This document shows, in pieces, positions 1 through 64,000 of a stretch of 64,000 nucleotides of DNA (its first letter is position 1; the number at the start of each line of letters is the position of its first letter). Under the pieces are notes generated by a model. That model searched no databases. It was given only the letters and a program-made list of their open reading frames with translations, and was not told where the DNA came from. The stretch comes from Erythrobacter ramosus (lineage in GTDB: Bacteria > Pseudomonadota > Alphaproteobacteria > Sphingomonadales > Sphingomonadaceae), in contig NZ_WTYB01000001.1 in assembly GCF_009828055.1 (NCBI RefSeq), positions 511,183 through 575,182 on the forward strand, read 5' to 3'. Position numbers and translations under genes: made by a program.

Positions 1-1
1 C

Positions 2-235
2 GAAACCCCGCAAAGCGCGATTATCGCGGTGATCATGCCTGATCTCGAAAAGGGCGCGATGATGTGGGAGGCGCTGCTCAAGGAAGGCCTCTACGTCAAC
101 TTGGCCCGCCCGCCGGCGACCCCGGCAGGGATGACGCTACTGCGCTGCTCGCTGTGTGCCGAGCATACTGCCGATCAGGTGCAGACCATCCTCGGGATGT
201 TCGAACGCGCGGGCAAGGCGATCGGGATCATCTAA
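2..235 (+). CDS. Serine palmitoyltransferase-like PLP enzyme, C-terminal fragment
   Basis: Only the last 77 codons lie in the window; the reading frame is open from base 2 to the TAA at 233-235. The segment with LYVNLARPPATPAG and LLRCSLCAEHT resembles the C-terminal small domain of alpha-oxoamine synthases, which condense an amino acid with an acyl-CoA using PLP. In this family the closest match by eye is serine palmitoyltransferase, the first enzyme of sphingolipid synthesis, which would fit Sphingomonadales. The PLP lysine is outside the window, so 8-amino-7-oxononanoate or 5-aminolevulinate synthase cannot be excluded. It ends 147 bases before the GTA cluster and reads in the same direction. 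Confidence 0.6.
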   Translation, partial: ETPQSAIIAVIMPDLEKGAMMWEALLKEGLYVNLARPPATPAGMTLLRCSLCAEHTADQVQTILGMFERAGKAIGII

Positions 236-245
236 CCTCTCTTGC

Positions 246-295
246 TAACCATATTGGTTATTTCTCTTGACATCGTGACGCTCTCCGGTTAGGAA
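246..295 (+). promoter_or_regulatory. Candidate GTA promoter with upstream palindrome
   Basis: A sigma-70-like promoter can be read: TTGACA at 267-272, a 17-base spacer, and TAGGAA at 290-295. Just upstream lies a perfect 15-base inverted repeat, TAACCA-TAT-TGGTTA (246-260). Its CTAACCAT part differs by one base from the TTAACCAT half-site of CtrA. CtrA controls GTA production in Rhodobacter, mostly through the direct activator GafA, so this palindrome is a candidate activator site. It is the only promoter-like signal between the preceding gene and g1. The assignment is by eye. Confidence 0.4.
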
Positions 296-325
296 GGGGC
301 ATCATCGAGAAATAGCGATTCGCCC

Positions 326-354
326 AGGCGGCGCTCCCCAGTGGAGTGCCGCCT
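326..354 (+). promoter_or_regulatory. Leader hairpin of the GTA transcript
   Basis: The arms 326-332 and 348-354 (AGGCGGC/GCCGCCT) pair perfectly. The inner stretch 333-337 pairs with 343-347 with one G-U, giving a 12-bp stem around a 5-base loop. It is followed by GTTCGTTTT (355-363). It lies between the candidate promoter and the g1 ribosome-binding site, so it could act as an attenuator or as a stabilising 5' structure. Short interrupted T-tract; function is inference. Confidence 0.35.
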
Positions 355-382
355 GTTCGTTTTGGCGCCAGGAGAACCCGTC

Positions 383-859
383 ATGGCCAAGCCGCGAGGC
401 AAGCATATCCTCATCCGTCCCGAGCTGCGGGAAGGAGAAACCAAAAGGGTCAATAACCACTGGCGGGTGCTGTTCCTCGATCACCTTGCCGAAAGCTCCA
501 ACGTCACCGAATCCGCCGCCAAGGCCGGGATCAGTGTCAGTCGCGCCTACAAGGTTCGGCGCGAGGAACCCGCATTCGCCACCCTGTGGCTCGCCGCCTT
601 GTGGGAGGGCTACACCCATCTCGAAATGGAAGTGGTGCGCCGGTTGCGGCAGGGCGATCATTCCACGCTTGATGCGGGCCGCTATGATTTCGCCAACGCG
701 ATCCGCCTGCTCGCCGCGCACCGCGACACCGCCTCGCAGGCTATGGCGCAGCAACGCAATGTCAGCGCCGCAGAAGTACGCGCCTCGATCGATCGCAAGG
801 TCGAAGAAATCCGGCTGCGACTCAAACACGAGCGCGCCCGCGCGGACGGCGCGCGTTGA
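383..859 (+). CDS. GTA small terminase subunit (RcGTA g1-like)
   Basis: 158-aa protein in the g1 position, directly before the large terminase. Residues about 35-60 (NVTESAAKAGISVSRAYKVR) look like a helix-turn-helix, followed by an acidic and basic helical C-terminus. In RcGTA the g1 product is the small terminase, which works with the large subunit to package host DNA without strong sequence specificity. The start was set at ATG 383 because GGAGAA (371-376) sits 6 bases upstream; an in-frame ATG at 341 has no such site. The stop overlaps the TTG start of the next gene. Function rests mainly on position and the HTH. Confidence 0.75.
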   Translation: MAKPRGKHILIRPELREGETKRVNNHWRVLFLDHLAESSNVTESAAKAGISVSRAYKVRREEPAFATLWLAALWEGYTHLEMEVVRRLRQGDHSTLDAGRYDFANAIRLLAAHRDTASQAMAQQRNVSAAEVRASIDRKVEEIRLRLKHERARADGAR

Positions 860-2181
860 GCGCCGATCTCGAGTGGATGGACGAGGACGAGAAGGAAGCC
901 GGCCCGCTCATCGCCAATGCCCTCGACCACAAGGAGAAGGCTGAATTCCAGTTCCACTGGCAGCTGCTGGCGCGACGGGAGCAATGCGCACCCGACGGCG
1001 ATTGGCGCATCTGGATGATCATGGCGGGGCGCGGGTTCGGCAAGACCCGCGCCGGCGCCGAATGGGTGCGCCAGATTGCCGAAGCGGACCCGACCGCCCG
1101 GATCGCGCTGGTCGCCGCATCGCTGGCCGAAGCGCGCGCGGTGATGGTGGAGGGCGAATCCGGCCTGATGGCGGTCTGCCCGCCTGACCGAATGCCGCAC
1201 TTCGAGCCCTCACTCCACCGCGTCCGGTTCGCCAATGGCGCGCAAGTGCAGCTATTCTCGGCCGCCGAGCCGGAAGGCCTGCGCGGCCCACAGCACAGTC
1301 ACGCCTGGTGCGACGAGATCGGCAAGTGGCCGCTGGCGCATGAACGGGCAATCCGCTGCTGGGACAACCTGTTGATGGGCCTGCGGCTAGGGTCTGACCC
1401 GCGCATCATGGTCACCACCACGCCGCGTGCGGTGCCACTCGTGCAGCGATTGGTCAGGCAGGAGCAATCGGACGACGTCGTGATTTCACGCGGTTCGACC
1501 TTGGCAAACGCAGCCAACCTGCCCGAGCGGTTCCTCACCGCGATCGCGGACGAGTTTGGTGGGAGCAATCTCGCCCGACAGGAAATCGACGGTGAGTTGC
1601 TGGAGGATGTCGAAGGCGCGCTGTGGACTCGCTCGATGCTCGAACAGGCCCGCGAACATGGTCCGGTGCCTGAAGCGGTAAGAATCGTCGTCGCGGTCGA
1701 TCCCCCGGCGAGCGCTCATGGCGACGAGTGCGGAATTGTGGTCGCAGCCCTAGGCGATGATGGGATCGCGCGGGTGCTGGCCGATTGCTCGGTGAGCGGC
1801 GCGGCTCCGTCCGAATGGGCTGAGCGGGTCGCAGATAGCGCGCGCGAATGGAACGCAGACCGGGTGGTGGCCGAAGCCAATCAGGGCGGCGCGATGGTCG
1901 AAAGCGTGCTGCGCGCCGCCGATCAGGCGCTGCCGGTCAAGCTGGTGCACGCCAGCCGCGGCAAGGTCGCCCGGGCCGAGCCGGTCGCAGCGCTCTATGC
2001 CGCCGGGCGGGTGAGACACGTGGGCGTGTTTGCACGGCTGGAGGACCAACTGTGCGGCTTGCTGGTAGGCGGCACTTACGCTGGCCCCGGCAAAAGCCCT
2101 GACCGCGCCGATGCGGCCGTCTGGGCGTTCACTGAATTGCTGCTGGGGCGCCAGCTTCGCCCCAGCGTGCGGCAGATCTAA
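856..2181 (+). CDS. GTA large terminase, packaging ATPase/nuclease (RcGTA g2-like)
   Basis: 441 aa, Terminase_6-type packaging motor. A Walker A (GRGFGKTR, about residues 58-65), a Walker B with catalytic acid (HAWCDE, about 149-154) and a coupling segment (MVTTTPRAV) form the ATPase. The C-terminal half has the RNase H-like nuclease signature VAVDPPASAHGDECG and DRVVAEANQGG. It pumps DNA into preformed heads and cuts it when the head is full. The start is TTG at 856, overlapping the TGA of g1 in TTGA, which suggests translational coupling. All ATPase motifs are intact, so the motor looks functional. Confidence 0.9.
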   Translation: MSADLEWMDEDEKEAGPLIANALDHKEKAEFQFHWQLLARREQCAPDGDWRIWMIMAGRGFGKTRAGAEWVRQIAEADPTARIALVAASLAEARAVMVEGESGLMAVCPPDRMPHFEPSLHRVRFANGAQVQLFSAAEPEGLRGPQHSHAWCDEIGKWPLAHERAIRCWDNLLMGLRLGSDPRIMVTTTPRAVPLVQRLVRQEQSDDVVISRGSTLANAANLPERFLTAIADEFGGSNLARQEIDGELLEDVEGALWTRSMLEQAREHGPVPEAVRIVVAVDPPASAHGDECGIVVAALGDDGIARVLADCSVSGAAPSEWAERVADSAREWNADRVVAEANQGGAMVESVLRAADQALPVKLVHASRGKVARAEPVAALYAAGRVRHVGVFARLEDQLCGLLVGGTYAGPGKSPDRADAAVWAFTELLLGRQLRPSVRQI

Positions 2182-2195
2182 CCGAAGGAACTGCA

Positions 2196-3353
2196 ATGGC
2201 TTTGCTCGACAATATCCTCTCCGCCTTCAAAGGCGGGGAGCGCACCCGCGTGCCGCTTGCGCATGGCGCTATACAGGGCTGGCCGCCCGCGTTTGATCCC
2301 GGCCCGAGGCTACGCGGCTATGATTATACCAAGGGCATCACCGAAGGGTTCCTGGCCAACCCCATTGCCCAGCGTTCGGTGCGGCTGCTGGCCGAGGGGG
2401 TCGGGCAAGCGCCGCTCCAATGCTCCGACCCGCGTCTGGCTGCGCTGGTAACGGCGACCAGCGCGGGCCAATCGCTGATCGAAACGCTCGCGGCCAACCT
2501 GCTGCTGCATGGCAATGGCTATGTGCAGATTCTGAAGGATGCGGCCGGTGTGCCGGTCGAGCTGTTCGCGCTGCGCCCGGACCGGGTCAAGGTGGTGCTC
2601 GATCACAATGGCTGGCCGTGCGGCTATGATTACTCCGTCGGCGGCCACACCAGCCGTTTGCCGATCGAGGATGAGGACGGGTGGCCCGGCCTGATCGCGA
2701 TCCGGACGATGCACCCGCTCGACGATCATCGCGGGGCAGGCGCACTTCAGGCGGCATGGCAGGCGGTGATGATCCACAATGCAGCGACCGTCTGGAACCG
2801 CGCGCTGCTGGAGAATGCGGCGCGGCCTTCGGGCGCGCTGGTTCACGAGTCGGGCGACGGCGCGGCGCTGACGCTCGAACAGTTCGACCGACTGAAACGC
2901 GAGCTCGACGTTGCCTTTTCGGGCGCGGTCAATGCGGGCCGCCCGATGCTGCTCGACGGCGGGCTCAAGTGGCAGAGCATGGCGCTCACCCCTGCCGACA
3001 TGGACTTTGCGACCCTCAAGAGCGCGGCGGCGCGGGATATTGCGCTGGCGTTTGGCGTGCCGCCGATGCTGCTCGGCCTGCCGGGTGACAACACCTACGC
3101 CAATTACCGCGAGGCAAGCCGCGCACTGTGGCGGCTGACCCTGCTGCCGCTCGCCGAAAAGCTGCTTGCAGCCCTGCGCGAAGGCCTCGCCCCGTGGTTT
3201 CGCGATGCCGAGCTCAGGATAGATCTCGACCGGGTTCCGGCCCTGTCCGAAGACCGTGAGCGCCTGTGGTCGCAGGTCTCGGACGCCGATTTTCTGAGCC
3301 GCGCCGAAAAGCGCCAGATGCTGGGCCTGCCGCCAGAGGAGACTGCCCCATGA
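2196..3353 (+). CDS. GTA portal protein, HK97 family (RcGTA g3-like)
   Basis: 385 aa, usual size for phage HK97-type portal proteins. These form the dodecameric ring at the unique capsid vertex through which DNA enters and leaves. Recognisable segments are the N-terminal GFLANPIAQRSVRLLAEGV, the middle ALRPDRVKVV, and GVPPMLLGLPGDNTYANYREA near residue 290, a hallmark of the family. AAGGAA lies a few bases before the ATG. The stop overlaps the next start (ATGA at 3350-3353), so the gene belongs to the same translational chain as the terminase and protease. Confidence 0.92.
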   Translation: MALLDNILSAFKGGERTRVPLAHGAIQGWPPAFDPGPRLRGYDYTKGITEGFLANPIAQRSVRLLAEGVGQAPLQCSDPRLAALVTATSAGQSLIETLAANLLLHGNGYVQILKDAAGVPVELFALRPDRVKVVLDHNGWPCGYDYSVGGHTSRLPIEDEDGWPGLIAIRTMHPLDDHRGAGALQAAWQAVMIHNAATVWNRALLENAARPSGALVHESGDGAALTLEQFDRLKRELDVAFSGAVNAGRPMLLDGGLKWQSMALTPADMDFATLKSAAARDIALAFGVPPMLLGLPGDNTYANYREASRALWRLTLLPLAEKLLAALREGLAPWFRDAELRIDLDRVPALSEDRERLWSQVSDADFLSRAEKRQMLGLPPEETAP

Positions 3354-3655
3354 GCCGAGAAGACATCCTCGCCAGCCTCATGGCGCAGGCGCGCGAAGAA
3401 GGGGCCGAAGTCGTGACTTTGCGCGCCATCATCGAGGAAACCAGCGTTCTCGCCACTGACCGCGCGCTGGAACGGCTCGGCCTCGGAGATGCGGGCGCGG
3501 AGGGCGATCTCGTCGAACTGCGCGAGCTGCTGAGGGCGTGGCGCGATGCCAAGACCAGCGCGTGGAAGGCGCTGGTGGACTGGATCGTCCGCGGCGCTCT
3601 GGCGCTGCTGCTGATCGGGATCGCAGTGCGGTTCGGCATGTGGGACCGGCTGTGA
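3350..3655 (+). CDS. DUF6127 small protein of the GTA cluster
   Basis: 101 aa. The first about 75 residues are charged and helical; residues about 78-96 (IVRGALALLLIGIAVRFGM) form one hydrophobic helix, so it may be membrane-anchored. Proteins of this kind (DUF6127) sit between portal and protease in many alphaproteobacterial GTA clusters (the g3.5 position). Their role is not established. The start at 3350 was chosen over an upstream in-frame GTG/ATG because it gives the 4-base ATGA overlap with g3. The stop overlaps the GTG start of the protease. Confidence 0.75.
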   Translation: MSREDILASLMAQAREEGAEVVTLRAIIEETSVLATDRALERLGLGDAGAEGDLVELRELLRAWRDAKTSAWKALVDWIVRGALALLLIGIAVRFGMWDRL

Positions 3656-4059
3656 GCGCGTCCGCCCCGCTGCGCTTTGCGGGCTACGCCGCCCTGTTCG
3701 ACATTGCCGATGCCGGGCGTGACACGATCCGGCGCGGTGCCTTTGCCCGCACGCTGGCGGCGCGTGACCAGCCGCTGCCGCTCTATTGGCAACACCGGCC
3801 AGATCAGCCGATCGGCGTGATCGAGCAAGCTACCGAGGATGCCCGCGGCCTGCGCGTCATCGCCCGGATCGACCGGCCCGATTGCCGCGCAGCGCATCTG
3901 CTGGCGGCAGGCCACGTCACCGGCCTCAGCTTCGGCTTCCGCACCCGCGCAGCGCGGCAATCGATGGCGGGGCGCGAATTGCTGGAGATCGACCTGTTCG
4001 AAGTCAGCCTTGTCACCCATCCGCTCCACCATCTGGCGCGGGTCCATCTGGTCGCCTGA
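3652..4059 (+). CDS. GTA prohead protease, HK97/U35 family (RcGTA g4-like)
   Basis: 135 aa. It trims the capsid protein during maturation. The family's catalytic residues are visible: His48 in LYWQHRPDQPIG and Ser93 in GHVTGLSFGFR, with the acidic stretch LEIDLFEVSLVTHP following. The start is the GTG at 3652 inside GTGA, overlapping the DUF6127 stop; no ATG in frame gives a better fit, and the length agrees with HK97 proteases that are not fused to capsid. The N-terminus begins directly with the family's LRFAGYAALFD, which supports the start. Confidence 0.88.
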   Translation: MSASAPLRFAGYAALFDIADAGRDTIRRGAFARTLAARDQPLPLYWQHRPDQPIGVIEQATEDARGLRVIARIDRPDCRAAHLLAAGHVTGLSFGFRTRAARQSMAGRELLEIDLFEVSLVTHPLHHLARVHLVA

Positions 4060-4088
4060 GCGCGCCCGCCAACTACCCTCTTTCCACC

Positions 4089-4113
4089 GGCCGCCTTTGG
4101 GGCGGCCTTTTTT
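4089..4113 (+). terminator. Terminator-like hairpin between protease and capsid genes
   Basis: Perfect 7-bp stem GGCCGCC (4089-4095) / GGCGGCC (4101-4107), 5-base loop, then six Ts (4108-4113). It has every property of an intrinsic terminator, yet it lies inside the GTA operon, 27 bases before the capsid ATG. It could lower read-through, or mark the end of an early transcript with a separate start for the capsid, or protect the capsid mRNA after processing. Confidence 0.65.
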
Positions 4114-4139
4114 CTGCCCAACCGAAAGGCCACTGCCCC

Positions 4140-5294
4140 ATGGACAATACCCCCACTCCGATGACCGCCACCGACCCGCTGGACGCCAGCTTCGACCTTT
4201 TGGCGCGGCAGGATCAGGCCGAAGCCGATATCACCGCGCTGCGCGGCGATGTTGACGAGGTGAAATCGCGGCTCGACAAAGTTGCCCGCGCAGCCAGCCG
4301 TCCGGCAATGGGCGGCGCTGCTCCGGCAAGCGATGCAACCGAGGTGAAAAGCTTCGTCGATGGCTATCTGCGGCGCGGGCGCGAGACCGAGCTGAAGTCG
4401 ATCAGCGGGGTCGCTCCGGCTGACGGCGGCTTTGCCGTGCCGCGCCAGATCGACGCGCTGATCGCAGATGTCCTCACCAGCATCAGCCCGATCCGCGCTA
4501 TTGCGCAGGTCGTTCAGACGGGGACGGCAGGCTATCGCAAGCTGGTCACGACCAGCGGCACGGCCTCAGGCTGGGTCAGCGAAGTGGCCATGCGGCCCGA
4601 AACCGCCACGCCCAAATTCGCGGAAATCGCCCCGCCGATGGGTGACCTCTACGCCAATCCAGCGGCCAGCCAGGCAATGCTCGACGACGCCGGGTTCGAC
4701 ATTGAAACCTGGCTCGCCAGCGAGATCGCGGTCGAGTTCGCGCGCGCCGAAGGCAGTGCCTTCGTCAAGGGCACCGGCACCAACCAGCCTGAAGGCTTCC
4801 TCACTGCGGCCAAGGCCACCACCCCAGACGCCACGCGCGCCTTCGGCACGTTGCAATATGCTGGCTCGGGCAACGCCACCGGGCTCGGCACGGCGCCCGA
4901 CACCAAGCTGATCGACCTGGTCCATATGCTCAAGGCCGGTTACCGACAGGGCGCAGTGTTCGTCATGAACTCGGCGACCTTGGCTGCGATCCGCAAGCTC
5001 AAGACGGTCGATGGCGCATTGCTTTGGCAGCCGGGTCTGGTCGAAGGCCAGCCCGACCGCCTGCTCGGCTACCCGGTGGTCGAGGCCGAGGATATGCCTG
5101 ATGTCGCCGCAGGAACCTTCCCGATTGCCTTCGGTAATTTCCGGTCCGGCTATCTGATCTCGGAGCGCGGCGCCACGCAGGTGCTGCGCGATCCCTTCAC
5201 CAACAAGCCCTTCGTCCATTTCTACGCGACGAAGCGGATCGGCGGGAAGGTGCTCGATTCGAACGCGATCAAGCTGCTGAAGATCGAGCTGTAG
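4140..5294 (+). CDS. GTA major capsid protein, HK97 fold (RcGTA g5-like)
   Basis: 384 aa. Residues about 15-60 (DLLARQDQAEADI, DEVKSRLDKVARAA) form the coiled delta region that acts as scaffold and is removed by the g4 protease. The HK97-type shell domain follows, with the family-typical GGFAVPRQIDALI, the central GTGTNQPEGFL and the end RIGGKVLDSNAIKLLKIEL. The start at 4140 follows GAAAGG and removes a spurious upstream extension that overlaps g4. The gene is bracketed by a terminator-like hairpin before it and a long hairpin after it, unlike the tightly overlapping genes around it. Confidence 0.93.
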   Translation: MDNTPTPMTATDPLDASFDLLARQDQAEADITALRGDVDEVKSRLDKVARAASRPAMGGAAPASDATEVKSFVDGYLRRGRETELKSISGVAPADGGFAVPRQIDALIADVLTSISPIRAIAQVVQTGTAGYRKLVTTSGTASGWVSEVAMRPETATPKFAEIAPPMGDLYANPAASQAMLDDAGFDIETWLASEIAVEFARAEGSAFVKGTGTNQPEGFLTAAKATTPDATRAFGTLQYAGSGNATGLGTAPDTKLIDLVHMLKAGYRQGAVFVMNSATLAAIRKLKTVDGALLWQPGLVEGQPDRLLGYPVVEAEDMPDVAAGTFPIAFGNFRSGYLISERGATQVLRDPFTNKPFVHFYATKRIGGKVLDSNAIKLLKIEL

Positions 5295-5356
5295 GCCCAG
5301 CGCCAGATCTCCTCCCCCGGCCGGTCGCGTGTCCCCTTCGTGCCCGCCGGGCTCTC

Positions 5357-5409
5357 GCGCCCGCATCGCCTCAGGCCGTTCCCCCGCCTGAAACCAGCGA
5401 TGCGGGCGC
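5357..5409 (+). promoter_or_regulatory. Long hairpin between capsid and connector genes
   Basis: A perfect 13-bp stem, GCGCCCGCATCGC (5357-5369) with GCGATGCGGGCGC (5397-5409), encloses a second 6-bp stem TCAGGC/GCCTGA (5371-5376/5386-5391). No T-tract follows, so it is not a classic terminator. A structure this stable just after the capsid stop would protect that mRNA from 3' decay and hold back expression of the genes behind it. Confidence 0.6.
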
Positions 5410-5443
5410 ATTCCTTGTGAATCACATTCTGGGAGACACCGCG

Positions 5444-6001
5444 ATGCAGCGGACAATCGTGCAGCCCCCGATGCCCGGCGACGCCGCGCTGGCGGAGCTC
5501 AAGCACTGGCTCGGGATCAGCCGCCCCAACGAAGACGAAACGCTTGAGCAACTGCTCGATGCCAGCCTGACCATCTGCGAAGCCTTCACCGGCAAGACGC
5601 CACTTCGGCAGACGGTCGAGGAAGTCATTCCGCTGGCGGGGGGATGGCAGGAGCCGGTCTCCCGCCCGGTTCGCGAGGTGACCGGCGCGGAGCTCATAAA
5701 GGCGGACGGCTCCCGCGAGGTGATCGCCGCGCTGACGGACGCGCTGGAATGGCGCATCTCAGGCTCGGCCTGCGTCCAGCTGCGGCGCCCGTTCGAGGGC
5801 CAAGGCCTGGCGCTGCAATTGGTGGTCGGGATTGCCGAGGACTGGAGCGGACTGCCCGCCCCGCTGCGGCATGGCATAATCCGGCTCGCCGCCCATCACT
5901 TTCGCCACCGCGATGGCACTGGCGAAACCAGCGCCAGCGCCGTTCCGCCTGCCAGCGTCACCGCCCTGTGGCGGCCGTGGCGCGACGTGCAGTTCGGATG
6001 A
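5444..6001 (+). CDS. GTA head-tail connector (RcGTA g6-like, phiE125 gp8 type)
   Basis: 185 aa. Matches the helical adaptor proteins that dock under the portal (phiE125 gp8 / gp6-like connector): an N-terminal four-helix part with LKHWLGISRPNEDETLEQLLDASLTICEAFTG, then a beta-rich end. The ATG at 5444 was chosen because GGGAGA (5431-5436) lies 7 bases upstream; the alternative GTG at 5417 has no such site. The stop overlaps the next start as ATGA. It is the first gene after the long hairpin that follows the capsid gene. Confidence 0.82.
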   Translation: MQRTIVQPPMPGDAALAELKHWLGISRPNEDETLEQLLDASLTICEAFTGKTPLRQTVEEVIPLAGGWQEPVSRPVREVTGAELIKADGSREVIAALTDALEWRISGSACVQLRRPFEGQGLALQLVVGIAEDWSGLPAPLRHGIIRLAAHHFRHRDGTGETSASAVPPASVTALWRPWRDVQFG

Positions 6002-6168
6002 TCCGCGCCTCCGCCCGCGCGGACAAACTGGTGCAGCGCCTGCGCGCCCGCGCCGCGCGGATCGCAGCAGGCCGTACGGCCAAGCGCCGCCCGCCAGCGC
6101 GCTCAGACTGGCATTCGGCGGCCACCTTGTGGCCCGATCTGTTGGGAGACCCCCGCGATGGAAAATGA
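5998..6168 (+). CDS. Small basic protein in the g7 position of the GTA
   Basis: 56 aa, very rich in Arg and Ala (ASARADKLVQRLRARAARI), no recognised domain. It starts in ATGA overlap with g6 and ends 8 codons-worth of overlap into g8 (stop at 6166-6168, g8 start at 6158), so it is squeezed between two real genes and is probably translated. In RcGTA the g7 slot holds a head-tail stopper of about 110 residues. This ORF is half that size and shows no visible similarity to it. It may be a reduced stopper or an unrelated small protein. Confidence 0.5.
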   Translation: MIRASARADKLVQRLRARAARIAAGRTAKRRPPARSDWHSAATLWPDLLGDPRDGK

Positions 6169-6547
6169 CCTGCGCGCCGCGCTGATCGCCTGGCTGGCCG
6201 CCGATCCGGCCCTGGCAGCGATCAACGCGATCGAGGAAGAGGCCCCGCTCTCCGTCACCCCGCCGTGGCTCGGTATCGCCGCCAGCGCCTCGACCGATTG
6301 GGGTACCAAGGACCGCACGGGCCGCGAGATCCGCGTGGCGCTCGAACTTGAGAGTCACACCGATCTGACTGCGGGCGATGCCAGTCTGCTCAGCGCGATT
6401 GAGCGGCGCGTGCTCGACTTGCCACCGTTCCAGCCGGGCTTCGAACTCGCCTCGATCCGCTTCCTGCGCTCACGCAACGAGGCCCGTGCGGACAACCGCC
6501 GAGCCGCGCTGCTCGAATACCGGTTCCGCCTTTTCGCCCCGAATTAG
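6158..6547 (+). CDS. GTA tail terminator, DUF3168 (RcGTA g8-like)
   Basis: 129 aa, usual size for DUF3168 proteins. These form the hexameric ring at the head-proximal end of the tail tube and stop its growth. The pattern is N-terminal helix (ENDLRAALIAWLAADPALAAI), a middle with REIRVALELESHTD, and the C-terminal RRAALLEYRFRLFAPN, all typical. GGGAG lies 8-12 bases before the ATG. The start overlaps the end of the small upstream ORF. Next gene follows after 12 bases. Confidence 0.85.
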   Translation: MENDLRAALIAWLAADPALAAINAIEEEAPLSVTPPWLGIAASASTDWGTKDRTGREIRVALELESHTDLTAGDASLLSAIERRVLDLPPFQPGFELASIRFLRSRNEARADNRRAALLEYRFRLFAPN

Positions 6548-6559
6548 GAGTAAGCCATT

Positions 6560-6967
6560 ATGCCCGTACAATCCGGCGCCGCCTTCCTGCTCAAGATCGC
6601 CGACGGGGCCTCGCCTCCGGCCTACCAGACCATCGCTGGCCTGCGCACCACGCAGATGTCGATCAATGGCGACACCGTGGTCGTCACTCACAAGCAATCG
6701 GGCGGCTGGCGCGACCTGCTGTCAGGCGCGGGCACTCGCTCGGTCTCGGTCAGCGCGGCGGGGATCTTTCTCGGCAGCACCGCCGAAGCCACCGTGCGCG
6801 CCCATGCGCTGGCCGGAACGCTCGACCAATACGAATTGTCGTTCGAAGACGGCGAGAAGTTGCGGGGTCGGTTTCTGGTGCAGCGGCTCGATTATGCCGG
6901 GGATTTCAATGGGGAGCGCAGCTACACGCTCCAGCTTGAAAGCTCCGGGCCGGTGGTGCCGGCATGA
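6560..6967 (+). CDS. GTA major tail tube protein, TP901-1 family (RcGTA g9-like)
   Basis: 135 aa. Phage major tail protein of the TP901-1 type, which stacks as hexameric rings to form the non-contractile tube. Family-typical parts are the start PVQSGAAFLLKI, the loop GLRTTQMSINGDTVVVTHKQSGGWRDLL, and the end FNGERSYTLQLESSGPV. AGGAG stands 8 bases before the ATG. The stop overlaps the next start in ATGA (6964-6967). Confidence 0.9.
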   Translation: MPVQSGAAFLLKIADGASPPAYQTIAGLRTTQMSINGDTVVVTHKQSGGWRDLLSGAGTRSVSVSAAGIFLGSTAEATVRAHALAGTLDQYELSFEDGEKLRGRFLVQRLDYAGDFNGERSYTLQLESSGPVVPA

Positions 6968-7278
6968 CCGCCGCCGCCAATCCCTTGCGCGGCGAATGCG
7001 CGCTGATTGTGGCCGGTGTGAGCTATGTGCTGCGCCCGAGCTTTGAAAACCTGGTGCTGGCCGAAGCCGAACTGGGCTCGCTGTTCGCGCTGGTGGAACG
7101 GGCGGCGGGCGGCGCGCTGACGCTGACCGAGATGACTGCGCTGTTGTGGCATTGCTTGCCTGCCGAGGGCCGACCCGAACGGCTCGCGGTCGGGCAGGCG
7201 GTGCTGGCGATGGGGCTGGTGGGAGCAACCGCCCCGGTGCGTGCGGTGCTCGCGCAAGTGCTTCAGGGCGAGGCATGA
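6964..7278 (+). CDS. GTA gp10-type tail protein (RcGTA g10-like)
   Basis: 104 aa. Matches the GTA gp10 family by position and by the segment NPLRGECALIVAGVSYVLRPSFENLVLAEAELGSL, which recalls short phage proteins describing peptide-loading onto tape measures. In phages with this layout a pair of small genes between tail tube and tape measure are assembly chaperones that coat the tape measure protein before the tube polymerises. Starts and ends in 4-base overlaps. Family assignment is firm by synteny; the chaperone role is inferred. Confidence 0.8.
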   Translation: MTAAANPLRGECALIVAGVSYVLRPSFENLVLAEAELGSLFALVERAAGGALTLTEMTALLWHCLPAEGRPERLAVGQAVLAMGLVGATAPVRAVLAQVLQGEA

Positions 7279-7475
7279 CCGACGGTTTCGGTGTCGCCGC
7301 CGCCCGCTGGTGCGCGCTCGCCGCTCGTCTGCTCGGCTGGCGGCCCGCCGAATTCTGGAACGCCACCCCCGCCGAACTGGCGATGGCGCTCGCTGCCCCC
7401 GAAGACCCTACCACCCCTTCACCACCGAGCCGCGAGGCAATCGCCCGCATGATGGAGCGCGACACCGATGACTGA
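7275..7475 (+). CDS. Phage tail assembly chaperone, TIGR02216 type (RcGTA g10.1-like)
   Basis: 66 aa. The WRPAEFWNATPAELAMAL core is the recognisable signature of the short TIGR02216 / tail assembly chaperone family, which is placed just before the tape measure in GTAs. Start ATG 7275 overlaps the previous stop; the end overlaps the tape measure start by 8 bases. No upstream extension is needed although the frame is open further left, since the upstream part is antisense-like shadow of g10. Confidence 0.8.
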   Translation: MTDGFGVAAARWCALAARLLGWRPAEFWNATPAELAMALAAPEDPTTPSPPSREAIARMMERDTDD

Positions 7476-8043
7476 CAATTTCGAAGAACTGGTGATCGAC
7501 GTTCGCGCCAGCACCGATGGCTTTGCCAGCGATGTGGAAGCGATGCGCCGCACGCTCGATGGGTCGCTGCTGGACGGGTTCAGCCGTGCGGGCAATGTGC
7601 TGGAGCGGGGGCTGCTCGGCGCGCTGCGGCGCGGGAGCCTGGGGTTCGACGATCTGAAGCGCGTGGCCTTCAGCGCGCTCGCCGAGATCGCCGGATATGC
7701 GCTGCAATCGGGGATCGGCAATCTGTTTGGCGGCACTAGCGGCGGAGCCGGGGGTTTGGGCAATCTGCTCGGCCAATCGATCGGCGCGCTGTTCGGCCTG
7801 CCGGGCCGGGCGACCGGCGGGCCGGTGGCGCCCGGGCGGGCCTATCTCGTCGGCGAGCGCGGGCCGGAATTGTTCGTGCCCACGGCCGCTGGCCGGGTCG
7901 AGACCGGCATGGCGGCGCCGGGCCGCGATGTTCGCGTGGCGATCCAAGTCGCCGTTCCGCGCGGACAAGCGGCACCCACTGCGATGCAGCGCTCTTCCCG
8001 CCAGATCGCGAGCGCCGTTCGCCGCGCGTTGCAACAGGCCTGA
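7468..8043 (+). CDS. GTA tape measure protein, short (RcGTA g11-like)
   Basis: 191 aa. The C-terminal half carries the tape measure hallmarks GRATGGPVAPGRAYLVGERGPELFVP (residues about 110-135). The N-terminal part is helical (VRASTDGFASDVEAMRRTLDGSLL). Tape measures set tail length; a protein this short predicts a short tail, consistent with the GTA type (RcGTA g11 is of similar size). A glycine-rich hydrophobic stretch at about 70-110 could insert in membrane during DNA delivery. It overlaps the chaperone gene by 8 bases. Confidence 0.85.
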   Translation: MTDNFEELVIDVRASTDGFASDVEAMRRTLDGSLLDGFSRAGNVLERGLLGALRRGSLGFDDLKRVAFSALAEIAGYALQSGIGNLFGGTSGGAGGLGNLLGQSIGALFGLPGRATGGPVAPGRAYLVGERGPELFVPTAAGRVETGMAAPGRDVRVAIQVAVPRGQAAPTAMQRSSRQIASAVRRALQQA

Positions 8044-8058
8044 GCAAGGGGGTTTCCG

Positions 8059-10380
8059 ATGGCATTCTGGCTGGCCCGCGAACGCCGCGCGCAGGAAAGC
8101 ACCTTCATCCAGCGCTTCGATCCGCGCTTCTGGACCGTCAATTTTCCCCGGCCCGCGATGGCTTCGGTGGTGACGACCGGCCCGGATTCATTGCGGGTCG
8201 ACATCGAACTGCATCATGCGGGCGAGCTGGTCGGGCTGATCTGGGAGAGCGCGGACACGCTCGATCACCCACTCCTCGCCTACCAGACCGACCGCGATTA
8301 TTCGCGCACGACGCTGCGCTTTCGCTGGCAATCGGATGGCGTGATCGCGCTCGATCAACCCAATGGGCCGACGCTGACGATCGAGGGGCGCGATGCTGCG
8401 GGGTTGTCGCGCACCTGGTACATCCGGCTGTGGAACTATGCCCATGGCACGCCGACTGATGCGCGGATCAGCCTGCCGTTTTCCGCGCTGGAAAGCGGTT
8501 ACGGCCTGCCAGGCGAGCCGATCCACCCCGGCGATATCGACCGCATGTTCATCTCGCTGGTAGCACCCGGCTTCAGCTGGGGAAGCACCGCGCTGCTGCC
8601 CTCGCGGTTCGATGGATCGGTCACCATGTCTGAAATCGCCGCCGACGGCGCGCGGGCCATGCTGGAACTGGGCGACGTCCTCGTCCCCCCGCACGGCGAA
8701 CGCATGTCGACTGCCTATGACGATGCCTACAACCAGACCCCGGCACGGTTGCTGCGGACGGTGACCGGGCTCGGCTACCGCGACGATATCGTCCACTATG
8801 TCGGGATGAGCCACTTCATGCGGCTCGCGCGCCAATCGGATGGCAGCCTGCTTGCGTCGGCTGATGGCGAGTTGTGCGAGCCTGCTGTGGTCTGGCACCG
8901 CAACCTGTTCATGTTGGCGCAGGCAGACGGCTTGGAGGTCATTGCTTCGCTCTCCTATGAGCTGCTCGACGCCTATTGTCCGGAAAGCTGGAAGCAACGC
9001 ACCGCCAGCGGTGCCCCGGCGCTGACGGGGTGGGTGCCGCCTTCAACCTTGCTGTCGCCCGCCAATCCGCAGGCAATGGGCTGGCTGGCCGATGCGGCCG
9101 AGAGGTTTGTCGCCTTGCTTAGCCAAGCAGTCCTCCCAGTCCGCTTTCAGATCGGCGAGCCGTGGTGGTGGGTGACGCCCGCGCGGGAAATCTGCCTTTA
9201 TGACGATGCTGCCAAGGCGGCTTTCGGAGGCAATCCGCCGATCATCGCGAATATTGCCTCGCCGCTCGATGCGGCGGCAACATCGCTGCTTAATGCGGCG
9301 GGCACGCTGCTTGCCCAATCGACCTCCGCGCTGACTGATGCGGTGCGGGCTGCGGCGCAGGGGCCCTCCGAGGTGCTGCTGCTCGCCTTCACGCCCACGA
9401 TCCTCGATCCTGCTACACCCGAGCTTTACCGGGCCAATCTTCCGACCGGATGGGCTGCGCCGGCATTCGACCGGTTGCAGCTGGAAGATTACGACTGGCT
9501 CACCGCCGGAGCCGACGCGGCCCGGCGTGCGGCCTATGCCTTGGTCGATGCCCGGCTCGGCTATCCGCCCGCCGATCAGGACTATCTCGCCGGTTTCGTG
9601 CTCAACCCTGCCGATGCGGAAGCGATGTGGGCGCGAATCGACAGCGGGCTGAGCGAGGCCGCCGCGCGCGGCATCACCCGGCGCTACGTCTGGGCGCTGC
9701 CGCAGGTCAATCGCGACGGCTACACCCGCCTCGCCCCTTCGCCGGAGCAAGCCATGGATCCCTTCGACAACGTACTTTACCCCTTTCCGCTGGGGCGGAG
9801 CGCCTCGGTCGCGCCCGAGTTTTCGACCTCGATCGCGGTGACCGCCTCGGGGCATGAGCGGCGCAACTCGCTGTGGTCGGACGCCCGGCTGCATTTCGAC
9901 GTCGGCCCCGGCATCCGCTCGGAAGGCGAATTGTCTGAATTGATCGCCTTCTTCCGCGCCCGCCGCGGTCCGGCGCGCGGGTTCCGGATCATGGACCCGT
10001 TCGACAATAGCTCGAACGGGATGACGGGTACGCCGACAAAGCTCGATCAATTGATCGGCATTGGCGATGGGGTGCGCGCCGATTTCCAGCTGGTGAAGTC
10101 CTATGGCGGCGCCGAGCCGCAGGTGCGCCCGATCACCCGTCCGCGCGCCGAAACGCTGGTGGTGAGCGTCGGCGGCGCGGCCAGCACCGCCTGGACGCTG
10201 GGCGAGAAGGGCACCTTGCGCTTCCTCACCGCTCCGCCTCCGAGGGCCGAAATCCGCGCCGGCTTCCGATTCGATGTGCCGGTGCGGTTCGCCGAAGATC
10301 GGCTCGATGTTGCGGCGGTGAACTTCGCCGCCGGGGAAGCGCCCTCGGTGCCGCTGATCGAAATCAGGGAGTCCGCCTGA
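8059..10380 (+). CDS. GTA distal tail protein (DUF2460) fused to a large TIM-barrel-like N-terminus (g12-like)
   Basis: 773 aa. Residues about 565-773 are the DUF2460/TIGR02217 domain (DPFDNVLYPFPLGRSASVAPEFSTSIAVTASGHERRNSLW), which alone makes up the about 200-residue RcGTA g12 distal tail protein. About 560 residues precede it: a beta-rich part (1-210) and a part (about 270-560) resembling a glycosidase-like TIM barrel, with FQIGEPWWWVTPAR at 363-376, where Glu367 sits like an acid/base residue. Non-contractile tail sheath-type proteins have such a layout. AAGGGGG lies 11-17 bases before the ATG. The stop and the next start share TGATG. The glycan-binding or cleaving role is inferred. Confidence 0.8.
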   Translation: MAFWLARERRAQESTFIQRFDPRFWTVNFPRPAMASVVTTGPDSLRVDIELHHAGELVGLIWESADTLDHPLLAYQTDRDYSRTTLRFRWQSDGVIALDQPNGPTLTIEGRDAAGLSRTWYIRLWNYAHGTPTDARISLPFSALESGYGLPGEPIHPGDIDRMFISLVAPGFSWGSTALLPSRFDGSVTMSEIAADGARAMLELGDVLVPPHGERMSTAYDDAYNQTPARLLRTVTGLGYRDDIVHYVGMSHFMRLARQSDGSLLASADGELCEPAVVWHRNLFMLAQADGLEVIASLSYELLDAYCPESWKQRTASGAPALTGWVPPSTLLSPANPQAMGWLADAAERFVALLSQAVLPVRFQIGEPWWWVTPAREICLYDDAAKAAFGGNPPIIANIASPLDAAATSLLNAAGTLLAQSTSALTDAVRAAAQGPSEVLLLAFTPTILDPATPELYRANLPTGWAAPAFDRLQLEDYDWLTAGADAARRAAYALVDARLGYPPADQDYLAGFVLNPADAEAMWARIDSGLSEAAARGITRRYVWALPQVNRDGYTRLAPSPEQAMDPFDNVLYPFPLGRSASVAPEFSTSIAVTASGHERRNSLWSDARLHFDVGPGIRSEGELSELIAFFRARRGPARGFRIMDPFDNSSNGMTGTPTKLDQLIGIGDGVRADFQLVKSYGGAEPQVRPITRPRAETLVVSVGGAASTAWTLGEKGTLRFLTAPPPRAEIRAGFRFDVPVRFAEDRLDVAAVNFAAGEAPSVPLIEIRESA

Positions 10381-11189
10381 TGCGCGTGTTCTTTGACCGC
10401 GAGCTCGACACAGTGGCGACCTTCTGGCGCATCTATCGCCGCGACGGGGCGGCGCTCGCCTTCACCAGCCATGACCGCGACCTTAGCTTCGGCGGCATCC
10501 GACATCTTGCCACCCCCGGCATGATCCCGGCCGCGATCCGTCTGACCTCCGAACTCGCCAATGACAGTGCCGAGGTGCAGGGCGTGCTCAACCACGATTC
10601 GATCTGCGCGGACGAACTGGCCGCCGGGCTGTTCGATGAAGCCGCGATCGCAATCGGTGCGGTCGACTGGATCAGCCTCGATCACCACACGCTTTACACC
10701 GGGCAGATCGGGCGGATCAAGGACGACAGCACGCAGTTTTCAGCTGAACTGCGTTCCACCAAGAGCCTGCTCGAACAAGATCTCGTGCCTCGCACCAGCC
10801 CCACGTGCCGGGCCGAGTTCTGCGGGCGCGGGTGCGGGCTTTCGGCGGTGCGGTTTACTGCGGTGGTGCCACTTGCCGCGATTGATCTTGAAGCCAACCG
10901 CGTGCGGTTTGCAGGCCTTGATGGCGAGGCGCATGTCGATGGCCGGCTGCGCTTCATGGCCGGGCCGCAGACCGGGGTGGCCTTCGGGGTCATTGATGCC
11001 GAGGGGGACTGGCTGGTGCTCGACAGGCCGCTGGTGGCTGGCACCCCGCTCGGCACACGGGCGGAATTGCGCGAGGGCTGCGACCATACCATCGCCACCT
11101 GCGCCGCGCGGTTCGGGAATGCGGCGAACTTCCGTGGCGAGCCGTTCCTGCCGGGCAATGATCTGCTCGCCCGCTACGGCCAGCCATGA
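10380..11189 (+). CDS. GTA tail hub protein, DUF2163 (RcGTA g13-like)
   Basis: 269 aa, normal length for DUF2163 hub proteins that join the distal tail ring to the tip. Cysteines at 143, 148, 152, 234 and 241 (TCRAEFCGRGC and REGCDHTIATC) fit the conserved set that binds an iron-sulfur cluster in related siphophage and RcGTA hubs. The GN-AANFRGEPFLPGND segment at the end is typical. Start shares one base with the previous stop (TGATG); end overlaps the peptidase start in ATGA. Confidence 0.88.
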   Translation: MRVFFDRELDTVATFWRIYRRDGAALAFTSHDRDLSFGGIRHLATPGMIPAAIRLTSELANDSAEVQGVLNHDSICADELAAGLFDEAAIAIGAVDWISLDHHTLYTGQIGRIKDDSTQFSAELRSTKSLLEQDLVPRTSPTCRAEFCGRGCGLSAVRFTAVVPLAAIDLEANRVRFAGLDGEAHVDGRLRFMAGPQTGVAFGVIDAEGDWLVLDRPLVAGTPLGTRAELREGCDHTIATCAARFGNAANFRGEPFLPGNDLLARYGQP

Positions 11190-11605
11190 CAGCGCCCGAC
11201 GAAGCGCTGGCCGAGGCTGCGCGGGCATTGATTGGCTGTCCGTTCCGGCTCCACGGCCGCGATCCGGCGACCGGGCTCGACTGCGTCGGACTGGTCTCGG
11301 CTGCGCTCGCGGCAAGCGGTGTGCGTCCAGTGGTTCCAAGCGGCTATGGCCTGCGCAATCTCGAGATCGCCCAGTGGTTGCCGCTCGCGCACCGCTCAGG
11401 GCTCGTGCCCGCACCCGGACCGATTAGCGCAGGCGAGGTGCTGCTGATCACGCTCGCGCATTGCCAGCACCATCTCGTGATCGCGGCTGACGCGATGACA
11501 GTCATCCACGCCCACGCCGGGCTGCGGCGCGTGGTGCTCCAGCCGCTCGATCCCGCCTGGCAGGTTCATGCCAAGTGGCGGTTCGCACCTCAGAGGGAAG
11601 GCTAG
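11186..11605 (+). CDS. GTA cell-wall peptidase, NlpC/P60 family (RcGTA g14-like)
   Basis: 139 aa. NlpC/P60-type cysteine peptidase at the tail tip, thought to open the recipient's peptidoglycan when the particle injects DNA. The nucleophile is Cys33 in GLDCVGLVSAAL; His96 in CQHHLVIAAD is the likely catalytic base, with a further His at 108 or 110 in MTVIHAHAG. Length fits the family. Start is the ATG overlapping the hub stop; the stop lies 3 bases before the next gene. Confidence 0.88.
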   Translation: MTAPDEALAEAARALIGCPFRLHGRDPATGLDCVGLVSAALAASGVRPVVPSGYGLRNLEIAQWLPLAHRSGLVPAPGPISAGEVLLITLAHCQHHLVIAADAMTVIHAHAGLRRVVLQPLDPAWQVHAKWRFAPQREG

Positions 11606-11608
11606 TTC

Positions 11609-13792
11609 ATGGCGACGATAGTTCTGACTGCGCTGGGCACAGCAATTGGCGGCCCGATCGGCGCATCCTTCGGCGCGTTGATCGGCCAGCAGATCGATTC
11701 GCGCATCTTTGCCCCCGGTGGGCGCGAGGGGCCACGCCTGCGCGATCTCGCGATCAGTACCTCGAGCTATGGCCAGCCGATCCCGCGTCAGTTCGGACGG
11801 ATGCGGGTGCCCGGCACGGTGATCTGGTCGACCGATTTGGTCGAAAGCAAGCGCAAGGAGAAGGGCCGCAAGGGCCAGCCTTCGACCACGGTCTATGCTT
11901 ACACCGCATCTTTTGCCGTGGCGCTGTCGAGCACGCCAATTGACCGGGTCGGGCGGATTTGGGCCGATGGCAACCTGCTGCGGGGCGCGCAGGATGACCT
12001 TAAGGTCGGCGGGACTTTGCGCGTCTATCGCGGCTTCGGCGATGACCCGGTCGACCAGCTGATCGCCGCAGCCAAGGGCCCTGCCGCACCTGCTTTCCGT
12101 GACTGCGCCTATGTCGTGTTCGAGAACCTCGAACTGGGCGATTACGGCAACCGCATCCCCGCGCTCAGCTTCGAGATCTTTGCCGATGGCGGGGATGAGA
12201 ACGTGTCGCTGGCGCAGTTGGTGCCGGGTGCGGCAGCCCCCGCCATCCGCGCGCCATTGGCCCATGCACGCGGGTTTGCCGATGAGGGCGGGCCGCTGGC
12301 ATCGACGCTCGCGGCGATTGACCAGGTGATCCCGCTGGTCTGCATGTCGGGCAGCGAGGGCCTCACCATCGCTGTTCGCGACTCGGCTGCGGCGGGCATC
12401 GTGACCCTGCCCGGCCAACTCGCGACAGGTGACCGACAGCAAGACGAAGCATCGCACAAACAGCGCGCTGGCGTGCCCGCACGCTCCCCTGCTGCCCTGC
12501 GATATTACGACGAGGATCGCGACTATCAGACCGGGGTGCAGCGCGCATCCGGTGCCCGCCAAGCGGGCCGCGAGCTGATGATCGACCTGCCCGCAACCAT
12601 GAGCGCCAGCGGCGCGCGCAGCCTCGCCAATGACAGCGCCAATCGCGCGCGGTGGCAGCACGAGACCGTTAGCTGGCGAATCGGTGAGCTCGATCCGCGG
12701 GTCACGCCCGGTTGCATTGTGCGCCTGCCGGATATGCCTGGCCACTGGTTGCTACGCAGCTGGGAATGGCTGGATCGCGGGATCGCGCTCGAGCTGGAGC
12801 GACTCGCGCCCGCAGGCGGTGCCGCGCGTCAGAGTGACCCGGGGGAGAGCTTGTCGCCCACCGATCTCGTCATTCCGCCGACCCAGCTTGCAGCCTTTGA
12901 AGTCCCATCCGATGCCAGCAGCAACCCGGCCAATCCGCTGATCTTTGCAGCGGCTTCTGGCGCGAACAGCGCTTGGCGAGGGGCGGCCCTGTTCGCCGTT
13001 CAGGGCACCGCGCTGGTCGATCTCGGCACCACGGGAACGCAGCGCGCGGTGATGGGAGCGCTTGGTCAGCCGCTCGAGCCTTCCTCGGCGCTCTTGTTCG
13101 AACCGGCAGAGACTGCGGTGATCGATCTGGTCGCGGGCGATCTCGATCTGGCGGACACCGACCTTGCGGGCCTCGCCGCCGGCGCCAACCGTGTGCTGAT
13201 CGGCGGTGAGCTGGTGCAGTTCCTACGCGCCGAGCCTGTAAGCGAAGGTCGCTGGCGGCTGGCTGGGCTGTTGCGCGGACGGGGCGGCACCGAGCCGGAG
13301 GCTGCCCGGGGCCACCCAGCACAAACACAGGTGGTCGTCATCGACGACAATCTGGTCCCGCTTGATCCGCAATTGGTCCCGCCCCTTGCGACCTCGCGAA
13401 TCGCCGCGATCGGGACGGGCGATCCAGAAACCATCATCGCCCCGCTCGCCAATCCAGGCCTCTCGCGCCGACCGCCATGCCCCGTCCATCCGCGTGTGCG
13501 CATCGAAGCCGATCAGGCCAGCCTGTTTAATTGGACCCGGCGGGGGCGTGGGCAATGGCGTTGGGAGGACAGCGTGGAAGTTCCGCTGGTCGAGGAGCGA
13601 GAGGCCTATCTCGTCGGCTATGGCCCGGTCGATGCTCCGCATGCCGCCTGGCAGCGCGATTCCGCCTGGCTGCGCCTGACTTTAACGGAGCGGACGGCGC
13701 TGATTGCCGCACACGGTCCGGCTCCAATGTGGGTCAGGCAGGTCGGCACCTTTGACCATTCGCTGCCGCTGCTGCTCGCTTCATTGTCCTGA
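11609..13792 (+). CDS. GTA tail tip/baseplate protein, shortened megatron (RcGTA g15-like)
   Basis: 727 aa. The N-terminus (MATIVLTALGTAIGGPIGASFG, then YGQPIPRQFGRMRVPGTVIWSTD and RIWADGNLLRG) matches the start of GTA g15. The middle (GARSLANDSANRARWQHETVSWR) and LAGLLRGRGGTEP region match its phage-tail_3 and C-terminal parts. RcGTA g15 is about 1,300 residues and includes a glycoside-hydrolase-like TIM domain; that portion is absent here, with the frame running directly from the N-terminal to the tail_3 module. The missing length is close to the extra length in g12. No frameshift is visible. Confidence 0.85.
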   Translation: MATIVLTALGTAIGGPIGASFGALIGQQIDSRIFAPGGREGPRLRDLAISTSSYGQPIPRQFGRMRVPGTVIWSTDLVESKRKEKGRKGQPSTTVYAYTASFAVALSSTPIDRVGRIWADGNLLRGAQDDLKVGGTLRVYRGFGDDPVDQLIAAAKGPAAPAFRDCAYVVFENLELGDYGNRIPALSFEIFADGGDENVSLAQLVPGAAAPAIRAPLAHARGFADEGGPLASTLAAIDQVIPLVCMSGSEGLTIAVRDSAAAGIVTLPGQLATGDRQQDEASHKQRAGVPARSPAALRYYDEDRDYQTGVQRASGARQAGRELMIDLPATMSASGARSLANDSANRARWQHETVSWRIGELDPRVTPGCIVRLPDMPGHWLLRSWEWLDRGIALELERLAPAGGAARQSDPGESLSPTDLVIPPTQLAAFEVPSDASSNPANPLIFAAASGANSAWRGAALFAVQGTALVDLGTTGTQRAVMGALGQPLEPSSALLFEPAETAVIDLVAGDLDLADTDLAGLAAGANRVLIGGELVQFLRAEPVSEGRWRLAGLLRGRGGTEPEAARGHPAQTQVVVIDDNLVPLDPQLVPPLATSRIAAIGTGDPETIIAPLANPGLSRRPPCPVHPRVRIEADQASLFNWTRRGRGQWRWEDSVEVPLVEEREAYLVGYGPVDAPHAAWQRDSAWLRLTLTERTALIAAHGPAPMWVRQVGTFDHSLPLLLASLS

Positions 13793-13808
13793 ACACCGGG
13801 AGATTTGC

Positions 13809-14273
13809 ATGTCCGATCCGATCGCCTTTGCCAGCACCACGCCGACCATCGGCCTGCCACTTTTGATCCCGGGTCAGGCCCAGAAGGAGTTTTTCGTCAA
13901 TCAGGCCCTCTGCCTGCTCGACGCCTTGCACACGCGCTCTGTCACGGCCTCTCAGCCCGCTCCACCGCAGAGCCCGAATGGGGGCGACTGCTTCCGGATC
14001 ACCGCGCCAGCGGCAGGCGCGTGGGCCGGGCACGAGGGCAAGCTTGCGATATGGATCGGCGGGATTTGGCACTTTGTCGCGCCGCGCGAAGGGATGCAAG
14101 TGTTCGACCTGACGGCGGGCCACTCCATCGTCTACCGGTCGGAGTGGGAAAGCGCCGCTGCCCCTGCCGGTCCTGCCGGCGGAACCATCATCGACACCCA
14201 AGCGCGCGCCGCGATCACATCCCTGATACAGGCTTTGCTGGCAGTGGGCATACTGGCGACTGAAGGGCCTTAG
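13809..14273 (+). CDS. DUF2793 protein, probable GTA tail fibre/tip component
   Basis: 154 aa. DUF2793 proteins occur at the end of GTA and related prophage tail modules. Seen here: the typical LPLLIPGQAQKEFFVNQALCLLDAL at residues about 14-38 and GDCFRITAPAAGAWAGHEGKLAIW in the middle, then a short helical tail. It is probably a tail-tip attachment or fibre protein, an inference from context. Start ATG 13809 follows GGGAG; the open frame reaches further left but overlaps g15. It is the last gene of the cluster. Confidence 0.75.
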   Translation: MSDPIAFASTTPTIGLPLLIPGQAQKEFFVNQALCLLDALHTRSVTASQPAPPQSPNGGDCFRITAPAAGAWAGHEGKLAIWIGGIWHFVAPREGMQVFDLTAGHSIVYRSEWESAAAPAGPAGGTIIDTQARAAITSLIQALLAVGILATEGP

Positions 14274-14441
14274 ACTCAGAGAATGGCAGATTCTGGCCTG
14301 TTTTGTGATTGCATTTTTTTCCACAGGCATGTCTTCGCGACATTCTTGCAACACCATTAGGCCATTGATTGCTTGCCTCATGCAAGGGGAAAAGATAGAG
14401 ACGGCCGGTGCCTCAAGTCCAATACAAAGGGGAATTTTAGA

Positions 14442-15578
14442 ATGCGCAAACTCGTCATTGGGATGGCGATGGCTTCGACCGCGCTGACCACACCTGCCAT
14501 GGCCCGTGAAGGCCAGTGGTACATTCAGGGTGATGGCGGCGTGATGCTCGTCGAAGACCAGAGCCTCGATGTTAACGGTGTCGCCGACAACGCGGTTGCC
14601 AACTATGACACGGGTTACGATTTCGGCGGTATCGTCGGCCATGACTTCGGTGCGTTCCGGCTCGAAGCTGAAGCCAGCTATCGCGCTGCTGACCTGAGTG
14701 ATGTGCAGGCCGGCAATCAGGGTCTCGTGGTTGTCCCGCAGACCGGCGCTTCCAGCACCTTCACTGGCACTCGTATCGCGGCCGGCGAAGTCAACGCGCT
14801 CAGCTTCATGTTGAATGGCCTGTTCGACTTCGGCTCCGATGACGGCATTCAGGCCTTCGCCGGCGGTGGTGTCGGCGTGGCCCGCGTCGATATGGACGGC
14901 CGCGTCAATCAGCGCGGCCCGGGCGTGTGGAACGACTCGGACACTGGCTTTGCGTGGCAGCTGCTCGCGGGCGTTCGCGCTCCCCTGAGCGATTCGTGGG
15001 ACGTCGGTCTGAAGTATCGCTACTTCAACGTTCCTGACGTCGGTCTCGTCGACCCGATCGGCCGTTCGCTGGAGACCAAGCTGAGCAGCCATTCGATTCT
15101 GGGCTCGATCACCTACAACTTCGGTGGCGAAGCTCCGCCGCCGCCCCCGCCGGTTGTGGCTCCGCCGCCCCCGCCGCCGCCCCCGCCGCCTCCGCCCCCG
15201 CCGCCTCCACCGCCCCCCAAGGCTGCGTGCAACACGGGTCCGTACGTGGTGTTCTTCGACTTCGATAAGTCGGACATCACTCCGCAGGCTGCAAGCATCC
15301 TCAACAGCGCCGTCACCGCTTACGCGAACTGCGGCACTGCAAGCGTGATGCTGGCCGGTCACACCGACCGTGCCGGTACGCCCAAGTACAACGTGGCTCT
15401 GGCCGAACGTCGTAACGCTGCTGTAAGCTCGTACCTGAGCGGTCGCGGTGTCCCGGCTGCTCGCATCACTGGCGAAGCCTTTGGTGAAACCAAGCCACGT
15501 GTGCCGACCGCCGACGGTGTGCGTGAAGCGCAGAACCGCCGCGTGGAAGTGACCTACGGTCCGGGTTCGGGCATGTAA
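14442..15578 (+). CDS. OmpA-family outer-membrane protein
   Basis: 378 aa. Signal peptide MRKLVIGMAMASTALTTPAMA, an eight-strand-type beta-barrel with aromatic-ended strands (about 25-225), a proline hinge of about 30 residues (about 230-260), and a C-terminal OmpA domain with TDRAGTPKYNVALAERRNAAV that binds diaminopimelate of peptidoglycan. It anchors the outer membrane to the wall. AAGGGGAA precedes the ATG by 8 bases. It is monocistronic, with its own upstream region of 168 bases and a strong terminator. Not part of the GTA, though a surface protein could matter for particle entry. Confidence 0.92.
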   Translation: MRKLVIGMAMASTALTTPAMAREGQWYIQGDGGVMLVEDQSLDVNGVADNAVANYDTGYDFGGIVGHDFGAFRLEAEASYRAADLSDVQAGNQGLVVVPQTGASSTFTGTRIAAGEVNALSFMLNGLFDFGSDDGIQAFAGGGVGVARVDMDGRVNQRGPGVWNDSDTGFAWQLLAGVRAPLSDSWDVGLKYRYFNVPDVGLVDPIGRSLETKLSSHSILGSITYNFGGEAPPPPPPVVAPPPPPPPPPPPPPPPPPPPKAACNTGPYVVFFDFDKSDITPQAASILNSAVTAYANCGTASVMLAGHTDRAGTPKYNVALAERRNAAVSSYLSGRGVPAARITGEAFGETKPRVPTADGVREAQNRRVEVTYGPGSGM

Positions 15579-15604
15579 GCTACTGTTCCCAAGGAACATG
15601 AAGA

Positions 15605-15632
15605 GGGGCCGGAGCAATCCGGCCCCTTTTTT
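15605..15632 (+). terminator. Intrinsic terminator of the ompA-like gene
   Basis: Perfect 9-bp stem GGGGCCGGA (15605-15613) / TCCGGCCCC (15618-15626) around a GCAA tetraloop, followed by TTTTTT. It is 27 bases after the stop codon. Confidence 0.92.
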
Positions 15633-15898
15633 GTTGTGCGGCGCTCAAGCAAGGGGTCGCAGAAGACCCAGGCTCACCGCAAGCCCCCCAATTGGGGAAG
15701 CCCTTGAATCGGGTGCAGAACTGCTATTAGGTCAAATGGCTAGGCAGGAATAAATGCCGCAAGGCCGCGCCGGGTGTGGGCGGTGCACCATCGAACCAAG
15801 CAGACGAAGCTACGCCATGCCCACGGTTCGGACTGAGCGTGCCATCATTGTCACTGGGTGCGGAGTCTCAGGCGGGTCAGCCCGCCCGCTCCCTCGAG
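15633..15898. other. Intergenic region, no gene seen
   Basis: Between the ompA terminator and the 3' end of the convergent MFS gene. It holds a perfect 12-base palindrome CCCC-AATT-GGGG (15686-15697) and a short inverted repeat GGCGGG-TCAG-CCCGCC (15871-15886) just behind the MFS stop. The latter may be a weak terminator for that gene, but it has no T-tract. Open frames here overlap the MFS gene antisense and show no gene-like features. Confidence 0.5.
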
Positions 15899-17455
15899 CT
15901 ATTCGCCAGCAGCTGCCCGCGCCCGCTCCGCGATCGTGGCCTCGGCCTTTGGCAGGGTGCGATAGGCGTAGATCAGCAGCGCCAGCGATATCGGCGCTAC
16001 CCCGATCAGCGAGAGGACGCCGATCCGCATGCTCCCACTCAGCTCGGAAATCTGCCCGACCATATAGGGGCCGAGCCCAAGGCCGACCAAGGTTGTCGCT
16101 AGGAAGAACGAGGCCGTAGCGGTTCCCCGCATCCGCGGCAAAACTAGATCCTGCGTCGTTGCAGCGGCGGCCCCGAGCGCGGTTGCCGCGAACATCCCCG
16201 CGAGGAAGTTCATCAGGTAGAACAGGGCGGGGATTTCGGTGGTGAAACCGATCCAGATCGGAATGACCGGCGCGACAATGCCGAACATGATGACGAGAAT
16301 CCGCCCCGACGGATTGCGCGAACGCAGCCAATCCGACAGGCGCCCACCGAGAATCACCCCCAGAAAGCCCGATACCGCACCGCTGCCGCCAAGCACGAAG
16401 GCCAGTTCGTCCTTGGGCAATTTGAGCACGGTCTCGGCATAGGGCGCTGACCAGAACGCCAGCGCATAGGCACCAAGCGAAACGAGCCCGTAGCCCAGCG
16501 CCGTGCAGATAAAGGCTGGTGTGCCCCAGATCAGGCTGAAGGTCGCCGGATCGTGCCGGCGCAGTGTCGATGCCCATGAGAACACAGCATAGTAGCCGAA
16601 GGCGATCGACGACCATTGCGGGAGATTGCCAGTCAGCTCGATCATGATCAGCGCGAAGCCGGTCATCGCGGCCGCCATCGCGAGGTTGACGACTGCCGCC
16701 ATCGGGCCGCGGCGCATCGCGTGGTAAAGAGTGAATGGGGGCAACAGCATCGATAGGTCGACGAAGAAATCGGCCAGCGGATGACGACCGCCCACAGTCT
16801 CGGCAGCCGGCCGCGCCGGTTCACGCAGCGAAGCAACCCAGATCGCAAGCAGGATGCCCGGAATCCCAACGGCGAGGAAAGCAGCCTGCCAGCCCACCAG
16901 CCCGGCCATCCCACCGCCCGGATAGGCCGCGTCCCACACCTTCGAGATCTTCGCACCGATTAGGAGCGACACCCCGCCGCCGAGATAGAGGCCCGAGGAA
17001 TAGATCGCCAAGGCCGTCGCGCGCTTTCGCGCCGGGAAATAATCCGAAATCAACGAGTAAGCCGTCGGGCTAGCCGTTGCCTCGCCGACGCCTACGCCCA
17101 TGCGCGCCAGGGATAGGGTCAGATAGTTGCGCGCAAAGCCGGACAGCGCCGTCATCGCCGACCACAGCAACAGGCCGATTGTCAGCAGACGCACCCGGTG
17201 CCAGCGGTCCGCCAAACGGCCAAGCGGGACACCGAACAGCGCATAGAACACCGCAAAAGCCGCACCGCCGAGAAAGCCGAGCTGGCCGTCAGTCAGCTGA
17301 AGATCGCGCTTGATGTCGACCGCCAGGATCGAGAGGATCTGCCGATCGATGAAGTTGAGGATATAGACCACAACCAGCACCCCGAGCACATACCAGCTAT
17401 AGGCGGGGACGGAATCCTCGCTGCGGCTCTCGGCCGCTTCGGCTTTATCGCTCAA
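15899..17455 (-). CDS. MFS transporter, spinster-like
   Basis: 518 aa, about 12 membrane helices. NFIDRQILSILAVDIKRDL at the first helix and GRLADRWHRVR (MFS motif A) after the second are typical of the spinster-like branch (Spns), whose bacterial members are often uncharacterised. The motif RMGVGVGEATASPTAYSLISDYFP supports this. Substrate unknown. The start was set at TTG 17455, preceded by GGGGA, because the longer frame (to 17551) would run into queC. About 50 bases separate it from queC on the same strand, so co-transcription is possible. Confidence 0.85.
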   Translation of the reverse strand: MSDKAEAAESRSEDSVPAYSWYVLGVLVVVYILNFIDRQILSILAVDIKRDLQLTDGQLGFLGGAAFAVFYALFGVPLGRLADRWHRVRLLTIGLLLWSAMTALSGFARNYLTLSLARMGVGVGEATASPTAYSLISDYFPARKRATALAIYSSGLYLGGGVSLLIGAKISKVWDAAYPGGGMAGLVGWQAAFLAVGIPGILLAIWVASLREPARPAAETVGGRHPLADFFVDLSMLLPPFTLYHAMRRGPMAAVVNLAMAAAMTGFALIMIELTGNLPQWSSIAFGYYAVFSWASTLRRHDPATFSLIWGTPAFICTALGYGLVSLGAYALAFWSAPYAETVLKLPKDELAFVLGGSGAVSGFLGVILGGRLSDWLRSRNPSGRILVIMFGIVAPVIPIWIGFTTEIPALFYLMNFLAGMFAATALGAAAATTQDLVLPRMRGTATASFFLATTLVGLGLGPYMVGQISELSGSMRIGVLSLIGVAPISLALLIYAYRTLPKAEATIAERARAAAGE

Positions 17456-17507
17456 TGATGATCCCCTATCCCGGATGCTCTGCTTATCGACCGGCGCAAG
17501 GGGCCGG

Positions 17508-18206
17508 TCAGGCCTTATAGCGCGTGCTATCGACAATCCCCGCCTCGGCAAAACCCTTTTTCCTGAGGCGGCACGAATCGCACAATCCGCAGGCGAGCCC
17601 CTCGGGCGTCGGATCGTAACAGGACCAGCTCCAGGCAGGATCGAGGCCCAGCCGCGCGCATTCGCGGGCGATGTCGGCTTTGGTCATGTGCTGGAGTGGG
17701 GCGTGGATCGTAAAGGGCGCGCCTTCCACCCCCGCCTTGGTGCCGAGCCGCGCGGTCTCGGCAAAGCTGGCGATGAATTCCGGCCGGCAATCAGGATAGC
17801 CCGAATAGTCGAGCGCATTCACCCCGATGAACACATCGCGCGCGCCTGCTGCTTCAGCGCAGGCGGTGGTGAGCGCAAGAAACACAAGATTGCGCGCTGG
17901 GACGTAGGTGACCGGAATGTCGTCCCCCACTCCGCCCTTGGGCACATCAATTGCATCGGTCAGTGCTGATCCGCCAAACGCCCGCAGGTCGAGCGCGATT
18001 GGGGTGTGGCGGATAAGTCCCAACTGTTTGGCGATGCGCGCGGCGGATTCCAGCTCGAGCCGGTGACGCTGACCGTAATCGACCGTCAGCGCATGGACCG
18101 CAAAGCCGGCTTCCTGCGCCAGCGCCGCCGTCACCATCGAATCCAGCCCGCCGGACAGCAGCACCACCGCCAGCGGCTGCGTGCGCGTATGTTCAGAACC
18201 GCTCAT
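17508..18206 (-). CDS. queC: 7-cyano-7-deazaguanine synthase
   Basis: 232 aa. Converts 7-carboxy-7-deazaguanine to preQ0 with ATP and ammonia, on the way to the tRNA base queuosine. The PP-loop LLSGGLDSMV lies at the N-terminus. Near the C-terminus, CYDP..GLACGLCDSCRLRKKGF supplies the four zinc cysteines. ATG 18206 is preferred to the TTG three codons upstream. No queD/E/F is adjacent; the other steps must be encoded elsewhere. Confidence 0.95.
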   Translation of the reverse strand: MSGSEHTRTQPLAVVLLSGGLDSMVTAALAQEAGFAVHALTVDYGQRHRLELESAARIAKQLGLIRHTPIALDLRAFGGSALTDAIDVPKGGVGDDIPVTYVPARNLVFLALTTACAEAAGARDVFIGVNALDYSGYPDCRPEFIASFAETARLGTKAGVEGAPFTIHAPLQHMTKADIARECARLGLDPAWSWSCYDPTPEGLACGLCDSCRLRKKGFAEAGIVDSTRYKA

Positions 18207-18252
18207 CCCGCGCAACTAACACGCACGCGCACAAAGGCAATCGCGGCGGGTT

Positions 18253-18672
18253 TCAGCAATCGCCGGTGCGGCGCGCTTCAGCGGTCAGTTGGAACGGCAT
18301 ACCATTATGGATGCCTTGGCTTTCCAGCTGCACCAACGCGCCCGTCTCACGGCGGATGCTGGTGCGGCCATAGCCATTGCCCGGGCAGGTATACTGCACC
18401 GTGACGCGCGCGGCGCCATCTTCGACCACGAACTGGCTGCACCCGCTTTCCCGGTGCATCAGCTGAATCAGCTCGGCGCCTGACTTGACGCAAATCTTGC
18501 GATCCCGCGCCACCCCGCGCTGCTTGATGGTCCACTCGCCCTTGGTCAGCGTGCCGAGCATCGCAAGGCCATTGCCCTGCGCCACCACCGGCATGGCAAA
18601 CCACAGCGCCGCCCCGGCTGCAATCGCCCCCAGAGCAAGTACGCGCATTATGCTGTCGGTTCGATAGGTCAT
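18253..18672 (-). CDS. Periplasmic DUF3617-like protein
   Basis: 139 aa. A hydrophobic signal segment (MRVLALGAIAAGAALWFAMPVVAQ) begins at residue 9 from the chosen start. The mature part has LTKGEWTIKQRG, several Cys (ICVKSG, SGCSQF, YTCPGNGYG) and ends in GDC, the pattern of DUF3617-type exported proteins, of unknown role. Start ATG 18672 has GAGGACAG about 5 bases upstream; ATG 18648 would also work and starts directly at the signal peptide. It lies between queC and hslO on the same strand. Confidence 0.7.
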   Translation of the reverse strand: MTYRTDSIMRVLALGAIAAGAALWFAMPVVAQGNGLAMLGTLTKGEWTIKQRGVARDRKICVKSGAELIQLMHRESGCSQFVVEDGAARVTVQYTCPGNGYGRTSIRRETGALVQLESQGIHNGMPFQLTAEARRTGDC

Positions 18673-18758
18673 GCCTGTCCTCATGGCAGCTTTCTGCCTC
18701 GTCCAATTGCACATTTTGGCCGAAATACGCCTGATGTGGTGGTTTTTTCGACGAAGCG

Positions 18759-19658
18759 TCAGATCGATAGCGCGAAGGTGCGCGAACAGAAGGCGCAGTC
18801 GACCGCGATGAGGCCGTCGGTGCCGCGCATCTCTTCCTGTTCATCGGCCGGGAAACGCGCGATGATCGTCTCGTAATGCGCCGCGCTGCACCGGCATCCG
18901 CGCGACAGCGCCGCGCCGGGCACGACCCGCACCTCGTCTTCCTCATGGAACAACCGCCACGCGATGGCTTCCAGCGAAAGCGTGCGGTCGAGCAGTTCGT
19001 CATGGCTGATCGAACCGGCCATCACCGCGACATGTTCCCAATCGGGATGGTCGAGGCGGACATGCAGCCGTTCGCGCCCCTCCTCGCCATCGGCCAGATG
19101 CTGGATTAGCAGCCCTGCGGCCATCCGCCCGCCTGCACCGGCACGGCTGGCGACGCGAATCAGCGTCGGGATCTGTTCGGACTGGCTGAAATAGCTCTCG
19201 CACGCTTCGGCCAAGCTATCGCCTTCAAGCGGCACGATCCCCTGATAGCGCTTATTGCCCTCGGCTTCGAATGTGATCGCGAGATAGCCTTCGCCGAACA
19301 GCGTCTGGAGCGCGGGATTGGACCCCAGCTTTGCCAGCCGCTCGGGATCGAAATCCGCATAGCCGCGCACCGCGCCGTCGCGATAATCGACCACCAGCAG
19401 TTTCACGATCCCGCCCTGCGTCTGCGCCTGCATGGTCAGCTGCGCGGCATCACCCTTCAGCAGCCCGCCCATCAGCGTGCCCAGCACCAGTGCTTCGCCC
19501 AGCAGGTGCGTAATGGGCGCGGGGTAATCATGCGCCGAGAGCACTTGCTCCAGCACGCTGTCCATCCGCACGATGCGCCCGCGCGCGCTGCGGCCCGGCA
19601 GGGTGAAGCCCATCAGGGTGTCGGCGAAGGTCTCGGTCATGTCGGTCGTATCAGTCAT
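18759..19658 (-). CDS. hslO: Redox-regulated chaperone Hsp33
   Basis: 299 aa, usual length. Holdase activated by oxidation: four cysteines, Cys255/257 (CRC) and Cys288/291 (CAFC), bind zinc when reduced and form disulfides under oxidative stress. The N-terminal domain has HLLGEALVLGTLMGGLLKG and the linker region GRMAAGLLIQHL. It sits 54 bases after argF on the same strand, probably the end of the argD-argF-hslO unit, a grouping seen in many alphaproteobacteria. Confidence 0.95.
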   Translation of the reverse strand: MTDTTDMTETFADTLMGFTLPGRSARGRIVRMDSVLEQVLSAHDYPAPITHLLGEALVLGTLMGGLLKGDAAQLTMQAQTQGGIVKLLVVDYRDGAVRGYADFDPERLAKLGSNPALQTLFGEGYLAITFEAEGNKRYQGIVPLEGDSLAEACESYFSQSEQIPTLIRVASRAGAGGRMAAGLLIQHLADGEEGRERLHVRLDHPDWEHVAVMAGSISHDELLDRTLSLEAIAWRLFHEEDEVRVVPGAALSRGCRCSAAHYETIIARFPADEQEEMRGTDGLIAVDCAFCSRTFALSI

Positions 19659-19712
19659 GCCGGGCCATATGGGGATCGATCGCGCCGGGCGAAAGACCCC
19701 CGCTCACGCACC

Positions 19713-20663
19713 CTAGCTGCCGAGCAGTCCGAAACTCCACAACAGCACCGATTTCTGCGCGTGGATCCGGTTCTCAGCTTCGTCGAACACCACCGATTGC
19801 GGGCCTTCGAATACCTCTTCACTGACTTCCTCGTCCACGTGGGCGGGCAGGCAGTGAAGGAACACCGCATCGGGCTTGGCCTGCGCCATCAGCGCGGCGT
19901 TCACCTGATAGGGGGCCATCGCCGCCAGCTTGTTGTGGACGTGCTCCTGCCCCATCGAGATCCACGTATCGGTCACGATCACATCCGCCCCGCGCGCGGC
20001 GGCTGCGGCGTCCTGCGTCAGGGTGATGGTCGCCCCGCCAGCCCGCGCCAGTTCGACGAAGGCCGGATCAGGCTCGTAACCCGCCGGGGTCGCCACGCGG
20101 ACGTTGAACTTCATCAGCCCGGCGGCCTCAAGGATCGAGTGCAGCACGTTGTTACCGTCCCCGAACCACGAGACCTCGAGCCCCGGCAGCGACTTGCCAT
20201 GCTCGATCACCGTAAGCAGATCGGCCATGATCTGGCAGGGGTGCGACATATCGGTCAGGCCGTTGATCACCGGCACCGTGGCATGGCGCGCCATTTCCTC
20301 GATCTTGGCGTGATCATCGGTGCGCAGCATGATGCCATCGACCATCCGGCTGAGCACGCGGGCGGTATCGGCGATGCTCTCCCCCCGCCCCAATTGGCTT
20401 GAGGCCGAATCGAGCAGCAGCACGCTCCCGCCCAGCTGGCGCATCGCAATGTCGAAGCTGACGCGGGTGCGGGTCGAGTTCTTCTCGAACACCAGCGCCA
20501 GCACGCGGCCCTTGAGCGGCGCATCGGCATCGGGCGCGCCCTTGGGCAGGCCGATGCGTGCAGCCTTACGATCAATCGCATCATTGATCATCGCCGCGAT
20601 ATCATCGCCGCCCGCATCCCCGAGATTGAGGAAGTGGCGATAGGCCCCCGATGAAGCGGTCAT
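19713..20663 (-). CDS. argF: Ornithine carbamoyltransferase
   Basis: 316 aa. Makes citrulline from ornithine and carbamoyl phosphate in arginine synthesis. Visible motifs are the carbamoyl-phosphate loop [11 protein letters not shown] (about residue 60), HPCQ for substrate binding, and HCLPAH near the C-terminus for ornithine, so the enzyme looks intact. The ATG overlaps the argD stop in ATGA, so the two are translationally coupled. Confidence 0.95.
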
Positions 20664-21859
20664 GCCGGTTCAGGCACCTTGAAGCTCGCCGCGCCCGCCG
20701 ACAGCTTGTCGAAGAACTCGTCGATCTCGGCATCGCCGATTACCAGCGGCGGGATGATGCGGATGGTGTTATCGCCCGCAGCCACTGTCAGCAGCTGGTG
20801 GTGGTCACGCAGATGGACGTAGAACGGGCGGCTTTCCATCTTCATCTTGAGGCCCAGCATCAGGCCCTTGCCACGCACCAGTTCGAACAGTTCCGGGTAA
20901 TTGCCGATGAACTGTTCTAGCCGCGAGCGCAGGCGCTCCCCCTTGTCGCGGACCGATGCGAGGAATTCCTCGTTCGCCACGGCTTCCATCACCGCCATCC
21001 CAGCGGCCATGGCGAGCGGGTTGCCGCCATAGGTCGATCCGTGTGTGCCGAAGGTCATGCCGCGCGCGGCGTGCTCAGTGGCAATGCAGGCGCCCAGCGG
21101 GAAGCCGCCGCCGATGCCCTTGGCGGTCGCCATGATGTCCGGCTCGATCCCATAATGCTCATAGGCATAGAGCTTGCCGGTGCGCGCAACGCCGCACTGC
21201 ACTTCGTCGAGGATCAGCATCAGCCCGTGCTCGTCACACAAGGCGCGCAGGCCCGCCATGAATTCCTGTGACGCGGGGCGAATCCCGCCCTCGCCCTGGA
21301 TCGGTTCGACCAGAATGCCCGCCGTGTGCGGCCCGATCAGCGCCTTGGCCGCTTCCAAATCATCGAACGGCGCATACTTGAACCCTTCGAGCAACGGCGC
21401 AAAGCCGTGGTGCATCTTGGTCTGGTTCGATGCCGAGATGGTCGCCATCGTCCGACCGTGGAAGGCATTGTGGAAAGTGATGATCTCGAACCGGCTGGCG
21501 TCCCCCGCCTCGCCCGCGTTCTGGTGATAGGCGCGCGCGGCCTTGATCGCGCATTCGACCGCCTCGGCGCCCGAATTGGTGAAGAACACCGTGTCGCCGA
21601 AGGTCGTGTCGACCAGCATCTGCGCCAATCGCTCACCCTGCGGGCTGCCATAGAGGTTCGACACGTGCATCAGCGTTGCCGCCTGTTGCTGGATAGCGCC
21701 GATCAGCCCTTCATGCGAATGGCCGAGCAGGTTCACCGCGATGCCGCTGGCGAAATCGAGATAGCGGGTGCCGTCCTCGTCGATGAGATGGCAGTGCTCG
21801 CCGCGCACCGGCCGGACACCGCAACGCGGATAGACGGGCATGAGCGGGGTAATCGACAT
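20660..21859 (-). CDS. argD: Acetylornithine aminotransferase
   Basis: 399 aa PLP-dependent class III transaminase making N-acetylornithine (and often able to act in lysine synthesis). The PLP lysine is in [29 protein letters not shown] holds the Asp that contacts the pyridine ring. The ATG at 21859 ([12 protein letters not shown]) starts where the family starts; the longer open frame reaches toward the cold-shock terminator and was not used. First gene of argD-argF(-hslO). Confidence 0.95.
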
Positions 21860-21904
21860 GGGCTTTGTCCTGAATTGTGAGAATCGGGGGGACTTGAAAC
21901 GCAA

Positions 21905-21931
21905 ATGGCGGCCCTGAACCAGAGCCGCCAT
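21905..21931 (-). terminator. Hairpin terminator after the cold-shock gene
   Basis: On the minus strand, ATGGCGGC (21931-21924) pairs with GCCGCCAT (21912-21905) around an 11-base loop with an inner CTG/CAG pair, followed by TTGCGTTT. It is 63 bases after the cold-shock stop and before argD, so it separates the two units. The T-tract is weak. Confidence 0.55.
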
Positions 21932-21993
21932 CTACAATCCGGTAATCTTCCGCTGACCCTGCGTCAAACCGCGGGGGGCGGTTTCGGCCGAGG

Positions 21994-22791
21994 TCAGCCT
22001 TCGATCGGTGCCAGATTGACGGCGGAGTGTTTTCCGCGTCGATCGACTTCGAGATCGAATTCGTAGCGTTCGCCTTCGTTCAAGGCCGACAGGCCCGAAC
22101 GCTCGACCGCGCTGATATGGACGAAGGCATCGGGCTGTCCGTCATCACGGACGAGGAAGCCGAAGCCCTTCATCGCATTGAAGAACTTGACCGTGCCCTT
22201 GGCCCGCTCGCCCGTCAGCTCGCGAGTCGGAGCAGCGGGCTTGGCCGCCACTGCGATCACATCGCCGACAACCTGAAGATCCTGCGCCGACACCTTGCCG
22301 CCGCGATCCACGAGATTGTACTGGAGTTCCTGACCTTCAGCGAGACCTTCAAGACCAGCACGCTCAACGGCGCTGATGTGAACAAACACATCTTCGCCGC
22401 CGCCGTCTTGCTGGATGAAGCCAAAGCCCTTCTGTGTGTTGAAGAACTTCACAGTGCCCTTGCCGGTGCCAACGATCTGGGCAGGCATGCGCGGCGCGCC
22501 GCTGAACCCACCGCCGCCGCCGCCGCCGCCGCCAGGACCACGCGGGCCGCCGCTGAAGCCGCCACCGCCGCTGCGTGGGGCACCGCCACCACCGCCGCCG
22601 CCGCCGCCGTAGCGATCACCGCCGCCGCCGCCGCCAAACCGGTCGCCACCGCCACCGAAGCGATCCCCGCCGCCGCCGAATTCACGCGGAGGCGAGAAAC
22701 CATCATTCCCACCGCCAAACGGATCGAAGCCATCTTCGCCGAAACCGTCGCGCTTATCGCGTCCGCGCCGGCGTCCCCTATCGTAACCCAT
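21994..22791 (-). CDS. Tandem cold-shock-domain protein with glycine-rich N-terminus
   Basis: 265 aa. Two complete cold-shock domains, residues about 110-177 and 197-262, each with RNP1-like KGFGFI/KGFGFL and RNP2-like VFVHIS/AFVHIS. In front is a disordered tail of about 100 residues made of glycine runs with Arg, Asp and Phe (repeats of GGDRFGG), like RGG segments of eukaryotic RNA-binding proteins. Probably an RNA chaperone. Ordinary bacterial cold-shock proteins have one domain of about 70 residues; two-domain forms are known in alphaproteobacteria, but the tail is unusually long. Confidence 0.9.
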   Translation of the reverse strand: MGYDRGRRRGRDKRDGFGEDGFDPFGGGNDGFSPPREFGGGGDRFGGGGDRFGGGGGGDRYGGGGGGGGGAPRSGGGGFSGGPRGPGGGGGGGGGFSGAPRMPAQIVGTGKGTVKFFNTQKGFGFIQQDGGGEDVFVHISAVERAGLEGLAEGQELQYNLVDRGGKVSAQDLQVVGDVIAVAAKPAAPTRELTGERAKGTVKFFNAMKGFGFLVRDDGQPDAFVHISAVERSGLSALNEGERYEFDLEVDRRGKHSAVNLAPIEG

Positions 22792-23061
22792 AGATCAGTA
22801 CGTACCTTAACCACACTGCCCGGCCTCAATCGCGCCGATGTCGTGGACAGTGAGCCGCACCGGAGCCAGACGCGCCGAGCTTGTGGTCCGGCGCGCACGT
22901 GTGAAACTCATAGCGCACAAAAGCTTGCTTTGCGAACGATTTTACCTGGGTGCCCGTCCGGCGTGCTACCGCCGCGCGGGGGTGCTTGTGCGCTGCATTC
23001 GCTTTGGGCATGAAAGGCGGCAACAACACTGGACTAGGCACTGGGGAAAGCAGGACTTATC

Positions 23062-23493
23062 ATGAGCGATTTTCGCCAACTGACCGAAAATGTGTTGGTG
23101 AGCCCGCAACTTGCGCTGGAGGATATCGCGGCGGCGGCGGCGCTGGGCGTGGCCCTGATCGTCAATAATCGCCCCGATGGCGAGGAACCTTCGGCACCGC
23201 AAGGGGACGAGATCGCGGCGGCAGCAGCGGCGGCGGGAATGAATTACGTCGCCATCCCGGTCGGCCACGCCGGCTTCAGCGAACCGCAGGTCAACGCCAT
23301 GATCGACGCACTAGAGCAGGCCGAGGGCCCGATTCTCGCCTATTGCCGTTCGGGCACCCGCTCGACCTTGTTGTGGGCGCTGGCCGCCGCCAAGCAGGGG
23401 GTCAAGCCGGATGACATCGCGCGCACCGCAGCGCGGGCGGGCTATGACGTCAGCCCGATTCGCGCGATGATCGACATGCTCGCCGCGCGCTGA
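23062..23493 (+). CDS. TIGR01244/DUF442 protein-tyrosine-phosphatase-like protein
   Basis: 143 aa. DUF442 (beta-lactamase hydrolase-like, Blh) domain with the P-loop CRSGTRS at residues about 95-101 and VNNRPDGEEPSAPQG near the N-terminus, both characteristic. Members are phosphatase-fold proteins linked to sulfide handling when fused to persulfide dioxygenase; alone, as here, the role is uncertain. First of a run of four same-strand genes (23062-26501) with small gaps. Confidence 0.88.
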   Translation: MSDFRQLTENVLVSPQLALEDIAAAAALGVALIVNNRPDGEEPSAPQGDEIAAAAAAAGMNYVAIPVGHAGFSEPQVNAMIDALEQAEGPILAYCRSGTRSTLLWALAAAKQGVKPDDIARTAARAGYDVSPIRAMIDMLAAR

Positions 23494-23503
23494 GGCGCCC
23501 GAC

Positions 23504-23932
23504 ATGAACGTGCCGCCATTGCTGGTCCAGACCATGGGGTCGCTGGCCGCCATCCTTGCGCTGGCGGGTTTGGCGTGGTGGCTGAAGCTGGGCGGTTCGC
23601 CGAAGCTCGCCAGTGATGATGATGTGCGGCGCGCGGCTGGCGAAGTGGAGGACGGGTTCGATCCCATCGCCATCGCCCGCGACACTGAGGGCGGAGCGGC
23701 GATCGCCCGCGACGCGCAGGGGCGGATCATGGTAATCAAGCGGCACGGCAACCGCTTTGCCGGTCGGGTGCTCGATGCCGACGCAAATGCGACGCTCAAC
23801 ATTGATCTGGGCGAGGCTGTGCTGGTGGTGCGGACCGGTCAGACCTTGTTCGGCGATATCTACCTTGCGGTTGACGATCCGAAGGCTTGGGTCGCAACCA
23901 TCAATGGGGTAAGCAGGCCGCAGGATGCCTGA
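23504..23932 (+). CDS. Conserved hypothetical membrane-anchored protein
   Basis: 142 aa. One N-terminal membrane helix (residues about 8-28, SLAAILALAGLAWWLKL), then a soluble part with FDPIAIARDTEGGAAIARDAQGRIMVIKRHGNRFAGRVL. No known catalytic motif. It looks like a cytoplasmic or periplasmic beta-rich domain held to the membrane. It lies 10 bases after the DUF442 gene, and its stop overlaps the start of the fatty-acid hydroxylase gene by 8 bases, so the three are likely expressed together. Confidence 0.7.
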   Translation: MNVPPLLVQTMGSLAAILALAGLAWWLKLGGSPKLASDDDVRRAAGEVEDGFDPIAIARDTEGGAAIARDAQGRIMVIKRHGNRFAGRVLDADANATLNIDLGEAVLVVRTGQTLFGDIYLAVDDPKAWVATINGVSRPQDA

Positions 23933-24887
23933 ATTCAACCCCACCCAATACGCCGTGCCGCTGTTCGTGGTGGCGGTGCTGGCCGAGATGATCTGGGCCA
24001 AACTGCGCGCGCCGGAAGCCTATGAGCCGAAGGACACGCTGGTCAGTCTGTCGTTTGGTCTGGGCTCGACCGTTGCAGGGGCGCTCTTGGGTGGCTTCGC
24101 CATCACCTTGATGCTGCTTGCCTATGATTGGCGGGTGGTGGATTTCGGACCGGAGTGGTGGACGGTATGGTGGGCGTGGCCGCTGTGCTTCGTGCTCGAC
24201 GACCTAAAATATTATTGGGTCCACCGCGCCGGACACCGCATCCGCTGGATGTGGGCGTCCCATGTGAACCACCATTCGAGCCAGCATTACAACCTTTCCA
24301 CCGCGCTGCGGCAGAGCTGGACCGGGGCCTTCACTTTCGGAGTGTTGTTCGGCATTCCCTTGGTGTTACTGGGCTTTCATCCCGTGATGATCGCGATCTG
24401 CGGCGGGTTTAATCTCATCTACCAGTTCTGGATCCACACCGAGGCGATCAAGCGGATGCCCGCGTGGTTTGAAGCGGTGATGAACACCCCCAGCCACCAC
24501 CGCGTCCACCACGCCACCAACCCGCGCTATCTCGACACGAATTACGCGGGCGTGTTCATCATCTGGGACAAGCTGTTCGGCACCTTCACCCCCGAGGTCG
24601 ATGACGAGCCGATCCGCTATGGCATCGTCAAGCAATTGGGCAGTTTCAATCTGTTGTGGTCGGTGTTCCACGAATGGATCGGGATGATCGCCGACATCTG
24701 GCATGCGCCATGGAAGCATAAGCTCAGCTATCTGCTGCGCGAGCCCGGCTGGAGCCATGATTGCAGCCGCGAAACCTCCGACATGATCCGGGCAAAGTGG
24801 CAGGTCCGCACAGGCATCGAGGTTGCGCCCGCTGCAACTTCAGTGGCGGATCGAAACCCGATTGCAGGCAGCCAAGAAGCTGCCTAA
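23925..24887 (+). CDS. Sterol desaturase/fatty acid hydroxylase family protein
   Basis: 320 aa membrane diiron enzyme. The histidine clusters are clear: HRAGH, HVNHHSSQHYN, a lone HTEAI, and HHRVHHATN, the eight-His pattern of FA_hydroxylase. Four or more hydrophobic helices surround them. Such enzymes hydroxylate or desaturate lipids; in sphingomonads carotenoid or sphingolipid hydroxylation is possible, but nothing here decides the substrate. Overlaps the preceding gene by 8 bases. Confidence 0.9.
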   Translation: MPEFNPTQYAVPLFVVAVLAEMIWAKLRAPEAYEPKDTLVSLSFGLGSTVAGALLGGFAITLMLLAYDWRVVDFGPEWWTVWWAWPLCFVLDDLKYYWVHRAGHRIRWMWASHVNHHSSQHYNLSTALRQSWTGAFTFGVLFGIPLVLLGFHPVMIAICGGFNLIYQFWIHTEAIKRMPAWFEAVMNTPSHHRVHHATNPRYLDTNYAGVFIIWDKLFGTFTPEVDDEPIRYGIVKQLGSFNLLWSVFHEWIGMIADIWHAPWKHKLSYLLREPGWSHDCSRETSDMIRAKWQVRTGIEVAPAATSVADRNPIAGSQEAA

Positions 24888-24911
24888 TCTCCCGCGCCAA
24901 AGGGAGAGATC

Positions 24912-26501
24912 ATGGAAAGTTTCGACTACATCGTCATCGGCGGTGGCAGTGCCGGTAGCGCTGTCGCAGGGCGGCTCGCAGTGGATGGCACGCGCCGGGT
25001 GTGCCTGCTGGAAGCGGGCGGGCGCAACGACAATGTCTGGATCAAGACACCGGGCTTCATGCCCTTCATCCCCGAAAAGTCGAATTACCGCTACGAAACC
25101 GTCCCGCAAAAAGGGCTGAACGGACGCACCGGATACCAGCCACGCGGACGCGGGCTCGGCGGCTCCTCGGCAATCAACGCGATGGTCTATATCCGCGGCA
25201 ACCGCTGGGATTACGACAACTGGGCTGCGATGGGCTGCACCGGCTGGGCCTATGACGACGTGCTCCCCTACTTCAAGCGCGCCGAGGCGAACGAGCGCGG
25301 GGGCGACGATTTCCACGGCGCAGGCGGGCCCTTGTTCGTGTCCGATCAAACTGCGGCCAACCCCTCCTCCTACGCCTTTGTCGAAGCGGCCGCCGCGCTC
25401 CAGCTACGCACCAACGGCGATTTCAACGGCGAACGGCAGGAGGGCTTTGGCCTTTATCAGGTCACACAGCGCAAGGGCGAACGCTGGTCAGCGGCCCGCG
25501 CCTATGTCGAGCCGATCCGCGATGCCGGCAACTTCGCAGTGCGCACCGATACGCTGGTCGAGAAGCTGGTGATCGAGGGCGGGCGCGTGACCGGGGTGCA
25601 GATCCGTCGCGGGGGCCAGTCCGAAACCCTGCTCGCCCGGCGCGGTGTTGTGCTGAGCGCTGGCGCATTCAACTCTCCGCAAATCCTGATGCTGTCGGGG
25701 ATCGGCCCGGCCGATCACCTAAAGGCGCACGGGATCGACGTGGTGCTGGATCGCCCGGCGGTCGGCGGCAACTTGCAGGATCATATCGACTACGTCTCCG
25801 GCTGGGAGACGGAGAGCGACATTCCGATCGGCAGCACACTCAAAGGCACGCTCAAGATGGCGGCGGCCATGGTCGAGCATCGCCGCAAGCGTACGGGCGT
25901 GATGACCACGCCCTATGCCGAGGCGGGCGGGTTCTGGAGCGTCATGCCGGATGCGCCTGCGCCCGACGTGCAGTGGCACTTTGTCCCTGCCGTGCTGGAG
26001 GATCATGGGCGTGAAAAGGTGAAGGCGCATGGCTTCTCGCTCCACGCCTGCGTGCTGCGGCCTGAAAGCCGGGGGACGGTGCGGCTGGGCAGTGGAGACG
26101 CGGCCGCTGCGCCGGTGATCGATCCCAACTTCCTCGCCGATGATCGCGACATGGCGGTGCTACGCGCCGGTGTGCGCCTGTCGCACCGCATTGCCGAAGC
26201 CCCGCCGATGCAGGCGTTCGGCCCCAAGGACCGCCACCCGGTCGACCTCCACGATGACGCCGCGCTGGACGCGTTGATCCGCAACCGCTCGGATTCGGTC
26301 TATCACCCCGTCGGCACCTGCCGGATGGGCAATGACCCGGACGCCGTGGTCGATCCGACGCTGAAGCTGAACGGGCTGGAGGGTCTGTGGGTGGCCGATG
26401 CGAGCATCATGCCCAAGCTCGTCAGCGGCAACACCAACGCGCCGAGCATTATGATCGGTGAGCGTTGCGCTGACTTCGTGATAGTGGCGGAAAGAGGGTA
26501 A
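24912..26501 (+). CDS. GMC-family oxidoreductase, choline/alcohol dehydrogenase type
   Basis: 529 aa FAD enzyme. The N-terminal dinucleotide motif VIGGGSAGSAVAGRL, the first GMC signature (GRGLGGSSAINAMVYIRGN), the second (GAFNSPQILMLSGIGP) and the C-terminal YHPVGTCRMG with the catalytic His and NTNAPSIMIGER are all intact. It oxidises an alcohol; choline dehydrogenase is the best-known relative, but many members act on other alcohols. AAAGGGAGAG precedes the ATG. Last gene of this run; no clear terminator follows. Confidence 0.92.
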   Translation: MESFDYIVIGGGSAGSAVAGRLAVDGTRRVCLLEAGGRNDNVWIKTPGFMPFIPEKSNYRYETVPQKGLNGRTGYQPRGRGLGGSSAINAMVYIRGNRWDYDNWAAMGCTGWAYDDVLPYFKRAEANERGGDDFHGAGGPLFVSDQTAANPSSYAFVEAAAALQLRTNGDFNGERQEGFGLYQVTQRKGERWSAARAYVEPIRDAGNFAVRTDTLVEKLVIEGGRVTGVQIRRGGQSETLLARRGVVLSAGAFNSPQILMLSGIGPADHLKAHGIDVVLDRPAVGGNLQDHIDYVSGWETESDIPIGSTLKGTLKMAAAMVEHRRKRTGVMTTPYAEAGGFWSVMPDAPAPDVQWHFVPAVLEDHGREKVKAHGFSLHACVLRPESRGTVRLGSGDAAAAPVIDPNFLADDRDMAVLRAGVRLSHRIAEAPPMQAFGPKDRHPVDLHDDAALDALIRNRSDSVYHPVGTCRMGNDPDAVVDPTLKLNGLEGLWVADASIMPKLVSGNTNAPSIMIGERCADFVIVAERG

Positions 26502-26940
26502 AAACTGTTCGCACTAGGTGAACTTCTTATTGCCCATCCGGCCCTGATAGTGGATTGTTGAGTGGTGGGGCGACGTCGCCAAATCAGACGTATGAATAGT
26601 CTGTAGGCCTGGCAGCAGCGCGACGTGCCCCCGTTCAAACTAGGTTTGGACCCCAATCGAACCACGAGATGATGAGTCAGTCGGGGACTCCCGTCAACGG
26701 GCGTTTAAGCACTTAGTTGCCATGACGGGTCGGTTTCAGGCCCTTGTAAGACCTGCGTCACCATCGCGACGCGTGGGCCAAGCTTGAGTAGCGCAGCCCG
26801 CAAGCCCCAAATTGAATCTGTGAAGAAATATATGGTGATTGAGTCATTCGAATCACCGCAAGAGTCTTTTGCACGCCAACGGGCTCGCTTGTTGTGCAAA
26901 GAATCGAATCGCCAGTCTTCGCGTCAAATGAAAATCAAAC
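26502..26940. other. Intergenic region, less GC-rich, no gene recognised
   Basis: About 440 bases between the GMC gene and the amtB terminator, visibly lower in GC than neighbours. It contains a perfect palindrome GGCGAC-GTCGCC (26569-26580) and a hairpin GGTGATT...AATCACC (26834-26840/26851-26857, 10-base loop). Short open frames on both strands (for instance 26705-26899 minus) lack good start sites and any recognisable features. It may be a decayed insertion or hold an unannotated RNA. Confidence 0.5.
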
Positions 26941-26974
26941 AAAAAAAGGCCGGAGAGCTTGCGCTACTCCGGCC
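26941..26974 (-). terminator. Intrinsic terminator of amtB
   Basis: Read on the minus strand, GGCCGGAG (26974-26967) pairs with CTCCGGCC (26955-26948) around an 11-base loop with an inner 3-bp stem, followed by seven Ts (26947-26941). It lies about 100 bases behind the amtB stop. Confidence 0.88.
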
Positions 26975-27071
26975 GTGTTCAGTTTGTTCGTTCGCAGGAG
27001 GAACATGGTGAGGCGGGGGGAGAGGAGAGGGAGAGAGAGGTCTCCCCCCGCCAAGCTTGGTGGGTGCGCGC

Positions 27072-28517
27072 TTAGTTGTAGGCGCGCTCCCCGTGTTCGG
27101 AGATGTCGAGGCCGTTGGTTTCGGCTTCGGCGTCGGGGCGCAGGCCCAGAGTGTACTTGAGGATCAGGAACAGCACGGCCGAAACTACGCCGGTCCACAC
27201 GACCGTGGTGCCCACCGCCCAGCACTGGGTGATGACTTGGCCGACCATGTCGAACTCGCCAGCGACAGCCACCGGAGCGGTGTAGTCGATCCAGCCCTGA
27301 CCGCCGAGCGCGGGGTCAGCGACAATGCCGGTGCCGATCGCGCCGACAATCCCGCCGACGGCATGGATGCCGAAGACATCGAGGCTATCGTCGTAGTTCA
27401 GCTTGTTCTTCACCGTGGTGACGAAGAAGTAGCAGATCACCGAAGCCACAGCGCCGAGGATGATCGCCGTGCCGGGGTGGGCAAAGCCTGCCGCCGGAGT
27501 GATCGCCACAAGGCCAGCCACCACACCCGAGACCGCGCCGAGCAGCGAGGGCTTCTTGTGGGTGATCTGTTCGATGATCGCCCAGGCCGCACCGGCTGCC
27601 GCCGTGGCAACGAAGGTGTTGATGAAGGCGAGGGCAGCGAAGGCGTTGGATTCGAGCGCCGAGCCAGCGTTGAACCCGAACCAGCCGATCCACAGCAGGC
27701 TGGCGCCGATCATGGTCATCACCAGGTTGTGCGGGGGCATGGGCTCCTTCTTGTAGCCGATGCGCGGGCCGATGATGAGGCAGCCGATCAGGCCTGCAAT
27801 CCCGGCGTTGATGTGCACCACAGTGCCACCAGCGAAGTCGAGCGCGCCCCAGCCCCACAGCAGACCCATGTCAGTCGGCGCAGTGTGCAGGAAGTCCGGA
27901 CCGGCCCAGTACCACACCATGTGTGCGATCGGGAAATAGGCGAGCGTCATCCAGGCGACCACGAAGATGATCAGCGATGTGAACTTCACACGTTCCGCAA
28001 AGGCACCGACGATCAGCGCCGGCGTGATGCAGGCGAAGGTCATCTGGAACATCACAAAGACGAGTTCGGGCAGGTAGACCCCGTTGGAGAAGGTCGCAGC
28101 AAGCGAGGTGACGCTGACGCCCTTGAGGAACGCCTTGTCGAGGCCGCCGAACAGCGCCGGGAAGGGCGAGCCGGTCGAGGTGAAGGCCATCGAATAGCCC
28201 CAGCCGAACCACACCAGCGCAGCCACGCAGACAATGGTGAGCACCTGCATCAGCACGCTCAGCATGTTCTTGGCGCGCACCAGGCCGCCATAGAACAGCG
28301 CGAGCGCAGGCACGCTCATCATCAATACGAGCGCGGTCGAGACCATCATCCAGGCGACATCGCCCTTGTTGACCATCTCGGCGGTGGGGGTGAAGACGGC
28401 AGGCGCGGCTTCGGCGGCGGCAGCGGCCGCATCGGCCACAGGTGCAGCAAAGGCCGGCGCGGAGAGCATAATGGCCCCGGTTGCCAGCGCCGCAGTTGTC
28501 GAGAGAATACGCTTCAT
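27072..28517 (-). CDS. amtB: Ammonium transporter
   Basis: 481 aa. Signal peptide (MKRILSTTAALATGAIMLSAPAFA), then about 11 membrane helices. Family signatures are DFAGGTVVHINAGIAGL with one of the two pore histidines and FGIHAVGGIVGAIGTGI with the other. It moves ammonium under nitrogen limitation. It lies 11 bases behind glnK, whose product plugs the channel when nitrogen is plentiful. Expression should follow the sigma-54 promoter upstream of glnK. Confidence 0.96.
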   Translation of the reverse strand: MKRILSTTAALATGAIMLSAPAFAAPVADAAAAAAEAAPAVFTPTAEMVNKGDVAWMMVSTALVLMMSVPALALFYGGLVRAKNMLSVLMQVLTIVCVAALVWFGWGYSMAFTSTGSPFPALFGGLDKAFLKGVSVTSLAATFSNGVYLPELVFVMFQMTFACITPALIVGAFAERVKFTSLIIFVVAWMTLAYFPIAHMVWYWAGPDFLHTAPTDMGLLWGWGALDFAGGTVVHINAGIAGLIGCLIIGPRIGYKKEPMPPHNLVMTMIGASLLWIGWFGFNAGSALESNAFAALAFINTFVATAAAGAAWAIIEQITHKKPSLLGAVSGVVAGLVAITPAAGFAHPGTAIILGAVASVICYFFVTTVKNKLNYDDSLDVFGIHAVGGIVGAIGTGIVADPALGGQGWIDYTAPVAVAGEFDMVGQVITQCWAVGTTVVWTGVVSAVLFLILKYTLGLRPDAEAETNGLDISEHGERAYN

Positions 28518-28529
28518 TGCATGGCCCCT

Positions 28530-28958
<429 letters not shown>

Positions 28959-28978
28959 TCAGCGCATTTCTTCGCACT

Positions 28979-28995
28979 TGCACAAGAATGTGTGC
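28979..28995 (-). promoter_or_regulatory. Candidate NtrC enhancer site
   Basis: Inverted repeat GCACA (28980-28984) / TGTGC (28991-28995), about 80-90 bases upstream of the predicted glnK transcription start. NtrC sites have GCAC...GTGC half-sites; the spacing here is one base longer than the best known sites. Confidence 0.45.
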
Positions 28996-29054
28996 CCAAC
29001 AATTAGGCAAGTGATTAACGATTGTGCAAGATTTGCGCTGAGGCGCGCCGCTAC

Positions 29055-29630
29055 TTAGCTTTCGTCGCCCGCGATATAGCGGTCGGTCGCGCGGGTCGGC
29101 AGGCCGTCGATGCTGCGAGTGCGTTGCGCCATCTTGGCTTCCCACGCCTCAGGATCGGACTGGCGATGCGCCTTCTTCAGCGTATCGCGCTCGCTCTCCA
29201 GTGTCATGAACGGCACGCCCCAACCGCACGACGACTGTACGCTTTCGACCGCGATATCGAAGATCTGCCGCGTGCCGGGCATCAGAGTAAACTGCGCGGC
29301 CAGCCCCGCCCACTCGACATCCTGCGGCAACACCGCCCGTCCGCGTCCGTAAATGCGCATGATCAGTGCAGGCTGCTGGAAATTGCAGAACATCAGCGTG
29401 ATCCGCCCCTGATCGGCCTGCTCGGCGGCAAGATGCGCGTGAGTCTCGTTACCCGAACCGCCGAGGTCAAGATAGGCGACGCGCGTGGGCGACAGCACGC
29501 GGAACGCATCATAGCCCTTGGGGCTGAGGTTGATCCGCCCCTCCGCCGCCGCGCTCGCAACAAAAAATACCGGCTGGGCGGCGATCATGGCGATGTGCTT
29601 CTCGTTCAATGCCTCGAAGAAATCCGCCAT
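29055..29630 (-). CDS. Pyridoxamine 5'-phosphate oxidase-family protein
   Basis: 191 aa split-barrel flavin-binding fold. FFVASAAAEGRINLSPKGYDAFRVLSPTRVAYLDLGGSGNETHAHL is typical of the PNPOx-like group. The substrate is unknown; members include F420- or FMN-dependent reductases and heme-related proteins. The partner pyridoxal residues of true PdxH are not evident. It lies 16 bases after an alpha/beta hydrolase gene on the same strand and is the last gene of that pair. Confidence 0.8.
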   Translation of the reverse strand: MADFFEALNEKHIAMIAAQPVFFVASAAAEGRINLSPKGYDAFRVLSPTRVAYLDLGGSGNETHAHLAAEQADQGRITLMFCNFQQPALIMRIYGRGRAVLPQDVEWAGLAAQFTLMPGTRQIFDIAVESVQSSCGWGVPFMTLESERDTLKKAHRQSDPEAWEAKMAQRTRSIDGLPTRATDRYIAGDES

Positions 29631-29646
29631 CGCTGCCTCCGTGTGC

Positions 29647-30516
29647 TCAGAGAAAATCGCGCAGGGTGGCGATGAAGCGGTCGAACTGGTCGTGGTGGAG
29701 CCAGTGGCCGGCCTTCTCGAACTCGATCACGCTGGCGGTTTTGAAGTGGGCGATGCGCCCGTCCTTCTCCGGGTTCGATGCCCAGCTATCCGCGCCATAT
29801 AACAGCAGCGTCGGGCAAGTGATCGCGCCCCACAGTGCCTCGATGAATTCATCGCCGATGTCCTCGACCGGCCAGACGTTGAGGTGCGGGTCGAACTTCC
29901 AGCTATAGGTGCCATCCTCGTTGCGGTTGACGCCGTGGACGGTCAGATGGCGCGCCTGTTCCTCGGTGAGGTAGGCGTTCTCCTCGATCATCCGCGCAAA
30001 GGCGGCCTCGATGCTCTCGTATTTGCGTGGGCTACGCCCGGCAGCCTTGCGCTTCTTCTCGATAAATTCGGCAAGGCGTTCGGGGTAAGGCACCGCGCGC
30101 TGCTTGGCGCGCCCTTCGGGCGAGGGGCCGAGGCCTTCGATCGCGACCAGCTTGGTAACCATGTCAGGGAACGCGCCTGCATAGCGCAGCGAAACATTGC
30201 CGCCCATCGAATGCGCCACCATCCGCACCGGGCCAACGCCAAGCTGATGGATCAGCTGGGCAAGATCATAGACCATGTCGCCAGCGGAATAGACTCCGTC
30301 CGAGACCCAGTCGCTATCGCCATGGCCGCGGTGATCCATCGCGATGACGTGGTAATCCGCACTCAATGCCTCGGCGGTCCAATCCCACGACCGCGCATGA
30401 TCGCGCCCGCCATGCACCAGCACCAGCGGCGGCTTACCACGCCCGCCCCAATCGAGGTAATTCAGGCGAAGGCGCTGGGAGATGAAGGTCTGCGAAGTCG
30501 GGCCGGCGGTGTGCAT
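29647..30516 (-). CDS. Alpha/beta hydrolase
   Basis: 289 aa. The nucleophile elbow AHSMGGN (Ser about residue 103), the oxyanion HGGRDH, the family GHGDSD and the late Asp/His (YGADSW, EKAGHWLH) make a complete catalytic triad. The lid region at about 130-200 is polar and variable. Substrate cannot be told from sequence; epoxide hydrolase-, haloalkane dehalogenase- and esterase-type members are alike. Probably cotranscribed with the downstream flavin-binding gene. Confidence 0.85.
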   Translation of the reverse strand: MHTAGPTSQTFISQRLRLNYLDWGGRGKPPLVLVHGGRDHARSWDWTAEALSADYHVIAMDHRGHGDSDWVSDGVYSAGDMVYDLAQLIHQLGVGPVRMVAHSMGGNVSLRYAGAFPDMVTKLVAIEGLGPSPEGRAKQRAVPYPERLAEFIEKKRKAAGRSPRKYESIEAAFARMIEENAYLTEEQARHLTVHGVNRNEDGTYSWKFDPHLNVWPVEDIGDEFIEALWGAITCPTLLLYGADSWASNPEKDGRIAHFKTASVIEFEKAGHWLHHDQFDRFIATLRDFL

Positions 30517-30553
30517 AAGCTTGCCATGCCGCGAACCTCGGCTTGCCGCAAGA

Positions 30554-32074
30554 CTACCGTTCCTTCGTGGCCGAGAAGGTCAGCTGCGGGTTCTTTTCGA
30601 CCTGATAGCTGACATCCCACGGGCTCTTGGCCATGAACACATAATCGCCGTCACGGTCACGGGCGAGGTTGGCGCGGTTAAAGCTAGCGAATTCCTCGAG
30701 CGTCTTCTCGTCGCCCTTGATCCAGCGCGCGGTGGCGAAGGGGGAGGGTTCAAGCACGGCTTCGACCTTGTATTCCGCCTCCAGCCGCGAAATCAGCACT
30801 TCGAGCTGAAGCTGCCCGACCACCCCGACGATGTGGGCCGAGCCTATGTCCGGATAGAACACCTGGATCACGCCTTCTTCGCTGAGGTCGTCGAGCGCCT
30901 TGCGCAGTTGCTTGGTCTTAGTTGGATCGCGCAACTGCACGCGGCGCAGGATTTCCGGCGCGAAGTTGGGCAGGCCGGTGAAGCGCACCTGATTGCGTTC
31001 GGACAGCGTATCGCCCACGCGCAAGGTGCCGTGATTGGGGATGCCGATAATGTCGCCCGCTTCCGCAGTGTCGGCGAGCTCGCGGTCTTGCGCGAAGAAC
31101 AGGATCGGCGAATGCACCGCGATCGGCTTGCCGAGGCCGCTCGGTATCAACTTCATCCCGCGTTTGAAGGTGCCCGAGACCTGCCGCATGAAAGCGATGC
31201 GGTCGCGGTGGTTGGGGTCCATATTGGCCTGCACCTTGAAGATGAAGCCGGTCACTTCATCACGGTCCGGGCTGATCTGCTCCTCGCCCGCAGGCTGGGG
31301 CCGGGGCGGCGGGGCATAGCGGGAGATCGCGTCGATCAGTTCGATAACGCCGAAATTCTTGAGCGCCGATCCGAAATAGACCGGCGTCAGATCGCCGTGG
31401 CGAAAGGCTTCGAGGTCGAACTCAGGATAACCGCCGCGCGCCAGCTCGATCTCGTCGGCGAAGCGTTCGGGAATCGCGGCGGTGTCGCGCGTGCCAAGGT
31501 ATTCGCGGCTCGGTCCTTCGGGGCGGCCGATTGTGCCGGTCGCGAAATCGAGCAGACCCTCAAACTCGCCGCCCATGCCGATCGGCCACATCTGCGGGCT
31601 GACGTCGAGCGCCAGCATGTCGGCGACCTCGTCCAACGTCTCGAACGGATCGCGGCCCTCGCGGTCGACCTTGTTGACGAAGGTGATGATGGGCACGCTC
31701 CGCAGGCGACATACTTCGAACAGCTTGCGGGTCTGCGGCTCGATCCCCTTGGCCGCGTCGATCACCATGACGGCGGAATCCACCGCCGTCAGCGTGCGAT
31801 AGGTGTCCTCGCTGAAATCCTCGTGCCCCGGGGTGTCGAGCAGGTTGAAGACGATCCCGTCCTTCTGGAAGGTCATCACCGAGGACGTCACCGAGATGCC
31901 GCGTTGCTGCTCGATCTTCATCCAGTCCGACCGCGCCCGCCGCGCCTGCCCGCGCGCCTTGACCTCGCCCGCCAAATGGATCGCGCCGCCTTGCAGCAGC
32001 AGCTTCTCGGTGAGCGTGGTCTTCCCCGCGTCAGGGTGCGAGATGATCGCGAAGGTGCGGCGATTGGAGGTCAT
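30554..32074 (-). CDS. prfC: Peptide chain release factor 3
   Basis: 506 aa translational GTPase that removes RF1/RF2 from the ribosome after termination. G1 SHPDAGKTTL (about residue 12), G3 DTPGHEDF, and NKVD are in place, followed by beta-barrel domains with the RF3-specific VGQLQLEVLISRLEAEYKVE at the end. ATG 32074 overlaps the upstream SDR stop in ATGA; the frame is open further upstream but crosses that gene. In this window the bacterium therefore has prfA, prfC and prmC. Confidence 0.95.
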   Translation of the reverse strand: MTSNRRTFAIISHPDAGKTTLTEKLLLQGGAIHLAGEVKARGQARRARSDWMKIEQQRGISVTSSVMTFQKDGIVFNLLDTPGHEDFSEDTYRTLTAVDSAVMVIDAAKGIEPQTRKLFEVCRLRSVPIITFVNKVDREGRDPFETLDEVADMLALDVSPQMWPIGMGGEFEGLLDFATGTIGRPEGPSREYLGTRDTAAIPERFADEIELARGGYPEFDLEAFRHGDLTPVYFGSALKNFGVIELIDAISRYAPPPRPQPAGEEQISPDRDEVTGFIFKVQANMDPNHRDRIAFMRQVSGTFKRGMKLIPSGLGKPIAVHSPILFFAQDRELADTAEAGDIIGIPNHGTLRVGDTLSERNQVRFTGLPNFAPEILRRVQLRDPTKTKQLRKALDDLSEEGVIQVFYPDIGSAHIVGVVGQLQLEVLISRLEAEYKVEAVLEPSPFATARWIKGDEKTLEEFASFNRANLARDRDGDYVFMAKSPWDVSYQVEKNPQLTFSATKER

Positions 32075-32820
32075 TGCGGGTCGCGTGCGACGCGGAAGCC
32101 CGCGAAGTCCTGGTTGACCGGCATCAGCTCGATCCGGTTGATGTTGAGATGCGGCGGCAGGGTCGCAATCCACAGGATCGTGTCGGCGATGTCCTGCCCG
32201 GTCATCGGGTTGACCCCGCGATAGAGATCGTCCGAGGCCTGCTGGCTGCCGGTGCGGACCACGGTGAATTCGGTTTCGACCATGCCAGGCTCGATGCTGG
32301 TGACGCGCACGCCGGTGCCGTGCAGGTCGGCGCGCAGGGCGAGCGTGAAGTGATTGGCGAAGGCCTTGGAACCGGCATAGACGTTGCCGCCGGGATAGAG
32401 ATAGCTTCCCGCGACCGAGCCAATGGCAATGATCGCGCCGCGCCGTTCGATCAGCAGCGGCAGCAGCTTGCGCGTCAGCACCACCATCGCGGTGATGTTG
32501 GTATCGATCATCGTGTGCCAATCATCGAGATCGGCGTTCTGCGCGGGCGAGAGGCCTTTGGCGAGGCCCGCGTTGTTCACCAGCAGATCAACGTCGCTAA
32601 ACCCCTCAGGTAGCGCGGCGAGCGCGCCATCAAGCGCGCCGGTGTCGCGGACGTCGAAGCAGGCGGCGTGAACCTTGTCCGCGCCCAGTTCTGCGACCAG
32701 CGCATCCAGCCGCTCCTGCCGCCGTCCGGTGGCGACGCAGCGCCAGCCGTTCGCCACCAGAGTGCGCACAGTGGCAAGTCCAATTCCGGCGGTGGCGCCG
32801 GTGACAAAGGCCGTTTTCAT
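32071..32820 (-). CDS. Short-chain dehydrogenase/reductase, YdfG-like
   Basis: 249 aa. The NAD(P) motif TGATAGIG, the structural NNAG, and the catalytic YAGSK with the preceding Ser (GSVAGS) are intact, a classical SDR. Similar to the YdfG group acting on 3-hydroxy acids such as serine, but the substrate is not certain. It sits inside a translation operon, with 4-base overlaps to pheT (start 32820) and prfC (stop 32071). Confidence 0.9.
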   Translation of the reverse strand: MKTAFVTGATAGIGLATVRTLVANGWRCVATGRRQERLDALVAELGADKVHAACFDVRDTGALDGALAALPEGFSDVDLLVNNAGLAKGLSPAQNADLDDWHTMIDTNITAMVVLTRKLLPLLIERRGAIIAIGSVAGSYLYPGGNVYAGSKAFANHFTLALRADLHGTGVRVTSIEPGMVETEFTVVRTGSQQASDDLYRGVNPMTGQDIADTILWIATLPPHLNINRIELMPVNQDFAGFRVARDPQ

Positions 32821-35204
32821 CCGCGTAGCTCCGCGCCAAGCTTGGCGGCAGCGGCCACGACCTTTTCGGTGATCGCCTTAAGGTCGGCGTCCTTGAAGCT
32901 GGTTTCGCCCGGCTGGAGCGTCACTTCGACCGCAATGGACTTGTGGCCTTCCGGCACGCCCTGCCCCGCGAAGACGTCGAAGACGCGCACACCGTTGATC
33001 GCGGTCTTGTCAGCACCCTGCACTGCGCGGACGAGATCGCCCGCTGCCAGCGTGGCCGGGACGAGGAATGCGAAGTCGCGGGTCACGGCTTGCAGCGCGG
33101 GCGGCGTGAAGCCGGGGCGAGCAAAGGCCGCGCCCTTCTTGGCGGGGATCGCGTCAAGGAACAGCTCAACCGCCGCAATCGGCCCGTCGACATCGAAGGC
33201 CTTCAAGGTCGCCGGATGCACCATGCCGAAGCGGGCCAGCACCGTCTTGGGGCCGAGGCGCAGGGTGGCCGACTGGCCGGGGTGGAACTGCGCCCCCGCC
33301 TCGCCCATCACCATCAGATTGCCGACCGGTGCGCCCGCCGCTTCGAGCAGCTGGAGCGCGAGCGCCTTGGCGTCAAAGGCGTCGAAGGGCTTGGCCTTGC
33401 CGCTCTGCCACCCGCGCGGGGTCTTCTCGCCCGCCAGCACGATGCCGAGCGTCGGCTTCTCGTCGCTGAGACCATTGCCGCTGCGGAAATAGCGCCGCCC
33501 GATCTCGAACAGGCGCGAACTGGCAGCACCGCGATCGGCGTTGCGCTTGGCCGCCATAAGCAGTCCCGGCAGCAGCGAGGGGCGCATCGCCTTCATGTCT
33601 TCGCTGATCGGATTGGCGAGCACCCAGAGCGGCTGGTCGGATGCGAAGTGCTCCGCGGCCCAGGTCGGGAGGAAGCTCCACGTCACCGCCTCGTTGAGCC
33701 CGCTCGCGGCAGCGGCACGGCGCAGACCGCGCTCGAGCTTCTGCTGCGGCGTGGCGGTCGGGCGGGCGACACCTTCCATGCGGGGGAGCGCGACGCTCGC
33801 GACCTTGTCGAGACCGTGGATGCGCACGACTTCCTCGACGAGGTCGGCGGGGCCTTCGATGTCGTTGCGGCGCAGCGGGCAGGTCACCTGCCAATCGCCG
33901 CTGACTGCGAAGCCGAGGCTTTCGAGGATGCGCTTCTGCTCGGCCTCGGGAACGTCCACACCGCCGAGGCGGGTGGTCAGGCCCGGATCGAAGGCGATGA
34001 CCTTGGCGGTGCTCGGCGGCGAACCGGCGCGCACGACCTCACTGGGCGTACCGCCTGCCATTTCCACGATCAGCCCGGTCAGCAGATCGAGGCCAGCGTC
34101 CAGAAACTCCGGATCGACCCCGCGCTCGAAGCGGGTGCGGGCGTCGGAGGACAGGCCCAGCTTGCGCCCGGTCGCGCCGATGCGCGCAGGGTCGAAATAG
34201 GCGATTTCCAGCAGCACGTCGGCGGTGCTCTCGCTGACGCCCGAATGCTCGCCGCCCATGATTCCGGCGATGTCGTGGACCTGTACGTCGTCCGCGATCA
34301 CGGTCATCTCGGCTTCGAGCGTATAAGTCTTCTCGTTGAGCGCCAACACATTCTCGCCATCCTTCGCGCGCCGCGCCACCACCGCGCCCGAGAGCGTGGC
34401 GAGGTCATAGGCGTGGGCCGGACGCCCGTAGCCGAGCATCAGGTAGTTGGTGAGATCGACCAGCAGCGAGATCGGCCGCTGGCCTGCGCTCTTGAGCCGC
34501 GCCTGAAGCCACTCGGGCGAGGGGCCGTTTGTCACGCCCTTCACCACGCGGCCATAGAACGCCGGGCAGCCTTCGGAATCGTCGGTGCGGATTTCGACCG
34601 GGCACGCGCCGCTCGCCGCGAAGGCGGGCATTGCGATCGGCTTCAGCGTCCCCAGCCCCTTAGCCGCCAGATCGCGAGCGATGCCGTATACGCCCATGCA
34701 ATCCGGCCGGTTGGGAGTCACCGCCACCTCGATCACCGGATCGGCGCCGTGGTAGTCGGCGAAGCTCGTCCCCACCGGCGCATCATCGGGCAGTTCGATG
34801 ATCCCGTCGTGATCCTCGCCCAGTTCCAGCTCGCGCACCGAGCACATCATGCCGTTGCTCTCGACGCCGCGGATGGCGCTCTTGCGCAGCACCATGCCGT
34901 TGGCGGGCACAACCGCGCCGGGTAGCCCCAGCACGCCCTTCATGCCCGCGCGGGCATTGGGCGCGCCGCACACGACCTGCAGCGGATCGCCCTCGCCCGT
35001 GTCGACGGTCAGCACTTGCAGCTTGTCGGCGTCGGGGTGACGCGCGGCGGTCAGCACGTGCGCGATGCGGAAACCGGCGAGCTTCTCGGCCGGGTCTTCC
35101 ACGCCCTCGACCTCAAGGCCGATGGCATTCAGCGCATCGCAGATTTCCGCGACAGTGGCGGTGGTCTCGAGGTAATCCTTGAGCCAGGTCAGCGAGAACT
35201 TCAT
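32817..35204 (-). CDS. pheT: Phenylalanyl-tRNA synthetase beta subunit
   Basis: 795 aa, full length. Domains in order: N-terminal, EMAP-like tRNA-binding part (about 40-150), B3/B4 editing region, B5, catalytic-like core, and the C-terminal FDX-ACB anticodon-binding domain (FARPGFTPPALQAVTRDFAFL). Joins PheS in a heterotetramer that charges tRNA-Phe. The start overlaps the pheS stop and the end overlaps the SDR start, so the unit pheS-pheT-SDR-prfC is tightly coupled. Confidence 0.97.
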   Translation of the reverse strand: MKFSLTWLKDYLETTATVAEICDALNAIGLEVEGVEDPAEKLAGFRIAHVLTAARHPDADKLQVLTVDTGEGDPLQVVCGAPNARAGMKGVLGLPGAVVPANGMVLRKSAIRGVESNGMMCSVRELELGEDHDGIIELPDDAPVGTSFADYHGADPVIEVAVTPNRPDCMGVYGIARDLAAKGLGTLKPIAMPAFAASGACPVEIRTDDSEGCPAFYGRVVKGVTNGPSPEWLQARLKSAGQRPISLLVDLTNYLMLGYGRPAHAYDLATLSGAVVARRAKDGENVLALNEKTYTLEAEMTVIADDVQVHDIAGIMGGEHSGVSESTADVLLEIAYFDPARIGATGRKLGLSSDARTRFERGVDPEFLDAGLDLLTGLIVEMAGGTPSEVVRAGSPPSTAKVIAFDPGLTTRLGGVDVPEAEQKRILESLGFAVSGDWQVTCPLRRNDIEGPADLVEEVVRIHGLDKVASVALPRMEGVARPTATPQQKLERGLRRAAAASGLNEAVTWSFLPTWAAEHFASDQPLWVLANPISEDMKAMRPSLLPGLLMAAKRNADRGAASSRLFEIGRRYFRSGNGLSDEKPTLGIVLAGEKTPRGWQSGKAKPFDAFDAKALALQLLEAAGAPVGNLMVMGEAGAQFHPGQSATLRLGPKTVLARFGMVHPATLKAFDVDGPIAAVELFLDAIPAKKGAAFARPGFTPPALQAVTRDFAFLVPATLAAGDLVRAVQGADKTAINGVRVFDVFAGQGVPEGHKSIAVEVTLQPGETSFKDADLKAITEKVVAAAAKLGAELRG

Positions 35205-36301
35205 GCGCGTGCTCCCACGCCGGCAGACAGGGTCGGCTGGTCGAAGGGCGAGAAGCCGTAATGCGCCAGCCAGCGCGGGTCGCCATCAAAGAAGGCGCGC
35301 AGGTCGTTCATCCCGTATTTGAGCATCGCAATCCGGTCGATCCCGAGGCCGAAGGCGAAGCCCTGCCACTCTGCCGGATCAAGCCCGGCAAACGCCAGCA
35401 CGCGGGCGTTGACCATCCCGCTGCCGCCGATTTCCATCCACGCATGGCCCGGCGCATCGCCGTGCCCGCCGACGACGCGACGGCCACCCTCGTTCGAATA
35501 GCCGACATCGACTTCGACGCTGGGTTCGGTGAAAGGGAAGTAGCTCGGGCGCAGGCGCAGGGTGATATCCTCACGCTCAAAGAACGCCTTGAAGAAGGTT
35601 TCCAGCGTCCATTTGAGGTGGCCGAGGTGGATGTCCTTGTCGATGACGAGGCCTTCGACCTGATGGAACATCGGCGTGTGCGTCGCGTCGCTGTCCGAGC
35701 GGTAGACGCGGCCGGGCGCGATGATGCGGATCGGCGCGCCCTGATCGAGCATCGAGCGGATCTGGACGGGCGAGGTGTGGGTACGCAGCAGCACGTCCTT
35801 CCCCTCGACGGTCTTGTCCGGGAAGTAGAACGTGTCGTGCATCGCCCGAGCGGGGTGCGTCTCATCCATGTTGAGCGCGGTGAAATTGTGCCAGTCGTCC
35901 TCGATCTCCGGCCCCGTCGCCACGGCGAAGCCCAAGTCGGCGAAGATCTCTGCCAGCTCGTCCATCACTTGGCTGACCGGGTGCACCGATCCCTTGGATG
36001 CTGCCTGGGCAGGCAGCGTCAGGTCGATCGTCTCGCGCGCCAGGGCCGCTTCCAGCTCGGCGGCTTCCAGCGCGGCTTTCTTGGCATCAAGCGCCTCAGC
36101 AATTGCTGCGCGGGCGGACTGGATCGCGGGCGCGGCGGCGGTGCGTTCTTCGGGGCTCATCCCGCCCAGCGTCTTCAAGGCAAGGCTCACCCAGCCCTTC
36201 TTGCCGAGCGTTTCGAGCCGCTGCGCTTCGAGCGCGTCGAGGGTGGCTGACGCCACAATCGCGGCCAGCGCAGCCTCTGTCTGGGATGGTATGTCGGTCA
36301 T
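35201..36301 (-). CDS. pheS: Phenylalanyl-tRNA synthetase alpha subunit
   Basis: 366 aa. An N-terminal coiled coil (about 1-90) binds tRNA, followed by the class II core with HPVSQVMDELAEIF, motif 2 RVYRSDSDATHTPMFHQVEGLV, and motif 3 GLGIDRIAMLKYGMNDLR. First gene of the operon. In the 5' leader, a 7-bp hairpin TTGCCGC/GCGGCAA (36330-36352) lies before the start codon. In most bacteria pheS follows rplT directly; here an AraC-type gene and a terminator stand between. Confidence 0.97.
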   Translation of the reverse strand: MTDIPSQTEAALAAIVASATLDALEAQRLETLGKKGWVSLALKTLGGMSPEERTAAAPAIQSARAAIAEALDAKKAALEAAELEAALARETIDLTLPAQAASKGSVHPVSQVMDELAEIFADLGFAVATGPEIEDDWHNFTALNMDETHPARAMHDTFYFPDKTVEGKDVLLRTHTSPVQIRSMLDQGAPIRIIAPGRVYRSDSDATHTPMFHQVEGLVIDKDIHLGHLKWTLETFFKAFFEREDITLRLRPSYFPFTEPSVEVDVGYSNEGGRRVVGGHGDAPGHAWMEIGGSGMVNARVLAFAGLDPAEWQGFAFGLGIDRIAMLKYGMNDLRAFFDGDPRWLAHYGFSPFDQPTLSAGVGARA

Positions 36302-36444
36302 GGCCTCGGGTCATCTGCACGCAGGAAACTTGCCGCAGCCCGCTAGCGGCAAATCGCCCGTATTGCAAAGCGCCTGTCTGTTCATCGAGGTGCAGGACAA
36401 TTTCGGCCCCACCGTTTGGGCCTCGGTCGAGGACCTGCGCTAAA

Positions 36445-37437
36445 TCACCGCGGCGCAGGCGGGTCCAAGGTCTGCGCCGCACTGCCCCTCGCCCGCGCGC
36501 GCGCCTCCATGAACGAGGTCAGGATTGGGTGATCCAGCGCCGCATATTCGCTCGGGTTCATGGTCATGAATTCATGGAACTCGCGCGTGAATTGCGCCTG
36601 ATCGTGGTAATGCGCGTCCATCGCCTCGGTCCAGGGACGGCCGCGATGGAGCATGAAGGTCGCCAGGCTGCGCATGAACCGCTGGCGGCGCATCAAGAGT
36701 TTGGGCGCAAAGCCGAAATAGCGCGTGCACACCCGTTCGAGCGTACGGATGCTCATCGCGCAGGCCTCGGCGAGATCGTGGACCGAAGCGTGATCGCCGT
36801 TCACCAGCGCGGCGTGGACACGGGCGATGCGCGCCTCCTCCCGATTGGGCCGCATCGCGCGCTCCATCGCCGTGACCAGCGCTTGGAACTGCTCGTCAAG
36901 GGTGGCTTCGGGATCGCACAACACATCGGTCATTGCGCCGAAGTGGGCAAAGGCCGGGTGTGCCGTCCCGTCGCAGATCACGTTGGCGCAATCGCTCGCA
37001 TCGGCATCGAAGAACCGCGACCAGCCCAGCGGGAGGAAGCCCACGCCCCACATCCGCACCGGCCCGAGCGTGAAGCGGCACGGCAAGGTGCTCGGTCCGG
37101 TGCCGACGAACGGCACGCCGCTGACCTTGTTAGCGGCAATCGCAGCCTCGGGCGCAGTGCCGCAGAAAAAGCGGATATTGGCCCATTCGGGCTGGAGATA
37201 GTCGGTCACCACCGCGCCGATTTCGGGCAGATCGAGCGTCAGGTGATAAAAGGTCGTAAAGCACCCTGCGAACTGCGCCGGCGGTTCGCGGAATTCGGCT
37301 ATCAGCCGTTGGCCCACCGGCGGCGTATGCCCGCCCGCGGCTTGCTTGTATCCTCCATTCCCCACCGGGTCAGATAGCCGCAGGTGACGCGGTCTTACAA
37401 GGCCGATGGCGGATTCATACAATCCACGGTCGCACAC
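36445..37437 (-). CDS. AraC-family transcription regulator
   Basis: 330 aa. The C-terminal part (about 225-310) has two helix-turn-helices of the AraC type (VHDLAEACAMSIRTLERVCTRYFGFAPKLLMRRQRFM and the later DQAQFTREFHEFMTMNPSEYA). The N-terminal 210 residues resemble no ligand domain I can name. The proposed start is GTG 37437; shorter starts are possible because the first about 25 residues are not typical. It sits alone between the rplT terminator and pheS. Confidence 0.8.
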   Translation of the reverse strand: MCDRGLYESAIGLVRPRHLRLSDPVGNGGYKQAAGGHTPPVGQRLIAEFREPPAQFAGCFTTFYHLTLDLPEIGAVVTDYLQPEWANIRFFCGTAPEAAIAANKVSGVPFVGTGPSTLPCRFTLGPVRMWGVGFLPLGWSRFFDADASDCANVICDGTAHPAFAHFGAMTDVLCDPEATLDEQFQALVTAMERAMRPNREEARIARVHAALVNGDHASVHDLAEACAMSIRTLERVCTRYFGFAPKLLMRRQRFMRSLATFMLHRGRPWTEAMDAHYHDQAQFTREFHEFMTMNPSEYAALDHPILTSFMEARARARGSAAQTLDPPAPR

Positions 37438-37449
37438 CGCGCAACAGAA

Positions 37450-37480
37450 AGGGGCGGATTCCGCAAAGGAATCCGCCCCT
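37450..37480 (-). terminator. Terminator of rpmI-rplT
   Basis: A perfect 13-bp stem, AGGGGCGGATTCC (37450-37462) with GGAATCCGCCCCT (37468-37480), 5-base loop; on the minus strand TTTCTGTT follows. It lies 33 bases behind rplT and would isolate it from the regulator gene behind. Confidence 0.75.
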
Positions 37481-37512
37481 GATCTGGTGTTCAGGCCAAA
37501 ACCGCGAGGCGC

Positions 37513-37872
37513 TTACGCCGGAAGAGCAGCCTTCGCCTGAGCGATAACGGCCTTGAAAGCGCCGCCTTCGTTCATCGCGAGATCGGCCATCGCCTTGCGG
37601 TCGAGTTCGATGCCCGCCAGCTTGATGCCGTGCATGAACTGGGAATAGGTCAGGCCTTCCATGCGGACGGCCGCGTTGATGCGCTGGATCCACAGGGCGC
37701 GGAACGTGCGCTTCTTAACCTTGCGGTCGCGGTAAGCGTACTGGCCGGCCTTTTCGACCGCCTGACGGGCGACGCGAATGGTGTTCTTGCGGCGACCACG
37801 ATAGCCCTTGGCCTGTTCGAGAATCCGCTTGTGCTTGGCGCGGGTGGTAACACCGCGTTTGATGCGAGTCAT
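37513..37872 (-). CDS. rplT: Ribosomal protein L20
   Basis: 119 aa, standard size, very basic. [28 protein letters not shown] and [24 protein letters not shown] are the universal L20 sequences. It binds 23S rRNA early in large-subunit assembly and in many bacteria represses its own operon. Follows rpmI by 48 bases. Confidence 0.98.
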
Positions 37873-37920
37873 ATCAGTATATCCTTATTGTGAAGACGCG
37901 TGGGCCAAAGCCCGCTCGCA

Positions 37921-38124
37921 TCAATCCAGCCCGTAGGGCGCCCACTTCTTGATCGTCGGCGTATCATGCGACGACAGGACCGAGGTGCCGCGGTTGGTGC
38001 GGATATACTTCGCGTTGTGGCTGATCAGACGGTGACGCTTGCCAGCGACGCCGTGCTTGACCTTGCCGGTGGCGGTGATTTTGAAGCGCTTCTTCACACC
38101 GCTCTTGGTCTTCAGCTTGGGCAT
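37921..38124 (-). CDS. rpmI: Ribosomal protein L35
   Basis: 67 aa. [21 protein letters not shown] is the conserved L35 start. Two ATGs are available (38130 and 38124). GGAG ends immediately before the first, too close to work, but 6 bases before the second, so the start is 38124. First gene of rpmI-rplT; infC, which usually leads this operon, is not immediately upstream. Confidence 0.97.
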
Positions 38125-38326
38125 TTTCATCTCCTAGTAGAGACACGTCGGAACCGGCCATGGCAGCCCTTGTCGCCAGGCTGGCTGATTGATTCGTGTC
38201 AGTGAAGTGCGCGCGCTTAGGCGGGGAGGCCGCGAAAGGCAAGAGGGATGGGGGCAGGCACAGCGGTCCGCCCCCTCTCAACTGCGACCAGGCAGCAAGC
38301 TGCCGTCGGTAAATCCCCCGGGCGGC

Positions 38327-40609
38327 CTACCCGCCTTTGCGGCTGGCCTCGGCGGCTTCGATTGCGCCCTTGTCCCATGTCACGCGGGTCTGGGTTTGCG
38401 GATTGAAGCGGTTGTCTTCGTACTTCGCGGCCTCGGCAGCGGCGATTTCCGCTTCGGTGAGGTGCTCGCTCGGCTTCAGGGTGAAGACGTCGATCCCGCG
38501 GGTGATCTCGGTGCCGTAGATGTGGCCCTTGTACCAGTAGACCGACCAGTAACCGCCCAGCACCATCTGCTTCATGTCGATCGGACCGCGGTCGAAATAG
38601 GCGATTTCCTTAGGCGTGGCGCTGTCAGTGAAGTCCATGATGCTGAGGCCGCCCTGATACCAAGCCTGCACGAACAGATCGCGGCCCGGCACCGGAACGA
38701 TCGAGCCGTTATGCGCGACGCAGTTTTCCTTGTCGGTCTGGGGGGCGGGCATCTTGTAGTGGGCGCGGAACACCAGCTTGCGGTCGACGATGTCGTAGAT
38801 CGCGTTGGCGCCCCAGGTCTTGGGATCGGACGCCTTGCAGCGCGGACGCCCGCCGCCGCCCCATTCGTCGGTGAAGATCACCTTGGTGCCATCATTGTTA
38901 AAGGTGGCCGAGTGCCAATAGGCAAAGGTGGTGTCGGTCACCGCGTCGATCCGCTTGGGGTTGAGCGGGTCGGCAATATCAAACAGCAGGCCGTTGCCCG
39001 AGCACGCGCCCGCCGCCATCTTCAGCGCCGGGAAGACGGTGATGTCGTGGCACTGATCGGTCGGGGCGGTGCGCTGAGTGCCGTCGCCATGGTCGCCGCC
39101 GGTCCACAGGCCCGCGATCGAGCCGGTTTTCTCATCCGCGAAGACGCGCGGGCTCTTGACGATGCGCGCCTTGGAAGGGTCCGCCAGCGGGATCTCGATC
39201 ACGTCGATCGAGAACAGCGCCGTGCGGGTGTCGCCGGGGATTTCGCCGATGCAGCCAGCCAGTTCCTCGGTCTCGCGGATGCCGGCGGTGCCCGAGTTAT
39301 AGACCACGATCCGGGTCGAATCGGCGCTGACGATCGAGTGGGTGTGGCTGCCGCGGCAGGTTTGCACCCCGCCGACCTGCACCGGACGAGCAAGATCGGA
39401 GATGTCAAAGATGCGGAGGCCGCGGAAGCGTTCCTCGTTGACCTTGCCCGGCGCGCCTTCCAGCCCGCAATCCACGCGCCCGCGGGTCTGCTCGACGCTC
39501 ATCACAAGGATGTTGCCGACCACCGAGACATCGCCCTGCCCGCCGGGGCAGACGACGCTGCTCATCAGGTTGGGCAGGCCGTCGGCGCCGAGCTTGTAGA
39601 TGTTGAAGCCGTGATACGAGCCCGCCACCATCACATCGTCGAAGAAAGCGATGTCGGTGTTGGCGAAATCGAGCAGCGGGGAACGCTCGGCGAATTCGGT
39701 GAGGTCTTCCTCCTGGCGCGCCGGCGTGGCGGCGGCGGGATCAGCAGCGGCGACGGCAGGTGCAGGCGCGGCTTCGGGCTTGGCTTCCTCCTTCGCCTCG
39801 TCCTTGTCCTTCTTGGGCGGCACCGGCGGGCGCAGATCGGCCGGGTTGGCGGGGTTGAAGAACCCGGCGGGCTTGGGCAGGGTCGCCACCTTGGTGAGGT
39901 TCAGGATCGCCTCGCCCGCATTGTCGAACCCGGCGGCAAGGCCCGAGCGCGGATCGCCCGACAGGCCGGCCAGCAGCTTGTCCATCCGCTTGATCTCGGT
40001 GGCTTGCTCGCTGTCGATATCGCCGACGAACTGGTAGAGCACGGGGTCAGCGGCAGTGCCGTCTTCGTCGAGCAGCTTTTCGACCATGTCCACTGCGCCT
40101 TCATGATGCGCGATCATCAGGGTCAGGAACTGGCGGTCGAAATCAACCCCCTTGGCCGCAGCCAGCGCCTTGATCTGATCGGCTGAAGCCATGCCCTTCA
40201 TCATGTGGTGCATATGTTCGCCGTGACCCTTCATCATCGGGTCTTCCACCGGCTCGCCCCGCTCGCTCAGCCAGGCCTTCATGAAGGCAATTTCGTCCGC
40301 CTGGCTCGATTCGATTCGGCCCGCGATCGAGAGCAGGTCAGCGGTGTTGGTGCGATCCTTTACCAGAACCGCCATCTCGACGGCCTGCTGATGGTGGACA
40401 ATCATGTGCTGCATGAAGGCGACATCGGAAGCGGTGTAGCTCGCCTGTGCCAGCTTGGTCGCCTGATCGGCGGTCAGCGTCTTGCTGGCCTGTCCAGGCG
40501 CGCCCGGTTGGACGATCTGCACGGTCTGGGCATAGGCGACGCCCGAGGTGGACAGCAGCAAAGCGGCAAAGGCAGCGCGCGCGGCGCTGCGGTGAGCGGT
40601 GTCAGTCAT
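38327..40609 (-). CDS. Secreted DUF305 protein fused to an LVIVD beta-propeller
   Basis: 760 aa. Signal peptide (to about residue 27). Two DUF305-type helical repeats (about 60-215) each carry FMQHMIVHHQQAVEM-like motifs: His68/72/73 and His168/169, plus MMKGHGEHMHHMM at about 125-138, a clear metal-binding cluster. A charged Lys/Glu/Ala/Pro linker (about 263-300) leads to an LVIVD/YVTN-type propeller (about 300-740) with repeats such as LRIFDISDLARPV and LSIMDFTDSATPKEI. DUF305 proteins bind copper or silver; the propeller probably binds a partner. Start chosen at the signal peptide; the frame is open 34 codons further. Confidence 0.8.
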   Translation of the reverse strand: MTDTAHRSAARAAFAALLLSTSGVAYAQTVQIVQPGAPGQASKTLTADQATKLAQASYTASDVAFMQHMIVHHQQAVEMAVLVKDRTNTADLLSIAGRIESSQADEIAFMKAWLSERGEPVEDPMMKGHGEHMHHMMKGMASADQIKALAAAKGVDFDRQFLTLMIAHHEGAVDMVEKLLDEDGTAADPVLYQFVGDIDSEQATEIKRMDKLLAGLSGDPRSGLAAGFDNAGEAILNLTKVATLPKPAGFFNPANPADLRPPVPPKKDKDEAKEEAKPEAAPAPAVAAADPAAATPARQEEDLTEFAERSPLLDFANTDIAFFDDVMVAGSYHGFNIYKLGADGLPNLMSSVVCPGGQGDVSVVGNILVMSVEQTRGRVDCGLEGAPGKVNEERFRGLRIFDISDLARPVQVGGVQTCRGSHTHSIVSADSTRIVVYNSGTAGIRETEELAGCIGEIPGDTRTALFSIDVIEIPLADPSKARIVKSPRVFADEKTGSIAGLWTGGDHGDGTQRTAPTDQCHDITVFPALKMAAGACSGNGLLFDIADPLNPKRIDAVTDTTFAYWHSATFNNDGTKVIFTDEWGGGGRPRCKASDPKTWGANAIYDIVDRKLVFRAHYKMPAPQTDKENCVAHNGSIVPVPGRDLFVQAWYQGGLSIMDFTDSATPKEIAYFDRGPIDMKQMVLGGYWSVYWYKGHIYGTEITRGIDVFTLKPSEHLTEAEIAAAEAAKYEDNRFNPQTQTRVTWDKGAIEAAEASRKGG

Positions 40610-40869
40610 GATTGTCCCCTTGGAGAAGTGCTTGACCCGCAGACTGCCGCCTTGGCGGGCGCAGTCAAGCCCATGTGACACTGCGCAAGATGGCTTTCGA
40701 CGAACTCCCAACCCCAGTCGAGCAGTCGCATGACGTCACAGCGGGCGGCTCTGTCGCGTGCGTCGCACCTTTCGTCGCATGCGCCCAGATGAGCGCTTGC
40801 CGCGGCGAATCGGGCGTGGATAAGTGCAGCATTAAGCCCCAAGAAACCCTGTTGGAGTAGCTTGTCCTC

Positions 40870-41901
40870 ATGACACGCCCCCGCTTTTTCGCTGCTTTCA
40901 CCGGCCTTGCCGCCTCGCTTGCGGCGATTGCGAGCCCTGCTGCGGCAGGCCCGGAGGATCTTGAGGACACCTTCGCGGCGACCTTCGGCACCGAAGCGCG
41001 CCAGCCTCCAAGTTTCGAAGCGCTCTATGCCGGCAACTGGCAGCAGCGCATCGCCGAACTCGCCGATCCGGCACAGGGCCGCATCGGCGTTGCTGCTGTT
41101 GACCTGGCCACCGGCGAAGAGGTGATGGTGCTGGGCGACCAACTGTTCCCCATGGCCTCGACCAGCAAGGTCGCGATTGCGGCCACCTTCCTCGAAATGG
41201 TCGAAAAGGGGCGTTACACCCTGACCTCCGAATTTCCGCTGATGATGCCGGTCGCCTCGGCCAAGTATTCCTCGACCAAAGCGCCGGTGCGCGCGGGCCA
41301 GTACATGCCCGCGATCGACCTTATCGAGATCATGATCACCCGCTCGTCCAACCCGGCGACCGATGCGTTGCTGGCGGCGGTGGGCGGCCCGGCCGTGGTG
41401 AATGACTGGATCCGGCGGCAGGGGATCACCAACTTCTCTATCAACCGCGACATCGCCACGCTGGTGCGCGATGACGGCGAGTACAACCCCGCCGTTCACA
41501 TCGACACCCGCGACGCCGCGACACCGCGCGCGATGGTGCGGCTGCTCTCCGGGCTATATCGCGGCGATTTCCTTTCCGATCAAAGCCGTCAGGTACTGCT
41601 CGCTGCGATGAGCCGCACCGTCACTGGCAAGCGCCGCATTCCGGCGCATATCCCGCTCGAAGCGCGGGTGAGCCATAAGACCGGATCGCTCAACAACACT
41701 TCAAGCGATATCGGCATCATCGAATGCCCCGATGGCCGCACGATTGCCGTGGCGATCTATGTCACCGGACAAGGTACCAAGCAGGCCCGCGAAGAACGCA
41801 TCGCCGCAATTGCGCGCGCGCTGTATGATGGCTTCGCCGTCCGCGCGCAGGCCAACCCGACCCAGAATTGGGCGAACGCGCCTTACGCCACCGGCGGCTG
41901 A
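40870..41901 (+). CDS. Class A beta-lactamase-like serine hydrolase
   Basis: 343 aa, exported (signal peptide to about residue 26). The penicillin-binding fold motifs are present: STSK with the nucleophile Ser, SSN in the SDN position, and KTGS. At the omega loop, HIDTRDAATPRAM matches the conserved RD-TTP region, and Asn at the 170-like position is present, but the usual ExxLN is DGEYN, so the deacylating Glu166 is not evident. It may therefore be a slow hydrolase, penicillin-binding or otherwise housekeeping enzyme rather than a resistance enzyme. A perfect TGACGTCA palindrome lies upstream (40731-40738). Confidence 0.85.
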   Translation: MTRPRFFAAFTGLAASLAAIASPAAAGPEDLEDTFAATFGTEARQPPSFEALYAGNWQQRIAELADPAQGRIGVAAVDLATGEEVMVLGDQLFPMASTSKVAIAATFLEMVEKGRYTLTSEFPLMMPVASAKYSSTKAPVRAGQYMPAIDLIEIMITRSSNPATDALLAAVGGPAVVNDWIRRQGITNFSINRDIATLVRDDGEYNPAVHIDTRDAATPRAMVRLLSGLYRGDFLSDQSRQVLLAAMSRTVTGKRRIPAHIPLEARVSHKTGSLNNTSSDIGIIECPDGRTIAVAIYVTGQGTKQAREERIAAIARALYDGFAVRAQANPTQNWANAPYATGG

Positions 41902-41925
41902 GCCTTCGCCGATACGGCACAGAGC

Positions 41926-41962
41926 AAAAAGGGGCGGCGCCGGGTGGCACCGCCCCTTTTTT
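41926..41962. terminator. Bidirectional terminator
   Basis: GGGGCGG (41931-41937) pairs with CCGCCCC (41950-41956), with a further 3-bp GCC/GGC inside. Five As precede it (41926-41930) and six Ts follow (41957-41962), so it can stop both the beta-lactamase-like gene and the opposing lipoprotein gene. Confidence 0.9.
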
Positions 41963-42003
41963 CGTAGCCCGCGCCGCCTAGGCTTCGCTGGGCCGCCGAA
42001 CGA

Positions 42004-42291
42004 TTACTCGGCGGCGTCTTCGGCTTCGGCAGCGATGTTCGCGGCAGCTTCACCGATTTCGTCGGTGGTCTTCACGGCTTCGTCAGCCGCTTCGTCGGCC
42101 GCGGCATTGATGTCTTCAGCCGTCGCGTCAGCAGCGGTGGTCACGTCGGTGGCAACCTCATCGCCAGCGGCTTCGGCATCGGCGGCCATCGCGTCGACGG
42201 CTTCATCGGTTTCGGTTTCGGTGGATTCGCTGCAAGCGGCCAGGCCGAGGGCCGAAGTAGCGATGGCGGCAGCGAGGATGATCTTGCGCAT
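42004..42291 (-). CDS. Small acidic lipoprotein
   Basis: 95 aa. Signal peptide with lipobox LAAC (Cys20), then about 75 residues of Ala, Asp, Glu and Thr in an irregular heptad-like pattern (ADEAADEAVKTTDEIGEAAANI), almost without aromatic residues. This suggests a long amphipathic helix on the membrane surface, comparable to Lpp-like or entericidin-type proteins in form but not in sequence. Function unknown. Ends against the bidirectional terminator. Confidence 0.8.
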   Translation of the reverse strand: MRKIILAAAIATSALGLAACSESTETETDEAVDAMAADAEAAGDEVATDVTTAADATAEDINAAADEAADEAVKTTDEIGEAAANIAAEAEDAAE

Positions 42292-42518
42292 GGTTTGAAT
42301 TCCTTATCTCTGCGATTGCGACGCGATGCTGGGCAATGCGCGCCGAAACCGGCTTCTCTCTCGTCCGGTTCAAGGAAGAAGATAGGGCGGGAAACCCGGC
42401 TCGACAAGGTGGAATAAGGCAGCCCGCCCCAATTCCGCCGCATTCTTGCCACAATTGAGATGGCATCGGCCTTTCCCAGACCCCTACCCGCGAAGCACGG
42501 CGGGTGCTAGCAGGCGGC

Positions 42519-45365
42519 ATGGCCGAAAAGCACCACCTCTATCTCGTCGATGGCTCGTCCTATATCTTCCGGGCCTATCACCGGTTGCCGCCGCTGACGA
42601 ACCCGGAAGGCACGCCGGTCGGCGCAGTCTATGGCTACACCACGATGCTGTGGAAGCTGGCCGCTGATCTCGACGCGGCGGAAGGGCCGACGCACCTTGC
42701 CGTGATCTTGGATGCGAGCGGGGTTAGCTTCCGCAACGATCTCTATGAACATTACAAGGCCCACCGCCCCGAGCCGCCCGAGGACCTCGTCCCGCAGTTC
42801 CCCCTGATCCGCGACGCCACCCGCGCCTTCAGCTTGCCCTGCATCGAAGTGCCGGGGCTCGAGGCGGACGATCTGATCGCCACCTATGCCCGCCGCGCAC
42901 AGGAACGCGGCTGGGATGTCACCATCGTCAGTTCCGACAAGGACCTGATGCAGCTGATCGGCGAGGTCGCCACCGAATTTGGCCCTGCCAAGATCGACAT
43001 GCTCGACACCATGAAGAATCAGCGCATCTGGCTGGAAGAGGTCGAGGAAAAGTTCGGAGTCGGCCCAGAACTGGTCGGCGATGTGCTGGCTTTGATGGGC
43101 GATGCGGTCGACAATGTGCCGGGGATCTACGGGATCGGCCCGAAGACCGCTTCGAAGCTGATCGCCGAGCATGGCTCGCTAACAGCGGCGCTCGATTCGG
43201 CGCCCGACATGAAACCCTCCAAGCTCAAGGAACGCCTGATTGAAGGTCGTGCCGATGCGGAACTCAGCAAGGTGCTGGTGACGCTGAAAGAGGATTGCGA
43301 CCTGCCGCAGCCGCTCGACGAAATGGTGCTGGGGCCGGTGCCGCCGGAACCGCTGGCGGCGTTCCTCCAAAAGCACGGCTTTACCTCGCTGCTGCGGCGG
43401 CTGGATGCCGGCGCGGGCAGCCCGTCGCGCACCACCGATCTGAACCCGCCGAAGCCGACGACCGCGGGCGCGAACGGGAGCGGGGACGGCAGCCGGCAGC
43501 CCTTGCCTGAAATGGCCCCGATCGATCACAGCGCCTATGAAACGGTGCAGACGCTCGAACGGCTGGAAGCCTGGGTGGCGCGCGCCACCGCCGCGCGGCT
43601 GGTGGCGGTCGATACCGAGACCACATCGCTCGATCCGATGCGCGCGGAACTGGTCGGCGTCAGCCTCGCGCTTGGTCCGAATGATGCGTGCTACATCCCG
43701 CTTGCGCACGGTGGCACGGATATGTTCGCGCAAAAGCCCGAGCAGGTGCCTCTGGCCGCGGCCCTCGCCGCGCTGAAACCGCTGCTGGAGGATGAGGCCG
43801 TCCTCAAGGTGTTCCAGAACGGCAAGTATGACCTTAACATTCTCGCGCGGGTGGGCATCAATGTTTCCCCCATCGACGACACGATGGTGATCAGCTTCGC
43901 GCTCGATGCCGGGCGCGGTGAGGAAGGCATGGGCGGCGGCCATGGGATGGATGAATTGTCCCAGCGCCACCTCGGCCACACCCCGATCCCTTTCAAAGAG
44001 CTATGCGGCACCGGCAAAAAGGCGATCCTGTTCGGCGAAGTCCCCTTGGACCGCGCCACCGCTTACGCCGCCGAAGATGCCGACGTCACCCTGCGGCTTT
44101 ACCGCCACCTGAAACCGCGCCTTGCGGTGGAGGGCGGAAGCCGGGTGTATGAACGCGTCGACCGCCCGCTGATCCCAGTGGTCGCCGCGATGGAGCGGGA
44201 AGGCATCCGGGTCGACCGCGCACGGCTCGCTAAGCTGTCGGAGGAATTCGCGATCGAAATCGGCCGGCTGGAAGGTGAGATTCACGCACTGGCGGGTCAG
44301 GAATTCACCGTCGGCAGCCCCAAGCAACTGGGCGATATCCTGTTCGACAAGCTCGGCTTCAAGGGCGGCAAGAAAGGCAAGAGTGGGCAATATTCGACCG
44401 ACGTTTCCGTGCTGGAGAAGCTCGCGGTCGAAGGCGCGCCGATTGCTCGCAAGGTGCTGGAATGGCGCCAGCTGGCGAAGCTGAAGTCGACCTATACCGA
44501 TGCCTTGCAGGAGGCGATCAATCCGGCAACGGGGCGGGTGCACACCAGCTACAGCCTTGTCGGCGCGCAGACCGGGCGATTGTCCTCGACCGATCCGAAC
44601 TTGCAGAACATCCCGATCCGCACCGCCATTGGTCGGCAGATCCGGGAGGCCTTCGTGCCCGAGCCCGGCAATGTGCTGCTGGCGGCGGATTACTCGCAGA
44701 TCGAGCTGCGGCTCGCCGCGCATATGGCCGGGGTGGACAGCCTGAAGGACGCCTTTGCCCAAGGCGAGGACATCCACGCCCGCACCGCGCGCGAAATGTT
44801 CGGCGAAGTCACGCGCGACACCCGAGCGCGGGCGAAAACCATCAATTTCGCGATCCTTTACGGCATCAGCCGCTGGGGCTTGGCGGGCCGCCTAGAGGTG
44901 CCGCCGGAAGAGGCGCAGGCGATGATCGATACCTATTTCCAGCGCTTCCCCGGCATCCAGCGTTACATCCACGAAACGCTCGAAAGCGTGCGGGCCAAGG
45001 GCTATTCGGAGACGCTGTTCGGCCGCAAGACGTGGTTCCCGCGGATCAACTCCAAGAACCAGGCCGAGCGGCAGGGGTCAGAGCGCGCGGCGATCAACGC
45101 GCCGATTCAGGGCACCAGCGCCGATATCATCAAGCGGGCGATGGCGCGGATGCTCCCGGCGCTGGCTGACGCCGGATTGCATGACGTGCGCATGCTGCTG
45201 CAGGTTCATGACGAACTGGTGTTCGAATTGCCCGAGGGCCGGGTGGAGGCTGCGACGACCATTATCCGGCAGGTGATGGCGGACGCGGCACTGCCCGCAG
45301 TGGAGCTGACGGTGCCGCTCGGGGTCGATATCGGCACCGGCCTGTCATGGGATGCGGCGCATTAG
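42519..45365 (+). CDS. polA: DNA polymerase I
   Basis: 948 aa. Domains: 5'-3' exonuclease (1-290), 3'-5' exonuclease (about 330-520, with DTE in VAVDTETTSLD, so proofreading is intact), and polymerase (about 560-948) with DPNLQNIPIRT, DYSQIELRLAAHMAG, KTINFAILYGIS, and VHDELVFE. It fills gaps in repair and replaces Okazaki primers. The ATG at 42519 was preferred to an ATG 5 codons upstream because the family starts there. Convergent with the CDC48 gene. Confidence 0.97.
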   Translation: MAEKHHLYLVDGSSYIFRAYHRLPPLTNPEGTPVGAVYGYTTMLWKLAADLDAAEGPTHLAVILDASGVSFRNDLYEHYKAHRPEPPEDLVPQFPLIRDATRAFSLPCIEVPGLEADDLIATYARRAQERGWDVTIVSSDKDLMQLIGEVATEFGPAKIDMLDTMKNQRIWLEEVEEKFGVGPELVGDVLALMGDAVDNVPGIYGIGPKTASKLIAEHGSLTAALDSAPDMKPSKLKERLIEGRADAELSKVLVTLKEDCDLPQPLDEMVLGPVPPEPLAAFLQKHGFTSLLRRLDAGAGSPSRTTDLNPPKPTTAGANGSGDGSRQPLPEMAPIDHSAYETVQTLERLEAWVARATAARLVAVDTETTSLDPMRAELVGVSLALGPNDACYIPLAHGGTDMFAQKPEQVPLAAALAALKPLLEDEAVLKVFQNGKYDLNILARVGINVSPIDDTMVISFALDAGRGEEGMGGGHGMDELSQRHLGHTPIPFKELCGTGKKAILFGEVPLDRATAYAAEDADVTLRLYRHLKPRLAVEGGSRVYERVDRPLIPVVAAMEREGIRVDRARLAKLSEEFAIEIGRLEGEIHALAGQEFTVGSPKQLGDILFDKLGFKGGKKGKSGQYSTDVSVLEKLAVEGAPIARKVLEWRQLAKLKSTYTDALQEAINPATGRVHTSYSLVGAQTGRLSSTDPNLQNIPIRTAIGRQIREAFVPEPGNVLLAADYSQIELRLAAHMAGVDSLKDAFAQGEDIHARTAREMFGEVTRDTRARAKTINFAILYGISRWGLAGRLEVPPEEAQAMIDTYFQRFPGIQRYIHETLESVRAKGYSETLFGRKTWFPRINSKNQAERQGSERAAINAPIQGTSADIIKRAMARMLPALADAGLHDVRMLLQVHDELVFELPEGRVEAATTIIRQVMADAALPAVELTVPLGVDIGTGLSWDAAH

Positions 45366-45389
45366 GCTGGATTGGTGCAGCCATCAAAG

Positions 45390-45476
45390 TTGACAAAGTT
45401 GACAGGGTGTCAAGCGTGAATTCACGACTTATCATTTTGAATTGATTGCATTTTCTTCCCGAAATCGAAGTTGACA
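45390..45476. repeat. TTGACA repeat array between polA and CDC48
   Basis: TTGACA occurs at 45390-45395 and 45399-45404, its inverse TGTCAA at 45408-45413, then TTGACA again at 45471-45476. The first three have exact 9-base spacing, and 45399-45413 is a perfect palindrome TTGACA-GGG-TGTCAA. The rest of the 250-base gap is lower in GC and holds a run of nine Gs (45490-45498). Looks like an operator array or a structured RNA at the 3' ends of two converging genes. Confidence 0.55.
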
Positions 45477-45618
45477 CTTGGCATGATGCGGGGGGGGGAG
45501 TGGCACCCACCGGCGGTGCAGCCTCCGCCCCGCGTGCGGCTGGGATCGACGATGGCAAAGAGCGACCGGCTCTCCCCCTAAGCCGCGCGCGCCATGTAGG
45601 AAACACGGCGCGCGCCGG

Positions 45619-47925
45619 TCAATCGTGCTTCTTATCCCGCGTCGGGGTTAGCGTCTCCGGCGGGAAGAAGCCGATCGGCTGCACGGCGGCGGCGCGTTTT
45701 TTCAGCTCGCCGCGCATCTTCTTGTATTCATCCTCCATCTCGACCGTGACCGTGGCGCGTGAATCTAGCAGCGCGGCCTCGAAGTCCTGCGCCGCAACTT
45801 CGGTGACATCTCCGCCCAGGCGTCGCAGCGCGGAAAGGCCCGCGCGGCGCACCAGATCTTCGAGATCCGCGCCGGTGAAGCGCTCGGTCTTGCCTGATAG
45901 CAACGCCAGATCGACGTCCTTGGCGAGCGGCATCTTGGCGGTGTGAATGCCGAGAATATGCTCGCGCCCCGCCTTGTCCGGGGTGCCGACATAGACCAGC
46001 TCGTCGAAGCGGCCGGGCCGCAGCAACGCCGGATCGACCAGCGTCGGCCGGTTGGTCGCGCCGATCACGACCACCGATTGCAGCTCCTCCAGCCCGTCCA
46101 TTTCGGCGAGGATGGTGTTGACCACTCGGCCCGTCACCTGCGGTTCGCCCTGGCCTGAGCCACGTGCGGGAACCAGCGAATCAATCTCGTCGATGAACAC
46201 CACGCAGGGGGCCACCGCGCGGGCGCGGGCGAAGAGGCGGGCGATCTGCTGTTCGCTCTCACCGTACCACTTGGAGAGCAGGTCGCTCGACTTCATCGAG
46301 ATGAAGTTCGCCTCAGCCTCCTTGGCGACGGCCTTGGCCAGCAAGGTCTTGCCGGTGCCGGGCGGGCCGTAGAGCAGGAACCCCTTGGCCGGGCGGATGC
46401 CAAGCCGCCGGAACGCCTCGGGGTTCTTAAGCGGGAGCTCGATCCCTTCGCGCAGCTTGTCGGTCGCCTCGCTCGCGCCGCCAATATCGTCCCAGCCGAC
46501 ATTGGGCACCTGCACCATCACCTCGCGCATCGCCGAAGGCTGAACCCGCTTCAACGCGCTGAGGAAGTCGTCGCGCGACACGCACAGGTCTTCGAGCACT
46601 TCGGGCGGGATTGTCCGCTCATCAAGATTGAGCCGCGGCATGATCCGGCGCACGGATTCGATCGCGGCCTCACGCGCCAGCGCGGCGATATCCGCGCCGA
46701 CAAAGCCGTGGGTCACACGGGCAAGCTCATCGAGATCAACCGCGCCTTCCAGCGGCATTCCGCGGGTGTGGATGCCGAAAATCTGCCGCCGCCCGCGCTG
46801 GTCAGGCACGCCGATCACGATTTCACGGTCGAACCGGCCCGGACGGCGCAGCGCCTCGTCGATCGCGTCAGGGCGATTGGTGGCGGCGATCACCACCAGA
46901 TTGGCGCGCTTCTCCAGCCCGTCCATCAGGGTGAGCAGCTGCGCGACCAGTCGCTTCTCCGCCTCGCCCGGCACCTGCGTGCGTTTGGGAGCGATGGAAT
47001 CGATCTCGTCGATGAAGATGATCGCAGGCGCAGCGCGGCTGGCCTCCTCAAACACTTCGCGCAGGCGCTTTTCCGATTCGCCATAGCCCGAGCCCATGAT
47101 TTCCGGGCCGTTGATGGTGAAGAACTCGGCGTCGCTTTCATTCGCAACGGCTTGCGCGAGCCGGGTCTTACCGGTGCCCGGCGGGCCGTGGAGCAGTACG
47201 CCCTTGGGCGGTTCGACGCCGAGGCGGATGAACAGTTCGGGATAGCGCAGCGGCAGTTCGACCATTTCGCGCAAGGCCCGGATGGTCTCCTCCATCCCGC
47301 CGACATCGTCATAGTTCACGACCGCGCGGCCATGGCTCGGATCTTCGAACTCGGCGCGCAGTTCGACCTCGGTATTCTCGTCGATATGGACGATGCCCTT
47401 GGGGCTGGTCGAGGCTACGGTGAGGCGGATCTGGGTCAAGGCATAGGCGGGCGCGCGCAACAATTGCCGCACGTCGGCGGGCATGTTCTGCACCGGCTGC
47501 TGCCCGGTGGTGGCAACCAGATCGCCCGCCATCAGCGGACGGCGGAAGAAGTTGCGCTTCAACGCCTGCGTCGGCCCGTGCAGCCGCATTTCGCGCTGGG
47601 CCGGGGCGAACACTACGCGGGTAGCTGGGCGTGATTCGCCGCGCACGATCTCGACATGCTCACCCGATCCGCCCTGCGCATTGCCGCGCTGCAAACCGTC
47701 AAGCCGCACCACATCCAGCGCGTCGTCCTCCGGATAGGCTGCCATCGCGATCGCGGCGGTGGTGCGCCTACCGCGGATTTCGACCACATCGCCCTCGGTA
47801 ATCCCGAGCTTCTGGAAGGCCGAACGCGGCATCCGCGCGATCCCGGCTCCCGATTCTTCCTGGCGCGCTGGGGCAACCTGTAACCGCACGCTGCGGGTGG
47901 GTGTGGCGATTTCGGCGTCAGCCAT
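45619..47925 (-). CDS. CDC48/p97-type AAA ATPase
   Basis: 768 aa. Architecture is that of archaeal and eukaryotic CDC48: an N-terminal double-psi barrel-like domain (1-185), then two AAA modules with Walker A GPPGTGKT (about 247-254 and about 520) and Walker B FIDEID (about 304-309 and about 580), each with arginine-finger-bearing second-region sequences (TNRPD/RPGRFD). It unfolds protein substrates. No C-terminal HbYX proteasome-docking motif is seen (end RDKKHD), so a proteasome partner is not implied. Single gene, convergent with polA. Confidence 0.95.
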   Translation of the reverse strand: MADAEIATPTRSVRLQVAPARQEESGAGIARMPRSAFQKLGITEGDVVEIRGRRTTAAIAMAAYPEDDALDVVRLDGLQRGNAQGGSGEHVEIVRGESRPATRVVFAPAQREMRLHGPTQALKRNFFRRPLMAGDLVATTGQQPVQNMPADVRQLLRAPAYALTQIRLTVASTSPKGIVHIDENTEVELRAEFEDPSHGRAVVNYDDVGGMEETIRALREMVELPLRYPELFIRLGVEPPKGVLLHGPPGTGKTRLAQAVANESDAEFFTINGPEIMGSGYGESEKRLREVFEEASRAAPAIIFIDEIDSIAPKRTQVPGEAEKRLVAQLLTLMDGLEKRANLVVIAATNRPDAIDEALRRPGRFDREIVIGVPDQRGRRQIFGIHTRGMPLEGAVDLDELARVTHGFVGADIAALAREAAIESVRRIMPRLNLDERTIPPEVLEDLCVSRDDFLSALKRVQPSAMREVMVQVPNVGWDDIGGASEATDKLREGIELPLKNPEAFRRLGIRPAKGFLLYGPPGTGKTLLAKAVAKEAEANFISMKSSDLLSKWYGESEQQIARLFARARAVAPCVVFIDEIDSLVPARGSGQGEPQVTGRVVNTILAEMDGLEELQSVVVIGATNRPTLVDPALLRPGRFDELVYVGTPDKAGREHILGIHTAKMPLAKDVDLALLSGKTERFTGADLEDLVRRAGLSALRRLGGDVTEVAAQDFEAALLDSRATVTVEMEDEYKKMRGELKKRAAAVQPIGFFPPETLTPTRDKKHD

Positions 47926-48083
47926 GGGGCGTTCCTGTGCATGCGAAGGGATTCATTTGCGAGACCGATAGCTAGGAACGGCGGCAATCGAATGCAATCG
48001 GAGGGTTGGCCGACAGGGGCGGACGTAGGGCAGGCGGCTTCAGGCCAGCGCGCGGCGAGGCATCGCGAGCGGACAAGAAAAAA

Positions 48084-48119
48084 GCCCGGCGCGCCCTCGC
48101 CTGCGATCTTGTGCCGGGC
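48084..48119 (-). terminator. Second, downstream terminator-like hairpin
   Basis: On the minus strand GCCCGGC (48119-48113) pairs with GCCGGGC (48090-48084) around a 22-base loop, followed by TTTTTTCTTG. It shares a 17-base direct repeat with the terminator just upstream, so the pair probably arose by duplication and would catch read-through. Confidence 0.55.
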
Positions 48120-48121
48120 AA

Positions 48122-48185
48122 GAAAAAAGCCCGGCACTAGGTGCCGGGCTTGAAAAGTTTGGGAGAGGATGCCTGAAAGGCAGGT
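48122..48185 (-). ncRNA. Putative small RNA with CU-rich loop
   Basis: On the minus strand a promoter TTGCAC (48216-48211), 17-base spacer, CATTTA (48193-48188) predicts a start near 48185-48181. About 60-65 bases later an intrinsic terminator ends it: 11-bp stem AAGCCCGGCAC/GTGCCGGGCTT (48151-48127), 3-base loop, six Ts and TTG. In between lie a small hairpin TGCC-TTTCA-GGCA and a single-stranded segment TCCTCTCCCAAAC, which could pair with ribosome-binding sites. No ORF of note is in the region. Promoter and terminator with nothing coding between them make a small RNA the simplest reading. Confidence 0.5.
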
Positions 48186-48493
48186 TCTAAATGGCGCATC
48201 CGGCTCCATTGTGCAAGTGCGAAAGAAGCGTTTTTTATTGCAAAGAACGCAAATAACTCCCGAGAATGTGCCGGTTCGTGCGCAATCTTGCAAATTTCTG
48301 CCCAAAGTGGCGGCAGTCGCTCAAAAATTGGGCAGATTTCTGGAGTGTGACGGTATTGCGACGCAACATGAACCGCGATTCGACTTCACCCCTCAGGTGG
48401 GCGTGACAGCAGCCCGGTAACGCTCTAGTCACGGCCTCGATCCCGAGCGGAGGGATTGACCTTGCCCACGACTACAAAAGGCAGACAGGCCCG

Positions 48494-49216
48494 ATGACCA
48501 AGCTCTATCCCGACGCCGCCAGCGCGCTCGCCGGCGTGCTGCGCGATGATATGCTGATTGCCGCAGGAGGCTTCGGCCTGTGCGGACTGCCCGAGCGGCT
48601 GCTGGATGCGATCCGCGATTCGGGCGTTAAGGGCCTCACCTTCGCCAGCAACAATGCCGGGATCGACAACGAAGGCATCGGAAAGCTGCTGCGCACGCGG
48701 CAGGTCAAGAAGATGATCAGCTCCTATGTCGGCGAGAACAAGGAGTTCGAACGACAATATCTCGCAGGCGAACTTGAGGTCGAGTTCTGCCCCCAAGGGA
48801 CGCTCGCCGAACGGATGCGGGCGGGCGGCGCGGGCATCCCCGGCTTCTACACCCGTACCGGCGTCGGCACCGAAGTCGCACAGGGCAAGGAGCACAAAGA
48901 CTTCACCGATCGTGACGGGGTGATGCAGACCTACATCCTCGAACACGGCATCTTCGCCGACCTCGCCATCGTCAAAGCGTGGAAGGCGGACGAGACCGGC
49001 AACCTCATCTTCCGCAAGACCGCGCGCAACTTCAACCTGCCCGCGGCGACCTGCGGCAAGATCTGCGTTGCCGAGGTCGAGGAAGTGGTGCCGGCAGGCG
49101 CGCTCGACCCCGATCAAATCCATCTGGCGGGCGTCTTCGTCAACCGGATTGTCTGCGGCGCGCCCTATGATAAGAAGATTGAGTTCCGCACCGTCCGGGA
49201 GAGGGAGGCGGCATAA
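48494..49216 (+). CDS. scoA: 3-oxoacid CoA-transferase subunit A
   Basis: 240 aa. Alpha subunit of succinyl-CoA:3-ketoacid CoA transferase, which activates acetoacetate. The conserved GGFGLCGLPERLLDAI near the N-terminus and FYTRTGVGTEVAQGKE are typical; the catalytic Glu lies in the B subunit. The TAA shares its last A with the ATG of the next gene. The B subunit gene follows only after an unrelated lipoprotein gene, which is unusual since A and B are normally adjacent. Confidence 0.93.
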   Translation: MTKLYPDAASALAGVLRDDMLIAAGGFGLCGLPERLLDAIRDSGVKGLTFASNNAGIDNEGIGKLLRTRQVKKMISSYVGENKEFERQYLAGELEVEFCPQGTLAERMRAGGAGIPGFYTRTGVGTEVAQGKEHKDFTDRDGVMQTYILEHGIFADLAIVKAWKADETGNLIFRKTARNFNLPAATCGKICVAEVEEVVPAGALDPDQIHLAGVFVNRIVCGAPYDKKIEFRTVREREAA

Positions 49217-50130
49217 TGGACAAGAGGATTGTAGTCCTGCCGCTGGCGTTGTTGGCGGGGACAACATTGTCGGGCTGCGTCGCGGCGGCGATTCCGGCGC
49301 TGGCGGGGTCGGCGATGTTCGGCACGCGCGTGCTCGACAGGGATGGCAAGGTTGCGTCTGCGGTGGCCGCGGCACCCACGCCTGCTTCAGTGATCAAGCC
49401 TGTTCAGGTGCCGACGTTGCCGGTGATGACCGCGGATACGGTGACCCCCGCGCTGGCGCCCGTGCCAGTCGCAATCATACCCAAGGCTCCGCTTCCCGAT
49501 CCGGCTCCCGCTTGGGTCATGCCGCCGGTGAGCGCCGCCGATCCCGATCCCGCCTGGCCCTTGACGTCCGGCCAATTAAGCTTCGCCCGCTTTGTGCGCT
49601 ACGCCCAGACGTCGGCCATCGGAGCCAAGAGCGGCGCTGACCTGCCTTCGGCAATCCTCAGCGATCCGATCGCGCTTGATGGCAAGCGCCGCCGCTGCGC
49701 TGCGGACGAGCAGCAGATTGCGCTGATCGATCTCGATCCGGCGGGCGGCATCTTCGCCCCCTCAGCCACGCCCACGAAGCAGCCGGGCCTCGCGCTCGGT
49801 CTTGCAGTGCTGCGAGAAGCCGGGGTGGAAATTGCCTGGCTATCCGACCTTTCCGTTATCGAATCGGGCGCCGTACGCACAATGCTTGAACAGGCCGGGC
49901 TCGACCCGCGCGGAGAGGACATCATCTCGCTGCGCCGGAACGAAGCCGACACCAAGCAGCAACGCCGGGACAATCTTGCCGGTATCACCTGCATCATCGC
50001 CATCGCAGGGGACGAGCGTGCCGATTTCGACGACCGCTACAATTATCTGCGCAGCTCCGAATCAGGTGAAGATCTGGAGCCGATCATCGGCAACGGCTGG
50101 TTCCTGATCGAACAGCTGCCGGGCAAGTAA
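49216..50130 (+). CDS. HAD-like lipoprotein, possible acid phosphatase relative
   Basis: 304 aa. Lipobox LSGC (Cys about residue 21), a long Pro/Ala linker (about 55-105), then a HAD-like fold: ALIDLDPAGG in the place of the DxDxT loop, AWLSDLS in motif II, and GDERADFDDRY in motif IV. The canonical nucleophile pair appears as DLDP, so activity may be weakened. HAD acid phosphatases of class B/C are exported like this. It stands between scoA and scoB, overlapping scoA by one base, and reads in the same direction. Confidence 0.65.
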   Translation: MDKRIVVLPLALLAGTTLSGCVAAAIPALAGSAMFGTRVLDRDGKVASAVAAAPTPASVIKPVQVPTLPVMTADTVTPALAPVPVAIIPKAPLPDPAPAWVMPPVSAADPDPAWPLTSGQLSFARFVRYAQTSAIGAKSGADLPSAILSDPIALDGKRRRCAADEQQIALIDLDPAGGIFAPSATPTKQPGLALGLAVLREAGVEIAWLSDLSVIESGAVRTMLEQAGLDPRGEDIISLRRNEADTKQQRRDNLAGITCIIAIAGDERADFDDRYNYLRSSESGEDLEPIIGNGWFLIEQLPGK

Positions 50131-50142
50131 AGGCACAAGGAC

Positions 50143-50793
50143 ATGACCACGCTCCCCACCGGCTGGAACCGCGACCAGATGGCGGCCCGCGCCGCGCGCG
50201 AGCTGAAGGACGGCTATTACGTCAATCTCGGCATCGGCATTCCGACCTTGGTGGCCAACCACATCCCCGACGGGATGATGGTGACGTTGCAGAGCGAGAA
50301 CGGGATGCTCGGCATCGGGCCCTTCCCCTATGACGATGAGGTCGATCCTGACCTCATCAACGCGGGCAAGCAGACTATCAGTGAGCTGCCGCACTCGGCC
50401 TATTTCGACAGCGCCACCAGCTTTGCGATGATCCGCGGCGGGCATATCGATCTCACCGTGCTGGGTGCGATGGAAGTCGCCGAGAACGGCGACATCGCCA
50501 ACTGGATGATCCCGGGCAAGATGATCAAGGGCATGGGCGGCGCGATGGATCTGGTCGCGGGGGTCAAGAAGATCATCGTGGTGATGGACCACACGTCAAA
50601 GGACGGGACGCCCAAGTTCATTCCGGCCTGCACCCTGCCGCTGACCGGCGCAGGCGTGGTCGACATGGTGATCACCAATCTCGCGGTGTTCCAGCGCCCC
50701 GACCACAATTCGCCGTTCCGTCTGATCGAGATGGCGCCGGGCGTGACTGAGGCGGACATCGGCGCGACCACCACTGCGCATTACGTGGTCTGA
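50143..50793 (+). CDS. scoB: 3-oxoacid CoA-transferase subunit B
   Basis: 216 aa. Beta subunit of the acetoacetate/succinyl-CoA transferase; the catalytic Glu that forms the CoA thioester lies in [14 protein letters not shown], and the [19 protein letters not shown] motif is intact. Together with scoA it makes the heterotetrameric enzyme used for ketone body or butanoate use. The stop shares the A of TGATG with the next start. AAGGACATGA precedes the ATG. Confidence 0.94.
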
Positions 50794-51677
50794 TGCGCCG
50801 TGGCATTGCGCTCGGGCTGTTCGCGCTGGTTCTCGTGATCGGCAGCATGCTCGCCTTCACCTCGCCCCCGCGGCTGCTTTCGCTCTATGACAGGGCGCGC
50901 GGCGGGACGGCGGGTGCGCAGCAGTTGGCCGAGGGCGTCGCTTTCGGCAGTCACGGGCAGACGCTCGATATCTGGGCGCCCGAAGGGGCTGGCGGCGCGG
51001 CGCGGCCGGTCGTGATCTTCTGGTACGGCGGCGGCTGGGCCAAGGGCGACCGCACCTCCTACGCCTTTGCCGGGAGAGCGCTGGCGCGGGCAGGGTTCCT
51101 GGTGGTGATCCCGGACTATCGCAAGGTGCCTCAGGTCCACTTCCCCGCCTTCCTTGATGACGGGGCCGAGGCGGTTGCGTGGGTCGAGGACAACATCGCG
51201 CAGTTCGGCGGCGATCCGAAACGCCTCGCCTTCATGGGCCACTCCGCCGGGGCTTACGAGGCGATCATGCTTGCGCTGGACAGCAAGCGGTTGGTGGCGG
51301 CTGGGGCCGTTCCGGCCAATGTGAAGGCGGCGGTCGGCCTGTCCGGGCCCTATGACTTCTATCCCTTCGACAGTCCGCGCTCGATCGCGGCGTTCAGTGA
51401 ATGGCCGCAGCCCGAGGCGACGCAGCCGATCACTTTCGCTCGCGCCGATGCGCCGCCCTTGCTGCTGGTAACATCCGACGGTGACGAGACGGTCCGTCCC
51501 AGAAACGCCAACAACCTCGGGGCGAAGCTGCGCGAGTTGGGCGCGCAGGTGGAGGTCAAGAACTACGGCCCGCTCGATCACGAGGAGATCGTGATGGCGC
51601 TTTCGGTCCCGTTCCGCAGCAAGGGCCCGGTGCTGGCCGATAGCGTGGCCTTCCTCAAGGCACGGATGGCGGAATAG
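50793..51677 (+). CDS. Membrane-anchored alpha/beta hydrolase (esterase)
   Basis: 294 aa. One N-terminal hydrophobic helix (about 5-24). The esterase/lipase fold has the oxyanion YGGGWAKGD (about 75), the nucleophile GHSAGAYEA (about 150), and late Asp (SDGDETVRP) and His (LDHEEIVM), a full triad of the hormone-sensitive-lipase kind. It follows scoB without a gap and precedes the CaiB-type gene by 3 bases; the run 48494-52844 thus looks like one operon, probably for an acyl-CoA or ester-utilising pathway. Confidence 0.85.
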   Translation: MRRGIALGLFALVLVIGSMLAFTSPPRLLSLYDRARGGTAGAQQLAEGVAFGSHGQTLDIWAPEGAGGAARPVVIFWYGGGWAKGDRTSYAFAGRALARAGFLVVIPDYRKVPQVHFPAFLDDGAEAVAWVEDNIAQFGGDPKRLAFMGHSAGAYEAIMLALDSKRLVAAGAVPANVKAAVGLSGPYDFYPFDSPRSIAAFSEWPQPEATQPITFARADAPPLLLVTSDGDETVRPRNANNLGAKLRELGAQVEVKNYGPLDHEEIVMALSVPFRSKGPVLADSVAFLKARMAE

Positions 51678-51680
51678 GCG

Positions 51681-52844
51681 ATGTGGCTGGCCGAACCCCG
51701 CAACTCCAACGCGCCGCTCGCCGGCCTCAAGGTGGTGGAGCTCGCGCGGGTGCTGGCCGGGCCGTTCTGCGGACAGATCCTCGCCGACCTTGGCGCTGAC
51801 GTCATCAAGGTCGAAAGCCCCGAGGGCGACGGCACGCGGCTGTGGGGGCCGCCGTGGGTGGAGCGCACCGACGCCGAGGGCCGCGTCCACCGCGAGGCCG
51901 CCTATTACCACGCCTGCAATCGCGGCAAGCGCTCGATCATCGCGGACTTCGGAGACGTCGATGACCTCGCGCGCGTGCGCGGCTTGTGCGCCGAAGCCGA
52001 CGTGGTGATCGAGAACTTCAAGACCGGCAGCCTCGCCAAGTTCGAGCTCGACTACGCCAGCCTTGCCGCTGCCAATCCTGGCCTCGTCTATTGCTCGATA
52101 ACCGGCTTTGGCCAGACCGGGCCGAGGGCGCATGAGGCTGGGTATGACTTCGTCGCCCAAGGCATGAGCGGGCTGATGTCGCTCACCGGCGAGCCGGAAG
52201 GGCATCCGGTCAAGATGGGCATTTCGATCAGCGACTTGGCGACCGGCGTCTGGGCTGCCAACGGCGTGCAGGCGGCGCTGTTGATGCGGGCGCGAACGGG
52301 CCCAATGCAGGGGAGGGGCCAGCAGGTCGATCTGAGCCTGCTCGATTGCTCGGTCGGGTTGCTCGCCAATCAGGCGACCTACCTGTTCACCACCGGCCAC
52401 AACCCGCCCCGCATGGGCAATGCCCATGCGCAGGTTGCGCCTTACGGGGTGTTCGCGGTGAGTGACGGTCACGTGATCCTCGCCCCTGCCAATGACGGGC
52501 TGTTCCACAAGCTGATGGCGGTGCTGGAGCTGAGCCACCTTGTCACCGACCCGCGCTTTGCCGCCAATGGCGACCGGACGGCGAATGCCAAGGAGCTGGA
52601 TGCCGAAATCGCGGCAGCGACGGCGGGTTGGACCAAGCAGGGCTTGCTCGATGCCTGCCATGCCGCGGGCGTGCCTGCCGGGCCGATCAACCGCTTGGAC
52701 GAGGTCTTCGCCGATCCACAGATCGTCGCGCGCGGGATGCGGGTGGAGCTGGGCGGGATGGCAGGGGTGCGCAGTCCCTTCACCTTCTCGGACGCGGAAC
52801 TCGCGCTCGACCGGCCCTCCCCGATCCACGGAGAGCACGGCTGA
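51681..52844 (+). CDS. CaiB/BaiF-family CoA transferase
   Basis: 387 aa, class III CoA transferase. ELARVLAGPFCGQILADLGADVIKVE is the family N-terminus; GYDFVAQGMSGLMSLTGEP carries the residues around the acyl-accepting Asp. Such enzymes exchange CoA between acids. It is the last gene of the scoA-scoB operon; substrates are not evident, but carnitine-, oxalate- or succinyl-type groups are common. A GC-rich 240-base gap follows. Confidence 0.9.
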   Translation: MWLAEPRNSNAPLAGLKVVELARVLAGPFCGQILADLGADVIKVESPEGDGTRLWGPPWVERTDAEGRVHREAAYYHACNRGKRSIIADFGDVDDLARVRGLCAEADVVIENFKTGSLAKFELDYASLAAANPGLVYCSITGFGQTGPRAHEAGYDFVAQGMSGLMSLTGEPEGHPVKMGISISDLATGVWAANGVQAALLMRARTGPMQGRGQQVDLSLLDCSVGLLANQATYLFTTGHNPPRMGNAHAQVAPYGVFAVSDGHVILAPANDGLFHKLMAVLELSHLVTDPRFAANGDRTANAKELDAEIAAATAGWTKQGLLDACHAAGVPAGPINRLDEVFADPQIVARGMRVELGGMAGVRSPFTFSDAELALDRPSPIHGEHG

Positions 52845-53044
52845 CGGTGCCGCGCGGGGGCCGTGTTGGAGACACATGAGACACTGTCCAGAAGCAGAAA
52901 ACCTGCCCCGCTAACCCCCTCGATTACGGACATGGGGGAAGGGCAGGCAAGACGTATCATCCGCACCAACCTGCCACCCGGCGCGGGCGTAGGAAAGCCG
53001 CGCAAACCGCCCCCTGAACGGATTGCACTTGCCTCCATCTCCGA

Positions 53045-53062
53045 TTTCTGTATTTTCAGAAA
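53045..53062. promoter_or_regulatory. Operator-like palindrome before the GbsR-type gene
   Basis: TTTCTG (53045-53050), 6 bases, CAGAAA (53057-53062); the arms extend to GATTTCTG/CAGAAATC. The 6-base centre reads TATTTT and fits a -10 box with TTGCCT (53029-53034) 16 bases upstream, so a protein bound here would block the promoter of the regulator gene. The same arrangement occurs before the next gene. Confidence 0.55.
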
Positions 53063-53083
53063 TCAAGAAAGGAGCTGCGAGTC

Positions 53084-53638
53084 GTGGCCGATCTGATGGA
53101 CATTCCCGAGGCCCGCGCCTTCATCCTCCACTGGGGGGAGATGGGCAGCGCCTGGGGCGTGAACCGCTCGGTCGCGCAGATCCACGCGCTGCTCTATCTC
53201 AGCGACGGGCCGCTTCATGCCGAGGAAATCACCGAGGTGCTCGGCCTTGCCCGCTCCAATGTCTCGACCGGGCTGAAGGAGCTGCAATCCTACGGCATCG
53301 TTCGCCGCGTCCATATCGAGGGCGACCGGCGCGACCATTTCGTTGCTGAGACCGACCTGTGGGAGGTGCTGATGCGCCTTGCCGAGGAGCGCAAGAAGCG
53401 CGAGCTTGACCCGACCATCCGCCTGCTCGGCGAACTGTCCGACAGCATCAAGGCGCGCGGCGAAGTGCCGCCCCATGTGCGTGAGCGGATCGGGCGGATG
53501 CACGAATTCATCGGCACGCTGACCGGCTGGTATGCCGACGTGCGCCACCTGCCCAAGCCGACGCTGGTGCGGCTGATGAAGCTCGGCCGCGGCATCGCCC
53601 GCTTCCTGCCGGGTATGGGCGGCGGCGAGAAATCTTGA
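53084..53638 (+). CDS. GbsR/MarR-type transcription regulator
   Basis: 184 aa. Winged helix-turn-helix of the GbsR kind: IHALLYLSDGPLHAEEITEVLGLARSNVSTGLKELQSYGIVRRVHIEGDRRDHF. GbsR proteins control choline/glycine-betaine uptake or other stress genes. The start is GTG 53084; AAAGGAG lies 9 bases upstream. Operator-like palindromes lie in its own promoter and in front of the next gene, suggesting self-repression and control of that gene. Confidence 0.85.
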   Translation: MADLMDIPEARAFILHWGEMGSAWGVNRSVAQIHALLYLSDGPLHAEEITEVLGLARSNVSTGLKELQSYGIVRRVHIEGDRRDHFVAETDLWEVLMRLAEERKKRELDPTIRLLGELSDSIKARGEVPPHVRERIGRMHEFIGTLTGWYADVRHLPKPTLVRLMKLGRGIARFLPGMGGGEKS

Positions 53639-53692
53639 TCTGAACCCCTGACGAAGGAGAACCCCCTCTAGGAGCACATCCACGTGAAGTAA

Positions 53693-53710
53693 TTTCGGAA
53701 CTTCCAGAAA
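53693..53710. promoter_or_regulatory. Second operator-like palindrome
   Basis: TTTCGG (53693-53698), 6 bases AACTTC, CAGAAA (53705-53710). It has the same length and arms as the site at 53045-53062, with one change. It ends 15 bases before the ATG of the membrane protein gene. Confidence 0.55.
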
Positions 53711-53725
53711 CAACAGGAGAAGAAG

Positions 53726-54124
53726 ATGTACGATATCTATGCCTATGTCGCCTACCTGATCGTCAGCATCGGCCTGACCATCTGGGTCGCTCAGACGCTT
53801 TCGAAAAACGGCCTCGTCTTCCTCGTCGAATGCTTCGGCCATGACCGGACGCTAGCGGAATCGACCAATCACCTGCTGGTGGTAGGCTTCTACCTCGTCA
53901 ATCTCGGCTGGATCCTGCTGACCCTGCGCTTCGGCGCCTCGCCCGAAGATGCGGCGGATGTGATCCGCTTCCTCTCGACCAAGATCGGCATCGTGGTGGT
54001 GGCGCTCGGCTTCATGCACTTCTTCAACATGAACGCCATCGCCAAGTTCGGCCGCAAGGTCGGCACCTGGTTCCGCGAGGAACAATGGGCGGCCGCCGCA
54101 CGGCCTGCTGGCCCCGAGGCCTGA
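53726..54124 (+). CDS. Small membrane protein, three helices
   Basis: 132 aa. Helices at about 6-24, 48-66 and 85-103 (YVAYLIVSIGLTIWVAQTL; LLVVGFYLVNLGWILLTL; IGIVVVALGFMHFFNM). Unknown family. AACAGGAGAAGAAG precedes the ATG at 53726. It directly follows the GbsR-type regulator with the second operator just before it, so it is probably that protein's target. Confidence 0.75.
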   Translation: MYDIYAYVAYLIVSIGLTIWVAQTLSKNGLVFLVECFGHDRTLAESTNHLLVVGFYLVNLGWILLTLRFGASPEDAADVIRFLSTKIGIVVVALGFMHFFNMNAIAKFGRKVGTWFREEQWAAAARPAGPEA

Positions 54125-54136
54125 TCAACCCGCCAA

Positions 54137-54160
54137 GGGGGCGGCCTTCGCGCCGCCCCC
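54137..54160 (+). promoter_or_regulatory. Hairpin between the two membrane protein genes
   Basis: GGGGGCGGC (54137-54145) pairs with GCCGCCCCC (54152-54160) around a 6-base loop, without a T-tract. It lies between two small genes on the same strand and may separate their levels. Confidence 0.5.
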
Positions 54161-54181
54161 TCCGCTTGCGAGGAGGCTGCC

Positions 54182-54625
54182 ATGACCAACGCTTTGATCG
54201 CCTTCGCCCGCGCTGTCGGCTGGGGGACGCTGGCGGGCGCCACGCCCTATATGGCGCTGCTGATTATCCCGATGTCGCTTGCTACATTGATGGCCGGTTA
54301 TGGCAGCATTGGCGAGATTGCCAGTCTTCTGGCCTACCCGCTGATGTTGTCCGGGTCGATGGTATTGGGCGCGGCGCTGCTATGCGGCCTACCGCTGACC
54401 GCGCTGCTGTCCGTCATGGATCGAGAGAATAGCTTGGCCTATGCTGTGACAGGGCTGGCCCTTGGCGCTCTTGTGCCGCCCGCCATCATCTGGCTTCTGG
54501 CTGGCGAGGTCATGTTCGGGGAAAGCCTTTTTTTCGCCGCGCCCGGCGCCTTCGCGGGCCTCGTCACCGGCACCAGCTGGGGCCGCTGGCGCGAGGCGCC
54601 GCGCGAGGCGCAGGACGCCCTTTAG
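54182..54625 (+). CDS. Hypothetical membrane protein, four helices
   Basis: 147 aa with about four hydrophobic segments (for example AVGWGTLAGATPYMALLIIPMSLATLM, VLGAALLCGLPLTALLSVM, ALGALVPPAIIWLLAG, ESLFFAAPGAFAGLVTGTSW). No recognised motif. It follows the previous small membrane protein after 57 bases and a hairpin, so it may be part of the GbsR-controlled unit. Its stop overlaps the stop of the opposing DUF418 gene by 4 bases. Confidence 0.65.
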   Translation: MTNALIAFARAVGWGTLAGATPYMALLIIPMSLATLMAGYGSIGEIASLLAYPLMLSGSMVLGAALLCGLPLTALLSVMDRENSLAYAVTGLALGALVPPAIIWLLAGEVMFGESLFFAAPGAFAGLVTGTSWGRWREAPREAQDAL

Positions 54626-55821
54626 GACAAGGCCCCTGCGCCCGCGCGCCACAGCCGTTCGAACGGACCTTGGCCAATGCGGGCCACCCACCACGGCGAC
54701 CACGCCAGCATCGCCGCCACCGGCACCAGCCCGAGCGCGAGGGATTGCCAGCGGGTGACCTCGCCAAACAGCCCCAGCCCCCAGCTGGCGAAGATCGCGG
54801 ACAGGATCACGCTGGTCATCAGATAATTCGTCAGCGACAATCGGCCCACCATCGCCAGCCTGCGGGTTAAACCGCTATCCTTGTTCAGAAACGCCATTGC
54901 CAGCGCGGCGTAACTCAGCGCCAGAGCCATGTCGAACGGGGCCGACAGCACCAGCGCCACCGGCCCGACCAGCGGCGCGGGAAAGCCGGTTCGCACCAGC
55001 CACACCGCCAGCAGCAACAGCCCCGGCAGCGCCACCAACGCCGATAGTCCTGCGATCCGTTGCAGCCGGAACGTCCGCCATTCGCCCTTCAGCATTCCGC
55101 CCCGCCAAAGTCCCATGCCGAGCGCGATGGCTGACAGGTTGAGCGGCAGCGACGCCGCGACCGCCTTCAGCTGCGCCGGAATGCCGAGGCTGCGACGCGC
55201 GATCCGCTCCGCCAGCCCCTCACGGCCCTGTTCGAGCAGCATCGCAATCGTCGGCGCATCGCGGCCGAACTGCCGCTCGGCCCACAGCAGCGCATCATGC
55301 CCGCCCTGCCCCACGTGATATGCCACCAAAGGGGCACCCAGCGCGACCAAGCCCAGGGCAACGTGAACCAAGAGCAAGCCAAGCGCGACGTTGATCAGCG
55401 CCCGCGCCGATAACCCCGCCAGCAGCGGCAGCGCCATTCCCGCCAGCGCATAGGCGCGCAAAACATCATTGCTGGCGAGCAGGGTCGCGTGCGCGAGACC
55501 AATCGCCAGCAGCACCGCTGTGCGCGCGTAATGCGCCCGCCACGGTGCAGCGCCGCTCCGCTCAATCAGGATCAAGCACCCAGCGCCGAATAGCATCGCG
55601 AACAGCGTGCGGAACTTGTCTTCGATAAAGACGAAGCTCCCCAGCCACACCCAGTAATCCAGCGGGCTCGTCGCGCCGTAGGACAGCGGATTGTAATAGG
55701 CTGGCCCCGGCAGCGCGAAGGCGTGGACATTCATGCCCACGATCCCAATCACAGCAAGTCCCCGCAGCGCATCAAGCGCGAGGATGCGGGGTGTGGGGGT
55801 GGGCGGCGTCATAAGCACCAC
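54622..55821 (-). CDS. DUF418 membrane protein, YeiB-like
   Basis: 399 aa with about 10 membrane helices. RILALDALRGLAVIGIVGMNVHAFA at the N-terminus and FRTLFAMLFGAGCLILIER are typical of DUF418; the C-terminal domain has MVGRLSLTNYLMTSVILSAIF. Function unknown, thought to be a transporter or acyltransferase relative. No clear ribosome-binding site is visible. It starts behind a repeat element that lies between it and metK. Confidence 0.85.
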   Translation of the reverse strand: MVLMTPPTPTPRILALDALRGLAVIGIVGMNVHAFALPGPAYYNPLSYGATSPLDYWVWLGSFVFIEDKFRTLFAMLFGAGCLILIERSGAAPWRAHYARTAVLLAIGLAHATLLASNDVLRAYALAGMALPLLAGLSARALINVALGLLLVHVALGLVALGAPLVAYHVGQGGHDALLWAERQFGRDAPTIAMLLEQGREGLAERIARRSLGIPAQLKAVAASLPLNLSAIALGMGLWRGGMLKGEWRTFRLQRIAGLSALVALPGLLLLAVWLVRTGFPAPLVGPVALVLSAPFDMALALSYAALAMAFLNKDSGLTRRLAMVGRLSLTNYLMTSVILSAIFASWGLGLFGEVTRWQSLALGLVPVAAMLAWSPWWVARIGQGPFERLWRAGAGALS

Positions 55822-55854
55822 TCTAACGCAAGTGCAGGAACATCTAACCTACTT

Positions 55855-55955
55855 CCGTTCGTCCTGAGCCTGTCGAAGGACTGTCCTTTCCTTCAGCGGC
55901 CTCGAGCAGCCGACAAAAGAAGAAAGCAGCCCTTCGACAGGCTCAGGGCGAACGG
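55855..55955. repeat. REP-like inverted repeat between metK and DUF418
   Basis: Left arm 55855-55879 (CCGTTCGTCCTGAGCCTGTC and onward) and right arm 55931-55955 are near-perfect inverted copies. The core TCGACAGGCTCAG/CTGAGCCTGTCGA is the same as that of the pair at 60863-60955. Together they look like one family of dispersed palindromes, as known for sphingomonads. It may also end the metK transcript. Confidence 0.8.
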
Positions 55956-55971
55956 TGGAAGCGGCGAAAAA

Positions 55972-57183
55972 TCAGCCCAGCGCTGCCTTCAGATCTGCAA
56001 CCAGATCGAGCCGCTCCCACGGGAAGAAGTCGCCCTCTGCCGCGCGGCCGAAATGGCCATAGGCGGCGGTCGGCTGGTAGATCGGCTTGTTGAGGCCAAG
56101 GTGCGTGCGGATGCTGCGCGGGGTCAGGCCGCCGAGCTTGGCAATGCCGAGGATCGCCTGTTCGATTTTGTCGTCGCCCACCGTGCCGGTGTCATGCGTG
56201 TCGACATAGAGCGACAGCGGCTTCGACACGCCGATCGCATAGGCAATCTGGATGGTGCAGCGCGTGGCAAGACCTGCCGCCACCACGTTCTTGGCAAGAT
56301 AGCGGGTGATGTAGGCCGCCGACCGGTCAACCTTGGTCGGGTCCTTGCCGCTGAAGGCACCGCCGCCATGCGGAGCCGCGCCGCCATAGGTGTCGACGAT
56401 GATCTTGCGGCCGGTCAGCCCGGCGTCGCCATCCGGCCCGCCGATTTCGAACGTGCCGGTCGGGTTGATGAAGTATTCGGTCTCACGCAGGAGAACCGGC
56501 GGGATCACGTCGGCGATCACCTTCTTCACATAGGCTTCAAGCTCGGCCTGCTTGGCCGGATTGTTCTCGTCATAGCCCGGCTTGTGCTGGGTCGAGACGA
56601 CGACGGCGGTCGCGGCCACCGGCAGCGAACCCTCGTATCGCAGCGTCACCTGGCTCTTGGCATCAGGCTCGAGGAAGGGTGCCGCGCCCGAGTGGCGATC
56701 AGCCGCCATGCGCTCGAGGATCTTGTGGCTGTAATAGAGCGTGGCGGGCATCAGACCGGGGGTTTCGTCGGTGGCATAACCGAACATGATCCCCTGATCA
56801 CCCGCGCCTTCATCCTTGTTCTCGCCGGCGTCCACACCCTGCGCGATGTGCGCCGACTGGCCGTGCAGGCGGTTGATGAATTCGAACTTTTCCCAGTGGA
56901 AGCCGTCCTGCTCGTAACCGATGCGCTTCACGGTGGCGCGCACCGTGGCTTCGATTTCTTCCTGAGCGCCGGGCGCCCATTCATTGTTCTCGAACACGCC
57001 CTTGCAGCGGATTTCACCGGCGAGGACTACCAGCTGGGTGGTGGTCAGCGTTTCGCAGGCGATGCGCGCTTCGGGGTCTTTCGACAGGAACAGGTCGACG
57101 ATCGCGTCCGAAATCTGGTCGGCAACCTTGTCGGGGTGGCCTTCGGACACGCTTTCCGAGGTGAAGAGATAGTCGTTGCGCAT
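55972..57183 (-). CDS. metK: S-adenosylmethionine synthetase
   Basis: 403 aa. [12 protein letters not shown] (ATP/Mg), [16 protein letters not shown] (flexible loop) and [19 protein letters not shown] (substrate) are the family signatures, all intact. It makes SAM from methionine and ATP. It has its own leader with two palindromes; lnt lies upstream on the same strand with a gap of about 100 bases. Confidence 0.97.
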
Positions 57184-57233
57184 GAATACTCCGGGGGCTG
57201 GAGAGTGCGGATCAGGGTGGGCGCGAAGGTTGT

Positions 57234-57262
57234 CTTATAGAGATATAAGGAAACCTTTATGT
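57234..57262. promoter_or_regulatory. Palindromes in the metK leader
   Basis: CTTATA-GAGA-TATAAG (57234-57249) has perfect 6-bp arms. It overlaps the imperfect ATATAAGG-AAA-CCTTTATGT (57243-57262). Both lie 50-80 bases upstream of the metK start. Such ATAAAG/CTTTAT palindromes resemble operators of ArsR-type regulators of methionine and SAM genes in alphaproteobacteria; no SAM riboswitch fold was recognised. Confidence 0.45.
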
Positions 57263-57283
57263 CCCGCTTTCTTACTGACCGCC

Positions 57284-58894
57284 CTAGCCGCGCACGCGGG
57301 TGAGCGCAAGCACTCTCGGCAGTCCCAGGCCCAGTGCGATGAACAGCGCCGCCCAGGCAAGCGTCAGGGCGTGGCCCCACTGGCCGAACAGCGTCGGCGC
57401 GTTGGCCTTGGGGATGAAGCCTTCCAGCTTGTCGGCCTTGCCCGTGGCGATATGCCCGCGCACCACGCCGTCCGCGTCGATCACCGCGCTGATGCCGGTG
57501 GTGGTCGAGCGTAGCACCGGCAGGCCCTCCTCGGCCGCGCGCATCCGCGCCTGCGCGAGGTGCTGCGGCGGCCCCCACCAGCCGAACCAGCCGTCATTGG
57601 AAGGGTTGAAGATATAGTCCGGGCGATTCGCCTTGTCCGCCACCGCGCCCGAGAACACGATCTCGTAACAGATCATCACCCCCGCCTTGCCGTGCACACC
57701 CAGATCGAGCGTGCGCGGGCCGGGGCCGGGCAGGTAGTCGATGCTGCCAGCGACCAGTCGTGACAGGCCGAGCGGTTCAAGGATCGGCCGCAGCGGCAGA
57801 TATTCGCCGTAAGGGACCAGATGCGCCTTGTCGTAACCGCCGACGATCTGCCCTTCACCGTTCAGCGCCATCACCGAATTGCGCGCGCTGACGGCGCCGG
57901 GGACGTTGCCGGGACGCGGCGCGATATTGAGGTTCACCACGCCGGTCAGCAGCGTCGATTGCGGGCCGATCACCGTGCCGATGCGCCGCCGCGCCAGCTT
58001 GGGATCACCGCCAGCGGTCATCTGGAGATAATAGCGGTCAGGATAGCCGTCCTCGAGATAGTCCGGCAGCGCGCTTTCCGGCCACAGCACCAGCCGCGAT
58101 TGATCGCGCGACGGGGTGGTGAGGCGGGCGATGCGGACAAATTGCTCGTCGAACTTCGACCCGTCGTTGATTTCGGATTGCGGGATATAGGGCTGGACGA
58201 GGGTGTAGCGGACACCCTTTTTGGTCGGCTCGTCAGCGGGATGGGGCGCCAGCATCAGCCCCGTCAGCACCAGCACCAGACCTGCCGCATTGACCCACCG
58301 GCGTGCGGTGAGCACGGCCAGCAGCAAAGCCGCCGCCAGCACTGTGAGGCCGGACAGGGCATAGGTGCCCATGAACGGCAGCACCCTTGCAAGGCCCGGC
58401 GTATCCCACCCGCCCAACAGCATCAGCCCCACAGGCGGCCACGGATAGCCGGTGAACACCCAGCCGCGCAGCCATTCGGTGACGATCCACGCACCTGCCA
58501 GCACCAGCCCGAAGGCCCATAGCGGGCGCTTCTTCGCCAGCCCATGCGCGGCGAGCGCCGCCAGCGCGGGATACCATGCGAGGTAGATGCACAGCAGCGG
58601 CACCGCCAGCCAGCCGAGGAACTCGGGCATCTTGGCCTGATGGGTAAAGGCGGTCGCGATCCAGTTGTTGGCGAGCGTCAGATGCGCCCAGCCGAAACAC
58701 CATCCGATCCACAACGCCGCGCGCTTGGTGGGCGCGGCGTGAACGAGCCACACGAACCCTGCCAGCGCGGCGAGGCCCAGCGGCCACAGATGCAGCGGCG
58801 GGTAGGCGCAGGCCCCGATCAGCCCGAAGGCAAGGGCGGCAAGCGCCGGACGGCGCTGCATCAGCGCCGCAACCGCAGCCAGCCGCTCCATCAT
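57284..58894 (-). CDS. lnt: Apolipoprotein N-acyltransferase
   Basis: 536 aa. About eight N-terminal membrane helices and a C-terminal nitrilase-like domain. The Glu-Lys-Cys triad is visible: E in WPESALPDY, K in KAHLVPYGEYLPLR, C in MICYEIVFSG. It adds the third acyl chain to lipoproteins in the inner membrane. It is located 6 bases behind the DUF4167 gene on the same strand. Confidence 0.95.
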   Translation of the reverse strand: MMERLAAVAALMQRRPALAALAFGLIGACAYPPLHLWPLGLAALAGFVWLVHAAPTKRAALWIGWCFGWAHLTLANNWIATAFTHQAKMPEFLGWLAVPLLCIYLAWYPALAALAAHGLAKKRPLWAFGLVLAGAWIVTEWLRGWVFTGYPWPPVGLMLLGGWDTPGLARVLPFMGTYALSGLTVLAAALLLAVLTARRWVNAAGLVLVLTGLMLAPHPADEPTKKGVRYTLVQPYIPQSEINDGSKFDEQFVRIARLTTPSRDQSRLVLWPESALPDYLEDGYPDRYYLQMTAGGDPKLARRRIGTVIGPQSTLLTGVVNLNIAPRPGNVPGAVSARNSVMALNGEGQIVGGYDKAHLVPYGEYLPLRPILEPLGLSRLVAGSIDYLPGPGPRTLDLGVHGKAGVMICYEIVFSGAVADKANRPDYIFNPSNDGWFGWWGPPQHLAQARMRAAEEGLPVLRSTTTGISAVIDADGVVRGHIATGKADKLEGFIPKANAPTLFGQWGHALTLAWAALFIALGLGLPRVLALTRVRG

Positions 58895-58900
58895 CGCAGC

Positions 58901-59752
58901 CTATTCGACCGTTTCGAGCGCGCCGCCGGTTTCGCCCGAGCCGCCATCGTCCCCACGGATCGAGGGCGGGAGGATCGACGAATCGATCACAGCGCGATCA
59001 TCATCAGCCACCTTGCGCGGGCGACGCGCACGGACGGGCTTTTCGGCGCGGGGTTCAACGGGCTTCTCGGCCCGCGGCGCTTCGGCCCGCTCAGGGCGGC
59101 TTTCGCTGCGTTCGGGGCGCTCGGTCCGTTCGGGACGGGCGGCACGCGGCGCGCGGTCGCTGCGGTCCTGACGGTTGTCGTCACGTCCACCTTCTCGGGC
59201 ACCCTCTCTGGGCTTACGCGGCTGGCGACGCGCATTCGGCTGACGGTCGCCGCGATCATCATTGCGGTCATCGTTGCGCCCGTCATCGCGCCCGTTGTCG
59301 CGGTCATCGTTCAGGAAGCTCTCGCCTTCCTGACCGGGCTCGCCCTCGTCCATGTCAGAGCGGGGGGCATTGTCCAGCTGTTCGTAGCGCGAGCGGGTCG
59401 GCTGTTCGTTGCGACGGCCGGAGCCGAAATCGATATCGTCATCGCCGTATTCTTCGGCCTGATCGCGCTCGTCATTGCGGCGAGGGCCGCCGCGCTGCTC
59501 GTCCACGCGGGCCTTGTTGTCGGCGATCACGCGGAAATAGTGATCCGCGAACTGGAGATAGTACTCCATCTGCACGCGGTCGCCATTGTGGTGGGCGTCC
59601 TGCGCGAGCTTCTTGTACTTATCGAGCATCTGCGGGGCATTGCCGCGCGCCCGGCTGTCAATCCGGTTGAGCTGGGCACCATTGCCGCTCTGATTACGGT
59701 TACCGCGCCCACGACGACGGTTATTCCGGTTATTATTGTTGTTATTATTCAA
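58901..59752 (-). CDS. DUF4167 protein
   Basis: 283 aa. The DUF4167 core, RIDSRARGNAPQMLDKYKKLAQDAHH..YYLQFADHYFRVIADN, follows an Asn/Arg-rich start (MNNNNNNNRNNRRRGRG). The remainder is disordered, Arg/Asp/Glu/Pro-rich repeats. The function is unknown; charge pattern suggests RNA binding. Upstream of lnt. The promoter region contains a triple GTCAGG motif. Confidence 0.85.
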   Translation of the reverse strand: MNNNNNNNRNNRRRGRGNRNQSGNGAQLNRIDSRARGNAPQMLDKYKKLAQDAHHNGDRVQMEYYLQFADHYFRVIADNKARVDEQRGGPRRNDERDQAEEYGDDDIDFGSGRRNEQPTRSRYEQLDNAPRSDMDEGEPGQEGESFLNDDRDNGRDDGRNDDRNDDRGDRQPNARRQPRKPREGAREGGRDDNRQDRSDRAPRAARPERTERPERSESRPERAEAPRAEKPVEPRAEKPVRARRPRKVADDDRAVIDSSILPPSIRGDDGGSGETGGALETVE

Positions 59753-60026
59753 GGAAGTAGTTCCTTATCAGTGACCCGGTGCAAAAAAATGCCTGCACGC
59801 GCGGTCAACAGACCCCTTGTCCCTGCGCCTTACGTCAGGCCCTGACATTGTGTCAGGCCGGGCGTGCTGCGCGCTCCGCGCTGCCGCAGTCGGGGACACG
59901 CCCTGACGGCCGAATCAGCTGAGTTTAGGAGCTTGGCTCAGCGATTTGCGCCCTTCGCAGATCATCTGGCCTCCCGGGGACGTAGCGATGCCGAAGCGGT
60001 TTGCCAAGCCCTGCCTTGCTTTTCTG
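59753..60026. other. Intergenic region with GTCAGG palindrome
   Basis: Between DUF4167 and prmC (both minus). GTCAGG-C-CCTGAC (59834-59846) is a perfect 13-base palindrome, and GTCAGGCC recurs at 59852-59859. It lies about 80-100 bases upstream of the DUF4167 start and may be an operator. No terminator for prmC was recognised; no ORF. Confidence 0.4.
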
Positions 60027-60860
60027 TCAGATGAGAATCAGCGCACGGGGCCGGCCGGCAAGGTCGCGGCGCAGCGCCGTCGCAAAGCCCGATGCCGCCG
60101 CCAGCGCACCGACAGCCTCGGCCTGATTCGCCCCGATCTCGAGGATCGCGATGCCATCCGGGTTCAGCAGCGCGCGCAATTGCGGGATCAGGACGCGGTA
60201 ATCGTCCAGCCCCTCCGGCCCGGCGAACAGCGCGCTGGCAGGCTCATGCTCGCGCACCTGCGGCTCAAGCTGCGCGTCCGCCTCGACATAGGGCGGGTTG
60301 CACAGGACGAGGTCGAAGGTGCCCAGATCGTCCGCCCAGCCGGGCGTGTGCCAGTTGCGATGATGCCATGTGCTGCAATGCGCCAGACCCAGCGCGGCAG
60401 CATTGCCTGTCGCCACTGCCAGCGCGTCTTCAGAGGCGTCAATGCCGACCCCCTCCCAGCCTTCGCGGTTCGCCAGCATAGCGAGCAGCAGCGCGCCTGA
60501 GCCTGTGCCAAGGTCCACCACCCGGCCCTGTTCGCCCCCGTGTTCGCAAACGTGTTCGAGCGCCGCTTCGATCAGCGTCTCACTGTCACCGCGCGGGATC
60601 AGCGTCGCGGGGGTGGCGGCCAGCGTGAGGCCGTAGAACTCGGCGGTGCCGGTGATGTAGGCGACCGGTTCGTGCCCCGCGCGGCGTTCGATCAGCGCCG
60701 CGAAGCCTTCCGGCGCGGGCTCACGCATGGCCCTAAGCAGCATATCCGAGCGGGTGAGGCCGAGCGCGTGGGCCATCAGCAATTCGGCATCGAGCCGGGC
60801 GGTATCGCTTATGGGGGCCAGGCGTGTCGCGGCGGTGCGGATGGCGTCGCCCACCACCAC
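60027..60860 (-). CDS. prmC: Peptide chain release factor glutamine methyltransferase
   Basis: 277 aa from the first of three consecutive GTG codons (60860, 60857, 60854), equal to the usual PrmC length. SAM site DLGTGSGALLLAML and catalytic NPPY (LCNPPYVEAD) are intact. It methylates the GGQ glutamine of RF1 and RF2, whose gene prfA lies upstream. The open frame extends further but would run through an inserted repeat (60863-60955), whose translation is not PrmC-like. The repeat touches the start codon. Confidence 0.9.
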   Translation of the reverse strand: MVVGDAIRTAATRLAPISDTARLDAELLMAHALGLTRSDMLLRAMREPAPEGFAALIERRAGHEPVAYITGTAEFYGLTLAATPATLIPRGDSETLIEAALEHVCEHGGEQGRVVDLGTGSGALLLAMLANREGWEGVGIDASEDALAVATGNAAALGLAHCSTWHHRNWHTPGWADDLGTFDLVLCNPPYVEADAQLEPQVREHEPASALFAGPEGLDDYRVLIPQLRALLNPDGIAILEIGANQAEAVGALAAASGFATALRRDLAGRPRALILI

Positions 60861-60862
60861 AT

Positions 60863-60955
60863 CCGTTCGCCCTGAGCTTGTCGAAGGGACGTCCTTCACT
60901 TTGGCCTCGCACGCAAAAAAGAAGAGCGGTGCTTCGACAAGCTCAGCACGAACGG
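60863..60955. repeat. REP-like inverted repeat at the prmC start
   Basis: CCGTTCGCCCTGAGCTTGTC and onward (60863-60888) and its inverse at 60930-60955 share the core CTTCGACAAGCTCAG with the pair at 55855-55955. The element fills the space between prfA and prmC and ends 2 bases before the first prmC GTG. Confidence 0.8.
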
Positions 60956-60975
60956 AGTCTATGCGAGGTTTGGGT

Positions 60976-62043
60976 CTATTCCGCCAGCGCCGCCAGGCGC
61001 TTGCCCTCATCCTCGGCGATTAGCGCGTCGATCATTTCGCCAAGCCCAGCCCCGGCGAGCACTTCCTCCAGCTTGTGCAGCGTCAGCCCGATGCGGTGAT
61101 CGGTGACGCGGCCTTGGGGGAAGTTATAGGTGCGGATGCGCTCCGAGCGGTCGCCAGAACCGACCATCGCCTTGCGCGCTTCGGCCTCGGCGCCCTGGGT
61201 GGCTTCGCGCTGGGCATCGTAGAGCCGCGTGCGCAGCACCTGCATCGCCTTTTCCTTGTTCTTGTGCTGGCTCCGGCCGTCCTGACAGGTGACGACCGTG
61301 CCAGTCGGCAGGTGAGTGATGCGCACCGCCGAATCGGTGGTGTTGACGTGCTGACCGCCTGCACCTGACGCGCGGTAGACATCAATCTTGAGGTCTTTCT
61401 CCTCGATCGAGACATCCACCTCGTCCGGCTCGGGCAGCACCGCCACGGTCGCGGCCGAGGTGTGGATGCGCCCGCCGCTTTCGGTCACGGGGACGCGCTG
61501 GACGCGGTGGACGCCGCTTTCGAACTTCAGTTTGGCGAACACGCCGGTGCCGGTGACGTTGGCGATCACTTCCTTGAAGCCGCCGATATCCGAGGCATTG
61601 ATGCTGACCGCTTCGACCTTCCACCCCTGTTCGGCGGCGTAGCGTTCGTACATCCGGTAGAGATCAGCCGCGAACAGCGCGGCTTCATCGCCCCCCGTCC
61701 CGGCGCGGATTTCGAGCATCGCGGGCTTGGCGTCGGCGCTGTCACGCGGCAGCAGCGCAATGGCGAGGCGGCGTTCCAGATCGGGCAGCGTGGCCTTGAT
61801 CTGAGCGAGTTCCTCTTCGGCCATGGCCTTCATCTCAGGGTCGGCGAGCATTTCGGCCAGCCCCGCCATCTCCTCGCGCGCCGATTTCACCTCGGCGGCG
61901 ATCTTGGCGACGGGTTCGAGTTCCGCATAGTCGCGTGAGGCGCGCACGAAGGCCTCACCTTCCAGCGTGCCCGAGGCCATGCGCGCTTCCAGCTCCGCAA
62001 AGCGGTGCGCGATCTGGTCAAGGCGTTCGGGGGGGATTTGCAT
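60976..62043 (-). CDS. prfA: Peptide chain release factor 1
   Basis: 355 aa. The codon-reading tripeptide PVT lies in [23 protein letters not shown], in the RF1 position, and [15 protein letters not shown] carries the GGQ that triggers peptide release. It stops translation at UAA/UAG. The start was set at ATG 62043 ([11 protein letters not shown]), as in the family, though an open frame reaches GTG 62073. Its partner prmC is next on the same strand, but a repeat separates them. Confidence 0.96.
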
Positions 62044-62076
62044 TGCTGTTTTCTTACTCACCGTCCCGGCCACCGA

Positions 62077-62141
62077 GCCGGGACCCCGCTTCTATTGGAG
62101 CGGCGGAAAAAGGAAAGCGGGGCCCCGGGTCAAGCCCGGGG
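62077..62141. repeat. Second palindromic repeat type, between prfA and hisS
   Basis: GCCGGGACCCCGCTT (62077-62091) is an inverted near-copy of AAGCGGGGCCCCGGG (62115-62129), followed by the palindrome CCCCGGGTCAAGCCCGGGG. This resembles the other common alphaproteobacterial dispersed palindrome (CCCGGGTCAAGCCCGGG) and differs from the REP-like pairs at 55855 and 60863. Confidence 0.6.
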
Positions 62142-62147
62142 CGGGGG

Positions 62148-63422
62148 CTAATTCTGGTGGAGGACGCCAGACCCGTAGATCAAATCTGCAATCTTGTTGA
62201 CGAGGTCTTCCTCGCTGCTTCGCACAGGTGCCGAATTGACGCCCTCACCACCGAGGCTGAGAATTGCACGGGGGTTGGCCTTAGATGCTTTGTCAAACCG
62301 CTTTCGAGGGGAACCCGAGGCGATCATTTCTGCGCTGTAGCCGTTGCTTCGCAGTGTCCTAAGGACGGCGAAGGCCTTTGTGAGAACTGCGTCGTCCTCG
62401 ACAACGACGATCACATCAGCCTTGGCCTCCTCCCGCGCCCCCACCAACATCGCCAGCCGCTCGATCCCCGCAGCCCAGCCGACCGCAGGCGTGGCTGCGC
62501 CGCCGAGCGACTCCATCAGCCCGTCATAGCGCCCGCCCGCCAGAACCGTACTCTGGCTCCCCAAAGCCGCAGCCGATACGCCGCCCTCGTCGGGAATAAA
62601 TTCGAACGCAGTGTGGCGGTAGTAATCAAGCCCGCGCACAAGGCCTTCCGCGCGCACCCACTTCACGCCCGCCGCATCCAGCCCGCTGGTCACGGCAGCA
62701 AAAAACGCGCTCGCCTCTTCCGACAAAAAGGCGTCGATCTTCGGCGCATCGGGCAGGAACGCCTTGTCGCGGGGGTCCTTGGAATCGAGGATTCGCAGCG
62801 GGTTCTTCTCCAGCCGCTCCTGCGATTCCTCGGACAGCTGATCCTTCACCGCGCGGAAATAGTCGATCAACGCCGCCCGCCATGCCTCGCGACTTGCACC
62901 ATCACCCAAAGTGTTGAGGTGCAGCGTCACATCATGGATCCCCAGCTCCTTCAACAGCTGATCCGCCATCGCCAGCAGCTCGACATCGGCCTGCGGCTCG
63001 GCAGCGCCGATCACCTCGGCGTCGATCTGGTGGAACTGGCGGTAGCGGCCTTTCTGCGGGCGCTCGTAACGGAACAGCGGGCCGTGGGTCGCCACCTTCA
63101 GGGGCGCATATTGCTGCCAGCCGTTTGTCAGGAAAGCGCGCGCGATGCCGGCGGTGAATTCAGGGCGCAGGGTCAGCGATTCGCCGCCGCGGTCGTCGAA
63201 GGAATACATCTCTTTCGATACAACATCGGTCGTCTCGCCCAGCGAGCGGGCGAAGACCTCGGTCTTTTCGAACACCGGCATTTCCACCCGCCGGAACCGA
63301 TACAGCCGCCGCACGCGCTCGAACGTCTCGACCACGAAGGCGAAAGCCTCGGCATCGGCGCCGAAGATGTCCTGGGTACCTCTGATGGCGTTGGGGGTTT
63401 TGGCGGAGGTTTTTGTGCTCAT
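62148..63422 (-). CDS. hisS: Histidyl-tRNA synthetase
   Basis: 424 aa, class II enzyme. Motif 2 is [23 protein letters not shown], and the His-specific [13 protein letters not shown] and GGRYDGL lie in the middle; motif 3 is [13 protein letters not shown]. The C-terminal anticodon domain ([15 protein letters not shown] onward) is present. Divergent from ppa, with about 100 bases between the two starts. First gene before prfA. Confidence 0.96.
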
Positions 63423-63526
63423 AGGGCTGCGCGATTAGGCTTACGCAGGCTCTTTCGCAATCCTGCGGCACGCATTAAAGGCCCGCGCGTTACCTCTCTC
63501 ATTCGCAAGCCAAAAAGAGACCTGCC

Positions 63527-64000
63527 ATGCGCATCGACAAGATCCCCACCGGCGTCAATCCGCCCGACGATCTCAACGTCATCATCGAAGTGCCCACCGG
63601 CGGCGAGCCGGTGAAGTATGAATTCGACAAGGAAAGCGGCGCGCTGTTCGTTGACCGCATCCTGCACACGCCGATGCGCTATCCGGCGAATTACGGCTTC
63701 GTGCCGCACACGCTCAGTCCTGATGGCGATCCGCTGGATGCGCTGGTGATCTCGCGCTCGCCCTTCATTCCCGGCTGCGTGGTGCGCGCGCGGCCCATCG
63801 GGGTGCTCAACCTCGAAGACGAGCAGGGCGGCGATGAAAAGCTGATCTGCGTGCCGGTTAAGGAGACCTTCCCCTATTACGCCGACGTGGTCGAAACGAG
63901 CGATCTGCCCTCGATCATCTTCCAGCAGATCGAGCACTTCTTCACCCACTACAAGGATCTGGAAGCCGAAAAGTGGGTGCGCGTGGGCAAGTGGGGCGAC
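63527..64000 (+). CDS. ppa: Inorganic pyrophosphatase, N-terminal part
   Basis: 158 residues are in the window; the gene continues past the edge (family length about 175-180). Family I soluble enzyme: KYEFDKESGALFVDRIL, DGDPLDALVISR with the metal-binding aspartates, and HFFTHYKDLE are intact. It hydrolyses pyrophosphate from biosynthetic reactions. ATG 63527 follows AAAGAGA. It is transcribed divergently from hisS. Confidence 0.96.
   Translation, partial: MRIDKIPTGVNPPDDLNVIIEVPTGGEPVKYEFDKESGALFVDRILHTPMRYPANYGFVPHTLSPDGDPLDALVISRSPFIPGCVVRARPIGVLNLEDEQGGDEKLICVPVKETFPYYADVVETSDLPSIIFQQIEHFFTHYKDLEAEKWVRVGKWGD

Follow-up and report, generated by a model that had tools for sequence, protein, structure and literature searches.

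The window analysed here, a stretch of 64,000 nucleotides from Erythrobacter ramosus, holds a compact gene cluster that was compared with the gene order of RcGTA, which we take as the reference. The cluster follows the RcGTA-type order of terminase, portal, capsid, tail and g10-g15, with g11 and g14 placed by weak matches, and the capsid and g11 genes are joined by connector and tail genes that include GTA-gp10 (Pfam and NCBIfam profiles). Its landmark genes are the following:

856-2181, terminase, from profile matches
2196-3353, portal, from profile matches
3786-5294, capsid, from profile matches
7468..8043, + strand, g11, short and tape-measure-like, 191 aa (NF058675, E 5e-4, a weak match below the cut-off)
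8059..10380, + strand, g12, an NCTSP_N - TIM-barrel_NCTSP - Dit (DUF2460) fusion of 773 aa
10380..11189, + strand, g13, baseplate hub, 269 aa, without the sheath module
11186..11605, + strand, g14, NlpC/P60 peptidase-like, 139 aa (Pfam and NCBIfam scores below cut-offs)
11609..13792, + strand, g15, a "short megatron" of 727 aa without the peripheral TIM domain

By Pfam, the open reading frames tested upstream are cellular genes, including a LuxR-type regulator, and those tested downstream are OmpA-like, Hsp33, carbamoyltransferase, aminotransferase and cold-shock genes. A genome-wide search for integrase families returned seven matches, the nearest on the same contig (C2:307460-307948) lying about 200 kb from the window, and neither this search nor the neighbouring frames tested place a phage integration gene beside the cluster. 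The nearest named relative of g12 that was found is a protein of Porphyrobacter sp. SLTP (93% identical).

The g12 protein consists of three domains:

8107..8673, + strand, NCTSP_N (PF23844), all-beta N-terminal domain, aa 17-205 (Pfam E 3e-91; strands in the model)
8686..9723, + strand, sheath-type TIM barrel (PF23845), aa 210-555 (Pfam E 6e-164; model; structure matches)
9769..10368, + strand, Dit/DUF2460 domain of the Rcc01695 family, aa 571-770 (Pfam E 8e-69)

Both sheath profiles are matched over their full lengths (PF23845, 1-348 of 348, 545.6 bits; PF23844, 1-191 of 191, 304.2 bits; cut-offs 27 each), the Rcc01695 family model TIGR02217 matches aa 569-770 with 180.3 bits, above its cut-off of 136.65, and the Dit part matches RcGTA g12 (6tba_6B, E 5e-41). 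An AlphaFold2 monomer model, built from a 40-row alignment of g12 and 39 relatives (mean pLDDT 90.2, pTM 0.84), predicts an all-beta N-domain, then a complete (beta/alpha)8 barrel with strands at 215-219, 243-247, 293-299, 361-366, 437-444, 472-476, 507-510 and 541-544, and then a less certain Dit part, the lowest-confidence stretch being 563-603. The nearest solved structure to this barrel is N4 gp64, which takes ranks 1-2 in Foldseek, superposes on 297 residues with Z 28.0-29.5 at an rmsd of 2.3-2.4 and also matches it by sequence (E 1.6e-44, 32% identity), and g12 residues 9-93 resemble N4 gp65 (E 4e-17). Among enzymes, VIA-align places GH42 beta-galactosidase, GH14 beta-amylase, PgaB and GH35 at Z about 20-23 to the g12 model, the first three of them at about 22-23, and Foldseek lists, after the phage chains, mostly GH31 with low TM-scores and high rmsd. 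The R4C megatron chain is absent from the best 50 structure matches listed for the model, an absence that excludes nothing.

In g15, Pfam recognizes Phage-tail_3 (233-386) and Rcc01698_C (480-576), and a profile search with PF13547 (GTA_TIM) gave no match in g15, in g12 or anywhere else in the genome. The protein matches both ends of RcGTA g15, at residues 21-203 and, weakly, at 840-1247, and the region between them is absent; published work assigns the peripheral domain of RcGTA g15 to residues 230-744 (PMC7296036). The junction lies at:

12233..12295, + strand, about aa 209-229 of g15, where a PF13547-bearing g15 has a peripheral TIM region of about 600 aa

The distance from the N-terminal part to tail_3 has a median of 595 aa in the 61 ORFs with a g15 barrel (range 549-629) versus 33 aa in the 187 without it (range 22-425, the long end being a prophage type with another g15 insert). 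The insert in g15 of the prophage-like loci G021 and G065 looks repetitive and propeller-like by eye only; a check for a third barrel there found nothing in Pfam and, in the PDB, only matches at E 0.23 or worse, and hhalign gave probabilities of 0.1-0.2% to both known barrels. The megatron equivalog NF048004 scores 340.5 bits on g15, in two stretches and below its 800-bit cut-off.

These proteins share with RcGTA the gene order, the Dit domain, the hub, the peptidase-like g14 and the N-terminal and, more weakly, the C-terminal part of g15; they differ in that RcGTA has a g12 chain of 210 aa and a g15 of 1304 aa with the peripheral barrel, whereas here g12 has 773 aa and g15 has 727 aa. An earlier note on this DNA had seen a large block ahead of DUF2460 in g12, containing the motif FQIGEPWWW, and a g15 that runs from its N-terminal part on to tail_3. 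Both descriptions are borne out by Pfam, and the gap lengths agree for g15: the block is NCTSP_N plus a TIM barrel, the structure check that the note had proposed finds eight strands between residues 215 and 544 in the AlphaFold2 model, and the motif sits at 363-371. The note had also remarked that the length gained by g12 resembles that missing from g15; the similarity is real but does not imply a move of one and the same module.

Acidic residues stand out in the barrel alignment:

8959..8961, + strand, codon of E301, just after β3; E in 324 of 324 rows
9157..9159, + strand, codon of E367 (QIGEPWWW), just after β4; E in 324 of 324 rows
9202..9204, + strand, codon of D382, in the loop after β4; D in 324 of 324 rows
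9484..9486, + strand, codon of E476 (QLEDYDW), at the end of β6; E in 322 of 324 rows, the other 2 gapped

The 324 rows (287 distinct sequences) comprise 291 Dit-fusion, 12 hub-fusion and 21 other proteins, the last including three broken GTA copies (L062, L095 and L189). The C-terminal ends of the barrel strands form the catalytic face in TIM enzymes, and the conserved acids that the model places at the open barrel face suggest that hydrolase chemistry may have been retained. Acids at β4 and β6 also occur in GH-D enzymes, which use Asp, and the Glu residues on β4 and β6 of the g12 barrel point to no assignable GH family. In comparisons with the four close relatives L126-L129, dN/dS was 0.19, 0.20, 0.15 and 0.11 for the TIM part of g12, 0.14, 0.20, 0.21 and 0.12 for its N-domain, and 0.12, 0.13, 0.08 and 0.07 for the Dit domain, with dS saturated in the L129 pair. 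The sheath module is thus under purifying selection, slightly looser than that on Dit, and is therefore maintained.

Among 196 genomes drawn evenly from the order of the source organism, PF23845 was found in 99, the Dit domain (DUF2460) in 102 and PF13547 in none. According to the match tables, 95 of these 99 sheath-barrel genomes have a barrel match and Dit within a single open frame (three of the 95, G047, G098 and G144, with a barrel match that is partial or divided in two), and the gene is broken in G010, G035, G072 and G140. Within the order, the fusion is spread over six family codes (f1, f3, f4, f6, f7 and f8). The genomes with Dit only are G021 and G065, whose loci are prophage-like with long tape measures (838-943 aa), and G039, whose locus is divergent. 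In a class-wide sample of 337 genomes PF23845 occurs in five, PF13547 in 34 and both in none; the five are the source genome, three more of its family and the prophage-like locus G352, and the 34 include an RTX GH113 protein (G287) and a remnant (G347). In the phylum sample PF23845 is present in 16 of 398 genomes, namely 14 members of the source family, among them the source genome, then G352 and a single match below the cut-off.

The same exclusivity holds at the level of loci: the two barrels occur together in none of 318 loci (L126-L443), of which 168 have the sheath barrel with a complete g15 ORF (74 from named genomes, 54 and 40 from viral collections) and 70 have the g15 barrel with a Dit. 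All 80 named genome loci carry the sheath barrel, 78 of them in a complete three-part ORF (L189 is split and L191 cut at a contig end), and the g15 barrel is found in none of the 74 complete g15 ORFs of the named sheath-barrel genome loci. At the g15-barrel genome loci whose flanks were examined (L110-L115 and L119-L122; L116-L118 were left out as sheath-type), Dit is a separate protein of 193-263 aa at 8 of 10, and no Dit was found at L110 and L115. The barrel swap is order-wide in Sphingomonadales, which answers the call of the earlier note for a map of the fusion over this order; a g15 barrel alongside a large g12, which the note had named as an observation that would speak against it, occurs in no genome or locus examined.

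The sheath module is a phage module, and its carrier varies. In the prophage-like loci L089 and L092, of the same order, and L104, of another order, a separate Dit of 209-215 aa comes first, then one protein of 899-964 aa that combines NCTSP_N, the barrel and the hub (g13), and after it a g15 without a barrel, whereas in the Dit-fusion GTAs the module sits on g12. In Acinetobacter phage Loki, the sheath-module protein LOKI_17 (900 aa) follows a separate Dit and has no detected hub domain; phi92 gp142 is a sheath-module protein of 719 aa, and in N4-like contigs the module is split over two proteins. In a quick, unrooted tree of the carrier proteins (Dit, hub and g15 N-part; 48 rows), a branch with SH-aLRT 98 separates the Dit-fusion group from the other rows, a second one, also with SH-aLRT 98, sets off the hub-fusion group, and the g15-barrel loci fall together with two prophage loci that have the other g15 insert in a further group (SH-aLRT 91); being unrooted, the tree gives no direction for which barrel is ancestral. 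In a tree of the barrel itself (42 rows) the hub-fusion rows form one group (support 98), and 17 GTA rows group with the viral contig L386 (support 87), whose 778 aa protein has another C-terminus in place of Dit. With L386 inside the GTA barrel clade, a single clean origin of the fusion is not supported; the module may have passed from a GTA into a phage, or it may have moved more than once.

For comparison, a g15-type barrel was modelled from the PF13547-type IMG/VR contig L286 (30 rows; pLDDT 79.0, pTM 0.84). Its nearest structure is the R4C megatron (Z 29.6 over 484 residues), followed by GH113 beta-mannanases (Z 21.1-22.4). The g15-barrel profile matches a GH113 mannanase weakly (E 0.07-0.08), in an alignment that covers the surroundings of both invariant Glu residues, and an RTX GH113 protein matches PF13547 (E 7e-10); the R4C peripheral domain had previously been described as mannanase-like (PMC10276861). 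The invariant acids of the g15 barrel include E244 (after β4) and E429 (on β7) in L286 numbering, so that, in our own strand numbering and with an eighth strand that DSSP leaves unclear in this model, acids on β4/β7 stand against those on β3/β4/β6 of the g12 barrel.

An hhalign comparison of sheath-type (146 rows) with g15-type barrels (89 rows) gave a probability of 1.6%, i.e., no detectable profile similarity, and an independent run gave 0.2%, against 100% in the within-family controls, both for sheath-type GTA versus sheath-type prophage rows and for near versus deep g15-type rows (4 rows). The sheath-type rows were drawn from the 324 after a redundancy filter, with at most 120 GTA rows, and the g15-type rows were 89 of 107; this comparison repeated, with more phage rows, a first one of 79 versus 26 mostly close sequences. 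The control NT_B versus NT_S included at least one broken GTA row (L095), a fault from which NT_B versus NT_C is free, and alignment diversity was low throughout (Neff 2.5-3.6), the query side of the controls being no better (2.5-3.1). Because profile similarity is absent and the invariant acids lie on different strands, the two barrels are read as non-homologous, which supports replacement and not relocation; a very remote common origin stays conceivable, because both remain TIM barrels. The relocation from g15 to g12 that the earlier note had put forward is not supported, and its alternative, a non-homologous replacement, is: the families (PF23845 and PF13547), the profiles, the nearest structures in the fold comparison that it had suggested (N4 gp64 versus the R4C megatron) and the strand positions all differ.

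We propose, as a reading that is probable overall, that in the RcGTA-type lineage of Sphingomonadales the peripheral GH-like TIM barrel of g15 is absent and that the Dit protein g12 carries at its N-terminus a different barrel together with a beta N-domain, both of the kind found in phage non-contractile tail sheaths. The roughly 565 residues that precede each Dit domain would be arranged around the place where Dit meets the hub, and there a six-fold collar at the tail tip would replace three barrels on the g15 trimer. For RcGTA-like tails it is published that Dit forms a ring of six subunits, located between the tail tube and the hub; the N-terminus of RcGTA Dit takes part in contacts with hub and megatron (PMC7296036), and the RcGTA-like tail tip of R4C has 6 copies of Dit, 3 of the hub and 3 of the megatron (PMC10276861). 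Since Dit is hexameric and its N-terminus contacts hub and megatron, the collar is predicted near the Dit-hub junction in six copies per particle, and by analogy the g12 module would share this hexameric state and position. N4 gp64 and gp65 form a six-fold non-contractile sheath (PMC12633501), as two proteins around a podophage tail; here, one protein is fused to Dit, and because of this fusion the module probably forms a single ring. The PF13547 barrel of the RcGTA and R4C megatrons is likewise a tail-tip TIM barrel, presumed to face glycans, and differs from the g12 barrel in family, carrier protein and positions of the invariant acids.

Such a collar would grip or cut glycans on the recipient surface, the likely target being a surface glycan of kin cells, and the barrel swap could thereby have changed recipient recognition. 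In RcGTA, the tailspike TspA binds the OB (insertion) domain of Dit and the peripheral domain of the megatron (PMC13420450). As the latter is absent here, the TspA contact must, by analogy, differ in the GTAs of Sphingomonadales.

Cutting the glycan and only holding it are about equally probable roles for the barrel, and the swap may be real while the sheath barrel is a structural or receptor-binding collar without catalysis, its acids serving binding or structure, a reading whose chances we put a little under one half. The N4 sheath is described as receptor-binding, enzymatic activity not being mentioned in the available part of that article (PMC12633501), and NfrA is recognized by gp65, the receptor-binding protein that pairs with gp64 (PMC12633501, PMC12892993). 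The module also rides on very different carriers (Dit, hub or stand-alone), and folds of this kind can be non-catalytic, since a TIM protein titled as a non-catalytic beta-amylase (7upv) is among the structural matches of the g12 model. A collar without catalysis fits less well with the invariance of E301, E367 and D382 in every row from phages to GTAs and with the predicted position of the acids just after the C-terminal strand ends, which would be more than a binding-only role needs. A more ambitious reading, in which a one-barrel rule allows a single glycan-active TIM module per tail tip but lets two unrelated modules be exchanged on g15, Dit or hub, and in which a six-fold enzymatic collar, captured from a receptor-binding phage sheath and tuned to the surface glycans of kin, would set a barrier to GTA exchange with other alphaproteobacteria, is rather unlikely as a whole.

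A transfer of one module from g15 to g12, followed by divergence so strong that the kinship no longer shows, is very improbable. In its favour, the two GH-like TIM barrels are similar in overall length, sit on adjacent tail-tip proteins and never occur together in the genomes and loci examined; against this stand the hhalign values, the nearest structures and the acid positions given above, and also the observations that each barrel family has its own phage relatives and that the barrel of the g15 stretch starts near residue 54 of the model, too early for a sheath N-domain to fit ahead of it. A prophage or phage remnant whose architecture reflects phage mosaicism would account for L089 and L092, two prophage-like loci of this order in which the sheath module likewise occurs together with a short g15. 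However, those loci fuse the module to g13 and keep Dit separate, L089 has a tape measure of 815 aa, and the Dit-fusion type stands apart as a group in the carrier tree; the locus studied here is a compact terminase-portal-capsid-tail cluster with GTA-gp10, a short tape measure and cellular flanks, far from the nearest integrase-family match of its contig. On gene context and the distinct prophage architecture, a prophage in place of a GTA was rejected, and we give the remnant reading hardly any credence.

Parts of this picture are in print: the g12/g15 length difference between Sphingomonadales and other orders appears as a methods remark (PMC7360931), the replacement of g7 (head completion) in Sphingomonadales GTAs has been reported (PMC9765227), and Pfam already has models of both sheath domains (PF23844 and PF23845). 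No description of the barrel swap as the cause of the length difference was found in the parts of the literature searched. In 2026 the function of the RcGTA TIM-barrel domain was still termed unknown (PMC13420450), and in the parts of the literature examined a solved structure among GTAs of the RcGTA type was found for RcGTA only. An unrelated barrel on another protein across a whole order amounts to a natural experiment, in which a property common to both modules would be a function kept by selection. The proposal predicts a visible difference between particles, a six-fold collar versus three barrels, and the acid positions offer point mutants as tests. For annotation, searches that rely on RcGTA gene lengths or on the megatron model, whose cut-off lies well above the score reached here, can miss or misname these genes.

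GTA-type g12 fusions, in which an N-terminal sheath domain and a sheath-type TIM barrel (PF23845) precede Dit (DUF2460), are stored as viruses in public viral collections. In IMG/VR, the fusion was found in 80 of the 80 matches listed, all filed as viruses (loci L206-L285), and MT840053.1 (L125), an unverified 'Bacteriophage sp.' record with human faeces as its source, matches 83% of g12. One viral contig carries a variant with another C-terminus, the barrel of which was placed inside the GTA barrel group:

L386:7947-10283, + strand, sheath N-domain and barrel, both GTA-like, with a different C-terminus replacing Dit

In some Sphingomonadales, g12 is broken by a stop codon or frameshift inside the barrel region (loci L095, L116, L118 and L189, and genome G072), and these seem to be decaying GTAs. 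A single protein in another locus looks like a collapsed GTA remnant:

L115:8528-9784, + strand, terminase N-domain match followed by a GTA_TIM fragment and tail_3

Deep Sphingomonadales families carry a gene of ~200-390 aa between g13 (hub) and g14 (peptidase-like), encoded in the reverse orientation relative to the GTA genes, for example:

L093:8237-8929, - strand, opposite-strand gene in the g13/g14 gap
L087:4147-5205, + strand, opposite-strand gene in the g13/g14 gap

This gene was present in all 10 compared loci (L086-L088, L090, L091, L093-L096 and L109) and gave 38 matches among the fetched loci, several of them from overlapping stretches of one genome. Both products inspected (n = 2) end in a K/A-rich C-terminal tail, and neither of the two proteins tested matched Pfam. 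Additionally, the GTA cluster of L098 (genome G105) has ~3.3 kb of DNA between g13 (4913-5722) and g14 (1215-1625).

Three prophage-like loci encode a g15 with an insert of ~430 aa in the slot occupied by the PF13547 barrel in RcGTA-type g15, between the N-terminal and tail_3 parts:

L105:1792-5328, - strand, g15 with the insert
L106:1201-4737, - strand, g15 with the insert
L108:11299-14802, + strand, g15 with the insert

The insert resembles neither the sheath-type nor the PF13547 barrel; judged by eye only, it is propeller-like. In these same loci, g13 also bears an insert, of ~230-270 aa.

The RcGTA-type g15 barrel is linked to GH113 enzymes by the PF13547 match (E 7e-10) of the following protein:

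L110:6923-9820, - strand, RTX-repeat GH113 protein
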